Source of the DNA: a bacterium
GTDB taxonomy: Bacteria > Patescibacteriota > Patescibacteriia > UBA2169
Assembly (NCBI GenBank): GCA_002687895.1
Contig: NZBL01000009.1
Coordinates: 1 to 33,123, forward strand
Length of the DNA: 33,123 bases
Direction: 5' to 3'
Shown here: positions 1 through 33,123 of the stretch, piece by piece
How positions within the stretch are numbered: position 1 is the first letter of the stretch
Layout: every line of letters starts with the position of its first letter
Notes under the pieces: model-generated
Database searches by the model: none
What the model was told of the DNA's origin: nothing
Seen by the model: the letters and a program-made list of their open reading frames with translations, nothing else
Position numbers and translations under genes: made by a program

Positions 1-400
1 TTTCAATACGTTGAATAAGTTCACGAATTCTAATGTCATTTGGAGTAATGCCTTCTAACGGATTAATGTTGTGTCCTAATACATGGTACACTCCTCTGAA
101 ATTATGTGTTTCTTCTAGGGCGAGTAAATCAAGGGGGTCTGCGACCACGCAAATAGTTGTTTGGTCGCGGCGTGGATTAGAGCATATTTCGCATGGATCA
201 GTATCAGTAAAGTTTTGGCAGAGTGAGCAGAGCTTTACATTATCTGCCAGATGCGAAAGCGCTGAACCAAAGTCATGCAAATCTTTTGGGGCCCTGCGCA
301 ACAAAAAAAATACCAGCTTTTCAGCGGTCTTTGGTCCTATTCCTGGCAAGGTGGTAAAGTGATCTACTAAGTTTTGTATTGATGGAGGAAGCGTGGACAT
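1..400 (-). CDS. recR: Recombination protein RecR, N-terminal part (runs off window start)
   Basis: Reverse-strand translation from ATG at 400: MSTLPPSIQNLVDHFTTLPGIGPKTAEKLVFFLLRRAPKDLHDF...CSLCQNFTDTDPCEICSNPRRDQTTICVVADPLDLLALEETHNFRGVYHVLGHNINPLEGI; HhH motif, zinc CxxC...CxxC and Toprim start. Confidence 0.95.
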   Translation of the reverse strand, partial: MSTLPPSIQNLVDHFTTLPGIGPKTAEKLVFFLLRRAPKDLHDFGSALSHLADNVKLCSLCQNFTDTDPCEICSNPRRDQTTICVVADPLDLLALEETHNFRGVYHVLGHNINPLEGITPNDIRIRELIQRIE

Positions 401-415
401 ATCGTTTCAGTATGC

Positions 416-554
416 GGGTTTGTATTTGAATTTTTGACTGCGCCGACTCGCCGTCATATTCTTTTGTCTGAACTAATTATTCTACGCCCAAGTGCCAGAA
501 ACTAAAACATCATTCTGGCTCGAAGCGTGCTCGCAAAAATTCAAATACAAACCC
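416..554. repeat. Palindrome-bounded intergenic element: 21-bp perfect inverted repeat (416-436 / 534-554) with an inner hairpin (494-500 / 513-519)
   Basis: gggtttgtatttgaatttttg vs caaaaattcaaatacaaaccc; inner gccagaa...ttctggc. Confidence 0.85.
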
Positions 555-561
555 TAAATAG

Positions 562-867
562 TTACTCTTTTTTTCCTCCTAATCCAAATTGATCCATTCC
601 TCCCATTGATTGCATTTTTTGGGCCATTACTCTTTTTGTCTTTTCAATAGCGCTGGTGTTGGCGTCCTTAATAGCTTTTTCAAGGTCTGCTTTTTTGTCT
701 TGCGACAGCAAATCAGGAGACACATTAATATTGGTAATCTCTTGATTGCCATCCATAGTAATAGTAACACCGCCCTTTTCTACTTCAACGGTTTCTTCTT
801 TTAAGGCGCTTTGCAGGGTTTTTGCTTGTGATCGCAAATCTTTGAATTGTTTTAGTTTATTAAACAT
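562..867 (-). CDS. ybaB: YbaB/EbfC family nucleoid-associated protein
   Basis: 101 aa, MFNKLKQFKDLRSQAKTLQSALKEETVEVEKGGVTITMDGNQEITNINVSPDLL; sits between dnaB and recR. Confidence 0.9.
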   Translation of the reverse strand: MFNKLKQFKDLRSQAKTLQSALKEETVEVEKGGVTITMDGNQEITNINVSPDLLSQDKKADLEKAIKDANTSAIEKTKRVMAQKMQSMGGMDQFGLGGKKE

Positions 868-882
868 AATAATATATTATAC

Positions 883-2409
883 CTACATGTCTGGTACGTC
901 AACTGCGTCAGCAGGCAATTCAGGAGCAGGCGAAAAATCAGTATTAGGAGAGATAGGAGCATTAGGAGCTGGAGGCGGAGGAGATTGTCCAATGTCTGGA
1001 CTGTCTTGATTGCTTGGTTCTTGGCTTTTCTTGCTCAAACTTTGAAAACTTACTAACTGTTCATTAAAAAAAAGTTTTACTAGTCCAGTTGGCCCGTTTC
1101 TGTGCTTTGCGATGTGAATTTCAGCAAGATTGCGCTCTTCTTGTGAAAGCTCATTAATGTCATATTTTCTGTCTGCTGATTTTCTGTATATGAACATTAC
1201 TACATCAGCGTCCTGCTCAATTGTTCCTGATTCTCTTAAATGCGCTAATCTTGGAATTGCTGCGCCTTGCTGCTGTTCTACTGCGCGGGAAAGCTGGCTG
1301 AGTGCCACAACTGGAATATTCAACTCTCTTGCAATGCCTTTTAACGCGCGGGTAATTTCCGCGACCTCTTGCACTCGGTTGTCTCCATTTTTGTTGGAAC
1401 GGCCTTCCATCAACTGCAAATAATCAACAATAATGCAGTCAACGCCATTTTCTGCATGAAGTCGGCGCGCTTTAGTTCTAATTTCCATGATATTTACATT
1501 TACTGCGTCATCTATAAATATGTCTGATTCAGAAAGCTCTCCCATGGCATTAGCAATACGTGGAAAATCATCATGTTCTGGAGCTTGCGAAAGCTTGCCA
1601 GTTCTCATGCGCCAGAGCTCAACCCCTGCTTGCGTGCAAAGCAATCTATCAACTAATTGCTCTTTAGACATTTCCAAGCTAAAAATTCCTACACTCTTTT
1701 TTTCGTGAATTGCCATATTTCGCGCAAGGTCTAAGGCTAAAGAGGTTTTTCCAACAGAAGGCCTTGCCGCAATTACTACAAGATCGCTGGCTTGCAAGCC
1801 AGAGAGCTTATCATCTAAATCAAAAAATCCAGTTGATATGCCGCGAAGTTTTCCATCGCCTTGGTGAAGTTTTTCTATTCGTTCAAATGTCTCATGCAAA
1901 ACAGATTTAATGCTTATAAAATTCTGACGTAATGATCGTTGCGAGATATTAAACAGCTTTTGCTCTGCCTGATCTAAGAGGGCATCCACATCATCTGATT
2001 CGTCATATCCAAGCTGTGTGATTTCATGAGAAGCATAGAGCAGATTTCGCAAGGTTGATTTTTTGCGCACTATGTTCGCATAGTGAATTACATTTGCGGC
2101 ACTTGGTACTGCATTAGTTAAATCCGCAAGATAGGTTCTGCCTCCTATAAGCTCAAGTTGTTTTTTTTCTTCTAAATTGTTCGCAAGAGCAAGCAAGTCA
2201 ATTGGCTCTCTTTTATCAAACAAATCAAGCATGCTTTGGAAAATAACTTTATGCGTGTCTTTGTAAAAATCTTCCGGAACCAGAATGTCGCCGATTTTAA
2301 TGATAGCGTTTTGGTCAAGAAGCAAAGAGCCAAGCACTGATTGTTCTGCTTCTAGATTTTGGGGTGGGAGTTTTTCTATTGATTGTGTTTCTGTTATTTG
2401 TTCTGGCAT
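883..2409 (-). CDS. dnaB: Replicative DNA helicase DnaB
   Basis: 508 aa, PQNLEAEQSVLGSLLLD, ARPSVGKTSLALDLARN (Walker A), CIIVDYLQLM, SQLSRAVEQR-like motif. Confidence 0.97.
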   Translation of the reverse strand: MPEQITETQSIEKLPPQNLEAEQSVLGSLLLDQNAIIKIGDILVPEDFYKDTHKVIFQSMLDLFDKREPIDLLALANNLEEKKQLELIGGRTYLADLTNAVPSAANVIHYANIVRKKSTLRNLLYASHEITQLGYDESDDVDALLDQAEQKLFNISQRSLRQNFISIKSVLHETFERIEKLHQGDGKLRGISTGFFDLDDKLSGLQASDLVVIAARPSVGKTSLALDLARNMAIHEKKSVGIFSLEMSKEQLVDRLLCTQAGVELWRMRTGKLSQAPEHDDFPRIANAMGELSESDIFIDDAVNVNIMEIRTKARRLHAENGVDCIIVDYLQLMEGRSNKNGDNRVQEVAEITRALKGIARELNIPVVALSQLSRAVEQQQGAAIPRLAHLRESGTIEQDADVVMFIYRKSADRKYDINELSQEERNLAEIHIAKHRNGPTGLVKLFFNEQLVSFQSLSKKSQEPSNQDSPDIGQSPPPPAPNAPISPNTDFSPAPELPADAVDVPDM

Positions 2410-2484
2410 GTTAGGTTATTGTAGCGTGATTTAGATAATATAAAAATACCCACATCATGCACAGGAGATGCACATGCTGGCTAA

Positions 2485-2778
2485 TTATATAGATTTAAGT
2501 ATTCTTTCTTGTTCAAGTTCCACAACCTCACCATCATATTGCCCTGAATGGGCAGTAAAGCCCTCATAAGAAGGTTTTTTTTCATCCAAATGCAAAGATA
2601 CTTCCATCATCTTGCCTGGCTCTTCTTTATTGATATATATGTGAAAGCGGGGATAGTCAGCTCCAGCTAATCTTTTTGTAAAAGATATTTCGCCTTTTTT
2701 ATTTTGCTGCATACTATATCCAGCTCTTCGCATTAGGTTGCGTGAGTGGGATGATGGATTTTCTATAGTAAAATTCAT
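2485..2778 (-). CDS. Hypothetical protein, 97 aa
   Basis: ORF with TATAAT 9 nt upstream of ATG on the minus strand; charged, no recognised family. Confidence 0.65.
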   Translation of the reverse strand: MNFTIENPSSHSRNLMRRAGYSMQQNKKGEISFTKRLAGADYPRFHIYINKEEPGKMMEVSLHLDEKKPSYEGFTAHSGQYDGEVVELEQERILKSI

Positions 2779-2809
2779 AGTTGATTAATTATATCATAGT
2801 TAAAGTATA

Positions 2810-2881
2810 AAAAAAGAGGGTACTGACTCAAATAGTCAGCCCCTCTTTACATAGATTATTGACTAGCCCGTCCTAGTCAAT
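2810..2881 (-). terminator. Tandem hairpins downstream of the purB/purC remnant
   Basis: agaggg-tac-tgact-caaat-agtca-gc-ccctct with T-run on the minus strand; adjacent 11-bp perfect stem ttattgactag-cccgtc-ctagtcaataa. Confidence 0.7.
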
Positions 2882-2923
2882 AAAAGATGCAATTGCGTGC
2901 TGGATTCGCTGGAGAACCAGAGT

Positions 2924-4282
2924 TTAATCTTCTTCCAGTTCAAACGTTTCCCCGGTCGCGCGCTCAAACAGGTCAATATACCGCTGGGCGACCTGAATGC
3001 GAATCTTGTTGTCCAATTCTGGGATGTTGTCGTCCGAGATATTGCGCTCCGCGAACAAACAGCTTGAGCGCGATTGCCTGGATATGCCCCCACAGTTCTG
3101 GATCTATTAGGCCGCGCTCAACAACTTGGTAGACTGAGAGCGGCTCATCATGCACATACGACTTTGTAGTGGGAGTGATGACTAGATTATCCAGCTTGCT
3201 GTTTTTTTGTATGCCAGCAGGCAGGATGAGGCCGTAAGGACCCTGCTTTTCTATGTAGTTCATCCACAAGGAAGTTTCTGTACTTCCAGTGATGTACGCG
3301 CGGACAACTACTTCCACAGGAAGTATTTCTACTTCCTCGCATACCATAACATTGGGATCTGGCGAGCAAATTACATGGGACCTCACTATGTCATTTGTTC
3401 GTTCAAACCACCAAAGAGCCAACTACTCCAACTTCCTTTTTTTCCGTAATTTCTCCTATCTCGGTGCGCATGAGTTGTCTGCAATCGCGTCCGAACTGCG
3501 CGATATTCTGCGTAACGAGAGCAGCAGAGAATAAGAAATAGGCAAGTGGATCTGGCGGTGCGATTTGGGTACTGATAGGAGCGGGTTTTATTCCGAGCTT
3601 CTCCAGCACCCTATGCTCAAAAGATTTAGTCCCGCACCGTTCAGCAATGCCTAGATGTACCTGCGCGTTGTATGCGCCAACAGGGCCCGAGATTGTACCC
3701 ACTAGTTCATCTGCATGCAAACTAAGCTTGCCGGTATTGTATTTAATACGATCCTCAATACTTGCTAGCCAGAACCCTACAGTAATTGGCAATGCATGTT
3801 GCCCATGAGTTCGGCCAATTTGAGGTTGATCAGCTAGTTCGCGGATTCGCAGTGCGAATAGACTAATGACTTCATGTAGTGCAGGCTGGATAGCCTCTGA
3901 ATGGACTTTTTTATATAACCATGCACTGCCGGTGTCTAAGGGATCATAGCTTGTCATGGACACGTGTATCCATCTGCCAATAGCCTCGTGAAGTATTTTT
4001 TTGCGCTAGACAAACCTATGCGCGCACATCATGTCTTATCTTACGTTCTTCTTCGTCCACTTCTGTCGTTGTTATTGCCCTAAGTGCATCCTTTTTATCT
4101 GGTGTGAGGTGGAGGAAGTCAGCATCTGGAATGATACCAATCTCATGAAGCACTTCCATTGCTGCAATTTCTACTTCAGCTAATCCCCAATAAAGCTTGT
4201 CATAACCCAAAAAGGGAGAAAGTTTTTCTGGCTGGTAGCGAGGATTGCCTAGTACAGCGAAGTTTAGCTGTTGTGCTGACAT
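2924..4282 (-). pseudogene. Degraded purB-purC remnant: adenylosuccinate lyase N-terminal half joined by deletion to a SAICAR synthetase lacking its N-terminus
   Basis: PurB N-term (4282-4016) stops at TAG; resumes in another frame after a 7-A run (GRWIHVSMTSYDPLDTGSAW...GRTHGQHALPITVGFW...). At ~3410 it joins PurC (ALWWFERTNDIVRSHVI...PVEVVVRAYITGST...TPTTKSYVHDEPLS). PurC shifts frame again near 3065 to FAERNISDDNIPELDNKIRIQVAQRYIDLFERATGETFELEED*. Confidence 0.88.
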
Positions 4283-4328
4283 TGTTATAGTCCTTTCTTT
4301 GTTCTATCTTTTATTGTCAATGAAACAA

Positions 4329-4352
4329 AAAACTGGGTTCCTCCCAGCTTTA
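4329..4352 (-). terminator. Rho-independent terminator between tRNA-Lys and the purB remnant
   Basis: Minus strand: CTGGG-AGGAA-CCCAG-TTTTTT; adjacent palindrome tatctgaa-cta-ttcagata (4351-4369). Confidence 0.6.
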
Positions 4353-4408
4353 TCTGAACTATTCAGATAGTTTCATAATATGCTATTTAACCCAATAATT
4401 CAACAAAA

Positions 4409-4439
4409 CAAAAGGCCACGATTGATCGTAGCCTTTTAT
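4409..4439 (-). terminator. Terminator downstream of tRNA-Lys
   Basis: Minus strand: AAAAGGCTACGAT-CA-ATCGTGGCCTTTT. Confidence 0.6.
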
Positions 4440-4516
4440 TGGTGCGCCGTGAGGGAATTGAACCCCCGACCATCTCCTTAAAAGGGAGCTGCTCTACCAG
4501 ACTGAGCTAACGGCGC
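4440..4516 (-). tRNA. tRNA-Lys(TTT), CCA encoded
   Basis: Minus strand: GCGCCGT TA GCTC..GAGC, anticodon loop CTTTTAA, GGGGGTTCAATTCCCTC, ACGGCGC-A-CCA. Confidence 0.95.
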
Positions 4517-4581
4517 GCGCCGCTGCAAGCCGCGTAAATTAGCTTGCGATAACGCAATTAAGATACCAAATAATATCATTT

Positions 4582-4611
4582 TTGACAAGACCGCTGTAAA
4601 ATCGGTATACT
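4582..4611 (+). promoter_or_regulatory. Sigma70-like promoter of the P-type ATPase gene
   Basis: TTGACA (4582-4587), 18 nt, TATACT (4606-4611), then 9 nt to ATG. Confidence 0.7.
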
Positions 4612-4620
4612 ATATTACAA

Positions 4621-7389
4621 ATGCCAGAAAGAAAAACAAAAAAAATTCAAGATGTAAAAGCAGCCAATAAGGCCACCAGATATAATGGGTGGTATAATTT
4701 AGCATTAGCCGAAGCAGCTAAAAAACTTGGAATCAATAAGCATGGATTAAGCCAAAAGCAGGTTCATGACAGGTTGCAAAAACATGGGCACAATGTTCTT
4801 CCAGAAGAGCCTCTTACTTCGTCATTAGTATTATTCTTAAGGCAGTTCCAAAGCTCCTTAACATATATCCTTTTAATAGCAGCAGTTATAAGTGCAGCTA
4901 TCGGGGAGCACATAGATGCTTATGTCATACTTGCCGCAGTAGTTATCAATGTGGTTGTTGGGTTTTTCCAAGAGTATAAGGCTCAAAAAGCCCTTGCTAG
5001 CCTTAAAAAGATAATAACCCAAAAAGTATGGGTTATACGCGAAGAGCAGGAAAGGGAAATTGAATCAAAAGAATTAGTTCCAGGCGACATTGTAGTTTTA
5101 AATGAAGGAGATAAGGTAACAGCAGACGGCAGGCTATTTCTCGCGGAGCATCTTAAGGTAAATGAAGCAGCTTTAACCGGAGAGAGCGAGCCAGTAGAAA
5201 AAATAAATCGCGCTTTAGAAGGCAGGCTTGTTCTGGCTGATCAGCATAATATGGTATTTACTGGAACCATTGTAACCCAGGGCCATGGCAGATTTTTTGT
5301 AACAAGCACGGGTTTGGATACTGAAATAGGGAAAATCGCATCTTTGGTAAAAGAAACTAAAGAAGTTCGCACTCCTTTGCAGAAAAAGCTTGATTCATTT
5401 TCAAAAAAATTAGGATTGTTTATTCTCGCGCTTTCTGCTGCTTTGGTTGTGGTAGGACTTTTGTATAATTATGGATTTGCGGAAATATTTGTAACTGCAG
5501 TTGCTGTAGCTGTAGCAGCTATTCCAGAGGGCTTAATTGTGGGAGTTACGGTTATTTTGGCCATTGGCATGCAAAGGATTTTGCGCAAAAAGTCATTAGT
5601 GCGAAAACTGGTTGCAGCAGAAACTTTGGGTTCAACCAATGTTATTTGCGTGGATAAAACAGGAACCGTGACCTTGGGTGAAATGCGGGTTGTGCAAATT
5701 GTTACTGCTCATCAAAGCGATTCTTATCTAAAAAAAGATTCTAATGGCAAGACAAGTCAAGATGATAGGGAAAAAGCAGAGCAAGAAATTAAAAAGCTCA
5801 ATCATATAGCGGTTTATTGCAATAACGCTGTTATAGCATCTGCGGAAGAGCATAAATCAACAGAAAAAGAAGAACTGCGCAATCAAGTTGTGGTAGGCAG
5901 TCCAACAGAAAAAGCATTATTACTCTCGGCAGTTGACGGGGATTTTAAGGAAGCTCAATTGCATGAGTCGCGCCCTCGGTTAGATGAGGTTCCTTTTAGC
6001 TCCAAGAAAAAATTCATGGCAACGCTTAATGCTTGGACTAAAAATCAGCACTCGGTATATCTTAAAGGCGCTCCAGAAAAAATTCTTGCAATGTGCGAGC
6101 ACTATCAGGCAGGCCATAGTGCGCGAAAGCTTGATACTAAAAAGCGCAAAGAGTTTTTGAAACTTTATGAAAAATTATCCAGCCAAGGACTTAGGCTTTT
6201 GGCAGGAGCATACAAAGGCGCGCCTGCATCATTCACGAGCTTTGATGAATTACATGATTACAATGAAGACGCAATATTTGTGGGATTTTGGGGCATTAAA
6301 GATCCAATCCGCCCTGAAGCAGAAGAAACCATAAAAAAAACTCGCAAAGCCGGTGTTCGCACCATTATCATAACCGGCGATAATAGTCATACGGCTATTG
6401 CTATTGCAAAAGAACTTGGGGTCAACCCAAAACCAGATGAAGTAATTGATGGAACAGAATTAGCAAGCATATCTGCCTTAGAGCTGGGTAAGGCTGTCGC
6501 GCGCGTCAAGCTTTTTTCTCGCACCACGCCAGAGGATAAGCTTCGCATTGTTGCGGCCCTGCAATCGCATGGTGATGTGGTCGCAATGACAGGAGACGGC
6601 GTGAACGACGCTCCTGCTTTGGCAAAAGCAGACATTGGCGTGGCTTTGGGTAGTGGAACAGATGTTGCAAAAGAAACTGCTGATATGATTGTTTTGGATA
6701 ATAATTTTTCAACTATTGTTGCTGCGGTTCGGCAAGGACGGGTTATTTTTGACAATATTCGCAAAGTGATTTTATATTTACTTGCAAATGGTTTTACTGA
6801 AATGTCTGTAATAGTTGTGGGTATTTTGCTTGGTTGGCCTCTTCCGCTTCTGGCTGTGCAGATTTTATGGATTAATTTGGTTACTGACGGCCTTCCAGAT
6901 CTTGCTCTTACACAGGAGCCAGAGGAGCCTGAAATTATGACAGAAAAACCGCAGAAAAGGAATGCTCCTATTCTGGATTTTGAGCGCAAGTTTTTGATTT
7001 TATTCATCAGCGCAATTACAACTATTTTTACGCTTGGAGTATTTTACTTGATATGGAAGACAACTGGAGATTTAGACAAGGCGCGCACTATTGCGTTTAC
7101 TACTGTGGGGGTTGAGTCGCTATTATATGTGTTCTCTGTTCGAAGTATCCGACATTCCATATTTGAAACAAATATATTGCGCAACAAATGGCTTATTGCA
7201 GCAGTTGTAGGGGGATTTGCTATTCAAATTATAGGCGTGTATGCGCCATTTTTCCAGAAAATTTTGCATACTGTTCCGCTTTCCTTGGTTGAGTGGTTTA
7301 TAATTGTTTCAGTATGTTTGTGGGTAATTGGATTAATTGAGGTTGTAAAGCATTTCTTTATTGCGCAAAGAAAATCAGTACACGCGTAA
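4621..7389 (+). CDS. Cation-translocating P-type ATPase (P2 / Ca2+-ATPase-like)
   Basis: 922 aa; TGES, PEGL, CVDKTGTVT (DKTG phosphorylation motif), TGDGVNDAPALAKADIG. Confidence 0.96.
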   Translation: MPERKTKKIQDVKAANKATRYNGWYNLALAEAAKKLGINKHGLSQKQVHDRLQKHGHNVLPEEPLTSSLVLFLRQFQSSLTYILLIAAVISAAIGEHIDAYVILAAVVINVVVGFFQEYKAQKALASLKKIITQKVWVIREEQEREIESKELVPGDIVVLNEGDKVTADGRLFLAEHLKVNEAALTGESEPVEKINRALEGRLVLADQHNMVFTGTIVTQGHGRFFVTSTGLDTEIGKIASLVKETKEVRTPLQKKLDSFSKKLGLFILALSAALVVVGLLYNYGFAEIFVTAVAVAVAAIPEGLIVGVTVILAIGMQRILRKKSLVRKLVAAETLGSTNVICVDKTGTVTLGEMRVVQIVTAHQSDSYLKKDSNGKTSQDDREKAEQEIKKLNHIAVYCNNAVIASAEEHKSTEKEELRNQVVVGSPTEKALLLSAVDGDFKEAQLHESRPRLDEVPFSSKKKFMATLNAWTKNQHSVYLKGAPEKILAMCEHYQAGHSARKLDTKKRKEFLKLYEKLSSQGLRLLAGAYKGAPASFTSFDELHDYNEDAIFVGFWGIKDPIRPEAEETIKKTRKAGVRTIIITGDNSHTAIAIAKELGVNPKPDEVIDGTELASISALELGKAVARVKLFSRTTPEDKLRIVAALQSHGDVVAMTGDGVNDAPALAKADIGVALGSGTDVAKETADMIVLDNNFSTIVAAVRQGRVIFDNIRKVILYLLANGFTEMSVIVVGILLGWPLPLLAVQILWINLVTDGLPDLALTQEPEEPEIMTEKPQKRNAPILDFERKFLILFISAITTIFTLGVFYLIWKTTGDLDKARTIAFTTVGVESLLYVFSVRSIRHSIFETNILRNKWLIAAVVGGFAIQIIGVYAPFFQKILHTVPLSLVEWFIIVSVCLWVIGLIEVVKHFFIAQRKSVHA

Positions 7390-7441
7390 ATAAAACCTAT
7401 TGCAAGATTTGGCTATTTTGTTATTATACTGCTAACTAAAT

Positions 7442-8113
7442 ATGGAAAAGAAAATTTATTCAGCTGGTACAACTAAAATCAATTATTATGTTCAGGGTAA
7501 AAGCCCTGAACTTTTATTAGTTTCTGGTATTCATGGGGATGAATATGGAGTAATTGATAGCGCTATAAAGGTGTTATCTAAATTACAGAGTGAAATGCCG
7601 GAATTTTTATATATTCCAGAAATTTCTCCAACTGCTGTTAAAGCTAAGACTAGGTGTAATTGCAATGGTGTTGATATAAACAGGAGTTTTAAAGATGGGG
7701 CCACGGAAGTTGAGGCAAAAATTGTTATGGACTTTTTAAAAGATAGGAAATTTAATACGTTCATATCATTTCATGAGGATCCAGAGCATTCTGGTTTTTA
7801 CTTTTACGATAGCGGTAACATGGAAAATGATGAATGTCTCCCGAGGTTGCGCAATAATGTCAAAAATCTAGGTGTTGAATTGCTTAATGGTGTAGATGAT
7901 CCGCATGATGAGCATTTGGGCGTGGAATTTGTTGATGGGTATAAGGCAAACAGAACATCTGGAGACGGGGGTCCTAATTGCGCGTTCGGGCCTTGGCTTG
8001 TCAGCCGTGGAATTGTGGATAGAATTTATTGCATGGAAGTGCCAGGCATGCTGGATCCAGATTTAAAAGATAAGCTTGTTGAGAAAATTTTATATAATTT
8101 GGTGATTTGTTAG
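7442..8113 (+). CDS. Succinylglutamate desuccinylase/aspartoacylase-like (M14-type) zinc hydrolase
   Basis: 223 aa; SGIHGDEYG, NGVDINRSF, FISFHEDPEHSGFYFY. Confidence 0.75.
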   Translation: MEKKIYSAGTTKINYYVQGKSPELLLVSGIHGDEYGVIDSAIKVLSKLQSEMPEFLYIPEISPTAVKAKTRCNCNGVDINRSFKDGATEVEAKIVMDFLKDRKFNTFISFHEDPEHSGFYFYDSGNMENDECLPRLRNNVKNLGVELLNGVDDPHDEHLGVEFVDGYKANRTSGDGGPNCAFGPWLVSRGIVDRIYCMEVPGMLDPDLKDKLVEKILYNLVIC

Positions 8114-8116
8114 TTT

Positions 8117-9362
8117 TTGGCTAACTTGACAAGTTTTTATTTGCCAAAATGTAGGTATTGGAGTAAGTTTCGGGTAGATATGCCAAGCAAAAATATTCCA
8201 AAAACACATTTATTTTCTGATGAAGATTTGCATCTATATGAAATACAGAACATCTTCACTGCATGTGCGCTGTGGTTAGAAGAGGGAATAGATAATCAAA
8301 TTGCCACATATGATTTGGTGGTGCGTGATATGCCTCCACATCGTAACTTTTTATTGCTCGGAGGTATTGAGGAGGTGATCAAAGGAATTCAGAAATAGGG
8401 GTATTCAAAAGCAGAGGTTGATTATATCAATAAAAACAAGCTGGCAACTCCGAAACTAATTAAATATTTGCGCAGCTTCAAATTCACTGGTGATGTTTAT
8501 GCAATGCCAGAGGGAACTGTGTTTTTCCCAGGTGAGCCAGTGGTTCGTATTACTGCTCCTATTTGCGAAGGCAATTTACTTTCTAACTTTTTAATGATAA
8601 CAGTGTTTGGCAATACTAATTATCTTTCTAAAATGATCCGTGGCAAGCTCGCTGCCGGCGCTAAGCGGTTTATTGCGGCAGGTAGATACATATGATTTTA
8701 AGCAAGGTATTGCAAATCTCATTACAGTCGCAAAAGAACTCAAATAAAAAAGAGAACATATTGCGTCAACTAACATTGATAGCGGGGATTTGCATAAGCG
8801 TTTTGTGTACGCGCGTCGTGAGTTTGATAAAGCAGGATTCCCAGAAATCCAGATTTTGCTTGCAAGTAATTTAGATGAGTACAAGATTACAGAACTTGAG
8901 CGTAAAAAAACACCAGCTGATGTGTATCTTAGCGCAACTGAGGTTTTAACTATTTCTGATTCACCTAAGATTGAAATTGTGTATAAAATTTCTGAACTGC
9001 AGAGTGGTAGAAAAATTCGTGCTTTGGCAAAACTTACAAAGGGTAAAGAAAGCTATCCAGGCCGTAAGCAAATATTTAGGTCATATAATAAAAATGGTAA
9101 CATGATTGGTGATGTGGTTGGTCTTGAAAAAGAAAATATTGGCAAGCCACTTTTGGTGCCCATGATTCGCAAAGGTAAGTTGGTGTATGATTTACCATCT
9201 CTAGATAATATGCGTGAATATGTTAAAGCACAAGTTTCTAAATTACCAAAGAAATATTTAAGTATTGAAAAAGAATATCCATATCCAGTCAAAGTAAGTA
9301 AAAAAGTTCAAATTTTGTTTAATCAAGTTAAAAAAGAACATACAAATATTCTTAAGCCATAA
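8117..9362 (+). pseudogene. pncB: Degraded nicotinate phosphoribosyltransferase (NAPRTase)
   Basis: NAPRTase segments: ATYDLVVRDMPPHRNFLLLGGIEEVIKGIQK*GYSKAEVDYI...FKFTGDVYAMPEGTVFFPGEPVVRITAPICEGNLL...AAGAKRFI | YDFKQGIANLITVAKELK*KREHIASTNIDSGDLHKRFVYARREFDKAGFPEIQILLASNLDEY...PGRKQIFR. In-frame TAG at 8396-8398, frameshift with internal deletion near 8690, TAA at 8745-8747. Confidence 0.85.
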
Positions 9363-9365
9363 ACT

Positions 9366-10010
9366 ATGGAAATTACTAAACTTGGGCATTGTTGCCTTAT
9401 AATTAAAGTTAATGGGCTTCGAATCCTCACTGATCCTGGAATGTGGACTATTCAGGAGCATGCATCAGTCAAAGATATTGATATTATACTCATCACACAC
9501 GACCATCCAGATCATATTCATTTGGAGTCAATCAATACCATTCTTGCGAATAATCCAAATGCAAAAATATATACTAATAGCGGCGTTGGCAAGAGTTTGT
9601 CAGAACAAGGCATTGCTTTTGAAAAGCTTGAGGGGACATCAAAAACAAAAGTAAAAGACATTGAACTTGAGGCATTTGATTGCGATCATGAGATGATTTA
9701 TCCAATAGTTCCATTGCCGCAAAATACTGGATACTGGATTACTGATAAGTTATTTTATCCCGGAGATTCACTTACAAAGCCAGGCAAGTCAGTTGAGTTG
9801 CTTGCATTGCCAGTGGCTGGGCCATGGATGACAATACAGCAAGGTCTGGATTATGCAAAAGAGGTTAAGCCAAAGCAATGTTTTCCAGTCCATGATGGGT
9901 TTGTTTTGGAGGAATCCTTGCAATTATATCATGGTTTGCCACAGAAAGTTCTTGTAGAAGCAGAAATTGAATTTATTCCCCTAAAAGCAGGAGAATCACT
10001 TGATTTTTAG
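9366..10010 (+). CDS. MBL-fold metal-dependent hydrolase
   Basis: 214 aa; ITHDHPDHIH, DCDHEMI, FYPGDSL, FPVHDGF. Confidence 0.85.
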   Translation: MEITKLGHCCLIIKVNGLRILTDPGMWTIQEHASVKDIDIILITHDHPDHIHLESINTILANNPNAKIYTNSGVGKSLSEQGIAFEKLEGTSKTKVKDIELEAFDCDHEMIYPIVPLPQNTGYWITDKLFYPGDSLTKPGKSVELLALPVAGPWMTIQQGLDYAKEVKPKQCFPVHDGFVLEESLQLYHGLPQKVLVEAEIEFIPLKAGESLDF

Positions 10011-10091
10011 TTGATTTATTGTACTGGCCAGCTTATTTGGATGGTTGGTTTTGTATTGCAATTTAGCTAAAAAATTGGTACAGTATTGCAT

Positions 10092-11864
10092 ATGTACAGA
10101 ACACATACTTGCGGAGAACTCCGCAAAGAAGACAAAGGAAAAGAAGTGGAATTAGCTGGCTGGGTTGCGTCTAGGCGGGATCATGGAGGCGTTATTTTCA
10201 TAGACTTGCGTGATAGATATGGCATCACGCAAGTTGCTTTTGATCCAAAAAGAAGCAAAAAAGCAATGACCCATGCAAATAAATTGCGTGATGAATATGT
10301 GATTCAAGTAAAAGGGACAGTTACGGACAGGCCGAGTGATATGATAAACAAAAAATTAGATACTGGAGAAATTGAAATTGACGGCCAGGAACTAGTAATC
10401 CTCAATAAATCTAAAACACCTCCATTTGAGCTTGATAAGCCGGAATTTGAGGCAAATGAAAATACTAGGCTCAAGTATCGCTTTATAGATCTTCGCAGGC
10501 CTAAACTACAGCACATGCTTGAGCTTCGCGACAAAATGATCCGCATGATTAGGCAATATTTCCATAGTAAAGATTTCAGGGAAGTTCAAACTCCTGTATT
10601 AGCTAATTCCTCGCCAGAAGGAGCGCGCGACTGGCTGGTGCCGTCTAGATTATATCCGGGAAAGTTTTATGCTCTTCCGCAAGCACCCCAGCAATTCAAA
10701 CAGTTGCTCATGGTTGGCGGAGTTGATAGATATTTCCAAATTGCGCCTTGTTTTAGGGATGAAGATCCTCGTATGGACCGCGCGTTCGGAGAGTTTTATC
10801 AGCTAGACATGGAAATGTCATTTGTTGAGCAAGAAGACATATTTAATATCATGGATCCTTTGATGGTCAAGCTCACAGAGGAATTATCAAGCAAAAAGAT
10901 CATACAAAAGCCTTTTCCTCGCATTGCATGGCACGAAGCAATGGAAAAGTACGGTTCAGACAAGCCAGATTTGCGCTTTGAATTAGAAATTCGTCCAATT
11001 ACCGACATTGTCAAAGACTCTGGATTTAAGGTGTTTGATGAGGCAATCAAAGACAAAGGCGTGGTTCATGCCTTAAAAATTGATAAAGGCGCGAAATTCA
11101 GCCGCAAAGATATTGATGAAATCACAGAAATAGCCAAAGAGCGCGGCTCAAAAGGATTAGCCTATATAGTCGTTGACAAAGAGCCAAAATCTCCTATTAT
11201 TAAGTTTTTTGAAAAAGAAAAAATAGATGAAATAATCAGGTCAACTTATGCGAGCGACGGAGACATCATCTTCTTTGCAGCGGATAAATGGCGTGTTGTT
11301 TGCGAATCCCTTGGGGCAGTTAGAGACGAGTGCGGCCGCCGCTTAGGTTTGAAAGACGACTCAAAGGCTGCGTGGTGTTGGATTACTGATTTTCCTATGT
11401 ATGATTATTCAGAAATAGAAGAAGGCAAAATTGATTTTGCGCATAATCCATTTTCAATGCCGCAGGGAGGTTTTGAAGCTTTAGAAAGCAAAGACCCGCT
11501 TGATATTGTGGCTTATCAATATGATTATGTATTAAATGGATTTGAGCTTACAAGCGGGGCAATCCGAAATCATGAGCCAAAGATCATGTACAAAGCATTT
11601 GAAATTGCCGGGTATGATAGAAAGGAAGTAGATGCTCGGTTCGGGCATATGATTCGGGCGTTTGAATATGGGGCTCCTCCGCATGGAGGAAACGCGCCAG
11701 GAATAGACCGCATGCTTATGGTGCTAATGGATTGCGAATCAATTCGCGATATTTACGCGTTTCCAAAAGATGGAGCTGGCAGGGATGTTATGATGGATGC
11801 TCCAAGCGAAGTACAGGCTAAACAACTTAAAGAGCTTCATATTAAAATAAATAAAGAAGATTAG
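10092..11864 (+). CDS. aspS: Aspartyl-tRNA synthetase
   Basis: MYRTHTCGELRKEDKGKEVELAGWVASRRDHGGVIFIDLRDRYG; FRDEDPRMDR; GAPPHGGNAPGIDRMLMVL. ATG at 10092 preferred over the ORF start 10086. Confidence 0.97.
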   Translation: MYRTHTCGELRKEDKGKEVELAGWVASRRDHGGVIFIDLRDRYGITQVAFDPKRSKKAMTHANKLRDEYVIQVKGTVTDRPSDMINKKLDTGEIEIDGQELVILNKSKTPPFELDKPEFEANENTRLKYRFIDLRRPKLQHMLELRDKMIRMIRQYFHSKDFREVQTPVLANSSPEGARDWLVPSRLYPGKFYALPQAPQQFKQLLMVGGVDRYFQIAPCFRDEDPRMDRAFGEFYQLDMEMSFVEQEDIFNIMDPLMVKLTEELSSKKIIQKPFPRIAWHEAMEKYGSDKPDLRFELEIRPITDIVKDSGFKVFDEAIKDKGVVHALKIDKGAKFSRKDIDEITEIAKERGSKGLAYIVVDKEPKSPIIKFFEKEKIDEIIRSTYASDGDIIFFAADKWRVVCESLGAVRDECGRRLGLKDDSKAAWCWITDFPMYDYSEIEEGKIDFAHNPFSMPQGGFEALESKDPLDIVAYQYDYVLNGFELTSGAIRNHEPKIMYKAFEIAGYDRKEVDARFGHMIRAFEYGAPPHGGNAPGIDRMLMVLMDCESIRDIYAFPKDGAGRDVMMDAPSEVQAKQLKELHIKINKED

Positions 11865-11875
11865 GAGTATGATAT

Positions 11876-12202
11876 ATGATCTCCCAACTCCAACAATTTA
11901 TATTGGAAGAATGTGTGGAGCAAAGGGGAAGCTGTTCTCGCAGTGTGATTGACAAGAATCAAAGGGCAAGCAAATCAAAAGCTCAAAAAGAGCATTTTAA
12001 AAAAATTACAACACAGAGCATTGAGCGCTTAATAGACCGCGGATTGATTGTTGGATATGGAATGAAAACCAAAGAAAAGCTATTTATAACAAAAATCAGG
12101 GTAACTCCTGCTGGCAAGCGCGAGGTTGCGAGAATACGTAAAGCTAAACAGCGCAAGCTTCCCTTAAAGAAATATGTACGAAATAAAAACCCAAAACTTT
12201 GA
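11876..12202 (+). CDS. Hypothetical protein, possibly winged-helix
   Basis: 108 aa, basic C-terminus, overlaps the scpA start; ITTQSIERLIDRGLIVGYG...KIRVTPAGK. Confidence 0.6.
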   Translation: MISQLQQFILEECVEQRGSCSRSVIDKNQRASKSKAQKEHFKKITTQSIERLIDRGLIVGYGMKTKEKLFITKIRVTPAGKREVARIRKAKQRKLPLKKYVRNKNPKL

Positions 12203-12863
12203 AGGCCCTTTATCGCTTCTTTTACAGCTTATTGAGCAGGAAAAACTAGATATTACAAATGTTTCTTTGGCACAAGTCGCGGACCAGTATTTGGAGCGCA
12301 TAGAGAATTTAGGAGATAAGATGAGTACAGCAGAACTTGCTGATTTTTTAGTTGTAGCCTCAAGACTTTTATTAATTAAATCATACGTACTTTTACCGTC
12401 ATTACGAGATGAAGATGAGCAAGGCGACTCCCTTGAACAGCAATTAAAGATTTACAAAATATATTATGACGCAAGCAAGAATGTACGAAACATGATTGCT
12501 AAAAATCAATTTAGCTTTTCTCGTCAGCCTATTAAGCTCATAGAACAGGAGTTTTCTCCTCCCCAAAAGTTAGGGTCAAACGCGCTTGCTAAACGTTTGT
12601 TGGAGTTGATCGCGGAATTGGAAAAGACATTTACAAAGCTTCCTAAAAAGAAGATGATAAAGATTATTTCAATTACAGAGCGTATTAATCAATTAAAATC
12701 ATTATTAGAATCAGCAGAAAAAGTTGGGTTTAAAGAATTTTTAAAGTCAGCTAAAAATAAATCAGAAGTTGTTGTAAGCTTTTTGGCTTTGCTTGAGTTG
12801 ATTAAGCAGCGACATTTAATCGCAGAACAAGAACAGGGTGAGATTTCAATAATAAAATCATGA
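12174..12863 (+). CDS. scpA: Segregation and condensation protein A
   Basis: FEGPLSLLLQLIEQEKLDITNVSLAQVADQYLERI...LADFLVVASRLLLIKSYVLLP. Confidence 0.93.
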   Translation: MYEIKTQNFEGPLSLLLQLIEQEKLDITNVSLAQVADQYLERIENLGDKMSTAELADFLVVASRLLLIKSYVLLPSLRDEDEQGDSLEQQLKIYKIYYDASKNVRNMIAKNQFSFSRQPIKLIEQEFSPPQKLGSNALAKRLLELIAELEKTFTKLPKKKMIKIISITERINQLKSLLESAEKVGFKEFLKSAKNKSEVVVSFLALLELIKQRHLIAEQEQGEISIIKS

Positions 12864-13417
12864 TCATGTCGCTAATATCTAAAATAGAAAGTTTGTTATT
12901 TGTTTCACATCAACCTTTATCATTGGCTCAATTAAAAAAATTGACAGATAACAAGAAGGGTGAGATTGAGGATGCTTTGAGTCAATTGAAAGAAAAGTAT
13001 GAATCCCAAAAAGAATCTGGAATTATGTTCATGATTAGCGGTGATAAATATCAATTAGTTTCACACCCAGAAAATTCAAAACTAGTAAAAGCATTTTTAA
13101 AATCAGATATAACTGGCGAACTTACTGATCCTGCTTTGGAGACTTTGACTATTATTGCGTACCGCGGGCCAATCACAAAGCCAGAGTTAGAGCAAATCAG
13201 AGGAGTTAATTGTGGTTTGATTTTGCGTAATCTGCTCATTCGTGGGTTAATAGAGCGTGATCAAGACAAAAAGCTGGATCTTCCTCGGTATCAAGTTACT
13301 CATGATTTTATAAAGTTCCTTGGACTATCACAAGTTTCAGATTTGCCAGATTATGAAAAACTTTCAAAGCACGAAACATTGGATGAGGTACTACAATCAA
13401 CAGAAGAAGCACAGTAA
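12860..13417 (+). CDS. scpB: Segregation and condensation protein B
   Basis: ISKIESLLFVSHQPLSLAQLKKLT...ALETLTIIAYRGPITKPELEQIRGVNCGLILRNLLIRGLIER. Confidence 0.95.
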   Translation: MIMSLISKIESLLFVSHQPLSLAQLKKLTDNKKGEIEDALSQLKEKYESQKESGIMFMISGDKYQLVSHPENSKLVKAFLKSDITGELTDPALETLTIIAYRGPITKPELEQIRGVNCGLILRNLLIRGLIERDQDKKLDLPRYQVTHDFIKFLGLSQVSDLPDYEKLSKHETLDEVLQSTEEAQ

Positions 13418-13425
13418 TCAGGAAT

Positions 13426-14340
13426 ATGCATTTGTTCTCTATATTATTATCAATTATAAGCTTAGCTGTTCCAACATTGCCTATTATTGAGCATGAGCCA
13501 TATATTTCTAATAGTAAGATTCGCGCGGACCGAGTATTCTCGATTACAGAGGATGTCAATGTTCCAGAAAAAATTGATTCTGCGTCATTAGGGCCTCGCT
13601 TAAGCGCTGGGAGTGCTTTGGTTGTGGACGCAGAATCAGGTGCTGTATTGTTTGAAAAAGATGGAAACATTAGCTGGCCTATGGCAAGCATTGTAAAATT
13701 GATGACAGCCTTGGTTTTTCTTGAAGCAGATATAGTTTTGGAAGAAAGAGTAGAGATGACAGAGGAGGATGAGCGTGAAGGAGGGGAAGATTTTATACGT
13801 CCGGGAGAATCCTCGTCACTTCGTGATTATTTAACTGCCAGCTTGCTTGGGAGCGCTAATAATGCGACAATAGTATTATCACGCAGTATTGGAATTAGTA
13901 CGCAGGAATTCGTAAATCGCATGAACCAGAGAGCTAAAGAATTAGGAATGCGTGATACTAAATTTGTTGAACCAAGCGGACTTGATCCAGAAAATACTAG
14001 CACTAGCTATGACATGGTAAGATTGCTTAATGCTATACGTGATAACGAAATAATTGCAGATATTACAGGAACGCATCAAAGTTTTATACGCATATATCCT
14101 TCTGGTTTTAGCAGGCGAGTACTAACCACAAATCATTTATTAGGTTCAATTGTATTTGTTGAATACGGTAAAACTGGCTATTTAGATGAATCATTACATA
14201 ATCTTGCTACATTAGTTTCAACTAATAATGGAAATGAATTATATATTGTAACTCTAGGTTCAGAAACAAATGAAGACCGCGTGCAAGACGCAAAGAATTT
14301 AGCTGTTTGGGCAGAGAGAGTTTATAGATGGAACCTTTAG
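13426..14340 (+). CDS. D-alanyl-D-alanine carboxypeptidase family protein (serine peptidase S11)
   Basis: 304 aa with N-terminal signal; SxxK ASIVKLMTAL, SxN (GSANNATI), KTG (EYGKTGY). Confidence 0.9.
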   Translation: MHLFSILLSIISLAVPTLPIIEHEPYISNSKIRADRVFSITEDVNVPEKIDSASLGPRLSAGSALVVDAESGAVLFEKDGNISWPMASIVKLMTALVFLEADIVLEERVEMTEEDEREGGEDFIRPGESSSLRDYLTASLLGSANNATIVLSRSIGISTQEFVNRMNQRAKELGMRDTKFVEPSGLDPENTSTSYDMVRLLNAIRDNEIIADITGTHQSFIRIYPSGFSRRVLTTNHLLGSIVFVEYGKTGYLDESLHNLATLVSTNNGNELYIVTLGSETNEDRVQDAKNLAVWAERVYRWNL

Positions 14341-14438
14341 TTGCTAAAGGCATTGTCAGGAGTACGAAATTTCTACGTTCCGAAGGGTCGCTGCGCTCCA
14401 TACATTCTCACTTAAAAATTTGTACTCCTGAAAATGCC
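14334..14438. repeat. Nested palindromic element between the S11 peptidase gene and tpiA
   Basis: cctttag-ttg-ctaaagg (14334-14350) overlapping the stop codon, then ggcattgtcaggagtac (14349-14365) vs gtactcctgaaaatgcc (14422-14438), 16/17 complementary. Confidence 0.8.
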
Positions 14439-14453
14439 AAACAAGATAGATTT

Positions 14454-15218
14454 ATGAAAAATCCATTAATCATAGCTAACTGGAAAATGAAGCTTGCTCC
14501 GCAAGAAGCTATTGATTTGGCAAAAAAAGTAAAAAAAGCATCAACAAAGTACAAGGGAGCAGAAGTTGTCTTGTGCCCGTCATTTACAGAACTTGCAGAA
14601 GTGGGAAAGATCATTGATGCAACTGGCTTAAAGCTTGGGGCTCAAGATTGTTTTTGGGAAGAGCAGGGCGCTTTTACTGGTGAAATTTCTCCTAAAATTT
14701 TGCAAGAGTATGGAGTTGAAACAGTTATAATTGGCCATTCAGAGAGGAGAACAAGTCTTTTAGAAACAAGCCAAATGATACACAAAAAAGCTCGGCTTGT
14801 CTTGTCATTAGGTATGAGGCCGGTTGTTTGTGTTGGAGAATCATTTGATGAGCGCCAAGAAGGCTTAAAAGATTCAATTATAATCAGGCAAGTGCATGAT
14901 GCTTTGAACGGAATCTGGCTCAATAAAATGGATTCTTTGGTAGTTGCGTATGAACCTATTTGGGTAATCGGCTCTGGACAAGACTGTGATCCAGAAGAAA
15001 TAGAGCACACGCATCAGGTAATTCGCCAGGCATTGTATGATTTGTTTACAGAACAAGTGGTTGACGAACAAGTAAAAATCATTTATGGTGGTTCTGTTGA
15101 TCCAGAAAATGTTAGCAATTATTTATCCCATGCAACAGTGCATGGTGTTCTTATAGGAACAGCTTCTTGGGACGCAACAACCTTTAGCGCAGTAGTTGCA
15201 GGAGCTATTAAGCCATAA
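14454..15218 (+). CDS. tpiA: Triosephosphate isomerase
   Basis: MKNPLIIANWKMKLAPQEA...GAQDCFWEEQGAFTGEIS...VIIGHSERR...VAYEPIWVIGSG...IIYGGSVDPENV. ATG at 14454 is the natural start. Confidence 0.96.
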   Translation: MKNPLIIANWKMKLAPQEAIDLAKKVKKASTKYKGAEVVLCPSFTELAEVGKIIDATGLKLGAQDCFWEEQGAFTGEISPKILQEYGVETVIIGHSERRTSLLETSQMIHKKARLVLSLGMRPVVCVGESFDERQEGLKDSIIIRQVHDALNGIWLNKMDSLVVAYEPIWVIGSGQDCDPEEIEHTHQVIRQALYDLFTEQVVDEQVKIIYGGSVDPENVSNYLSHATVHGVLIGTASWDATTFSAVVAGAIKP

Positions 15219-15220
15219 TT

Positions 15221-16102
15221 ATGCTTACTATTATTCCCTTAATTGTAATTATCATATCACTTGGAGCAATATTAGTTATTGCTTCTCGTCATTTAAAAAA
15301 GGTCGCGGCTTTGGATGTTTCAGACATTCCAGAGGAGCGCGATGCTGTGCTTAAAACATCATTGTTGGAGAATCGTTTGCTGCGCAAGTTGGATAAATTG
15401 TTCCGCGCCATCAGCAGCATACTGCATCCAGGAAACAAGCTTGTAGGCGCATGGTTTGAAAAAGGAATGTCGCGCGTTAAAAAGCTTGAAAAAACATACA
15501 GGTTTGCGGGCGGACTTCCGGATTCAAGCAAAAAATCCCAAGGAAAAGCCAAGAATCTGCTTAATGAGGCAGTTATAGCTGTTAAAGAGGGAAATATTCG
15601 CCAAGCAGAATCAAAATATCTTTCCGCAATTAAAGTGGATCCAGAATCATCAGACGCGTATCAAGGACTAGGAGAGGTATATATGGAGATGAAGGAGTGG
15701 GATCAAGCGCGCGAGACATTTGAATATATGATTAAGCACTGGCCGCAGGAGGATGCTGGATTTGCTTTAATGGCTTTAGTTGAAGTTGAGAAAGGAAATT
15801 TAGAAGAGGCAAAAGACCAGTTTTTGCACGCCTTATCAATCAACAATGAGGTGGTTGATTATCATATGGGCTTAAGCGATCTTTATCTGCGCCTGAATGA
15901 TTCAGAAAAAGCTCTTTCCAGCCTTCAAAAGGCGCAAGCTTTGGAGCCTAACAATCCACGCATACTTGATCAATTGTTTAGTGTAAGCATCATTCTAAAG
16001 AACAAGAATCTAGCGGAAGAAGTTTTGATAAAAATCAAAAAATCAAATCCAGATCATGGGAAATTAAAAGAGTTTGAAAAAAAAGTAAAAGCACTTAAAT
16101 AA
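15221..16102 (+). CDS. TPR-repeat protein with N-terminal membrane anchor
   Basis: LIVIIISLGAILVIA followed by TPR-like units (SDAYQGLGEVYMEMKEWDQARETFEYMIKHWP). Confidence 0.85.
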   Translation: MLTIIPLIVIIISLGAILVIASRHLKKVAALDVSDIPEERDAVLKTSLLENRLLRKLDKLFRAISSILHPGNKLVGAWFEKGMSRVKKLEKTYRFAGGLPDSSKKSQGKAKNLLNEAVIAVKEGNIRQAESKYLSAIKVDPESSDAYQGLGEVYMEMKEWDQARETFEYMIKHWPQEDAGFALMALVEVEKGNLEEAKDQFLHALSINNEVVDYHMGLSDLYLRLNDSEKALSSLQKAQALEPNNPRILDQLFSVSIILKNKNLAEEVLIKIKKSNPDHGKLKEFEKKVKALK

Positions 16103-16111
16103 TAACGACGC

Positions 16112-16188
16112 GCCGACGTAGCTCAGAAGGTTAGAGCGTTTGCATGGTAAGCAAAAGGTCCGCGGTTCGATTCCGCGCGTCGGCTCCA
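16112..16188 (+). tRNA. tRNA-Thr(GGT), CCA encoded
   Basis: GCCGACG..., anticodon stem-loop TTTGC-ATGGTAA-GCAAA, GGTTCGATTCC, CGTCGGC-T-CCA. Confidence 0.95.
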
Positions 16189-16235
16189 GTTTGTTGACTT
16201 TTTGAGATAATTATAGTATGGTGCATTTTACATAT

Positions 16236-16322
16236 GGGTCTGTAGCGAAGCGGTCAAACGCGCCTGACTGTAAATCAGGTGGCCTTGTGCCTTCGGGGGT
16301 TCGAATCCCTCCGGGCCCACCA
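16236..16322 (+). tRNA. tRNA-Tyr(GTA), CCA encoded
   Basis: Class II with long variable arm; CTGA-CTGTAAA-TCAG anticodon arm, GGGGGTTCGAATCCCTC, CGGGCCC-A-CCA. Confidence 0.95.
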
Positions 16323-16353
16323 AAAAACGCCCACATTGTGTGAGCGTTTTTTG
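16323..16353 (+). terminator. Terminator after tRNA-Tyr
   Basis: AAAAAACGCCCACA-TTG-TGTGAGCGTTTTTT. Confidence 0.8.
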
Positions 16354-16372
16354 TTTATTGGAATTTGCTGGG

Positions 16373-16597
16373 CTACTCTTTTTCTACTACAAGTGTTCCA
16401 AAATCATGTGCATCAGTATTTATTTTTTCTAACTTACCATCTACTTGAATTTCCACCAATCCTTGATCAACACCAAGGCCCATACTTTTAATTAATTCTT
16501 GACCCTCTGGTGTGCTGACATCAACACTGTGTAATTTTTCAACATCTTCAGATGTTAAATTAGGGATTTGAGGCTCCATTTCTGGTGTTTCTGGCAT
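16373..16597 (-). CDS. Hypothetical acidic small protein, 74 aa
   Basis: MPETPEMEPQIPNLTSEDVEKLHSVDVSTPEGQELIKSMGLGVDQGLVEIQVDGKLEKINTDAHDFGTLVVEKE; divergent from the 16.7 kb leader locus. Confidence 0.6.
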   Translation of the reverse strand: MPETPEMEPQIPNLTSEDVEKLHSVDVSTPEGQELIKSMGLGVDQGLVEIQVDGKLEKINTDAHDFGTLVVEKE

Positions 16598-16668
16598 AAG
16601 ATTTATATTAAATGATTATATTTATACATTACTATATATATAGTATATGCAATATGTGTAAAACTTAT

Positions 16669-16696
16669 TTGACAAATCAGCGATTTTTGCTAGTAT
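16669..16696 (+). promoter_or_regulatory. Sigma70-like promoter of leader locus A
   Basis: TTGACA (16669-16674), 16 nt, TAGTAT (16691-16696). Confidence 0.75.
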
Positions 16697-16704
16697 ATTT
16701 TTAT

Positions 16705-16758
16705 ATGGTTGAACAAAACAAGAACCTTATCCTAGTTTTTTCTATTATTGGCACGTAG
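16705..16758 (+). CDS. Putative leader peptide A: MVEQNKNLILVFSIIGT
   Basis: ATG 8 nt after the -10 box; TAG stop (16756-16758) directly abuts CCGAGG at 16759. Confidence 0.5.
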   Translation: MVEQNKNLILVFSIIGT

Positions 16759-16816
16759 CCGAGGTTCTTGTTTCGTTCAATTATTTTAAGAAGACCTCGG
16801 ACAAACCGGGGTTTTT
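16709..16816 (+). promoter_or_regulatory. Putative four-segment transcription attenuator A
   Basis: Segment 1 (16709-16727) pairs with 2 (16762-16780), 18/19; CCGAGGT (16759-16765) pairs with ACCTCGG (16794-16800); ACCTCGG alternatively pairs with CCGGGGT (16806-16812) followed by TTTT. Confidence 0.65.
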
Positions 16817-16851
16817 AAATTGTACCTTAACCTTAAAAGTGGAGGATGGTA

Positions 16852-17076
16852 ATGACAGAATTAATTCATGCTGAAGAGAGTGGTTTAATCGACCTTTCTG
16901 GGCTTACCTTCAGAGAAGCTCGTAAGGTAACTAAGAAAGATGTCAGTCATGCCAAAACTGCATTAAGAATTGCACATAATGCAGGAAAAGCTGAAGAAAT
17001 AGCTAAATGCGAAGAACGTCTTAGAGCTGCTCGAAGAGCGCGAGAACCCTATATACACCCTGGATCTATAAGATGA
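16852..17076 (+). CDS. Small helical charged protein controlled by leader A
   Basis: GGAGG Shine-Dalgarno then ATG 16852: MTELIHAEESGLIDLSGLTFREARKVTKKDVSHAKTALRIAHNAGKAEEIAKCEERLRAARRAREPYIHPGSIR. Confidence 0.7.
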   Translation: MTELIHAEESGLIDLSGLTFREARKVTKKDVSHAKTALRIAHNAGKAEEIAKCEERLRAARRAREPYIHPGSIR

Positions 17077-17095
17077 GACTGGGTGTAAAACTTGG

Positions 17096-17127
17096 CAAAA
17101 TACTCCTACGAAGTTGTAGGGGTATTT
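17096..17127 (+). terminator. Terminator after small protein A
   Basis: AAAATACTCCTAC-GAAGTT-GTAGGGGTATTTT. Confidence 0.75.
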
Positions 17128-17183
17128 TATTTGCCCAAAATTTTCTATATAGGTATACTAGTAAAAGAAATTAAAATAAAATT

Positions 17184-17405
17184 ATGTCCATAGCATTTCT
17201 AGGTTTTACGCTTACATTTCTTGGAAAGCTTTTAATTGCTTTTACTGCAATTATGGTGCATCACCGTGTGGTGCATGAACACAGAATTGATAAAGCAGTA
17301 TTTAAAAGCATGAAGCGCGAACAAAAATTCGGCATCCTTGGCGTTATATTCCTTGTTACAGGATATCTTCTTGAGTTCCCAAATATGTGGGATGCAGGAG
17401 CTTAG
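17184..17405 (+). CDS. Small membrane protein, 73 aa
   Basis: Two hydrophobic segments (IAFLGFTLTFLGKLLIAFTAIMV; FGILGVIFLVTGYLLEF). Confidence 0.6.
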   Translation: MSIAFLGFTLTFLGKLLIAFTAIMVHHRVVHEHRIDKAVFKSMKREQKFGILGVIFLVTGYLLEFPNMWDAGA

Positions 17406-17409
17406 AGTT

Positions 17410-18021
17410 ATGAAAATGTATGATATTTCAATGCCATTGCACAATAATATTCCGCATTGGCCAGGGGAGGATGGATTTAACCGCAAAGAAAAAGGAGCAG
17501 GTGAAGCTGTTGTATCTGATATAGTTTTTGGAAGCCACACAGGAACTCATATAGACGCTCCAAAGCATTTTAAAAATAAGGGAAGCGTTGATGAAATTGA
17601 TTTACAAAGCTTAATGGGCGAATGTTATGTAGTGGAAGTTGGGCACGAGGGTCATATTAGTTCAGATGATATAGATAAACTTCCAAATGGAATAGAGCGA
17701 GTAATATTTAAAACAAGTAATACTAAAAGAGGGTTATTAGATGATCCAGAGTTTCACAAGGACTTTGTTTCTTTAGATGAATCAGCAGCTGCGGCGATTG
17801 TCGCGCGCAAGATAAAACTTGTAGGACTTGATTATCTTTCTGTGGAGCAAAAAGGAGCCAAAAATCACCCTGTTCACAATACATTATTAAAAGCAGGAGT
17901 GGTCAGTTTAGAAGGGTGTGTATTATATGATATTGCTCCCGGCAAATATGAGATAATTGCTTTGCCTTTGCGAATTCAAGATGGAGATGGTTCTCCTGCA
18001 AGAGTAATATTAAAAAAGTAA
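17410..18021 (+). CDS. Cyclase family protein (kynurenine formamidase-like)
   Basis: MKMYDISMPLHNNIPHWPGED...FGSHTGTHIDAPKHF...DYLSVEQKG...NHPVHNTLLKAGV. Confidence 0.9.
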   Translation: MKMYDISMPLHNNIPHWPGEDGFNRKEKGAGEAVVSDIVFGSHTGTHIDAPKHFKNKGSVDEIDLQSLMGECYVVEVGHEGHISSDDIDKLPNGIERVIFKTSNTKRGLLDDPEFHKDFVSLDESAAAAIVARKIKLVGLDYLSVEQKGAKNHPVHNTLLKAGVVSLEGCVLYDIAPGKYEIIALPLRIQDGDGSPARVILKK

Positions 18022-18031
18022 GTATAATTAT

Positions 18032-18928
18032 ATGCAAATAGGATATTATGGCCTTGGAAAAATGGGCGCAAACATGGTGGAACTGCTTTTAGAAAAAAAG
18101 CATGACATAATAGCTTCAAATAGATCCAAAGAGCCAATAGATGAAATCGCAAAAAAGGGAGCAACTCCAGCTTATGATTTAGAGGGGCTGGTTAAAAAGG
18201 TAAAAAAGCCGCGAACCATATGGCTTATGGTTCCGCATGACGCGGTTGATACTGTATTAACTGATATTATGCCTTTGCTCGCGCCAGGAGATACTATTAT
18301 AGATGGAGGAAATTCATTATATAAAGAATCAATTAGACGCGGAAAGGACTTAGAAAAAAATGAAATTAACTTTCTTGATGCTGGCGTTTCTGGAGGTCCG
18401 GATGGAGCGCGCAATGGAGCATGTGTTATGGTTGGCGGTAAAAAAGAATTATTTGATAAATACGAGGACATCTTCCGCGACATTTCCGCAAAGGATGCAT
18501 ATGGATATATGGGCAAGAGCGGGGCAGGGCATTTTGTAAAAATGGTTCACAATGGAATTGAATATGGAATGATGCAGGCAATTGGAGAAGGTTTCGCACT
18601 TATGAATGTTCCATCTGACTTTGATTTGGATCTTAAGGAAATTAGTAGGATATATAATCACCAAAGTGTAATTACATCCAGATTAACTGATTGGCTGGAG
18701 AAAGCTTATGTGCAAGAAGGTGTTGCTTTAGAGAATATTTCAGGCGAGGTTTCACATTCCGGAGAAGGCCAATGGACTGTTGATGCTGCCAAAGAAATGG
18801 ATATTCCTGTTACTGTTATAGAAGCAGCATTAGAGTTCCGCAAGATGTCCCAAGGCAATCCAAGCTATACCGGCAAAGTGGTTTCTGCTTTGCGCGGACA
18901 ATTTGGCGGGCATGAAGTCAAAAATTAG
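18032..18928 (+). CDS. gnd: 6-phosphogluconate dehydrogenase (YqeC/GndA-type, decarboxylating)
   Basis: MQIGYYGLGKMGANMVELLLEK...IIDGGNSLYKES...FLDAGVSGGPDGARNGACVMVGG...KMVHNGIEYGMMQAIGEGF. Confidence 0.93.
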   Translation: MQIGYYGLGKMGANMVELLLEKKHDIIASNRSKEPIDEIAKKGATPAYDLEGLVKKVKKPRTIWLMVPHDAVDTVLTDIMPLLAPGDTIIDGGNSLYKESIRRGKDLEKNEINFLDAGVSGGPDGARNGACVMVGGKKELFDKYEDIFRDISAKDAYGYMGKSGAGHFVKMVHNGIEYGMMQAIGEGFALMNVPSDFDLDLKEISRIYNHQSVITSRLTDWLEKAYVQEGVALENISGEVSHSGEGQWTVDAAKEMDIPVTVIEAALEFRKMSQGNPSYTGKVVSALRGQFGGHEVKN

Positions 18929-19034
18929 AATTCGTAATCTATTAGTTTGCTAAACGGCTATAACGATATAGCTGTATATTTAGGTTTTTTCTTGACTTTT
19001 ATTAGTATTTTAGGTATTATAATTTGGTATTTAT

Positions 19035-19111
19035 GCCGGGATAGCTCAGTTGGTTAGAGCAGCACTTTTGTAAAGTGAAGGTCGGGGGTTCGAATCCTCT
19101 TCCCGGCTCCA
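19035..19111 (+). tRNA. tRNA-Thr(TGT), CCA encoded
   Basis: GCCGGGA..., GCACT-TTTGTAA-AGTGA, GGGGGTTCGAATCCTC, TCCCGGC-T-CCA. Confidence 0.95.
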
Positions 19112-19134
19112 TAGTAATTTAATTATAGAAATAT

Positions 19135-19290
19135 ATGTCACAGGACAGACTCACAAAACTAGAATGCACAGAATGTAAAAGGGTAACCAGCCATACATTC
19201 AAGAACAAAAAAAAGCTTCAAACTCGCTTAGAGCTTAAGAAGTTCTGCAAATGGTGCAAAAAGCATACTCCACATAAAGAAACCAAGTAA
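19135..19290 (+). CDS. rpmG: 50S ribosomal protein L33
   Basis: 51-aa ORF absent from the supplied track: [51 protein letters not shown]; CxxC...CxxC. Confidence 0.9.
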
Positions 19291-19294
19291 TAGT

Positions 19295-19720
19295 ATGCAC
19301 TCAAAAAAAATACTAATTGCGGTTCTTGCTGTTGCGATTCTGGGCGCGGGATGCTCGCAAACTTCACAAGATGAGGATCAAGACGATGCATCATTTGTTG
19401 GCAAGGTTTTTAACGGAGCAAAGCAGACCATTGGCTCTGGCGCGCAAAAAGGCAGTAGATTTATCAAAGAGTCAGGCGAAGGATATATTCGCAATTTAAC
19501 TGACGAGCAAAAGCTTATTGTCGCGCAATGGCTTGCTAAGAATAAATTGAACGAGTTTGGGGATGCTATTGGAACTTTATATACCGGAGGAACGCCACTA
19601 TTTGATGAGCTAACCGGCGAATCCACCGACAGGTTTACATATTTATTTGAAAAATTTCCAGAGCTTAAGGATGTCATAAAAGGCGAGATGGAGCTTCAAG
19701 CAGTTGAAATAGAAGAATAA
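19295..19720 (+). CDS. Small lipoprotein, 141 aa
   Basis: Signal and lipobox MHSKKILIAVLAVAILGAGCSQ. Confidence 0.75.
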   Translation: MHSKKILIAVLAVAILGAGCSQTSQDEDQDDASFVGKVFNGAKQTIGSGAQKGSRFIKESGEGYIRNLTDEQKLIVAQWLAKNKLNEFGDAIGTLYTGGTPLFDELTGESTDRFTYLFEKFPELKDVIKGEMELQAVEIEE

Positions 19721-19794
19721 GGGGGTGTAGTACAGTGGTAGTATGCGGGTCTCCAAAACCTGAGACGGGGGTTCAATTCCCTCCACCCCTGCCA
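19721..19794 (+). tRNA. tRNA-Trp(CCA), CCA encoded
   Basis: Anticodon loop CTCCAAA, GGGGGTTCAATTCCCTC, CACCCCT-G-CCA. Confidence 0.93.
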
Positions 19795-19859
19795 AGTGTA
19801 AACATTTATAACCGCCGAAAATTGACGTTTTCGTATTTTTTGGATATAGTAGAAATACT

Positions 19860-20168
19860 ATGAGTTTTGAAGAAATTCGCAAAAAACTAACTCCGATTCT
19901 TAAAGCACGAGGCGCTGAATATGCTGCTGTTTTCGGAAGCGCTGCGCGAGGAGATTTAAAACCAGATAGTGATGTGGATGTTTTAGTGCGGTTTAGTGAT
20001 GACATCTCTTTGTTAGATCATATTGGCGTTGCATATGAACTAGGTGATACTGTTGGTCAAAAAGTAGATCTTATCACTGAAAACAGCTTAAATAAGCATG
20101 TTGCTCAAAATGTGAAAAAAGATTTAAAAGTTTTGTATGGAAAAGGGCAAAGACAAGATTTACTGTAA
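19860..20168 (+). CDS. mntA: MntA-type minimal nucleotidyltransferase (antitoxin)
   Basis: GSAARGDLKPDSDVDVLVRF matches GSx10DxD; overlaps a HepT-like gene. Confidence 0.88.
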   Translation: MSFEEIRKKLTPILKARGAEYAAVFGSAARGDLKPDSDVDVLVRFSDDISLLDHIGVAYELGDTVGQKVDLITENSLNKHVAQNVKKDLKVLYGKGQRQDLL

Positions 20169-20484
20169 ACACATTTTGGACGCAATAGAAGAAATAGAGT
20201 CATTTACAAAAGGAATGACTTTTAAAGATTTTGAAAAAGACAAAAAGACTCAAAGAGCTGTGACTCGTGATTTGGAAATTATAGGTGAAGCTGCCAAACG
20301 GTTATCAAAAGAGCAAACAGACAAATACGAACAAATTCCTTGGCGCAACATAGCTGGTATGCGTGATTTTTTGATTCATGATTATATGGATGTTGATTTG
20401 AAAGAGATTTGGAAGGCAGCAACAGAAGATATATCAGAATTAAAAGAGGTAATTACTAAGATGATAAATGACATTAATTATTGA
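20137..20484 (+). CDS. hepT: HepT-like (DUF86) ribonuclease toxin
   Basis: AVTRDLEIIGEAAKRLS...WRNIAGMRDFLIHDYMDVDLKEIW; RDFLIH fits the Rx4-6H HEPN motif. Confidence 0.9.
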   Translation: MEKGKDKIYCKHILDAIEEIESFTKGMTFKDFEKDKKTQRAVTRDLEIIGEAAKRLSKEQTDKYEQIPWRNIAGMRDFLIHDYMDVDLKEIWKAATEDISELKEVITKMINDINY

Positions 20485-20486
20485 AT

Positions 20487-21623
20487 ATGGAAAAAGATAA
20501 TCAAAATCATAAATTTGTCTATTTTGGTGTAGTATTAATAATTATTTTACTTGTTCTATTAGGATTTTTTTACTTTTACACCAATAGGAACCAAACAAGC
20601 AAAACAGATACCTTATTTAGACAAGGTGTAGTTCTTTATTCACAGCAAATTAGTAGTAGCAGTAATGGTTACAGAAATTGGCCTACGGTTAGAATTTTTC
20701 GAAAAATAGGAAATTTCGAGCCAGAGATGTTAGCTGAAGTTGGTAAGGTTGGTGAATATCCAAACAGTTATTTATTAAGTCCAGATAGGAAATCTCTGTT
20801 AATTAACTTAGAAAGCAAACTCCAAATTTTAGATCTAAGAACACAAGAGCTTAAAGATTTGTTTATTCCAAAACGACAAGTATTTAGCGTTGCTTATTCA
20901 CCAAACGGAGAACAATTGTTAATTTGGGACCAGAAATATGTTCCTCGCGATGGAGATAGAAGTTATTACGTTCGCCGCTTCACGATAGCTAATAAAAATG
21001 ATGAGATATTAGCGCAAGGTGAAAACAAACTTTCATATTCTGCTGAAGTATGGAGAGATGACGATAAAGTAATACTAAGAGAATTACAAGGAGACTTTGC
21101 TATACCATATTATTTTGACCTGGACACAAATCAAATCATTAAAGTTTCAGGAAAATATACTTCTGGTTTACTTAGTTCAAGTGGAAAGCTAATGGCAGTA
21201 GGTAAGAGTGGGATAGATGATATATGTAATGATTATAGCGGTAGGACGATAAGTGAATACAATATTATTGAACCTGTTACTGGCGAGATTTTAATAAGTG
21301 TTGGTAATGAGGAAGCTCATAGTAGAGTTATTGCTTTTTCTAGTGATGATAATGAGGTGTTATATGCGACATCAGAGCCGGAAACAAATAAAGAGGATTG
21401 TAGTAGGATCTCAGATGAACAATATTATATCGCAGATATAAATAATGGAGATTCTAGGATTGTTAATGCGCCATCCTATATATTGAGGAGTTGGGATAAG
21501 AATTATATAGGAGCAAGAACAGAATATGACTACGAAAAGAAAATTTGGTCAATCTCTATTAATGGTGAGCCGCTGATTACATCTTCAGATGAATTAGAAC
21601 TCATTGGACAGTATACTCAATAA
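20487..21623 (+). CDS. Membrane-anchored protein, likely beta-propeller
   Basis: N-terminal TM (FVYFGVVLIIILLVLLGFFYFY), repeated SPDRKSLLI / SPNGEQLLI-like blades. Confidence 0.6.
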   Translation: MEKDNQNHKFVYFGVVLIIILLVLLGFFYFYTNRNQTSKTDTLFRQGVVLYSQQISSSSNGYRNWPTVRIFRKIGNFEPEMLAEVGKVGEYPNSYLLSPDRKSLLINLESKLQILDLRTQELKDLFIPKRQVFSVAYSPNGEQLLIWDQKYVPRDGDRSYYVRRFTIANKNDEILAQGENKLSYSAEVWRDDDKVILRELQGDFAIPYYFDLDTNQIIKVSGKYTSGLLSSSGKLMAVGKSGIDDICNDYSGRTISEYNIIEPVTGEILISVGNEEAHSRVIAFSSDDNEVLYATSEPETNKEDCSRISDEQYYIADINNGDSRIVNAPSYILRSWDKNYIGARTEYDYEKKIWSISINGEPLITSSDELELIGQYTQ

Positions 21624-21727
21624 TTTACTTAGTGAGATTTGGAATATAAATGCATTGCTCTTGAAAATATTTATGTAGTTGCTCATATTTTTTCATTTGT
21701 TTTCAATCAAAACATACAACAACACTA

Positions 21728-21750
21728 TTTTAGTGTTTTAACTTTATTGA
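21728..21750 (+). terminator. Probable terminator of the preceding gene
   Basis: AACACTA-TTT-TAGTGTT then T-rich. Confidence 0.55.
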
Positions 21751-21838
21751 CTAACTCCTGCATAATAACCTTATCTGAAACAAGATTTATAAGATAGGTC
21801 CATTTGGCCTGCCACGCTTAGCGTGGCCCTGCTTGTCC

Positions 21839-21866
21839 AAATACCGCTAATGTTGGCGGTATTTTT
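21839..21866 (+). terminator. Intrinsic terminator of an unassigned upstream transcript
   Basis: AAATACCGC-TAATGTTG-GCGGTATTTTT. Confidence 0.65.
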
Positions 21867-21979
21867 GGTTGATCTCTCATGAGACTCGAACTATATATTT
21901 GTACAGTGAGTTGTTTGTCGCGTTTACTCAAAATGGTATACTGAATATGCTAAAAACAAATTGGTTTTAACTAAGTATT

Positions 21980-22144
21980 ATGTCTGAACGAGGATATAAA
22001 CTAGAATCTGCGCCAGAACCTTACCCAAAAGAGGGCAAGCTTTTAGTCAATGGGATGTTGGAAGAGCTTGGTGCGACAATGGAAGAATTTTCAAAATTTT
22101 CTTCTCCTGAGAATAAGCAAATTATTATTGAAACTTCCCAATAA
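21980..22144 (+). CDS. Hypothetical protein, 54 aa
   Basis: MSERGYKLESAPEPYPKEGKLLVNGMLEELGATMEEFSKFSSPENKQIIIETSQ*. Confidence 0.4.
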   Translation: MSERGYKLESAPEPYPKEGKLLVNGMLEELGATMEEFSKFSSPENKQIIIETSQ

Positions 22145-22203
22145 GATGAAAATGAACCAAAAGCAGCTGTATAGGTGTTGATAAATTTTGCTTGATTTTT
22201 AGT

Positions 22204-22401
22204 ATGCTGGGCGAACGTGCTACAACGTAAATTCATCGCAATGAAGATTCAAAAGGAGTGTTAAAATTAAAGTCAGATGCCAAAGCAGGTGGAGATATTG
22301 CTGGTGGAGCAAGAAAAAATTTGGAAAAGAGATTGGGTCGTTCAATTGTGTCTGGTAGTAATTTTTTACCGAAAAAGAAAATCAAGAAATTAAAATCTTA
22401 A
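22204..22401 (+). pseudogene. C-terminal remnant of an antirepressor/Bro-N or DinD-like protein
   Basis: In-frame with one TAA: MLGERATT*IHRNEDSKGVLKLKSDAKAGGDIAGGARKNLEKRLGRSIVSGSNFLPKKKIKKLKS. Confidence 0.5.
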
Positions 22402-22411
22402 CAGAGTTATA

Positions 22412-24196
22412 TTAAGCAATAAAACCCTCACTCTGGATTTCCCAGAGTTTTTTGTAGATTCCCTCTTTTGCTACTAGCTTTTTGTGCGTGCCAGAATCAA
22501 CTACTTGGCCGCTATCCATTACCATTATTCTATCCATTTTTAAGATAGTTGATAGGCGATGCGCAATCACAATAGTTGTTTTGTTTTTCATCAAATTTTC
22601 TAAAGCATCTTGAATCAATGCTTCTGAATGGGAGTCCAAACTAGAAGTTGCTTCATCTAAAATCAAGATAGGCGCGTTTTTTAGAATTGCACGCGCAATG
22701 GCAATTCTTTGTCTTTCTCCGCCAGAAAGCTTAATGCCTCGTTCGCCAACAAAGGTGTCATAACCTTCTGGAAGCTTATTCACGAACACATCGCAATGTG
22801 CAAGTTTGGCAGCTTCAATCACTTCTTCATCAGTAGCATCACGCTTGCCATAACGCATATTTTCCATTAATGATCTATGGAATAAAATAGGGTCTTGCGG
22901 AACCAAGGCAATGTTTTTGCGCAAGGAATCTTGTGTCACATGCGCAATCACTTGGTCATCAATTCTAATTTGTCCACGCTGAATATTATGGAATCTCAAA
23001 AGTAATTGCACAATAGTTGTTTTTCCAGAACCAGATGGTCCAACTAAAGCAACTTTTTCTTTAGGCTTGATTTCAAGATCAAAGTTCTTAAATACGTGCC
23101 TTGTTTTGCGGTAGCTGAAGTTCACATTATCAAACACAATCTCACCATGCGGAACTTCAAGCTCTTGCGCTGATTTTGAGTCAGTTACTCCATGCGGCTC
23201 TTCTAAAATTTCCACCATTTCTTTTGCATCTGCAAATGCTTCATAGGTATCTCGGATCATACGCCCAAGCTGCCTAATGTTTGCAAATAAGGCAACTAAG
23301 TAGCCTTGGAGCAATGCAAAGTCACCAATAGTAAGCTGTCCTTGACTCCATAGTTTAATCGCAATAAACATTACTACAAATTCAATGACAATCATGATGC
23401 CAAATTGGATGGTTTGGTTGAGCTCTCCTAAATTCCAGCTTAATGTTTGAATTTTTCTTAATTGTTCTGTTATGGCAAAAAAGATTCCTTGCTCATGTTT
23501 TTTACTGGTAAAGAGCCTTACATTTACATTATTAGTAATAGCATCAGCTAAGACGCCAGTAACTTCGGAATCGAGTGTAGCTCGTTTTTCATCATATTTA
23601 AGCTTCCAAACAGCTACAACGTAGTTGATTAAAATAAAGAGTCCAAGCATGCCAGCAGTAACTCCAGCAATCAAAGTGCTGCGATATGAGATCACAAGTA
23701 TTGAACCTACGACTGTGACAAGAATAGGTAGAAATCTAAATTCTACTCCGTCAGCAAGATCTTCATATGCTCGAGAGAGACGGCGAATTTTTCTAACCAA
23801 AGAACCAGTAAAATTATTGCCGAAGAAGCTTGATGAGTGGCTCAAAATGTACGAAAAGCCGGTTCGTTCAAGATCTGCCATCACTTTTGAATGCAAGTAG
23901 TTTGAAACTGGAATTGCCCAGCCATGCATAAACCACCCAATTCCATGGAATAAGAGAACCATAACCAAAATTCCTATTAAACTGGCAATGATATTTTCAG
24001 AAACGGCATTTGGTCCAGCTAGCGTGTCAAAAAAACGCTTGTAATAGATTGGTGCAATAAGATGTGAGATCTCGCCCGCGATAATAGCAGCAAGCACCAA
24101 AAAACTTAGCCACTTATAGGGCCATAAATGACGTCCAAAGACTTTTAATACTATTTTGTTGCTTGGTAATGCCATAAAAATGATAAAAAGGCGCAA
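22412..24196 (-). CDS. ABC transporter, fused permease and ATP-binding protein (MsbA/MDR type)
   Basis: 594 aa; VGPSGSGKTTIVQLLLRF, LSGGERQRIAIARAILKNAPILILDEATSSLD, IVIAHRLSTI. Confidence 0.95.
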   Translation of the reverse strand: MRLFIIFMALPSNKIVLKVFGRHLWPYKWLSFLVLAAIIAGEISHLIAPIYYKRFFDTLAGPNAVSENIIASLIGILVMVLLFHGIGWFMHGWAIPVSNYLHSKVMADLERTGFSYILSHSSSFFGNNFTGSLVRKIRRLSRAYEDLADGVEFRFLPILVTVVGSILVISYRSTLIAGVTAGMLGLFILINYVVAVWKLKYDEKRATLDSEVTGVLADAITNNVNVRLFTSKKHEQGIFFAITEQLRKIQTLSWNLGELNQTIQFGIMIVIEFVVMFIAIKLWSQGQLTIGDFALLQGYLVALFANIRQLGRMIRDTYEAFADAKEMVEILEEPHGVTDSKSAQELEVPHGEIVFDNVNFSYRKTRHVFKNFDLEIKPKEKVALVGPSGSGKTTIVQLLLRFHNIQRGQIRIDDQVIAHVTQDSLRKNIALVPQDPILFHRSLMENMRYGKRDATDEEVIEAAKLAHCDVFVNKLPEGYDTFVGERGIKLSGGERQRIAIARAILKNAPILILDEATSSLDSHSEALIQDALENLMKNKTTIVIAHRLSTILKMDRIMVMDSGQVVDSGTHKKLVAKEGIYKKLWEIQSEGFIA

Positions 24197-24246
24197 TTAG
24201 CGCCACCTTAAGTAGACGTAATTACGCTATTTTTGTTACATCTTGG

Positions 24247-25644
24247 CTAGTATGTGGTCAATTTTGTATTATGCCAGTTATCTAAAATTGGAGTAATAAA
24301 CCTCCAGCTAGCTTCAACTTCTTCTGTGCTTGTGAACAATGTTTGGTCTCCTCTAATGCAGTCAAATATAACTCGTTCATATGCGTCATTAAGATGATCT
24401 TGTATCGCGGTTTTTGGATAATCAAACGAGAGTTCTCTTGGCTCTACTTGGAAGCCAAAGCCCAGCTTATTAGCCCAAAAGCGTATTTCAATTCCAGCCA
24501 TGGGCTGAATGTGGAAGGTTAGGACATTCTGAAGCTCTTGTTCATCTCCAAGCTCGCACACGCAGGTTGGCTTTTCTTTAAAATGCACTTTAATTTCTGT
24601 TAAATCCTTTTTCATTTTTTTGCCTGCTTCAAGAATTATTGGAACATGCTTCCATCTTTTATTTTTAATGTGTGCGTGTATTTTAAAATATGTTTCTGTT
24701 TTAGATGATTTTGGAACTGCTTTTTCATTTTTATAACCTTTGTATTGAGCTCGCTCTGCTCGGCTTTTAAGTTCTTTTGAGTTTATGATTTCTAAATCTT
24801 TCAAAATATCTGCTCGCGCTTTCCTGATTGCCTTTGCGCTTAGCTCGCGCGGATCATCCATGCAAGCTAAAGCAAGCATCTGCAGAACATGGTTTTGCCC
24901 AACATCCCTTAAAGCTCCTGTTGCCTCATAAAAATCTCCTCTAGTTTCAATGCCTTTTTTCTCAAAAAGTTTTATTTCTATTTTTTCTATGTAATCTTTG
25001 TTCCAAATTTTTTCAAATAATACATTAGAAAATCTAAAGGCCAAAATATTTTGCAAGGTTTCTTTGGCAAGATAATGATCTATGCGGAATATCTGCTCTT
25101 CTTTGTATAATTTTCCAAGAAGATTATCAAGGGCTTGAGCAGTTTTTAAGTCATTTCCAAATGGCTTTTCTACAAGCACTCTTGTCCATCCTAGCTTGCC
25201 TCCACAAGGCCTGCTTAATCCGGAATTAGCAAGATGCTTAAAAATCATTTCATACATTTTGGGCGGAACTGCCAAATGAAATAACTTGTTAGTGCATACC
25301 CCTACTTCTATATCAATCTTTTTCAAAGTCTGGTCTAATTGCTTGTAGTAGTTTTTATCATCAAAATATCCTTTTTGGAATTTGCTATGCTTTAGAAATG
25401 ATTCTATGTCTGTGCTTTTTGTTTTGAGTATGTGTTTTTTAATGGTACTATGTAAAAATTCCCTAAATTCTTCATCGCCCCATTCTCGTCTGGAAAATCC
25501 CACTAATCTGAATTTTGATGGCAGCATTTTTTCTTTATACAAATTAAAAAGAGCTGGCACGAGTTTTCTTTGTGTAAGGTCGCCAGTTACGCCTAAAATG
25601 ATGAATGTAGTTGGAGTTTGATTATTGTTGATTTTTGTTTTCAT
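24247..25644 (-). CDS. zwf: Glucose-6-phosphate 1-dehydrogenase
   Basis: FIILGVTGDLTQRKLVPALFNLYKE, RVLVEKPFGNDLKTAQALD, FRIDHYLAKETLQNILAFRFSN. Confidence 0.96.
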   Translation of the reverse strand: MKTKINNNQTPTTFIILGVTGDLTQRKLVPALFNLYKEKMLPSKFRLVGFSRREWGDEEFREFLHSTIKKHILKTKSTDIESFLKHSKFQKGYFDDKNYYKQLDQTLKKIDIEVGVCTNKLFHLAVPPKMYEMIFKHLANSGLSRPCGGKLGWTRVLVEKPFGNDLKTAQALDNLLGKLYKEEQIFRIDHYLAKETLQNILAFRFSNVLFEKIWNKDYIEKIEIKLFEKKGIETRGDFYEATGALRDVGQNHVLQMLALACMDDPRELSAKAIRKARADILKDLEIINSKELKSRAERAQYKGYKNEKAVPKSSKTETYFKIHAHIKNKRWKHVPIILEAGKKMKKDLTEIKVHFKEKPTCVCELGDEQELQNVLTFHIQPMAGIEIRFWANKLGFGFQVEPRELSFDYPKTAIQDHLNDAYERVIFDCIRGDQTLFTSTEEVEASWRFITPILDNWHNTKLTTY

Positions 25645-25720
25645 GCAAGTATTGTATCATTAGTTGGGGAGGTTGACAAAATAGCTCATTTGTATAGAAT
25701 ATAATGTTCTTTGATTTTTT

Positions 25721-25768
25721 ATGGCAATCACTCACTCGGCTTCCAAGCCAGAAAGGGAAAAGCAATGA
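25721..25768 (+). CDS. Putative upstream ORF: MAITHSASKPEREKQ, TGA overlapping the downstream ATG
   Basis: ATGGCAATC...AAGCAATGA; TGA 25766-25768 overlaps ATG 25765-25767. TTGACA (25673-25678)/16 nt/TAGAAT (25695-25700) upstream. Confidence 0.35.
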   Translation: MAITHSASKPEREKQ

Positions 25769-26742
25769 TTAGCAGAAGAAGATTTTTAGGGGTATGCGCT
25801 TTTGGCTCTTGGCCGCTGTATACAGCATGCGGCAATGTGAAAGAAATTATCGCGAGTGCTATTGATAAAGCCTCGCAAGACATTAAAAGCATGCCAAGAG
25901 CTGATATGCATCTTACTGGAAATAGAAGTGAAGATATTCGTCAAGCTGTCAGCGCTAATGTGCAGAACAAGCTTCGCGCTATTGCGCAGGGTTCTGGGGA
26001 AGAGTTTGTGATTGGCGCTAAAACTGCTGATCAAACTTGGGAAACCATTTCATTAAGCCGTGCGCAAGGTAATATCGGAGGAGTAGGCTATGCGCATCCC
26101 CAAATCCGCATTGGCGACAAAGATCCTGTTCATGCTTCTGTGGATTGGGCAGGTGGATTCCTGGGAATAGGAAAGACAATTGCTCTACAGTTTCGTGATG
26201 CAGAGGGCCGTCTTCTCGGTCAAAATGGTCAGCCAACAGATGACCCTGATAACGCTATGAGCTGGTCAATATTTACTGGCTCGCACTCAGCGTCTAGCAG
26301 TGACTTAGATCCAGCAGGAAAGATTGCAATTCCGTCTGAAGTCAGCGGCGCATTGCAAGATGATGGAGGAGATGGATTTGCTGATAATCTTACGCAAATA
26401 TTTGGCATTGTAATTGGCGCATTTCTAGCCTTTACAGTGCTTAAGTGGATTATCGGGATTGTGGCATTCTTGGCCATGCAGTTTCTGCTGTTTCTGGCTG
26501 CTGCTGCAGCAATAGGCGCGATTGTGTTCCTTTTAAATAATTTGTTTGGCATTGACCTTACAACTGGGGAAGGGCGAAATGAATTTGTTGAGTTCTTGCG
26601 TCAGCTGTTTAATCGTTTAATTCAAGCAGCTGAAGTTGTCTTTAACAGTGCCAAGGAGTTTCTGGATGGGGTGAATTTTGACGAGTGGCCACCCCAAATT
26701 CCAGAAGGGGCATTTGATAATCTTCTTAACCCCCTGGATTAA
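25765..26742 (+). CDS. Twin-arginine signal protein with internal TM cluster
   Basis: MISRRRFLGVCAFGSWPLYTACGN (SRRRFLG Tat motif, possible lipobox); hydrophobic IFGIVIGAFLAFTVLKWIIGIVAFLAMQFLLFLAAAAAIGAIVFLL. Confidence 0.7.
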   Translation: MISRRRFLGVCAFGSWPLYTACGNVKEIIASAIDKASQDIKSMPRADMHLTGNRSEDIRQAVSANVQNKLRAIAQGSGEEFVIGAKTADQTWETISLSRAQGNIGGVGYAHPQIRIGDKDPVHASVDWAGGFLGIGKTIALQFRDAEGRLLGQNGQPTDDPDNAMSWSIFTGSHSASSSDLDPAGKIAIPSEVSGALQDDGGDGFADNLTQIFGIVIGAFLAFTVLKWIIGIVAFLAMQFLLFLAAAAAIGAIVFLLNNLFGIDLTTGEGRNEFVEFLRQLFNRLIQAAEVVFNSAKEFLDGVNFDEWPPQIPEGAFDNLLNPLD

Positions 26743-26756
26743 CTCTTTGTGGTCGA

Positions 26757-26790
26757 GGGAGACAGAACTTCGGTTCTGCCTCCCTTTTTT
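26757..26790 (+). terminator. Terminator after the Tat-signal gene
   Basis: GGGAGACAGAAC-TTCG-GTTCTGCCTCCC-TTTTTT. Confidence 0.85.
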
Positions 26791-26806
26791 AATTGTGGAA
26801 AACTAT

Positions 26807-26834
26807 TTGACCAAATGTAAAATATCAGTATACT
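26807..26834 (+). promoter_or_regulatory. Sigma70-like promoter of leader locus B
   Basis: TTGACC (26807-26812), 16 nt, TATACT (26829-26834). Confidence 0.7.
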
Positions 26835-26843
26835 TAAGTTACC

Positions 26844-26891
26844 ATGAACGCACAAAATCTCGTTATTACTATTCTTAAGAATAGCGGATAA
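26844..26891 (+). CDS. Putative leader peptide B: MNAQNLVITILKNSG
   Basis: ATG 9 nt after the -10 box; TAA stop 3 nt before CCGAGG. Confidence 0.5.
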   Translation: MNAQNLVITILKNSG

Positions 26892-26893
26892 TA

Positions 26894-26949
26894 TCCGAGG
26901 TTTTATTGCATTTCACATTCATTCAAAGAACCTCGGAAAGAGGTTCTTT
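26894..26949 (+). promoter_or_regulatory. Mutually exclusive hairpins of leader B
   Basis: TCCGAGGTT (26894-26902) pairs with AACCTCGGA (26929-26937); alternatively AAAGAACCTC (26925-26934) pairs with GAGGTTCTTT (26940-26949). Confidence 0.65.
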
Positions 26950-26970
26950 AGTTCTTTAAGGAGCTGTAAA

Positions 26971-27150
26971 ATGACTGAGCAAAGATTACAAATAAAGGGC
27001 TATGAGGGTCTTCCTGTGTATTATCAGGAAGATGAGCCTGATAGTAGCGTTACAAGGGCTAGAGCCCAAAAGGTTCAGAAAGAGGAAGATAGGCCTAGTC
27101 ACGAAAGGGACGATGATGCTGGCGCTGGCATACAAAGGGGGCTTGAATAG
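26971..27150 (+). CDS. Small acidic/charged protein controlled by leader B, 59 aa
   Basis: AAGGAG Shine-Dalgarno; MTEQRLQIKGYEGLPVYYQEDEPDSSVTRARAQKVQKEEDRPSHERDDDAGAGIQRGLE. Confidence 0.65.
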   Translation: MTEQRLQIKGYEGLPVYYQEDEPDSSVTRARAQKVQKEEDRPSHERDDDAGAGIQRGLE

Positions 27151-27170
27151 ATTGTCGCCGCCATGCTGAT

Positions 27171-27204
27171 AAGGGAAGCAGAGTATTGCTTCCCTTATTT
27201 TTTT
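27171..27204 (+). terminator. Terminator after small protein B
   Basis: AAGGGAAGCA-GAGTAT-TGCTTCCCTT-ATTTTTTT. Confidence 0.85.
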
Positions 27205-27211
27205 GGTACAA

Positions 27212-27437
27212 TAAAAAGGACCCTGTATAGTAAAAGATCACTACACAGGGTCCACCGAATTGAATGAGCATGCGCAGGCAAAGAGGTAACCGGGCCTTAT
27301 GGCCACAACACCTTGCGGCCCAAGGATTCGAACCTTGGCTCCTTGCGGGTGCCAACCGAATCCCACGCTTGGCTTTGCGCCTCCTTTCCGGTTTCGCAGA
27401 TTTTCGGTTTCTCTCCAGCACTATGGCCAGAGACGAT
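27212..27437 (-). ncRNA. Free-standing structured ncRNA of unknown class, about 225 nt
   Basis: Minus strand: TTGACA (27472-27467), 17 nt, TAGTAT (27449-27444); structured GC-rich body with GCGAAACCGGAAAGGAGGCGCAAAGCC and CCAAGG-TTCGAAT-CCTTGG; terminator GGACCC..GGGTCC (27218-27253) with T5. Confidence 0.7.
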
Positions 27438-27481
27438 AAAAAAATACTATATCAAAATATTTAGATTGTCAAGTAAATTTT

Positions 27482-27976
27482 ATGTTAAAAGTATATAAAT
27501 CAAAAAGAGATTTTAAAAAAACAAGCGAGCCAAGTGGTTCATTGCGCAAAGCAAAATCAAAGCAGCCAATGTTTGTTGTGCAAAAGCATCAAGCGCGAGC
27601 TTTGCACTATGATTTTCGGTTAGAGGTTAGCGGCGTGCTCAAGTCATGGGCAGTGCCAAAAGGCCCCTCAAAAAACTCTAAAGACAAGCGTTTGGCAGTT
27701 ATGACAGAAGATCATCCTTTGGAGTATGGTAAGTTTGAAGGTGAGATTCCAAAAGGCGAGTATGGAGCAGGTAAAGTTAAAATTTGGGATTCTGGGACAT
27801 ATGAGAATCTATCTAAGAAAAAAGATGGAAAAGATATGTCTATGGAAAGCGCCATAAAAGAAGGTGAAGTTGAAGTTAAACTTTCTGGGAAAAAGCTAAA
27901 AGGAGGATATGCTTTGGTTCGAACAAAATTTAGGGGCGAGAAAAAGAATTGGCTTTTGATTAAGATGAAAAAATAA
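27482..27976 (+). CDS. Stand-alone DNA ligase D 3'-phosphoesterase domain protein
   Basis: FVVQKHQARALHYDFRLEVSGVLKSWAVPKGPS...HPLEYGKFEGEIPKGEYGAGKVKIWDSGTYE. Confidence 0.92.
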   Translation: MLKVYKSKRDFKKTSEPSGSLRKAKSKQPMFVVQKHQARALHYDFRLEVSGVLKSWAVPKGPSKNSKDKRLAVMTEDHPLEYGKFEGEIPKGEYGAGKVKIWDSGTYENLSKKKDGKDMSMESAIKEGEVEVKLSGKKLKGGYALVRTKFRGEKKNWLLIKMKK

Positions 27977-28017
27977 TTTTGTTTGAGGCGTGAGAGTGTG
28001 GTATACTATAAAGGAAT

Positions 28018-29118
28018 ATGCTTGAATCTTACCTTCCATCATCTACCCTATCAGTCATTGAACAACTCAAAGCTATCTCACTTGGAGGAAACACTGTATA
28101 TGATTATGTGGTTGCAGTGGTAATTTTTGTTGGACTACTAGTCATATTAAAAATATTTCAGATGATTATTTTGGCTCGCTTGAATCGTTTGGCCAAAAGA
28201 AGCAAAACAGAATTTGATGATACGTTAATTGATGTTTTTGATGGCATAAAGCCACCCTTCTATCTATTAGTTGCGCTGTACTTTAGCATTCAATCACTTT
28301 CCTTACATCCAGTCGCAGAAAAAGGGATTGCCATCCTCTTTTTAGTTACGGTCACGTATGAGATAGTGCAAGCAGTTGAAAAGATTATTGATTATGGTTT
28401 AAGGGTATATACACGCAAAACGCGCGAAGCAGGGGAATCAGTAGAGCACAGCAAATCAATGGTGCGGTCCATGCGTTTAATCATCAGGGTCGTATTATGG
28501 ATATTAGGATTTGTAATGATTCTTGCAAATTTGGATGTTAATGTAACATCTTTAGTAGCATCACTCGGGATAGGAGGCATTGCAGTTGCATTGGCTTTGC
28601 AGAATGTATTGGGTGACATGTTTAATTCATTTTCTTTGTATGTTGATAAACCTTTCCGCGTAGGAGATCTCATCAAAATAGGCAATGACATGGGAACTGT
28701 AGAGCGAATTGGCATGAAAACAACGCGCGTGCGCACTTTGCAAGGAGAAGAAATGGTGGTCTCAAACACAGAATTAACCACCACGCGCGTGCAAAACTTC
28801 AAAAAAATGAAAGAGCGAAGAGTCATTTTCAAACTTGGAGTAGTATATGGAACATCAAGCGAAAAACTGGATGCCATTCCAAAGATGATAAAAGAAATTG
28901 TTGATATTATAGATGGAGTTGATTATGATAGGTGTAATTTTGATGAGTATGGGGATTTTAGCTTGAATTTTGAGACGGTCTTTTTCGTCAAATCATCAGA
29001 TTACAAAGATTACATGAACAAAAAAGAAGAAGCTAATCTTGCCATATACAAGAGATTTGAAAAAGAAGGAATTGAGTTTGCATATCCAACACAGACATTA
29101 TACGTGAATAAAGATTGA
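28018..29118 (+). CDS. MscS-family mechanosensitive ion channel
   Basis: 366 aa; SLVASLGIGGIAVALALQNVLGDMFNSFSLYVDKPFRVGDLIKIG...GTVERIGMKTTRVRT. Confidence 0.95.
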   Translation: MLESYLPSSTLSVIEQLKAISLGGNTVYDYVVAVVIFVGLLVILKIFQMIILARLNRLAKRSKTEFDDTLIDVFDGIKPPFYLLVALYFSIQSLSLHPVAEKGIAILFLVTVTYEIVQAVEKIIDYGLRVYTRKTREAGESVEHSKSMVRSMRLIIRVVLWILGFVMILANLDVNVTSLVASLGIGGIAVALALQNVLGDMFNSFSLYVDKPFRVGDLIKIGNDMGTVERIGMKTTRVRTLQGEEMVVSNTELTTTRVQNFKKMKERRVIFKLGVVYGTSSEKLDAIPKMIKEIVDIIDGVDYDRCNFDEYGDFSLNFETVFFVKSSDYKDYMNKKEEANLAIYKRFEKEGIEFAYPTQTLYVNKD

Positions 29119-29243
29119 CATAATTTATGATTATGCTATTATTTTATATAGCAAATTCGAACAAACAATTTAACTGAATGTTCGAATTGTTTTAATCAGC
29201 GATCGTCGCGCAAGCGAAATGAAAAAGTACTCTTTTTCATTTC
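29115..29243 (+). promoter_or_regulatory. Promoter followed by hairpin-rich leader
   Basis: TTGACA (29115-29120)/16 nt/TATTAT (29137-29142); aattcgaaca...tgttcgaatt stem; perfect 12-bp stem gaaatgaaaaag-tact-ctttttcatttc (29216-29243). Confidence 0.55.
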
Positions 29244-29287
29244 AGATGCCTGTGAGCTGATATACTTATAAGTAAGTACAACTTACT

Positions 29288-29458
29288 ATGCAAGACGCAA
29301 ACCCAACACCAGATCCAGCTGCTCCTGCACCAGATCCAGCAGCGCCCGCACCTGACGCAGCTCCGGCTGCTCCAGCAGAGGGCGGTGATGCACCAGCTAT
29401 GCCTGAAGCACCTGCAGAAGGCGGAGATACAGCAGCTCCAGCAGAGCCAGCAGTATAA
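29288..29458 (+). CDS. Low-complexity Pro/Ala/Asp-rich small protein, 56 aa
   Basis: MQDANPTPDPAAPAPDPAAPAPDAAPAAPAEGGDAPAMPEAPAEGGDTAAPAEPAV*; followed by a terminator. Confidence 0.55.
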   Translation: MQDANPTPDPAAPAPDPAAPAPDAAPAAPAEGGDAPAMPEAPAEGGDTAAPAEPAV

Positions 29459-29483
29459 TTGAATTCACAAGATTCACCAAAGA

Positions 29484-29508
29484 ACCCTAGCGAAAGCAGG
29501 GGTTTTTT
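29484..29508 (+). terminator. Intrinsic terminator
   Basis: ACCCTAGC-GAAA-GCAGGGGTTTTTT. Confidence 0.75.
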
Positions 29509-29544
29509 GTTTGAATTTGCTGGTGTTTATGCTATTATATCAAC

Positions 29545-30951
29545 ATGAAGTTATATAATACTCTTACAAGAAAAAAGGAAAATCTCGCGCCGATTAAAAA
29601 AAATCAAATAGGTTTTTATTCGTGCGGTCCAACAGTATACAATTATGCGCACATAGGAAATCTTCGGACTTATGTGTTTTCGGATATCCTTCAGCGCGCG
29701 CTTGAGTACAATAGATATAAAGTTAAAAGAGTCATGAATATCACAGACGTGGGACATCTTACGAGCGATGCTGATACTGGAGAGGATAAAGTAGAAAAGG
29801 AGGCAAAAAAAGAGCGCAAAACAGTGTGGCAGGTTGCGAAGTTTTATGAGAAATCCTTTTTAAATGATTTAAAAGATTTGAATATTATAAAGCCTAGTAA
29901 AGTTATAAGGGCAACTGAAACAGTTGAAGATCAGATAGAACTTATAAAAGAGCTTATCAAGAAAAAGTACGCCTATGAAACAGATAATGCTGTATATTTT
30001 GATGTTTCCAAGTTTAAAAAATATGGCAAGCTTTCTGGACAGAATTTGGATGACAAGCTCACAGCTGCAAGGGACGAGGTTATACAAGACAAAGAAAAGA
30101 AAAATGGCGCTGATTTTGCTTTGTGGTTCAAATTAACAGGACATCACAAAGATCACGCAATGCATTGGCTTTCTCCTTGGGGAGAGGGGTTTCCTGGGTG
30201 GCATATAGAGTGCTCCGCAATTGCGTCAAAGAGCTTGGGTCAGCCATTTGATATTCATACAGGAGGAATAGATCTTATTGGCACGCATCATGAAAACGAG
30301 ATTGCTCAATCAGAGGCGGCCTATGGAAAACCATTGGCAAACATCTGGATGCATGGGGAGTTTTTGAATATGCACAAAGGAAAAATGGCAAAATCATCTG
30401 GCTCATTTATTACAATGAAAGATATTAAAGAAAAAGGATTTGATGCATTAGCATATCGTTATCTATTATTGACTGCGCATTATAGAACAAAAATAGAATT
30501 TTCTTGGGAAAGCTTAAAAGCCAGCCAAAACGCGTATCATAATCTAATAAGCGAGATTTCACGCAAGCGCCCTGTCAAAACAGGCAAAAACACCACATCA
30601 TATCAAAAGAAATTTAAGCAATATATAGATGATGATTTAGATATTCCAAAGGCCTTGGCATTGCTGTGGGATGCTGCTAAAAACAAGGATTTAAGCCAGT
30701 CAAATGTTGATGATTTAGTTAAAGAATTTGATGAAATTTTTGGATTAGATCTTATCAAGCAATCAAAGAAATTATCAAAAGAAGAATCAAGCATACCCCA
30801 AAACATAGCCAAACTCGCAAAAGAAAGATGGGAGCTCCGTCAAAATCGTGAATTTGATAAAGCAGATAAGATTCGGCTAACATTAGCGAATAAGGGCTAT
30901 GAGATTGAAGATCAAGATGCGGATTTTGTTATCAAAAAGCTAATAAAATAG
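29545..30951 (+). CDS. cysS: Cysteinyl-tRNA synthetase
   Basis: MKLYNTLTRKKENLAPIKKNQIGFYSCGPTVYNYAHIGNLRTYVFSDIL; WHIECSAIASKSLGQPFDIHTGG; GKMAKSSGS. Confidence 0.97.
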   Translation: MKLYNTLTRKKENLAPIKKNQIGFYSCGPTVYNYAHIGNLRTYVFSDILQRALEYNRYKVKRVMNITDVGHLTSDADTGEDKVEKEAKKERKTVWQVAKFYEKSFLNDLKDLNIIKPSKVIRATETVEDQIELIKELIKKKYAYETDNAVYFDVSKFKKYGKLSGQNLDDKLTAARDEVIQDKEKKNGADFALWFKLTGHHKDHAMHWLSPWGEGFPGWHIECSAIASKSLGQPFDIHTGGIDLIGTHHENEIAQSEAAYGKPLANIWMHGEFLNMHKGKMAKSSGSFITMKDIKEKGFDALAYRYLLLTAHYRTKIEFSWESLKASQNAYHNLISEISRKRPVKTGKNTTSYQKKFKQYIDDDLDIPKALALLWDAAKNKDLSQSNVDDLVKEFDEIFGLDLIKQSKKLSKEESSIPQNIAKLAKERWELRQNREFDKADKIRLTLANKGYEIEDQDADFVIKKLIK

Positions 30952-31049
30952 GGCATTATCCACAGTATTGATTATTGTAGATTTGCTTTTTTCGCTATTT
31001 TTGCTAACTTTACAGAGTAATATTTAATAATAAGTAGGAGAAAACATAT

Positions 31050-31331
31050 ATGGCAAAACTTACGAAGACGCAGACAATCGCGGCTGTAGCCGAAAAAACA
31101 GGCTTAGGCAAAAAAGAAGCTGGTGAATTTATGGACCAGATCGCTGAACTCGCCTTAGATGAGGTAAAGAGCAATGGAGAGTTCATTCTTCCGGGAATCG
31201 GAAAGCTTGTAAAAGTAGACAGAGCAGCTAGAATGGGCCGCAACCCTGCAACTGGTGAAGAGATTAGTATTCCTGCTAAGACAGTGGTTAAATTCCGAGT
31301 TGCAAAGGCAGCAAAAGACGCAGTACTCTAA
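31050..31331 (+). CDS. HU family DNA-binding protein
   Basis: MAKLTKTQTIAAVAEKTGLGKKEAGEFMDQIAELALDEVKSNGEFILPGIGKLVKVDRAARMGRNPATGEEISIPAKTVVKFRVAKAAKDAV. Confidence 0.95.
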   Translation: MAKLTKTQTIAAVAEKTGLGKKEAGEFMDQIAELALDEVKSNGEFILPGIGKLVKVDRAARMGRNPATGEEISIPAKTVVKFRVAKAAKDAVL

Positions 31332-31399
31332 GTAATTTCCAATATTTCGTAAAAGCAAAAGAGTTTCCATAATGGGAGCTCTTTTGTTATAATATAGAT

Positions 31400-32662
31400 A
31401 TGAAATTTAAATACAAACAAACATCAAATATAAAAGAAACAGATGTACAGGAGGTGGCGAAAAAGTTAGAGCCATATCTTGCGGAACTAAGAACCATTTC
31501 CCAAGATTCATCTTATGCCAGAGATGAGTCAGCTTTGTATTTGCCGCATGATGAACAATTGCGAAAACAAGTGTCAAAATTAGCTAATAAGTCAAAATCA
31601 CACAAACTTAAAGAGGTAATGGTAGTTGGAATAGGGGGTTCAAACCTTGGAACTGTAGCAGTGTATGATGCATTAATGCCTAATGGAATTGCTTTAACAT
31701 TTTTTGATACAATTCATGTTCGCACTTTAAAACAAGCAAATACTAGAATGCGGAAGATTTATAATTCAAAGGGTGAGGTGTTGATTAACTTTATCAGTAA
31801 GTCCGGCTCAACCAATGAGACACTAGTGAACGCGCGCGTTTTAATAGATAATCTGCGTGATATTACAGATAAATGGCGAGATCACATCATCGTAACCACA
31901 GAGCCAGATTCAAAGCTTGATGATTGGGCGCATAACCAAGGCATTCCAACATTGCCAAATCCTGTGCATGTTGGGGGACGATATAGCGTTATGAGCGCAG
32001 TTGGAATATTTCCTTTGGCATTGGCTGGAGTTGATATTAAAAAACTGCACAAAGGTGCTGCCAGAATGCTTGAGCGATGTTTATCAAATGATGTACGTAA
32101 GAACTACGCGCTCCAATCAGCAGCTGCGATCTATTCAGCAATGAAGCATAAGGCCTCAATCCATAACCTATTTTTGTTTAACATGGATTTGGAAAGAGTA
32201 GGTAAGTGGCATAGGCAACTCTTTGCAGAGTCCTTAGGAAAAGACGGCAAAGGCATTACGTCAATTGTAAGCATTGGTTCAAATGATTTGCATTCTACGT
32301 TCCAAATGTATTTAGGAGGTCCAAAAGATAAGTTTACTACGTTTGTTCGGGTGAAGCCAAGCCAAGATATTCATATTGCTTCAATTGATGATGAGTTAGA
32401 TGCAATTGTGCCAGAATTAAACCAGCGGTCAGTAACACAAGTTATGGATGCTATTTATGATGGTACTGTGGCATCATATCAAAAGCGCGGGTTGCCTTTT
32501 GTAGAAGTTATATTAGAAAAAATAAATGAAGAAGAGCTTGGAGCATTTCTTCAATTTAAGATGATTGAGACTATGCTTTTGGGAAGATTGATGAATATAA
32601 ATGCTTTTGATCAGCCTAATGTTGAGGAATATAAGGAGATTACTAGGGAGTTATTAGGCTAG
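31400..32662 (+). CDS. pgi: Glucose-6-phosphate isomerase
   Basis: MVVGIGGSNLGTVAVYDAL, INFISKSGSTNETLVNARVL, VGGRYSVMSAVGIFPLAL, QLFAESLGKDGKGITSI. Confidence 0.94.
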   Translation: MKFKYKQTSNIKETDVQEVAKKLEPYLAELRTISQDSSYARDESALYLPHDEQLRKQVSKLANKSKSHKLKEVMVVGIGGSNLGTVAVYDALMPNGIALTFFDTIHVRTLKQANTRMRKIYNSKGEVLINFISKSGSTNETLVNARVLIDNLRDITDKWRDHIIVTTEPDSKLDDWAHNQGIPTLPNPVHVGGRYSVMSAVGIFPLALAGVDIKKLHKGAARMLERCLSNDVRKNYALQSAAAIYSAMKHKASIHNLFLFNMDLERVGKWHRQLFAESLGKDGKGITSIVSIGSNDLHSTFQMYLGGPKDKFTTFVRVKPSQDIHIASIDDELDAIVPELNQRSVTQVMDAIYDGTVASYQKRGLPFVEVILEKINEEELGAFLQFKMIETMLLGRLMNINAFDQPNVEEYKEITRELLG

Positions 32663-32719
32663 AAATAGATATTTAGGTAATATTTTAGCTTATATTAGCC
32701 AAAAAGCTCTGTTATTTGA

Positions 32720-32748
32720 TTGACAGAATTTTTTGTTTATGGTAGTAT
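32720..32748 (+). promoter_or_regulatory. Promoter upstream of the terminal lipoprotein gene
   Basis: TTGACA (32720-32725), 17 nt, TAGTAT (32743-32748). Confidence 0.65.
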
Positions 32749-32897
32749 TTTAGCTTAAAATAGAAGTAAAATCGCAGTTTGCCAATATAACAAGTATAAT
32801 AAGGGAGGTGTAGATACAAATTATCATCAGATTTATCTGTTGTTGTTTGTTGTCATATTTATCTTTTCATTCACCCTACAATCCAAGGAGGATTGCA

Positions 32898-33123
32898 ATG
32901 AAAGCATTACTTTTGTCTTTCGTGATTTTCGCGTTGACTTCATGCGGGCCCAATAGTCCGCTTGCTGCACACATCAAGGATCATTTGTCGGACGGCGACA
33001 ACAGTGGCACAAGCCAAAATGCGGGATTAACCATTACGGTTTCGGAGAATGTGGCCGTAGCCGATGCGACCGGGCCTAACTCCAGCGGAGTGGTTGGTGA
33101 GCAGAATGTGCTTATCGGCTCGT
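32898..33123 (+). CDS. Lipoprotein, N-terminal fragment (runs off window end)
   Basis: AAGGAGG Shine-Dalgarno; MKALLLSFVIFALTSCGPNSPLAAHIKDHLSDGDNSGTSQNAGLTITVSENVAVADATGPNSSGVVGEQNVLIGS...; lipobox LTSC. Confidence 0.75.
   Translation, partial: MKALLLSFVIFALTSCGPNSPLAAHIKDHLSDGDNSGTSQNAGLTITVSENVAVADATGPNSSGVVGEQNVLIGS

Follow-up and report, generated by a model that had tools for sequence, protein, structure and literature searches.

The window, a 33,123-nt stretch of DNA from a 735-kb genome of the Patescibacteria (23 contigs), contains a locus at which transcription is probably attenuated in a ribosome-mediated manner, by way of a leaderless leader ORF, to judge from its sequence. This locus, termed locus A, has a promoter, a short leader ORF, and a set of alternative RNA pairings in front of a gene for a small orphan protein. 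Four related loci, one of them also in the window, keep the leader frame and the position of its stop codon.

Anatomy of locus A

All parts of locus A are on the forward strand. The promoter is TTGACA-16-TAGTAT (positions 16669 to 16696), with TTGACA at 16669 to 16674, TAGTAT at 16691 to 16696, and a TG preceding the -10 element. An upstream box, TGTGTAAAACT (16655 to 16665), lies directly before the -35 element. The leader ORF, MVEQNKNLILVFSIIGT, has 17 codons (16705 to 16758). It starts at the ATG at 16705, eight nt past the -10 element, and its TAG stop codon (16756 to 16758) directly adjoins CCGAGGT (16759 to 16765). There is no Shine-Dalgarno (SD) sequence in front of the leader.

Four complementary segments make up the rest of the switch. 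Folding and an ortholog alignment place segment 1 within the leader ORF (16705 to 16728), as the 5' strand of a stem of 23 pairs (the 1:2 stem) whose 3' strand is at 16761 to 16784. Segment 2 is the CCGAGGT after the stop codon, an alternative partner for segment 3, AGAAGACCTCGG (16789 to 16800), which includes ACCTCGG at 16794 to 16800. Segment 3 pairs either with segment 2, as an antiterminator, or with segment 4, as an intrinsic terminator. Segment 4 and its U-run, CCGGGGTTTTT (16806 to 16816), form the 3' arm of that terminator, with CCGGGGT at 16806 to 16812. The SD sequence of the regulated gene, GGAGG (16841 to 16845), is 6 nt upstream of the ORF start, and the gene itself (16852 to 17076) encodes 74 aa. 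A likely terminator past the gene, AAATACTCCTAC-loop-GTAGGGGTATTTT (17098 to 17128), was read directly from the sequence. A sequence-only reading of this DNA had placed the promoter with its ATG eight nt past the -10, the 17-codon leader with a TAG abutting CCGAGG, and the four segments with their 1:2 stem, antiterminator, and terminator just where we found them. Its count of 6 Leu/Ile/Val residues among the 17 of the leader is corrected here to 7.

Five loci share the element

The same element is found at the syntenic position, with the TPR gene, tRNA-Thr, and tRNA-Tyr, in three genomes of the same family: G005 (which we take to be bacterium CG10_46_32), G002, and G004. The upstream TPR gene is kept in all six same-family genomes examined. 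In G005 and G002, the TPR gene, tRNA-Thr/tRNA-Tyr, and the leader element are followed by a small ORF, of 62 aa in the former and 63 aa in the latter, and G005 afterwards carries the window's next membrane gene and its 6-phosphogluconate dehydrogenase-like gene. G004 carries the element as far as its contig end. Among the family genomes compared, the element is absent from the syntenic place in G001 and G003, and the G006 contig ends too early to tell.

A model made from the three complete orthologs pointed to a diverged second attenuator copy in the window, at 26839 to 26952 (locus B, forward strand). By comparison of the loci, it has an upstream box, TGTGGAAAACT (26794 to 26804), a promoter, TTGACC-16-TATACT (26807 to 26834), and a leader ORF, MNAQNLVITILKNSG (26844 to 26891). 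Pairing energies and an architecture scan place its CCGAGGT (26895 to 26901), ACCTCGG (26930 to 26936), and terminator within 26895 to 26950. A gene for a charged orphan protein of 59 aa, which is probably disordered, follows at 26971 to 27150. A pattern search of the other family genomes found no second copy. Locus A is one of two copies in the window and one of five loci. Near locus B, on the minus strand at 27316 to 27340, there is a T-arm-like hairpin, CCAAGG-TTCGAAT-CCTTGG, that is not called as a tRNA or tmRNA by ARAGORN or Rfam.

We compared the five loci A, B, G005, G002, and G004, of which four are complete and G004 is cut by its contig end. They come from four species of one family-level lineage, and G004 and locus B were detected without being part of the covariance model. 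The other four loci have an equivalent promoter with a spacer of 16 to 17 nt. All five have the box TGTGnAAAAyT upstream of the -35 element, and the intergenic DNA of the source genome has just two copies of its form TGTGnAAAACT, at loci A and B. This box may serve as an UP element or bind a regulator. The other strand of the box, TTTTnCACA, resembles a DnaA box; however, intergenic DNA shows no enrichment of that form (8 of 43), and therefore we do not claim this reading.

The leaders are MVEQNKNLILVFSIIGT (A), MNAQNLVITILKNSG (B), MIEQNKTLNLITLTNG (G005), MMVARIKNLNLFSVNRQ (G002), and MKLSNKNLITLNTG (G004). Their frames are open for 14 to 17 codons and end, in the same order, at TAG, TAA, TGA, TAG, and TGA, which lie 0, 3, 2, 1, and 2 nt before CCGAGG, a hexamer that does not vary among the five loci. 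When the sequence from ATG to CCGAGG was shuffled, a stop codon fell 0 to 3 nt before CCGAGG in 2.3 to 5.2% of cases per locus, chances that we left unmultiplied because the loci are related. A short leader ORF that overlaps the first pairing segment keeps its frame and stop position in five loci. The loop nucleotides vary while the frame and the stop position stay, as expected for a translated leader.

The distance from the -10 element to the ATG is 8 nt in A, 9 in B, 8 in G005, 7 in G002, and 9 in G004. The AUG would therefore coincide with the expected 5' end or lie no more than about 3 nt from it. Leaderless starts are plausible in the source genome, and are suggested to be common in this species, because TAnnnT is enriched 6 to 8 nt before approximate start positions (up to 9.9% versus about 3.5%) and SD motifs are found before just 9.3% of genes, counted from the same approximate starts.

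We also scanned about 720 kb of the source genome for the generic architecture, that is, a short ORF with a stop codon no more than 4 nt from a GC-rich hexamer, a complement of the hexamer downstream, and a terminator overlapping that complement. The scan returned loci A and B only, and four Markov-1 randomized genomes contained no such arrangement. An unrelated hairpin, terminator, and short ORF could in principle lie together by chance, since 17-codon ORFs are common and every single feature is weak alone. However, the conservation in five loci of four species, the detection of G004 and B outside the model, and the empty randomized genomes leave that explanation with a negligible probability. 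The pattern of segments 2, 3, and 4 occurs at 28 places in genome_contigs and at two in viral_contigs, and the leader accompanies it only in CG10_46_32. Numerous class-wide R1 matches near 30 bits proved, in those alignments that we inspected, to be ordinary CCTCGG terminators without a leader.

Competing folds and their conservation

The 5' RNA of locus A has a minimum free energy of -45 kcal/mol, compared with -20.9 ± 3.3 kcal/mol for dinucleotide shuffles (z = -7.3), and none of 200 shuffles folded as well. Compared across loci, the fold z-scores are about -7.4 (A), -7.8 (G005), and -6.8 (G002). The 1:2 stem and the mutually exclusive antiterminator (2:3) and intrinsic terminator (3:4) are present in all four complete loci. 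The attenuator logic of the sequence-only reading is therefore supported: each of the four additional loci keeps the leader ORF, and the three complete ones keep 1:2, 2:3, and 3:4.

Three nucleotides bear directly on the alternative fold. The CCG of CCGAGG lies outside the 1:2 stem, yet it is invariant in all five loci. Its sole conserved partner is the CGG of segment 3, which likewise does not vary in any of the four loci extending to this point. Because CCG takes no part in the 1:2 stem and can find a partner in segment 3 alone, the alternative fold itself is conserved. Across both stems of the three orthologs, 96.2% of cells are paired, with 3 two-sided changes; when the partner was slid by 1 to 3 columns, at most 57% of cells paired and no two-sided change was left. 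Column shuffles reached the observed covariation score in 89 of 500 cases. Covariation alone is modest, and it is thin because the five loci all belong to a single family-level lineage. The invariant CCG is the stronger argument for pairing.

The energies of 2:3 (-12.3 to -20.2 kcal/mol) and 3:4 (-12.5 to -16.7 kcal/mol) are near each other, and so the two pairings compete. The 2:3 and 3:4 values are -13.1 and -14.5 in A, -12.3 and -12.5 in B, -20.2 and -14.5 in G005, and -15.7 and -16.7 kcal/mol in G002, so that in A, B, and G002 the terminator slightly outweighs the antiterminator, and the switch would have to depend on the order of transcription. When segment 1 was masked in equilibrium folding, 2:3 was preferred in G005 over most of the leader, and 3:4 was preferred in A and G002. 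In the latter two, the switch would therefore be kinetic, with 2:3 able to form ahead of segment 4 synthesis.

The same folds could be worked by a small-molecule riboswitch or a protein-binding attenuator, with a leader ORF that is untranslated or irrelevant. A ligand that stabilized 1:2 or 2:3 would act identically, and the leader lacks an SD sequence. However, the apical loop is unconserved in its nucleotides and varies in sequence and length between loci, which makes a small-molecule aptamer less likely, whereas the loci retain both the reading frame and the position of the stop codon. No curated covariance model of a T-box or known riboswitch matched the window at gathering score; the Rfam families found there at that score are tRNAs only, and matches below it were at chance level. 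We therefore regard a ligand-operated switch as improbable.

A model for the switch and its signal

From this anatomy, we infer the transcription start site, leader translation, ribosome stalling, and the direction of control in the translated-leader attenuator. Transcription would begin 0 to 3 nt before the leader AUG, so that a ribosome could load onto the 5' end of the nascent RNA. If the leader is not translated, segment 1 would pair with segment 2, segment 3 would be free, and the 3:4 terminator would form (off). If the leader is fully translated, a ribosome at the stop codon would cover CCGAGG, neither 1:2 nor 2:3 could form, and the terminator would form again (off). A ribosome stalled in the first half of the leader would instead cover segment 1 and expose CCGAGG. 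The 2:3 antiterminator would then form ahead of segment 4 synthesis, and polymerase would read into the SD-initiated small gene (on). In this scenario, the switch probably permits the small helical protein only upon ribosome stalling.

The earlier reading had named branched-chain aminoacyl-tRNA or a ribosome-targeting compound as candidate cues. Leader residues after the Asn-Leu motif are rich in Leu, Ile, Val, and Thr (22 of 40, with 11.9 expected; P about 0.0007), and Leu makes up 12 and Asn 14 of the 74 residues in the five leaders. A trp/ilv-type attenuator that senses charged tRNA for Leu/Ile/Val, or for Asn, would be a narrower version of the same attenuator. However, the leaders have no run of codons for one amino acid or codon family; their residues are a mixture of Leu/Ile/Val/Thr and Asn that differs by leader. 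Asn is enriched too. The conserved Asn-Leu codons (AAC CTT and AAT CTC) sit in segment 1, a stretch that has to pair with GAGGTT, and so their conservation is not evidence of sensing. The source genome has no match to ketol-acid reductoisomerase, and the downstream gene is not biosynthetic. Sensing of a specific amino acid is thus unlikely, and the branched-chain cue is not specifically supported. Because pairing alone can explain Asn-Leu, and because there is neither a codon run nor a reductoisomerase match, we favor a general stall sensor. Slowed elongation, from amino-acid shortage or a ribosome-targeting compound, is the most likely cue, and a branched-chain cue is at most as likely.

Small proteins downstream of the switch

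The 74-aa protein is indeed uncharacterized, as had been noted, and is an orphan. At an E value of 0.001 or less, it has no homolog in 388 other genomes of the class, and genome_contigs contained none. The one match among relatives covers 31 residues (E = 0.008) inside a 689-aa frame. The protein thus has no convincing relative. We rejected a lone viral match, a long ORF that shares IDLSGLTF by chance, and a Pfam L32p match that is noise (E = 0.077). The downstream ORFs match no Pfam or PHROG family, and none is a resistance, efflux, or biosynthesis gene. The G005 and G002 proteins have no convincing relative in 37 other genomes each; a weak match of the G002 protein in G006 sits on the strand opposite another long ORF and was discarded. 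The locus A, G005, and G002 proteins align with one another at 18 to 25% identity, which is too low for proof of homology. Single-sequence models predict two-helix hairpins for both the locus A and G005 proteins (mean pLDDT of 71 and 89, respectively). Our guess, from the switch, is that the small product has a role in translation stress. The 62-aa ORF of G005 has another small ORF in tandem behind it, of 57 aa and also helical-looking (L047 minus strand, reverse-complement coordinates 2836 to 3009).

The terminated RNA of about 115 nt might itself be the product, as a stand-alone sRNA or a type I toxin-like mRNA for a hydrophobic peptide, with the downstream ORF barely involved. It has its own promoter and terminator, and the leader is conserved while the downstream proteins are dissimilar in sequence. 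However, this would leave the invariant complementarity of segments 2 and 3 unexplained, and a membrane toxin would be expected to have a longer hydrophobic stretch than the roughly 10 residues seen here. Moreover, an SD-led small ORF lies directly downstream in every complete locus, with SD-like sequences in G005, G002, and locus B as well. The A and B ORFs both score as coding, and the locus A gene has a higher codon-usage score than 99.6% of antisense pieces. An RNA or peptide product of this kind is therefore very improbable, and we retain the reading in which the leader controls the downstream gene.

Comparison with known attenuators

Most bacteria of the Candidate Phyla Radiation have not been cultured, and their gene regulation is poorly known. 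The trp, his, and ilv attenuators have SD-led leaders, runs of cognate codons, and biosynthetic operons. The present loci share with them a leader ORF over segment 1, the exclusive pairings 1:2, 2:3, and 3:4, and a stop codon beside segment 2. Unlike them, they have a predicted leaderless leader, mixed codons, and a gene that is not biosynthetic. Like erm and BmrC/BmrD of Bacillus subtilis, the latter with a leader peptide and ribosome-mediated transcription attenuation (PMC4191407), they combine a leader with attenuation, but erm and BmrC/BmrD control resistance or efflux genes, which the present loci do not have.

Mycobacteria have leaderless, cysteine-responsive short-ORF attenuators (Canestrari et al. 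2020, cited in PMC9094748). There, as is predicted for the present loci, a short leaderless ORF at the transcript 5' end attenuates a downstream gene. As far as the citing account goes, the mycobacterial ORFs have poly-Cys coding and operonic genes, whereas the present loci have no codon run, a 2:3/3:4 intrinsic-terminator switch, an orphan small protein, and a host in another phylum. In Sinorhizobium meliloti, a DUF1127 gene is under uORF-translation-dependent transcription attenuation, a proposed monitor of translation efficiency (PMC12218461). Both systems tie attenuation to uORF translation and control a small-protein gene. However, in what that source relates, the DUF1127 uORF is led by a ribosome-binding site and has a C-rich attenuation element inside; its sequence is unrelated and its mechanism different. 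The toiL uORF of Escherichia coli topAI-yjhQ senses many translation stresses via stalling at different positions (PMC12121999), but it acts on a ribosome-binding site and Rho-dependent termination rather than on an intrinsic terminator.

Our literature search found no paper on transcription attenuation in Patescibacteria. As far as we searched, what is new is the combination, together with the phylum and the orphan targets; the attenuator logic is known from trp/ilv. We tentatively suggest, at somewhat less than even odds, that the loci represent a class of leaderless leader-peptide attenuators of this Patescibacteria lineage, driven by promoters that have the upstream box in common. Such a class would sense translation stress (perhaps 70S-ribosome status) and in response turn on helical-hairpin microproteins that evolve fast, the switch being better conserved than the protein. 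If so, reduced genomes would keep translation-coupled regulation through a conserved, compact, leaderless ribosome-stalling sensor. It would offer a way into the genes that translation stress induces, and small proteins that evolve rapidly would become candidate stress effectors; the switch is small enough for testing in E. coli or a purified system.

In Woesebacteria, L165 (129 to 185) lacks a leader ORF but resembles these loci in its 2:3:4 switch, CCGAGGTT / ACCTCGG / CCGAGGTTTT, an arrangement that may be a ribosomal-protein leader.

Follow-up and report, generated by a model that had tools for sequence, protein, structure and literature searches.

A conserved attenuator-type leader is used twice in one Patescibacteria-type genome and looks like a reusable translation-stress switch

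Two loci, A and B, in the window (the whole stretch of 33,123 nucleotides analyzed, contig C9 of a 735-kb genome in 23 contigs) carry a real and conserved family of leaders that belongs to a known mechanistic class and is used twice in this one genome. Sequence comparison supports A and B being homologous copies of one leader. We consider it probable that both are copies of a single ribosome-mediated transcription attenuator, in which slow or stalled ribosomes would switch on the downstream gene, and the leader looks like a reusable translation-stress switch.

Loci A and B

Locus B lies on the forward strand. A promoter box TGTGGAAAACT (26794-26804), of a pattern shared with related leaders, is located 5' of the -35 hexamer TTGACC (26807-26812), which is separated by a 16-nt spacer from the -10 hexamer TATACT (26829-26834). 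The ATG at 26844 follows the -10 after 9 nt, so that transcription is predicted to begin at the start codon or close to it. It opens a leader ORF of 15 codons (MNAQNLVITILKNSG and stop, 26844-26891), and three nucleotides, TAT, separate the stop from the CCGAGG at 26895. The core of arm 1 (26854-26862) lies within this ORF and pairs with 26896-26904 of arm 2 (TCCGAGGTTTT, 26894-26904). Arm 2 is common to the 1:2 and 2:3 pairings and arm 3 (AAAGAACCTCGGA, 26925-26937) to 2:3 and 3:4; the 2:3 pairing, TCCGAGGTT/AACCTCGGA, comprises 11 pairs once extended (26894-26904 with 26927-26937). Arm 4 (GAGGTTCTTT, 26940-26949) forms a terminator-like hairpin with arm 3 (26925-26949), followed by the imperfect U-tract AGTTCTTTAA. 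Since arm 1 pairs with the CCGAGG arm, B has the full four-arm attenuator set (1:2 / 2:3 / 3:4). The fold has a z-score of -5.1. Further downstream are a Shine-Dalgarno sequence AAGGAG (26958-26963) inside a small predicted hairpin, an ORF for a charged protein of 59 aa (26971-27150), and an intrinsic terminator (27168-27199) with a subsequent T run, which resembles the terminator 3' of a lipoprotein-like gene in the related genomes G004 and G005.

The promoter, the 15-codon ORF, CCGAGG/CCTCGG, the hairpin, the Shine-Dalgarno sequence, the 59-aa gene and the terminator were all found where an earlier note on this DNA had placed them, and the 3:4 hairpin lacks a clean U-tract, as the note said. 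It did not mention that the ORF pairs with the CCGAGG arm, nor the promoter box or the Shine-Dalgarno hairpin.

Locus A, also on the forward strand, has the same 1:2 / 2:3 / 3:4 set as B in a stronger form. The box pattern search identified TGTGTAAAACT (16655-16665) ahead of the promoter TTGACA-16-TAGTAT (16669-16696). The 5' half of the leader ORF (MVEQNKNLILVFSIIGT and stop, 16705-16758) makes up arm 1. Arm 2 (CCGAGGTTCTTGTTTCGTTCAATTA, 16759-16783) precedes arm 3 (GAAGACCTCGG, 16790-16800), and arm 4 (CCGGGGTTTTT, 16806-16816) forms a terminator-like hairpin with arm 3. A gene for a small protein of 74 aa follows (16852-17076; Shine-Dalgarno GGAGG at 16841-16845), with an alternative reading of 76 aa from 16846.

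A further element was seen on the minus strand at 27472-27218 of the window, between the B gene and a LigD-type gene. A promoter (TTGACA-17-TAGTAT) precedes some 190 nt, in which CAAGG-TTCGAAT-CCTTG resembles the T-arm of a tRNA and a terminator of 16 bp is present. It folds well (z -4.8), and neither ARAGORN nor Rfam gave a call for it. We regard it as a candidate unclassified structured RNA.

Related leaders and chance tests

The local alignment of the B leader with the leader of G004 scored 46 (shuffles 17.9 ± 2.6; 0/1000 as high) and extends over GAGGTTYTTTAGTTCTTTAA 3' of arm 3. Alignment of B with the G006 leader scored 32 (0/1000) and with A 29 (2/1000). Besides sequence similarity, B has the other features by which the A family is recognized, i.e. 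CCGAGG-N30..32-CCTCGG, the box TGTGNAAAAYT and an ATG 7-9 nt past the -10. The covariance model gave B 25.8 bits, which is at background level in the class-wide scan.

The G004 homolog came from a pattern search and lies on the opposite strand (MIEQNKTLNLITLTNG and stop, 2 nt, CCGAGG). Its stems have 18 unbroken pairs in 1:2, 13 in 2:3 and 11 in 3:4, followed by a T-rich tract. A covariance model built from A and G004 found the G006 leader at 78 bits (MMVARIKNLNLFSVNRQ and stop), and among 389 genomes of the class nothing beyond G006 rose above background. Weak matches of the model in G002 and G003 were rejected as ordinary terminators. The tRNA-Tyr flank of G002 yielded a leader (MKLSNKNLITLNTG and stop), whose contig, C89, ends inside arm 2 before any downstream gene. 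The leaders of A, G004, G006 and G002 are all located 3' of tRNA-Tyr, in the case of A with one small reverse-strand ORF in between; no leader was found beside tRNA-Tyr in G001 and G003. The A copy is conserved in related genera, the B copy is found in its own genome only. G004 and G005 have the lipoprotein-like gene that is located upstream of B, the B-like terminator and a LigD-type phosphoesterase gene in direct succession, and this place, syntenic to B, contains neither leader nor 59-aa ORF. B was therefore either gained in its own lineage or lost in theirs.

Comparison of the A-type leaders (three full-length and the truncated one from G002) revealed compensatory changes at four pairs in 1:2 and one pair in 3:4. 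A search of relatives for further copies had been proposed in the earlier note, and leaders with compensatory changes were found in G004, G006 and G002. The leader ORFs have 14-17 codons, and the spacing from -10 to ATG is 7-9 nt in all five leaders. The first in-frame stop is located 0 (A), 2 (G004), 1 (G006), 2 (G002) or 3 nt (B) before CCGAGG, although the frame offsets differ. By base shuffling, a stop 0-3 nt before CCGAGG has a chance of 0.02-0.05 for each leader. That the stop position is kept despite differing frame offsets speaks for a reading of the ORF and for the importance of where it stops. The peptide core Q-N..L-[IV]-x-x-I proposed previously is present in A and B but does not hold for the wider family, where (K)N-L recurs together with aliphatic, Thr and Asn residues; the conserved start of the peptide coincides with arm 1, and base pairing thereby confounds peptide conservation.

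In the whole 735-kb genome the pattern CCGAGGTT-N18..45-CCTCGG matches at A and B only, with a spacing of exactly 42 nt in both, and the control gave 0 matches; CCGAGG/CCTCGG is common to both loci, as had been claimed. A scan of both window strands for overlapping 1:2, 2:3 and 3:4 stems returned A (score 32) and B (score 30) and nothing else, compared to two matches in 40 shuffled windows (0.05 per window; scores 22 and 26), with thresholds that were picked with A and B in view and hence not blind. The same scan found none in a further 320 kb of the genome. In G006, which is richer in GC, 80 kb gave two matches, both lacking the layout of promoter and leader ORF. In a class-wide pattern search (389 genomes) and in the RNA-model scan the inspected matches besides A, G004 and G006 resembled coding sequence, tRNAs or ordinary terminators, and the generic CCGAGG pattern gave only uninformative matches in viral contigs. 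The specific arm-2/arm-3 pattern had one real match among 85,488 GTDB species, the MAG CG10_46_32, which is among the nearest kin and whose leader locus has the same sequence as the one in G004; there was none in viral contigs. The small size of the genomes would agree with Patescibacteria. No Rfam covariance model was matched above the gathering score.

Promoter hexamers a few nucleotides 5' of start codons are common in the genome that carries A and B, and leaderless mRNAs are therefore likely to be normal there. Two other arrangements of this kind were observed. At C5:16438-16600 of G000 the -10 of a promoter lies a few nucleotides before the ATG of a 27-codon ORF (MHHTYLLFVKQNNCFPKNTLITAFCGQ), and a terminator-like hairpin, CCTTATTTTAGCTAAAATAAGG-GATTTTTT, follows directly 5' of what reads as an rpoB gene; this is possibly a separate attenuator of RNA polymerase beta. 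At C2:9577 of G000, on the minus strand, a 25-codon ORF (MNQNKIKYSQNYKRSQSAGRHISSN) begins a few nucleotides past a -10, with the terminator hairpin AACCAGCCGAAAGGTTGG-TTTTTTG immediately 3' of it.

Predicted switching and alternative readings

From the computed elements, homology, compensatory changes and mutually exclusive folds we infer a transcription start, translation of the leader, termination, a signal and a function of the product. The promoter with its extra box 5' of the -35 would give an RNA that begins at or beside the ATG of the 14-17 codon leader ORF. With no ribosome present, arm 1 would bind arm 2 and leave arm 3 free for arm 4, and transcription would stop. A fast ribosome that reached the stop codon, 0-3 nt before arm 2, would hide CCGAGG under its footprint; 2:3 would be blocked, 3:4 would form and transcription would again stop. 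If instead the ribosome was slow or stalled early in the ORF, up to about codon 11, it would mask arm 1 and leave arm 2 free. The 2:3 pairing (CCGAGG..CCTCGG) would then form before arm 4 exists, and RNA polymerase would continue into the gene for the small protein. A general slowdown of translation is the likely signal, caused by a ribosome-targeting antibiotic or by shortage of aminoacyl-tRNA.

The 1:2, 2:3 and 3:4 pairings are predicted to be mutually exclusive in the leaders. We modeled the ribosome as a 31-nt footprint on an RNA ending after arm 3. For P-site codons 0-11 the four leaders A, B, G004 and G006 formed 2:3 with a probability of about 0.8-1.0. Once the ribosome had reached the final codons or the stop, this probability was about 0, and 3:4 then formed once arm 4 was made. 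In ribosome-free RNA 2:3 was about 0 in A, G004 and G006, whereas ribosome-free B preferred 2:3 over 1:2 before arm 4 was made, which goes against the model. In full-length folds 3:4 beat 2:3 in A and G006 despite a masked arm 1. The decision must therefore fall during transcription, i.e. be kinetic, as is usual for attenuators.

The leader might instead respond to shortage of a specific amino acid such as Leu, Ile or Val, in the manner of trpL and leuL. Each leader peptide of 14-17 residues contains four to six of these residues. Tandem codon runs are however absent from A, B and the homologs, so that no run of codons for a single amino acid points to an effector; the residues differ among homologs, and the downstream genes encode small proteins without family match and not functions in biosynthesis or transport. 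We consider this explanation unlikely.

Control could also be exerted on translation, as for erm genes, with leader ORF and hairpins gating ribosome access to the Shine-Dalgarno sequence of the small gene and not termination. Of the T-rich tracts after arm 4, those of G004 (TTTTTTAGTTCTTT) and A are the best and those of B and G006 are imperfect, and the Shine-Dalgarno sequence is mildly paired in small predicted hairpins in B and G004. The predicted pairing in B is present in both states but is stronger in the 2:3 state (-8.5 kcal/mol) than in the 3:4 state (-4.5 kcal/mol), which is the wrong direction for induction by stalling. Arm 4 is 21-40 nt from the start codon, and the Shine-Dalgarno sequence is free of arm 4 in the 3:4 state of A, G004 and G006. 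This makes control by translation only less likely in B, where the earlier note had suggested it; transcription-level control fits better, and we regard an erm-like switch as rather improbable for the family.

If the leader itself was the product, acting as a structured small RNA or through a short, hydrophobic and bioactive peptide, the small ORFs would be incidental, which would agree with a conserved leader ahead of proteins without recognizable homology. A Shine-Dalgarno sequence and a start codon follow 21-40 nt on in all four complete loci, though, and the alternative 2:3 pairing would serve nothing in a simple small RNA; we find this very unlikely. Chance hairpins near short ORFs are hardly tenable, for although hairpins and promoter hexamers near start codons are common in this genome, the homologs, the paralogy, the compensatory changes and the genome-unique motifs speak against them, and for A chance had already been refuted. 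Ribosome-mediated transcription attenuation is accordingly the reading we prefer.

Promoter box, small proteins and known systems

The box TGTGNAAAAYT is located 2-4 nt 5' of the -35 in all five leaders. Followed by TTG it occurs twice in the genome of A and B (at these two loci), and once in G002 and once in G006 (at the leaders). G004 has it at its leader and at an mraZ-type promoter, and of two occurrences in G001 one precedes a lexA gene. On the other strand the box reads TTTTNCACA, which fits the DnaA-box consensus TTWTNCACA. The box was also considered as a putative LexA operator. Second-type lexA genes (G001:C14, G006:C1 and G004:C25) carry TGTGG(A/T)AAAC, or a sequence close to it, immediately 5' of their -35, similar to the box of the leader promoters, but the sole lexA of the genome carrying A and B is without one. 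None was seen directly in front of the canonical lexA genes of G001, G004 and G006.

The products encoded downstream have 59 aa at B and 74 aa at A; G006 has one of 63 aa, and G004 a tandem pair of 62 and 57 aa. No homology was detected among them, in agreement with the claim that those of A and B are unrelated. Seven genomes of the family or order yielded no relative of either the 59-aa or the 74-aa protein, and genome_contigs yielded none of the 59-aa protein. Searches of the small proteins against Pfam, NCBIfam, PHROGs, PADLOC and PDB gave no usable match; hits to ribosomal L32 (0.08) and a tRNA hydroxylase in PDB (0.008) were too weak and were set aside.

The view of the leader as a reusable module holds in that two copies precede unrelated genes; these are two copies in one genome only, and any wider reuse would be hypothetical. 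It is conceivable, but doubtful, that a cassette made up of the box promoter, a leader ORF with transcription starting at its ATG, and the four-arm attenuator duplicates and takes up small genes that are unrelated and change fast, so as to bring them into a translation-stress regulon of an ultra-reduced Patescibacteria-type genome, and that the box adds an input from DNA replication or damage. With one leader in front of unrelated genes, the two loci give a simple example of how a regulatory module is reused, and this is open to reporter assays. If the switch reads ribosome speed, it would reveal what Patescibacteria respond to and would mark two small proteins as probable translation-stress proteins. 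Patescibacteria are described in one account as having smaller ribosomes and only about half as many ribosome biogenesis factors as is usual (PMC12641178).

The earlier note did not know of any class described with such a layout. The arrangement of leader ORF with anti-antiterminator, antiterminator and terminator corresponds to the ribosome-mediated attenuators, a well-described class; it is the leader family alone that appears undescribed within it, with no match in Rfam and no paper on it found in the literature search, which also found no leader-peptide attenuator in Patescibacteria. The attenuators of the trp, his and ilv leaders of E. coli operate by 1:2, 2:3 and 3:4 pairing, with a stop codon that adjoins arm 2. 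The A and B leaders share this logic and the stop beside arm 2, but have no control codon run, no biosynthetic operon and no Shine-Dalgarno sequence of their own for the leader ORF. In mycobacteria, upstream short ORFs have been proposed as attenuators and leaderless transcripts are common, but there clusters of cysteine codons precede cysteine-related genes (PMC4633059), and A and B are without such a cluster.

The uORF of a DUF1127 gene in Sinorhizobium meliloti is part of the leader of a gene for a small basic protein and senses poor translation, so that inefficient translation induces the small DUF1127 protein; it differs in being presumably Rho-based, with the attenuation element in the uORF and no 2:3/3:4 switch (PMC12218461). 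The short toiL uORF of topAI-yjhQ in E. coli senses several translation stresses, and stalls at many positions can induce this one switch; unlike A and B it acts on the ribosome binding site with Rho-dependent termination, has no four-arm intrinsic attenuator and targets a toxin-antitoxin pair (PMC12121999). By analogy, the nearest published logic is that of the vmlR leader of Bacillus subtilis. Its sequence is unrelated to the A and B leaders, its uORF has 3 codons and its own Shine-Dalgarno sequence, and its target is an ABC-F resistance ATPase, with NusG pausing shown; as predicted here, the uORF lies in an anti-antiterminator hairpin, and a stall leads to the antiterminator and prevents the intrinsic terminator, with a fourth hairpin that sequesters the Shine-Dalgarno sequence (PMC9226507).

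Follow-up and report, generated by a model that had tools for sequence, protein, structure and literature searches.

Among described RNAs, those closest in layout to the one considered here are the bacterial Y RNAs, whose crystal structure (6CU1) overlays that of tRNA once a circular permutation is allowed for (PMC11472068). In one of them, YrlA, a stem joins the two ends of the RNA and a domain resembles the D, T and acceptor arms; the stem binds Rsr, the tRNA-like domain binds PNPase, and both DusA and TruB act on the RNA as a substrate (PMC8394870). The literature presents bacterial Y RNAs as tethers serving Ro60-type proteins (PMC4726728, PMC8394870). Here we analyzed an intergenic locus in a 33,123-nt stretch of a Patescibacteriota genome (GCA_002687895.1, contig NZBL01000009.1; hereafter the window). 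Our best explanation for this locus, which carries a probability of roughly 0.45, is a lineage-specific small RNA (sRNA) of ~226 nt with a Y-RNA-like, permuted tRNA-mimic module.

The minus strand from 27437 to 27212 is well supported, as a prediction from sequence, as a free-standing non-coding unit, given its promoter and terminator, its outlying GC content and a codon usage that speaks against a peptide. A sigma-70-like promoter (TTGACA-17-TAGTAT, minus strand, 27444..27472) matches the consensus at 10 of 12 positions. The predicted transcript (27212..27437, minus strand) ends in an intrinsic terminator with a 16-bp stem and a T tract (27212..27253, minus strand), recognized by signal scan and folding, and ~183 nt of body lie between the two signals. 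The terminator faces that of a plus-strand unit (27168..27199, signal scan). The promoter, the strong terminator and the convergent ending of the original prediction were thus all recovered. Across the surrounding 1 kb, seven promoter-like and seven terminator-like sites were counted, versus shuffle means of 1.5 and 1.2. The unit is flanked by a 59-aa orphan open reading frame (ORF; 26971-27147, plus strand) and by a divergent ligD 3'-phosphoesterase gene (27482-27976, PF13298), and we found no gene downstream of it for regulation.

The body is 55.8% GC compared with 38.8% for the window, and equally GC-rich 181-nt segments make up 0.45% of the window and 0.48% of the genome. The body had been described as GC-rich and structured in AT-rich surroundings, and the compositional part of that description stands. 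The structural part does not follow from energy alone, because the folding z-score of the whole unit (-4.4) stems from the terminator; the body by itself gives -0.8, and 106 of 500 shuffles are equally stable. We also considered that the unit might be a small messenger encoding a 41-aa peptide, as a AAAGGAGG motif at RNA positions 51-58 is followed 13 nt on by a GTG whose frame stays open into the terminator. The spacing is poor, however, and the peptide has no convincing homolog. We rejected it on codon usage, as the best-placed 41-codon frame scores -0.39 against 0.14 +/- 0.11 for real gene segments, under all 200 sampled, which makes a coding role very improbable. The signals and the absent coding signature therefore uphold the earlier call of a stand-alone non-coding RNA, and the locus is very probably a real orphan, lineage-specific sRNA gene.

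Scans against Rfam at gathering thresholds and at a permissive setting (E<=10 over 351 bases) returned no match to c-di-GMP-I riboswitches, RNase P RNA, tmRNA, SRP RNA or 6S RNA. The original prediction had seen a partial core of the c-di-GMP-I (GEMM) riboswitch. The strings behind this idea (GCGAAACC...GCGCAAAGCC and CCCGGTTACC) are present, and the segment GCGAAACCGGAAAGGAGGCGCAAAGCC (27371..27397, minus strand) resembles the family in sequence. The likeness stops at these short strings: the covariance model RF01051 is unmatched even at the permissive setting, there is no downstream gene to regulate, the spacing is unlike that of the family (as had been pointed out) and a fuzzy core pattern gave background-level matches only. 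A GEMM riboswitch, or a relic of one, is accordingly an explanation to which we give almost no credence.

The view that the locus is none of the large housekeeping RNAs fared better. RNase P RNA is encoded at G000:C3:8017-8429 of the same genome (G000), and the tmRNA also sits elsewhere, neither Rfam nor ARAGORN reporting one at the locus. That tmRNA gene, which adjoins smpB, was missed by ARAGORN and found by Rfam, and tmRNAs of the family have a conserved, unusual T-loop (GCGGG-AGAATAG-CCCGC; L051 = G000:C1:25300-25700, L045, L046, L049 and L050). An SRP RNA is unlikely because the small-SRP RNA, Ffh and FtsY were not found: RF00169 is absent from all seven family genomes, and phmmer searches with approximate Ffh and FtsY queries found neither protein in the genome or in 940 kb of G002, while queries for EF-Tu, LepB, PNPase, TruB and SmpB were matched. 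As seen with these queries and the small-SRP model, the family may be without an SRP pathway.

The T-arm-like element CAAGG-TTCGAAT-CCTTG (27321..27337, minus strand) was evaluated by pattern and shuffle counts. The string CCAAGG-TTCGAAT-CCTTGG is present as described, and only 24 of 20,000 shuffled bodies (0.12%) carry such an arm. Both strands of the 735-kb genome hold 53 instances of the pattern, 36 within tRNAs and 17 outside them. The T-arm is real, rare and beyond chance. A canonical tRNA was rejected: ARAGORN reports none at default settings, and the tRNA covariance model RF00005, which reads D-, anticodon- and T-arms weakly in canonical order, reaches 13.3 bits, below its gathering threshold of 29. 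An intron-split tRNA was also tried as the identity of the RNA and rejected. Elsewhere in the genome, ARAGORN detects 37 tRNAs and none for Phe or Pro, an absence that contig gaps or intron-split genes could explain.

The T-arm had been reported to lack a matching acceptor. That is so in canonical order; in circularly permuted order, an acceptor-like helix of 7-8 bp abuts it. This hairpin (GGCCGCAA-GGTG-TTGTGGCC, 8 bp, 27301..27320, minus strand) has a mean pair probability of 0.68 and is picked up by our descriptor. After it come a 3-nt linker, a D-arm-like element with GG in its loop (AGG-CCCGGTTA-CCT, 27284..27297, minus strand) and CTTTGC (27278..27283, minus strand), the 3' strand of an anticodon-stem-like helix whose 5' strand, GCAAGG (27341..27346, minus strand), lies immediately 5' of the T-arm; these last elements come from the descriptor and the enforced fold. 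On paper, the layout is that of a tRNA whose acceptor is closed and whose ends open in the anticodon stem.

A descriptor for the permuted acceptor, D-arm and anticodon stem has a single match in the genome and none in 940 kb of G002; another candidate match, at L159:8322, is a tRNA-Ile plus the terminator after it. Given the T-arm, shuffled flanks meet the descriptor in 0.16% of cases with a 7-bp acceptor, 1.7% with a 6-bp acceptor and 7% with a 4-bp anticodon stem, frequencies that flatter the module because the descriptor, which has no positive control, was drawn up after the sequence had been seen. Counting against the module, its D-loop is without A14 and R15 and its linker without U8. These models show that this sequence accommodates a permuted module beyond what chance would give.

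Other RNAs with permuted tRNA-like parts are less similar. In two-piece tmRNA the 3' strand of the acceptor also comes before the 5' strand, but our RNA has no recognizable tag frame, and the tmRNA of this genome is one-piece and lies beside smpB. In the circularly permuted tRNA genes of algae and archaea the 3' half likewise precedes the 5' half. In contrast to these, the opened stem of our RNA has no anticodon loop, just 4-6 nt separate its acceptor strands, and long extensions are found on both sides.

Folding predicts a 5' hairpin (UCUCUGGC/GCUGGAGA, 27412..27433, minus strand; mean pair probability 0.99) followed by a domain (27254..27408, minus strand) closed by ACCGAA (27408-27403) with UUCGGU (27259-27254), a helix of mean probability 0.94. 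When the T-arm, acceptor and D-arm are enforced, the anticodon-like helix emerges unasked, as does a second basal stem on the minus strand, GAG..GCGCA (27383-27376) with UGCGC (27276-27272) and CUC (27268-27266). This tRNA-like fold has an energy of -90.6 kcal/mol versus -95.9 for the best fold, a gap of ~5 kcal/mol in a comparison that leaves tertiary contacts out. In plain folding the pair probability of the T-arm is 0.01, and the minimum-energy structure instead has a hairpin at 27364-27323 (mean pair probability 0.91-0.93) with flanking hairpins.

This best predicted fold is compatible with a lineage-specific, stand-alone sRNA that has no tRNA-like module and acts by mRNA base pairing or protein binding, the T-arm being coincidental. 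We regard that as a serious possibility, also in view of the orphan sequence and of how readily descriptors on one sequence are over-read. The competing hairpin is nevertheless ordinary for its composition, its local fold being equally stable in 29% of shuffles, whereas the T-arm together with the permuted module is rare.

Searches for homologs by BLAST, by a sequence model and by a structured model, covering 381 class genomes, found none. BLAST and the structured model retrieved only the window's own copy, besides one BLAST match in G047 that falls inside a coding gene and is due to chance; weak matches to the sequence model were tRNA-Val genes in many cases and otherwise unsupported. Structured models R2 and R3 yielded no credible match across the family, the class, G002 and the portions of G001 and G005 that were searched, and R2 gave nothing further in the genome itself, where the gene is single-copy. 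With a single sequence, no covariation, for which R-scape on homologs had been proposed, backs the predicted helices, and this counts against the module.

A synteny search through ligD among the genome contigs did not uncover a close relative. In G005, of the same family, locus L006 has a similar protein gene and a similar terminator with ligD adjacent, and neither the RNA nor the 59-aa ORF lies between them. Together with the absent homologs, this indicates that the RNA was either gained by this lineage or lost from the others. The 59-aa ORF (MTEQRLQIKGYEGLP...), which is followed by a terminator, has no relatives either among 286 genomes of the class or in Pfam. Such an arrangement, with a neighbouring ORF that is likewise an orphan, could reflect a recent insertion or a decaying remnant of DNA, foreign or mobile, that currently serves no function. 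We consider this improbable, as the promoter and terminator are intact and sit exactly at the edges; in addition, phages and plasmids gave short chance matches only, and four exact patterns found no match in viral contigs.

The preferred reading, an sRNA with a permuted tRNA-mimic module, would have two predicted traits in common with bacterial Y RNAs such as YrlA: a putative stem pairing the ends (ACCGAA/UUCGGU, mean probability 0.94 on a single sequence) and a permuted module, as drawn from the sequence, with a T arm, a D arm and a closed acceptor. The gene for the Y RNA partner, Rsr/Ro60 (TROVE), is usually next door. The present locus, by contrast, has no rsr/rtc neighbourhood, its RNA measures 226 nt rather than 90-150 nt and is without an Rfam match, and no TROVE gene was found in the genome or the family (PF05731, absent from seven of seven genomes, control positive). 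As the genome is ~96% complete, a TROVE gene could be hidden in a gap there, less so in all seven genomes, three of which are <90% complete. We thus rejected membership of the Y RNAs on the absence of TROVE from the family. An approximate E. coli query for RtcB also had no match in the genome.

By analogy, the most likely role would be that of a protein-binding small RNA that engages a tRNA-binding protein through the tRNA elbow. The RNA would be transcribed independently, and its basal stem (ACCGAA/UUCGGU plus GAG..GCGCA/UGCGC..CUC) would carry a module, formed in the cell, of anticodon-stem-like helix, T-arm, closed acceptor hairpin and D-arm. The module might present a tRNA elbow to tRNA-binding proteins, as in bacterial Y RNAs, so that the sRNA could act as a scaffold, gate or decoy. 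PNPase and TruB are candidate partners; protein queries located both genes in the genome. Among RNA-binding proteins, a KhpA query was matched, and E. coli queries for Hfq and CsrA were not; all of these queries, like those for housekeeping proteins, are approximate, and the absences are to be read with that in mind. It is a bolder and rather unlikely proposal that a Ro60-independent mimic of this kind tunes PNPase or a tRNA-binding enzyme directly in a patescibacterium. If true, a tRNA mimic with Y RNA topology in a 0.74-Mb genome that yielded no Ro60 gene would point to a separate function for the tRNA-like half, or to more than one origin of permuted tRNA mimics. Even apart from the Y RNA comparison, the locus neatly exemplifies an orphan sRNA gene from a group of bacteria that has received little study.

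The window also contains a small gene for an Ala/Pro-rich protein (MQDANPTPDPAAPAPDP..., 29150-29460, plus strand) before cysS. Its leader is rich in inverted repeats and ends in AAGTAAGTACAA...ATGCAAGA, and counterparts with similar leader ends occur near ligD in L006 and L007.
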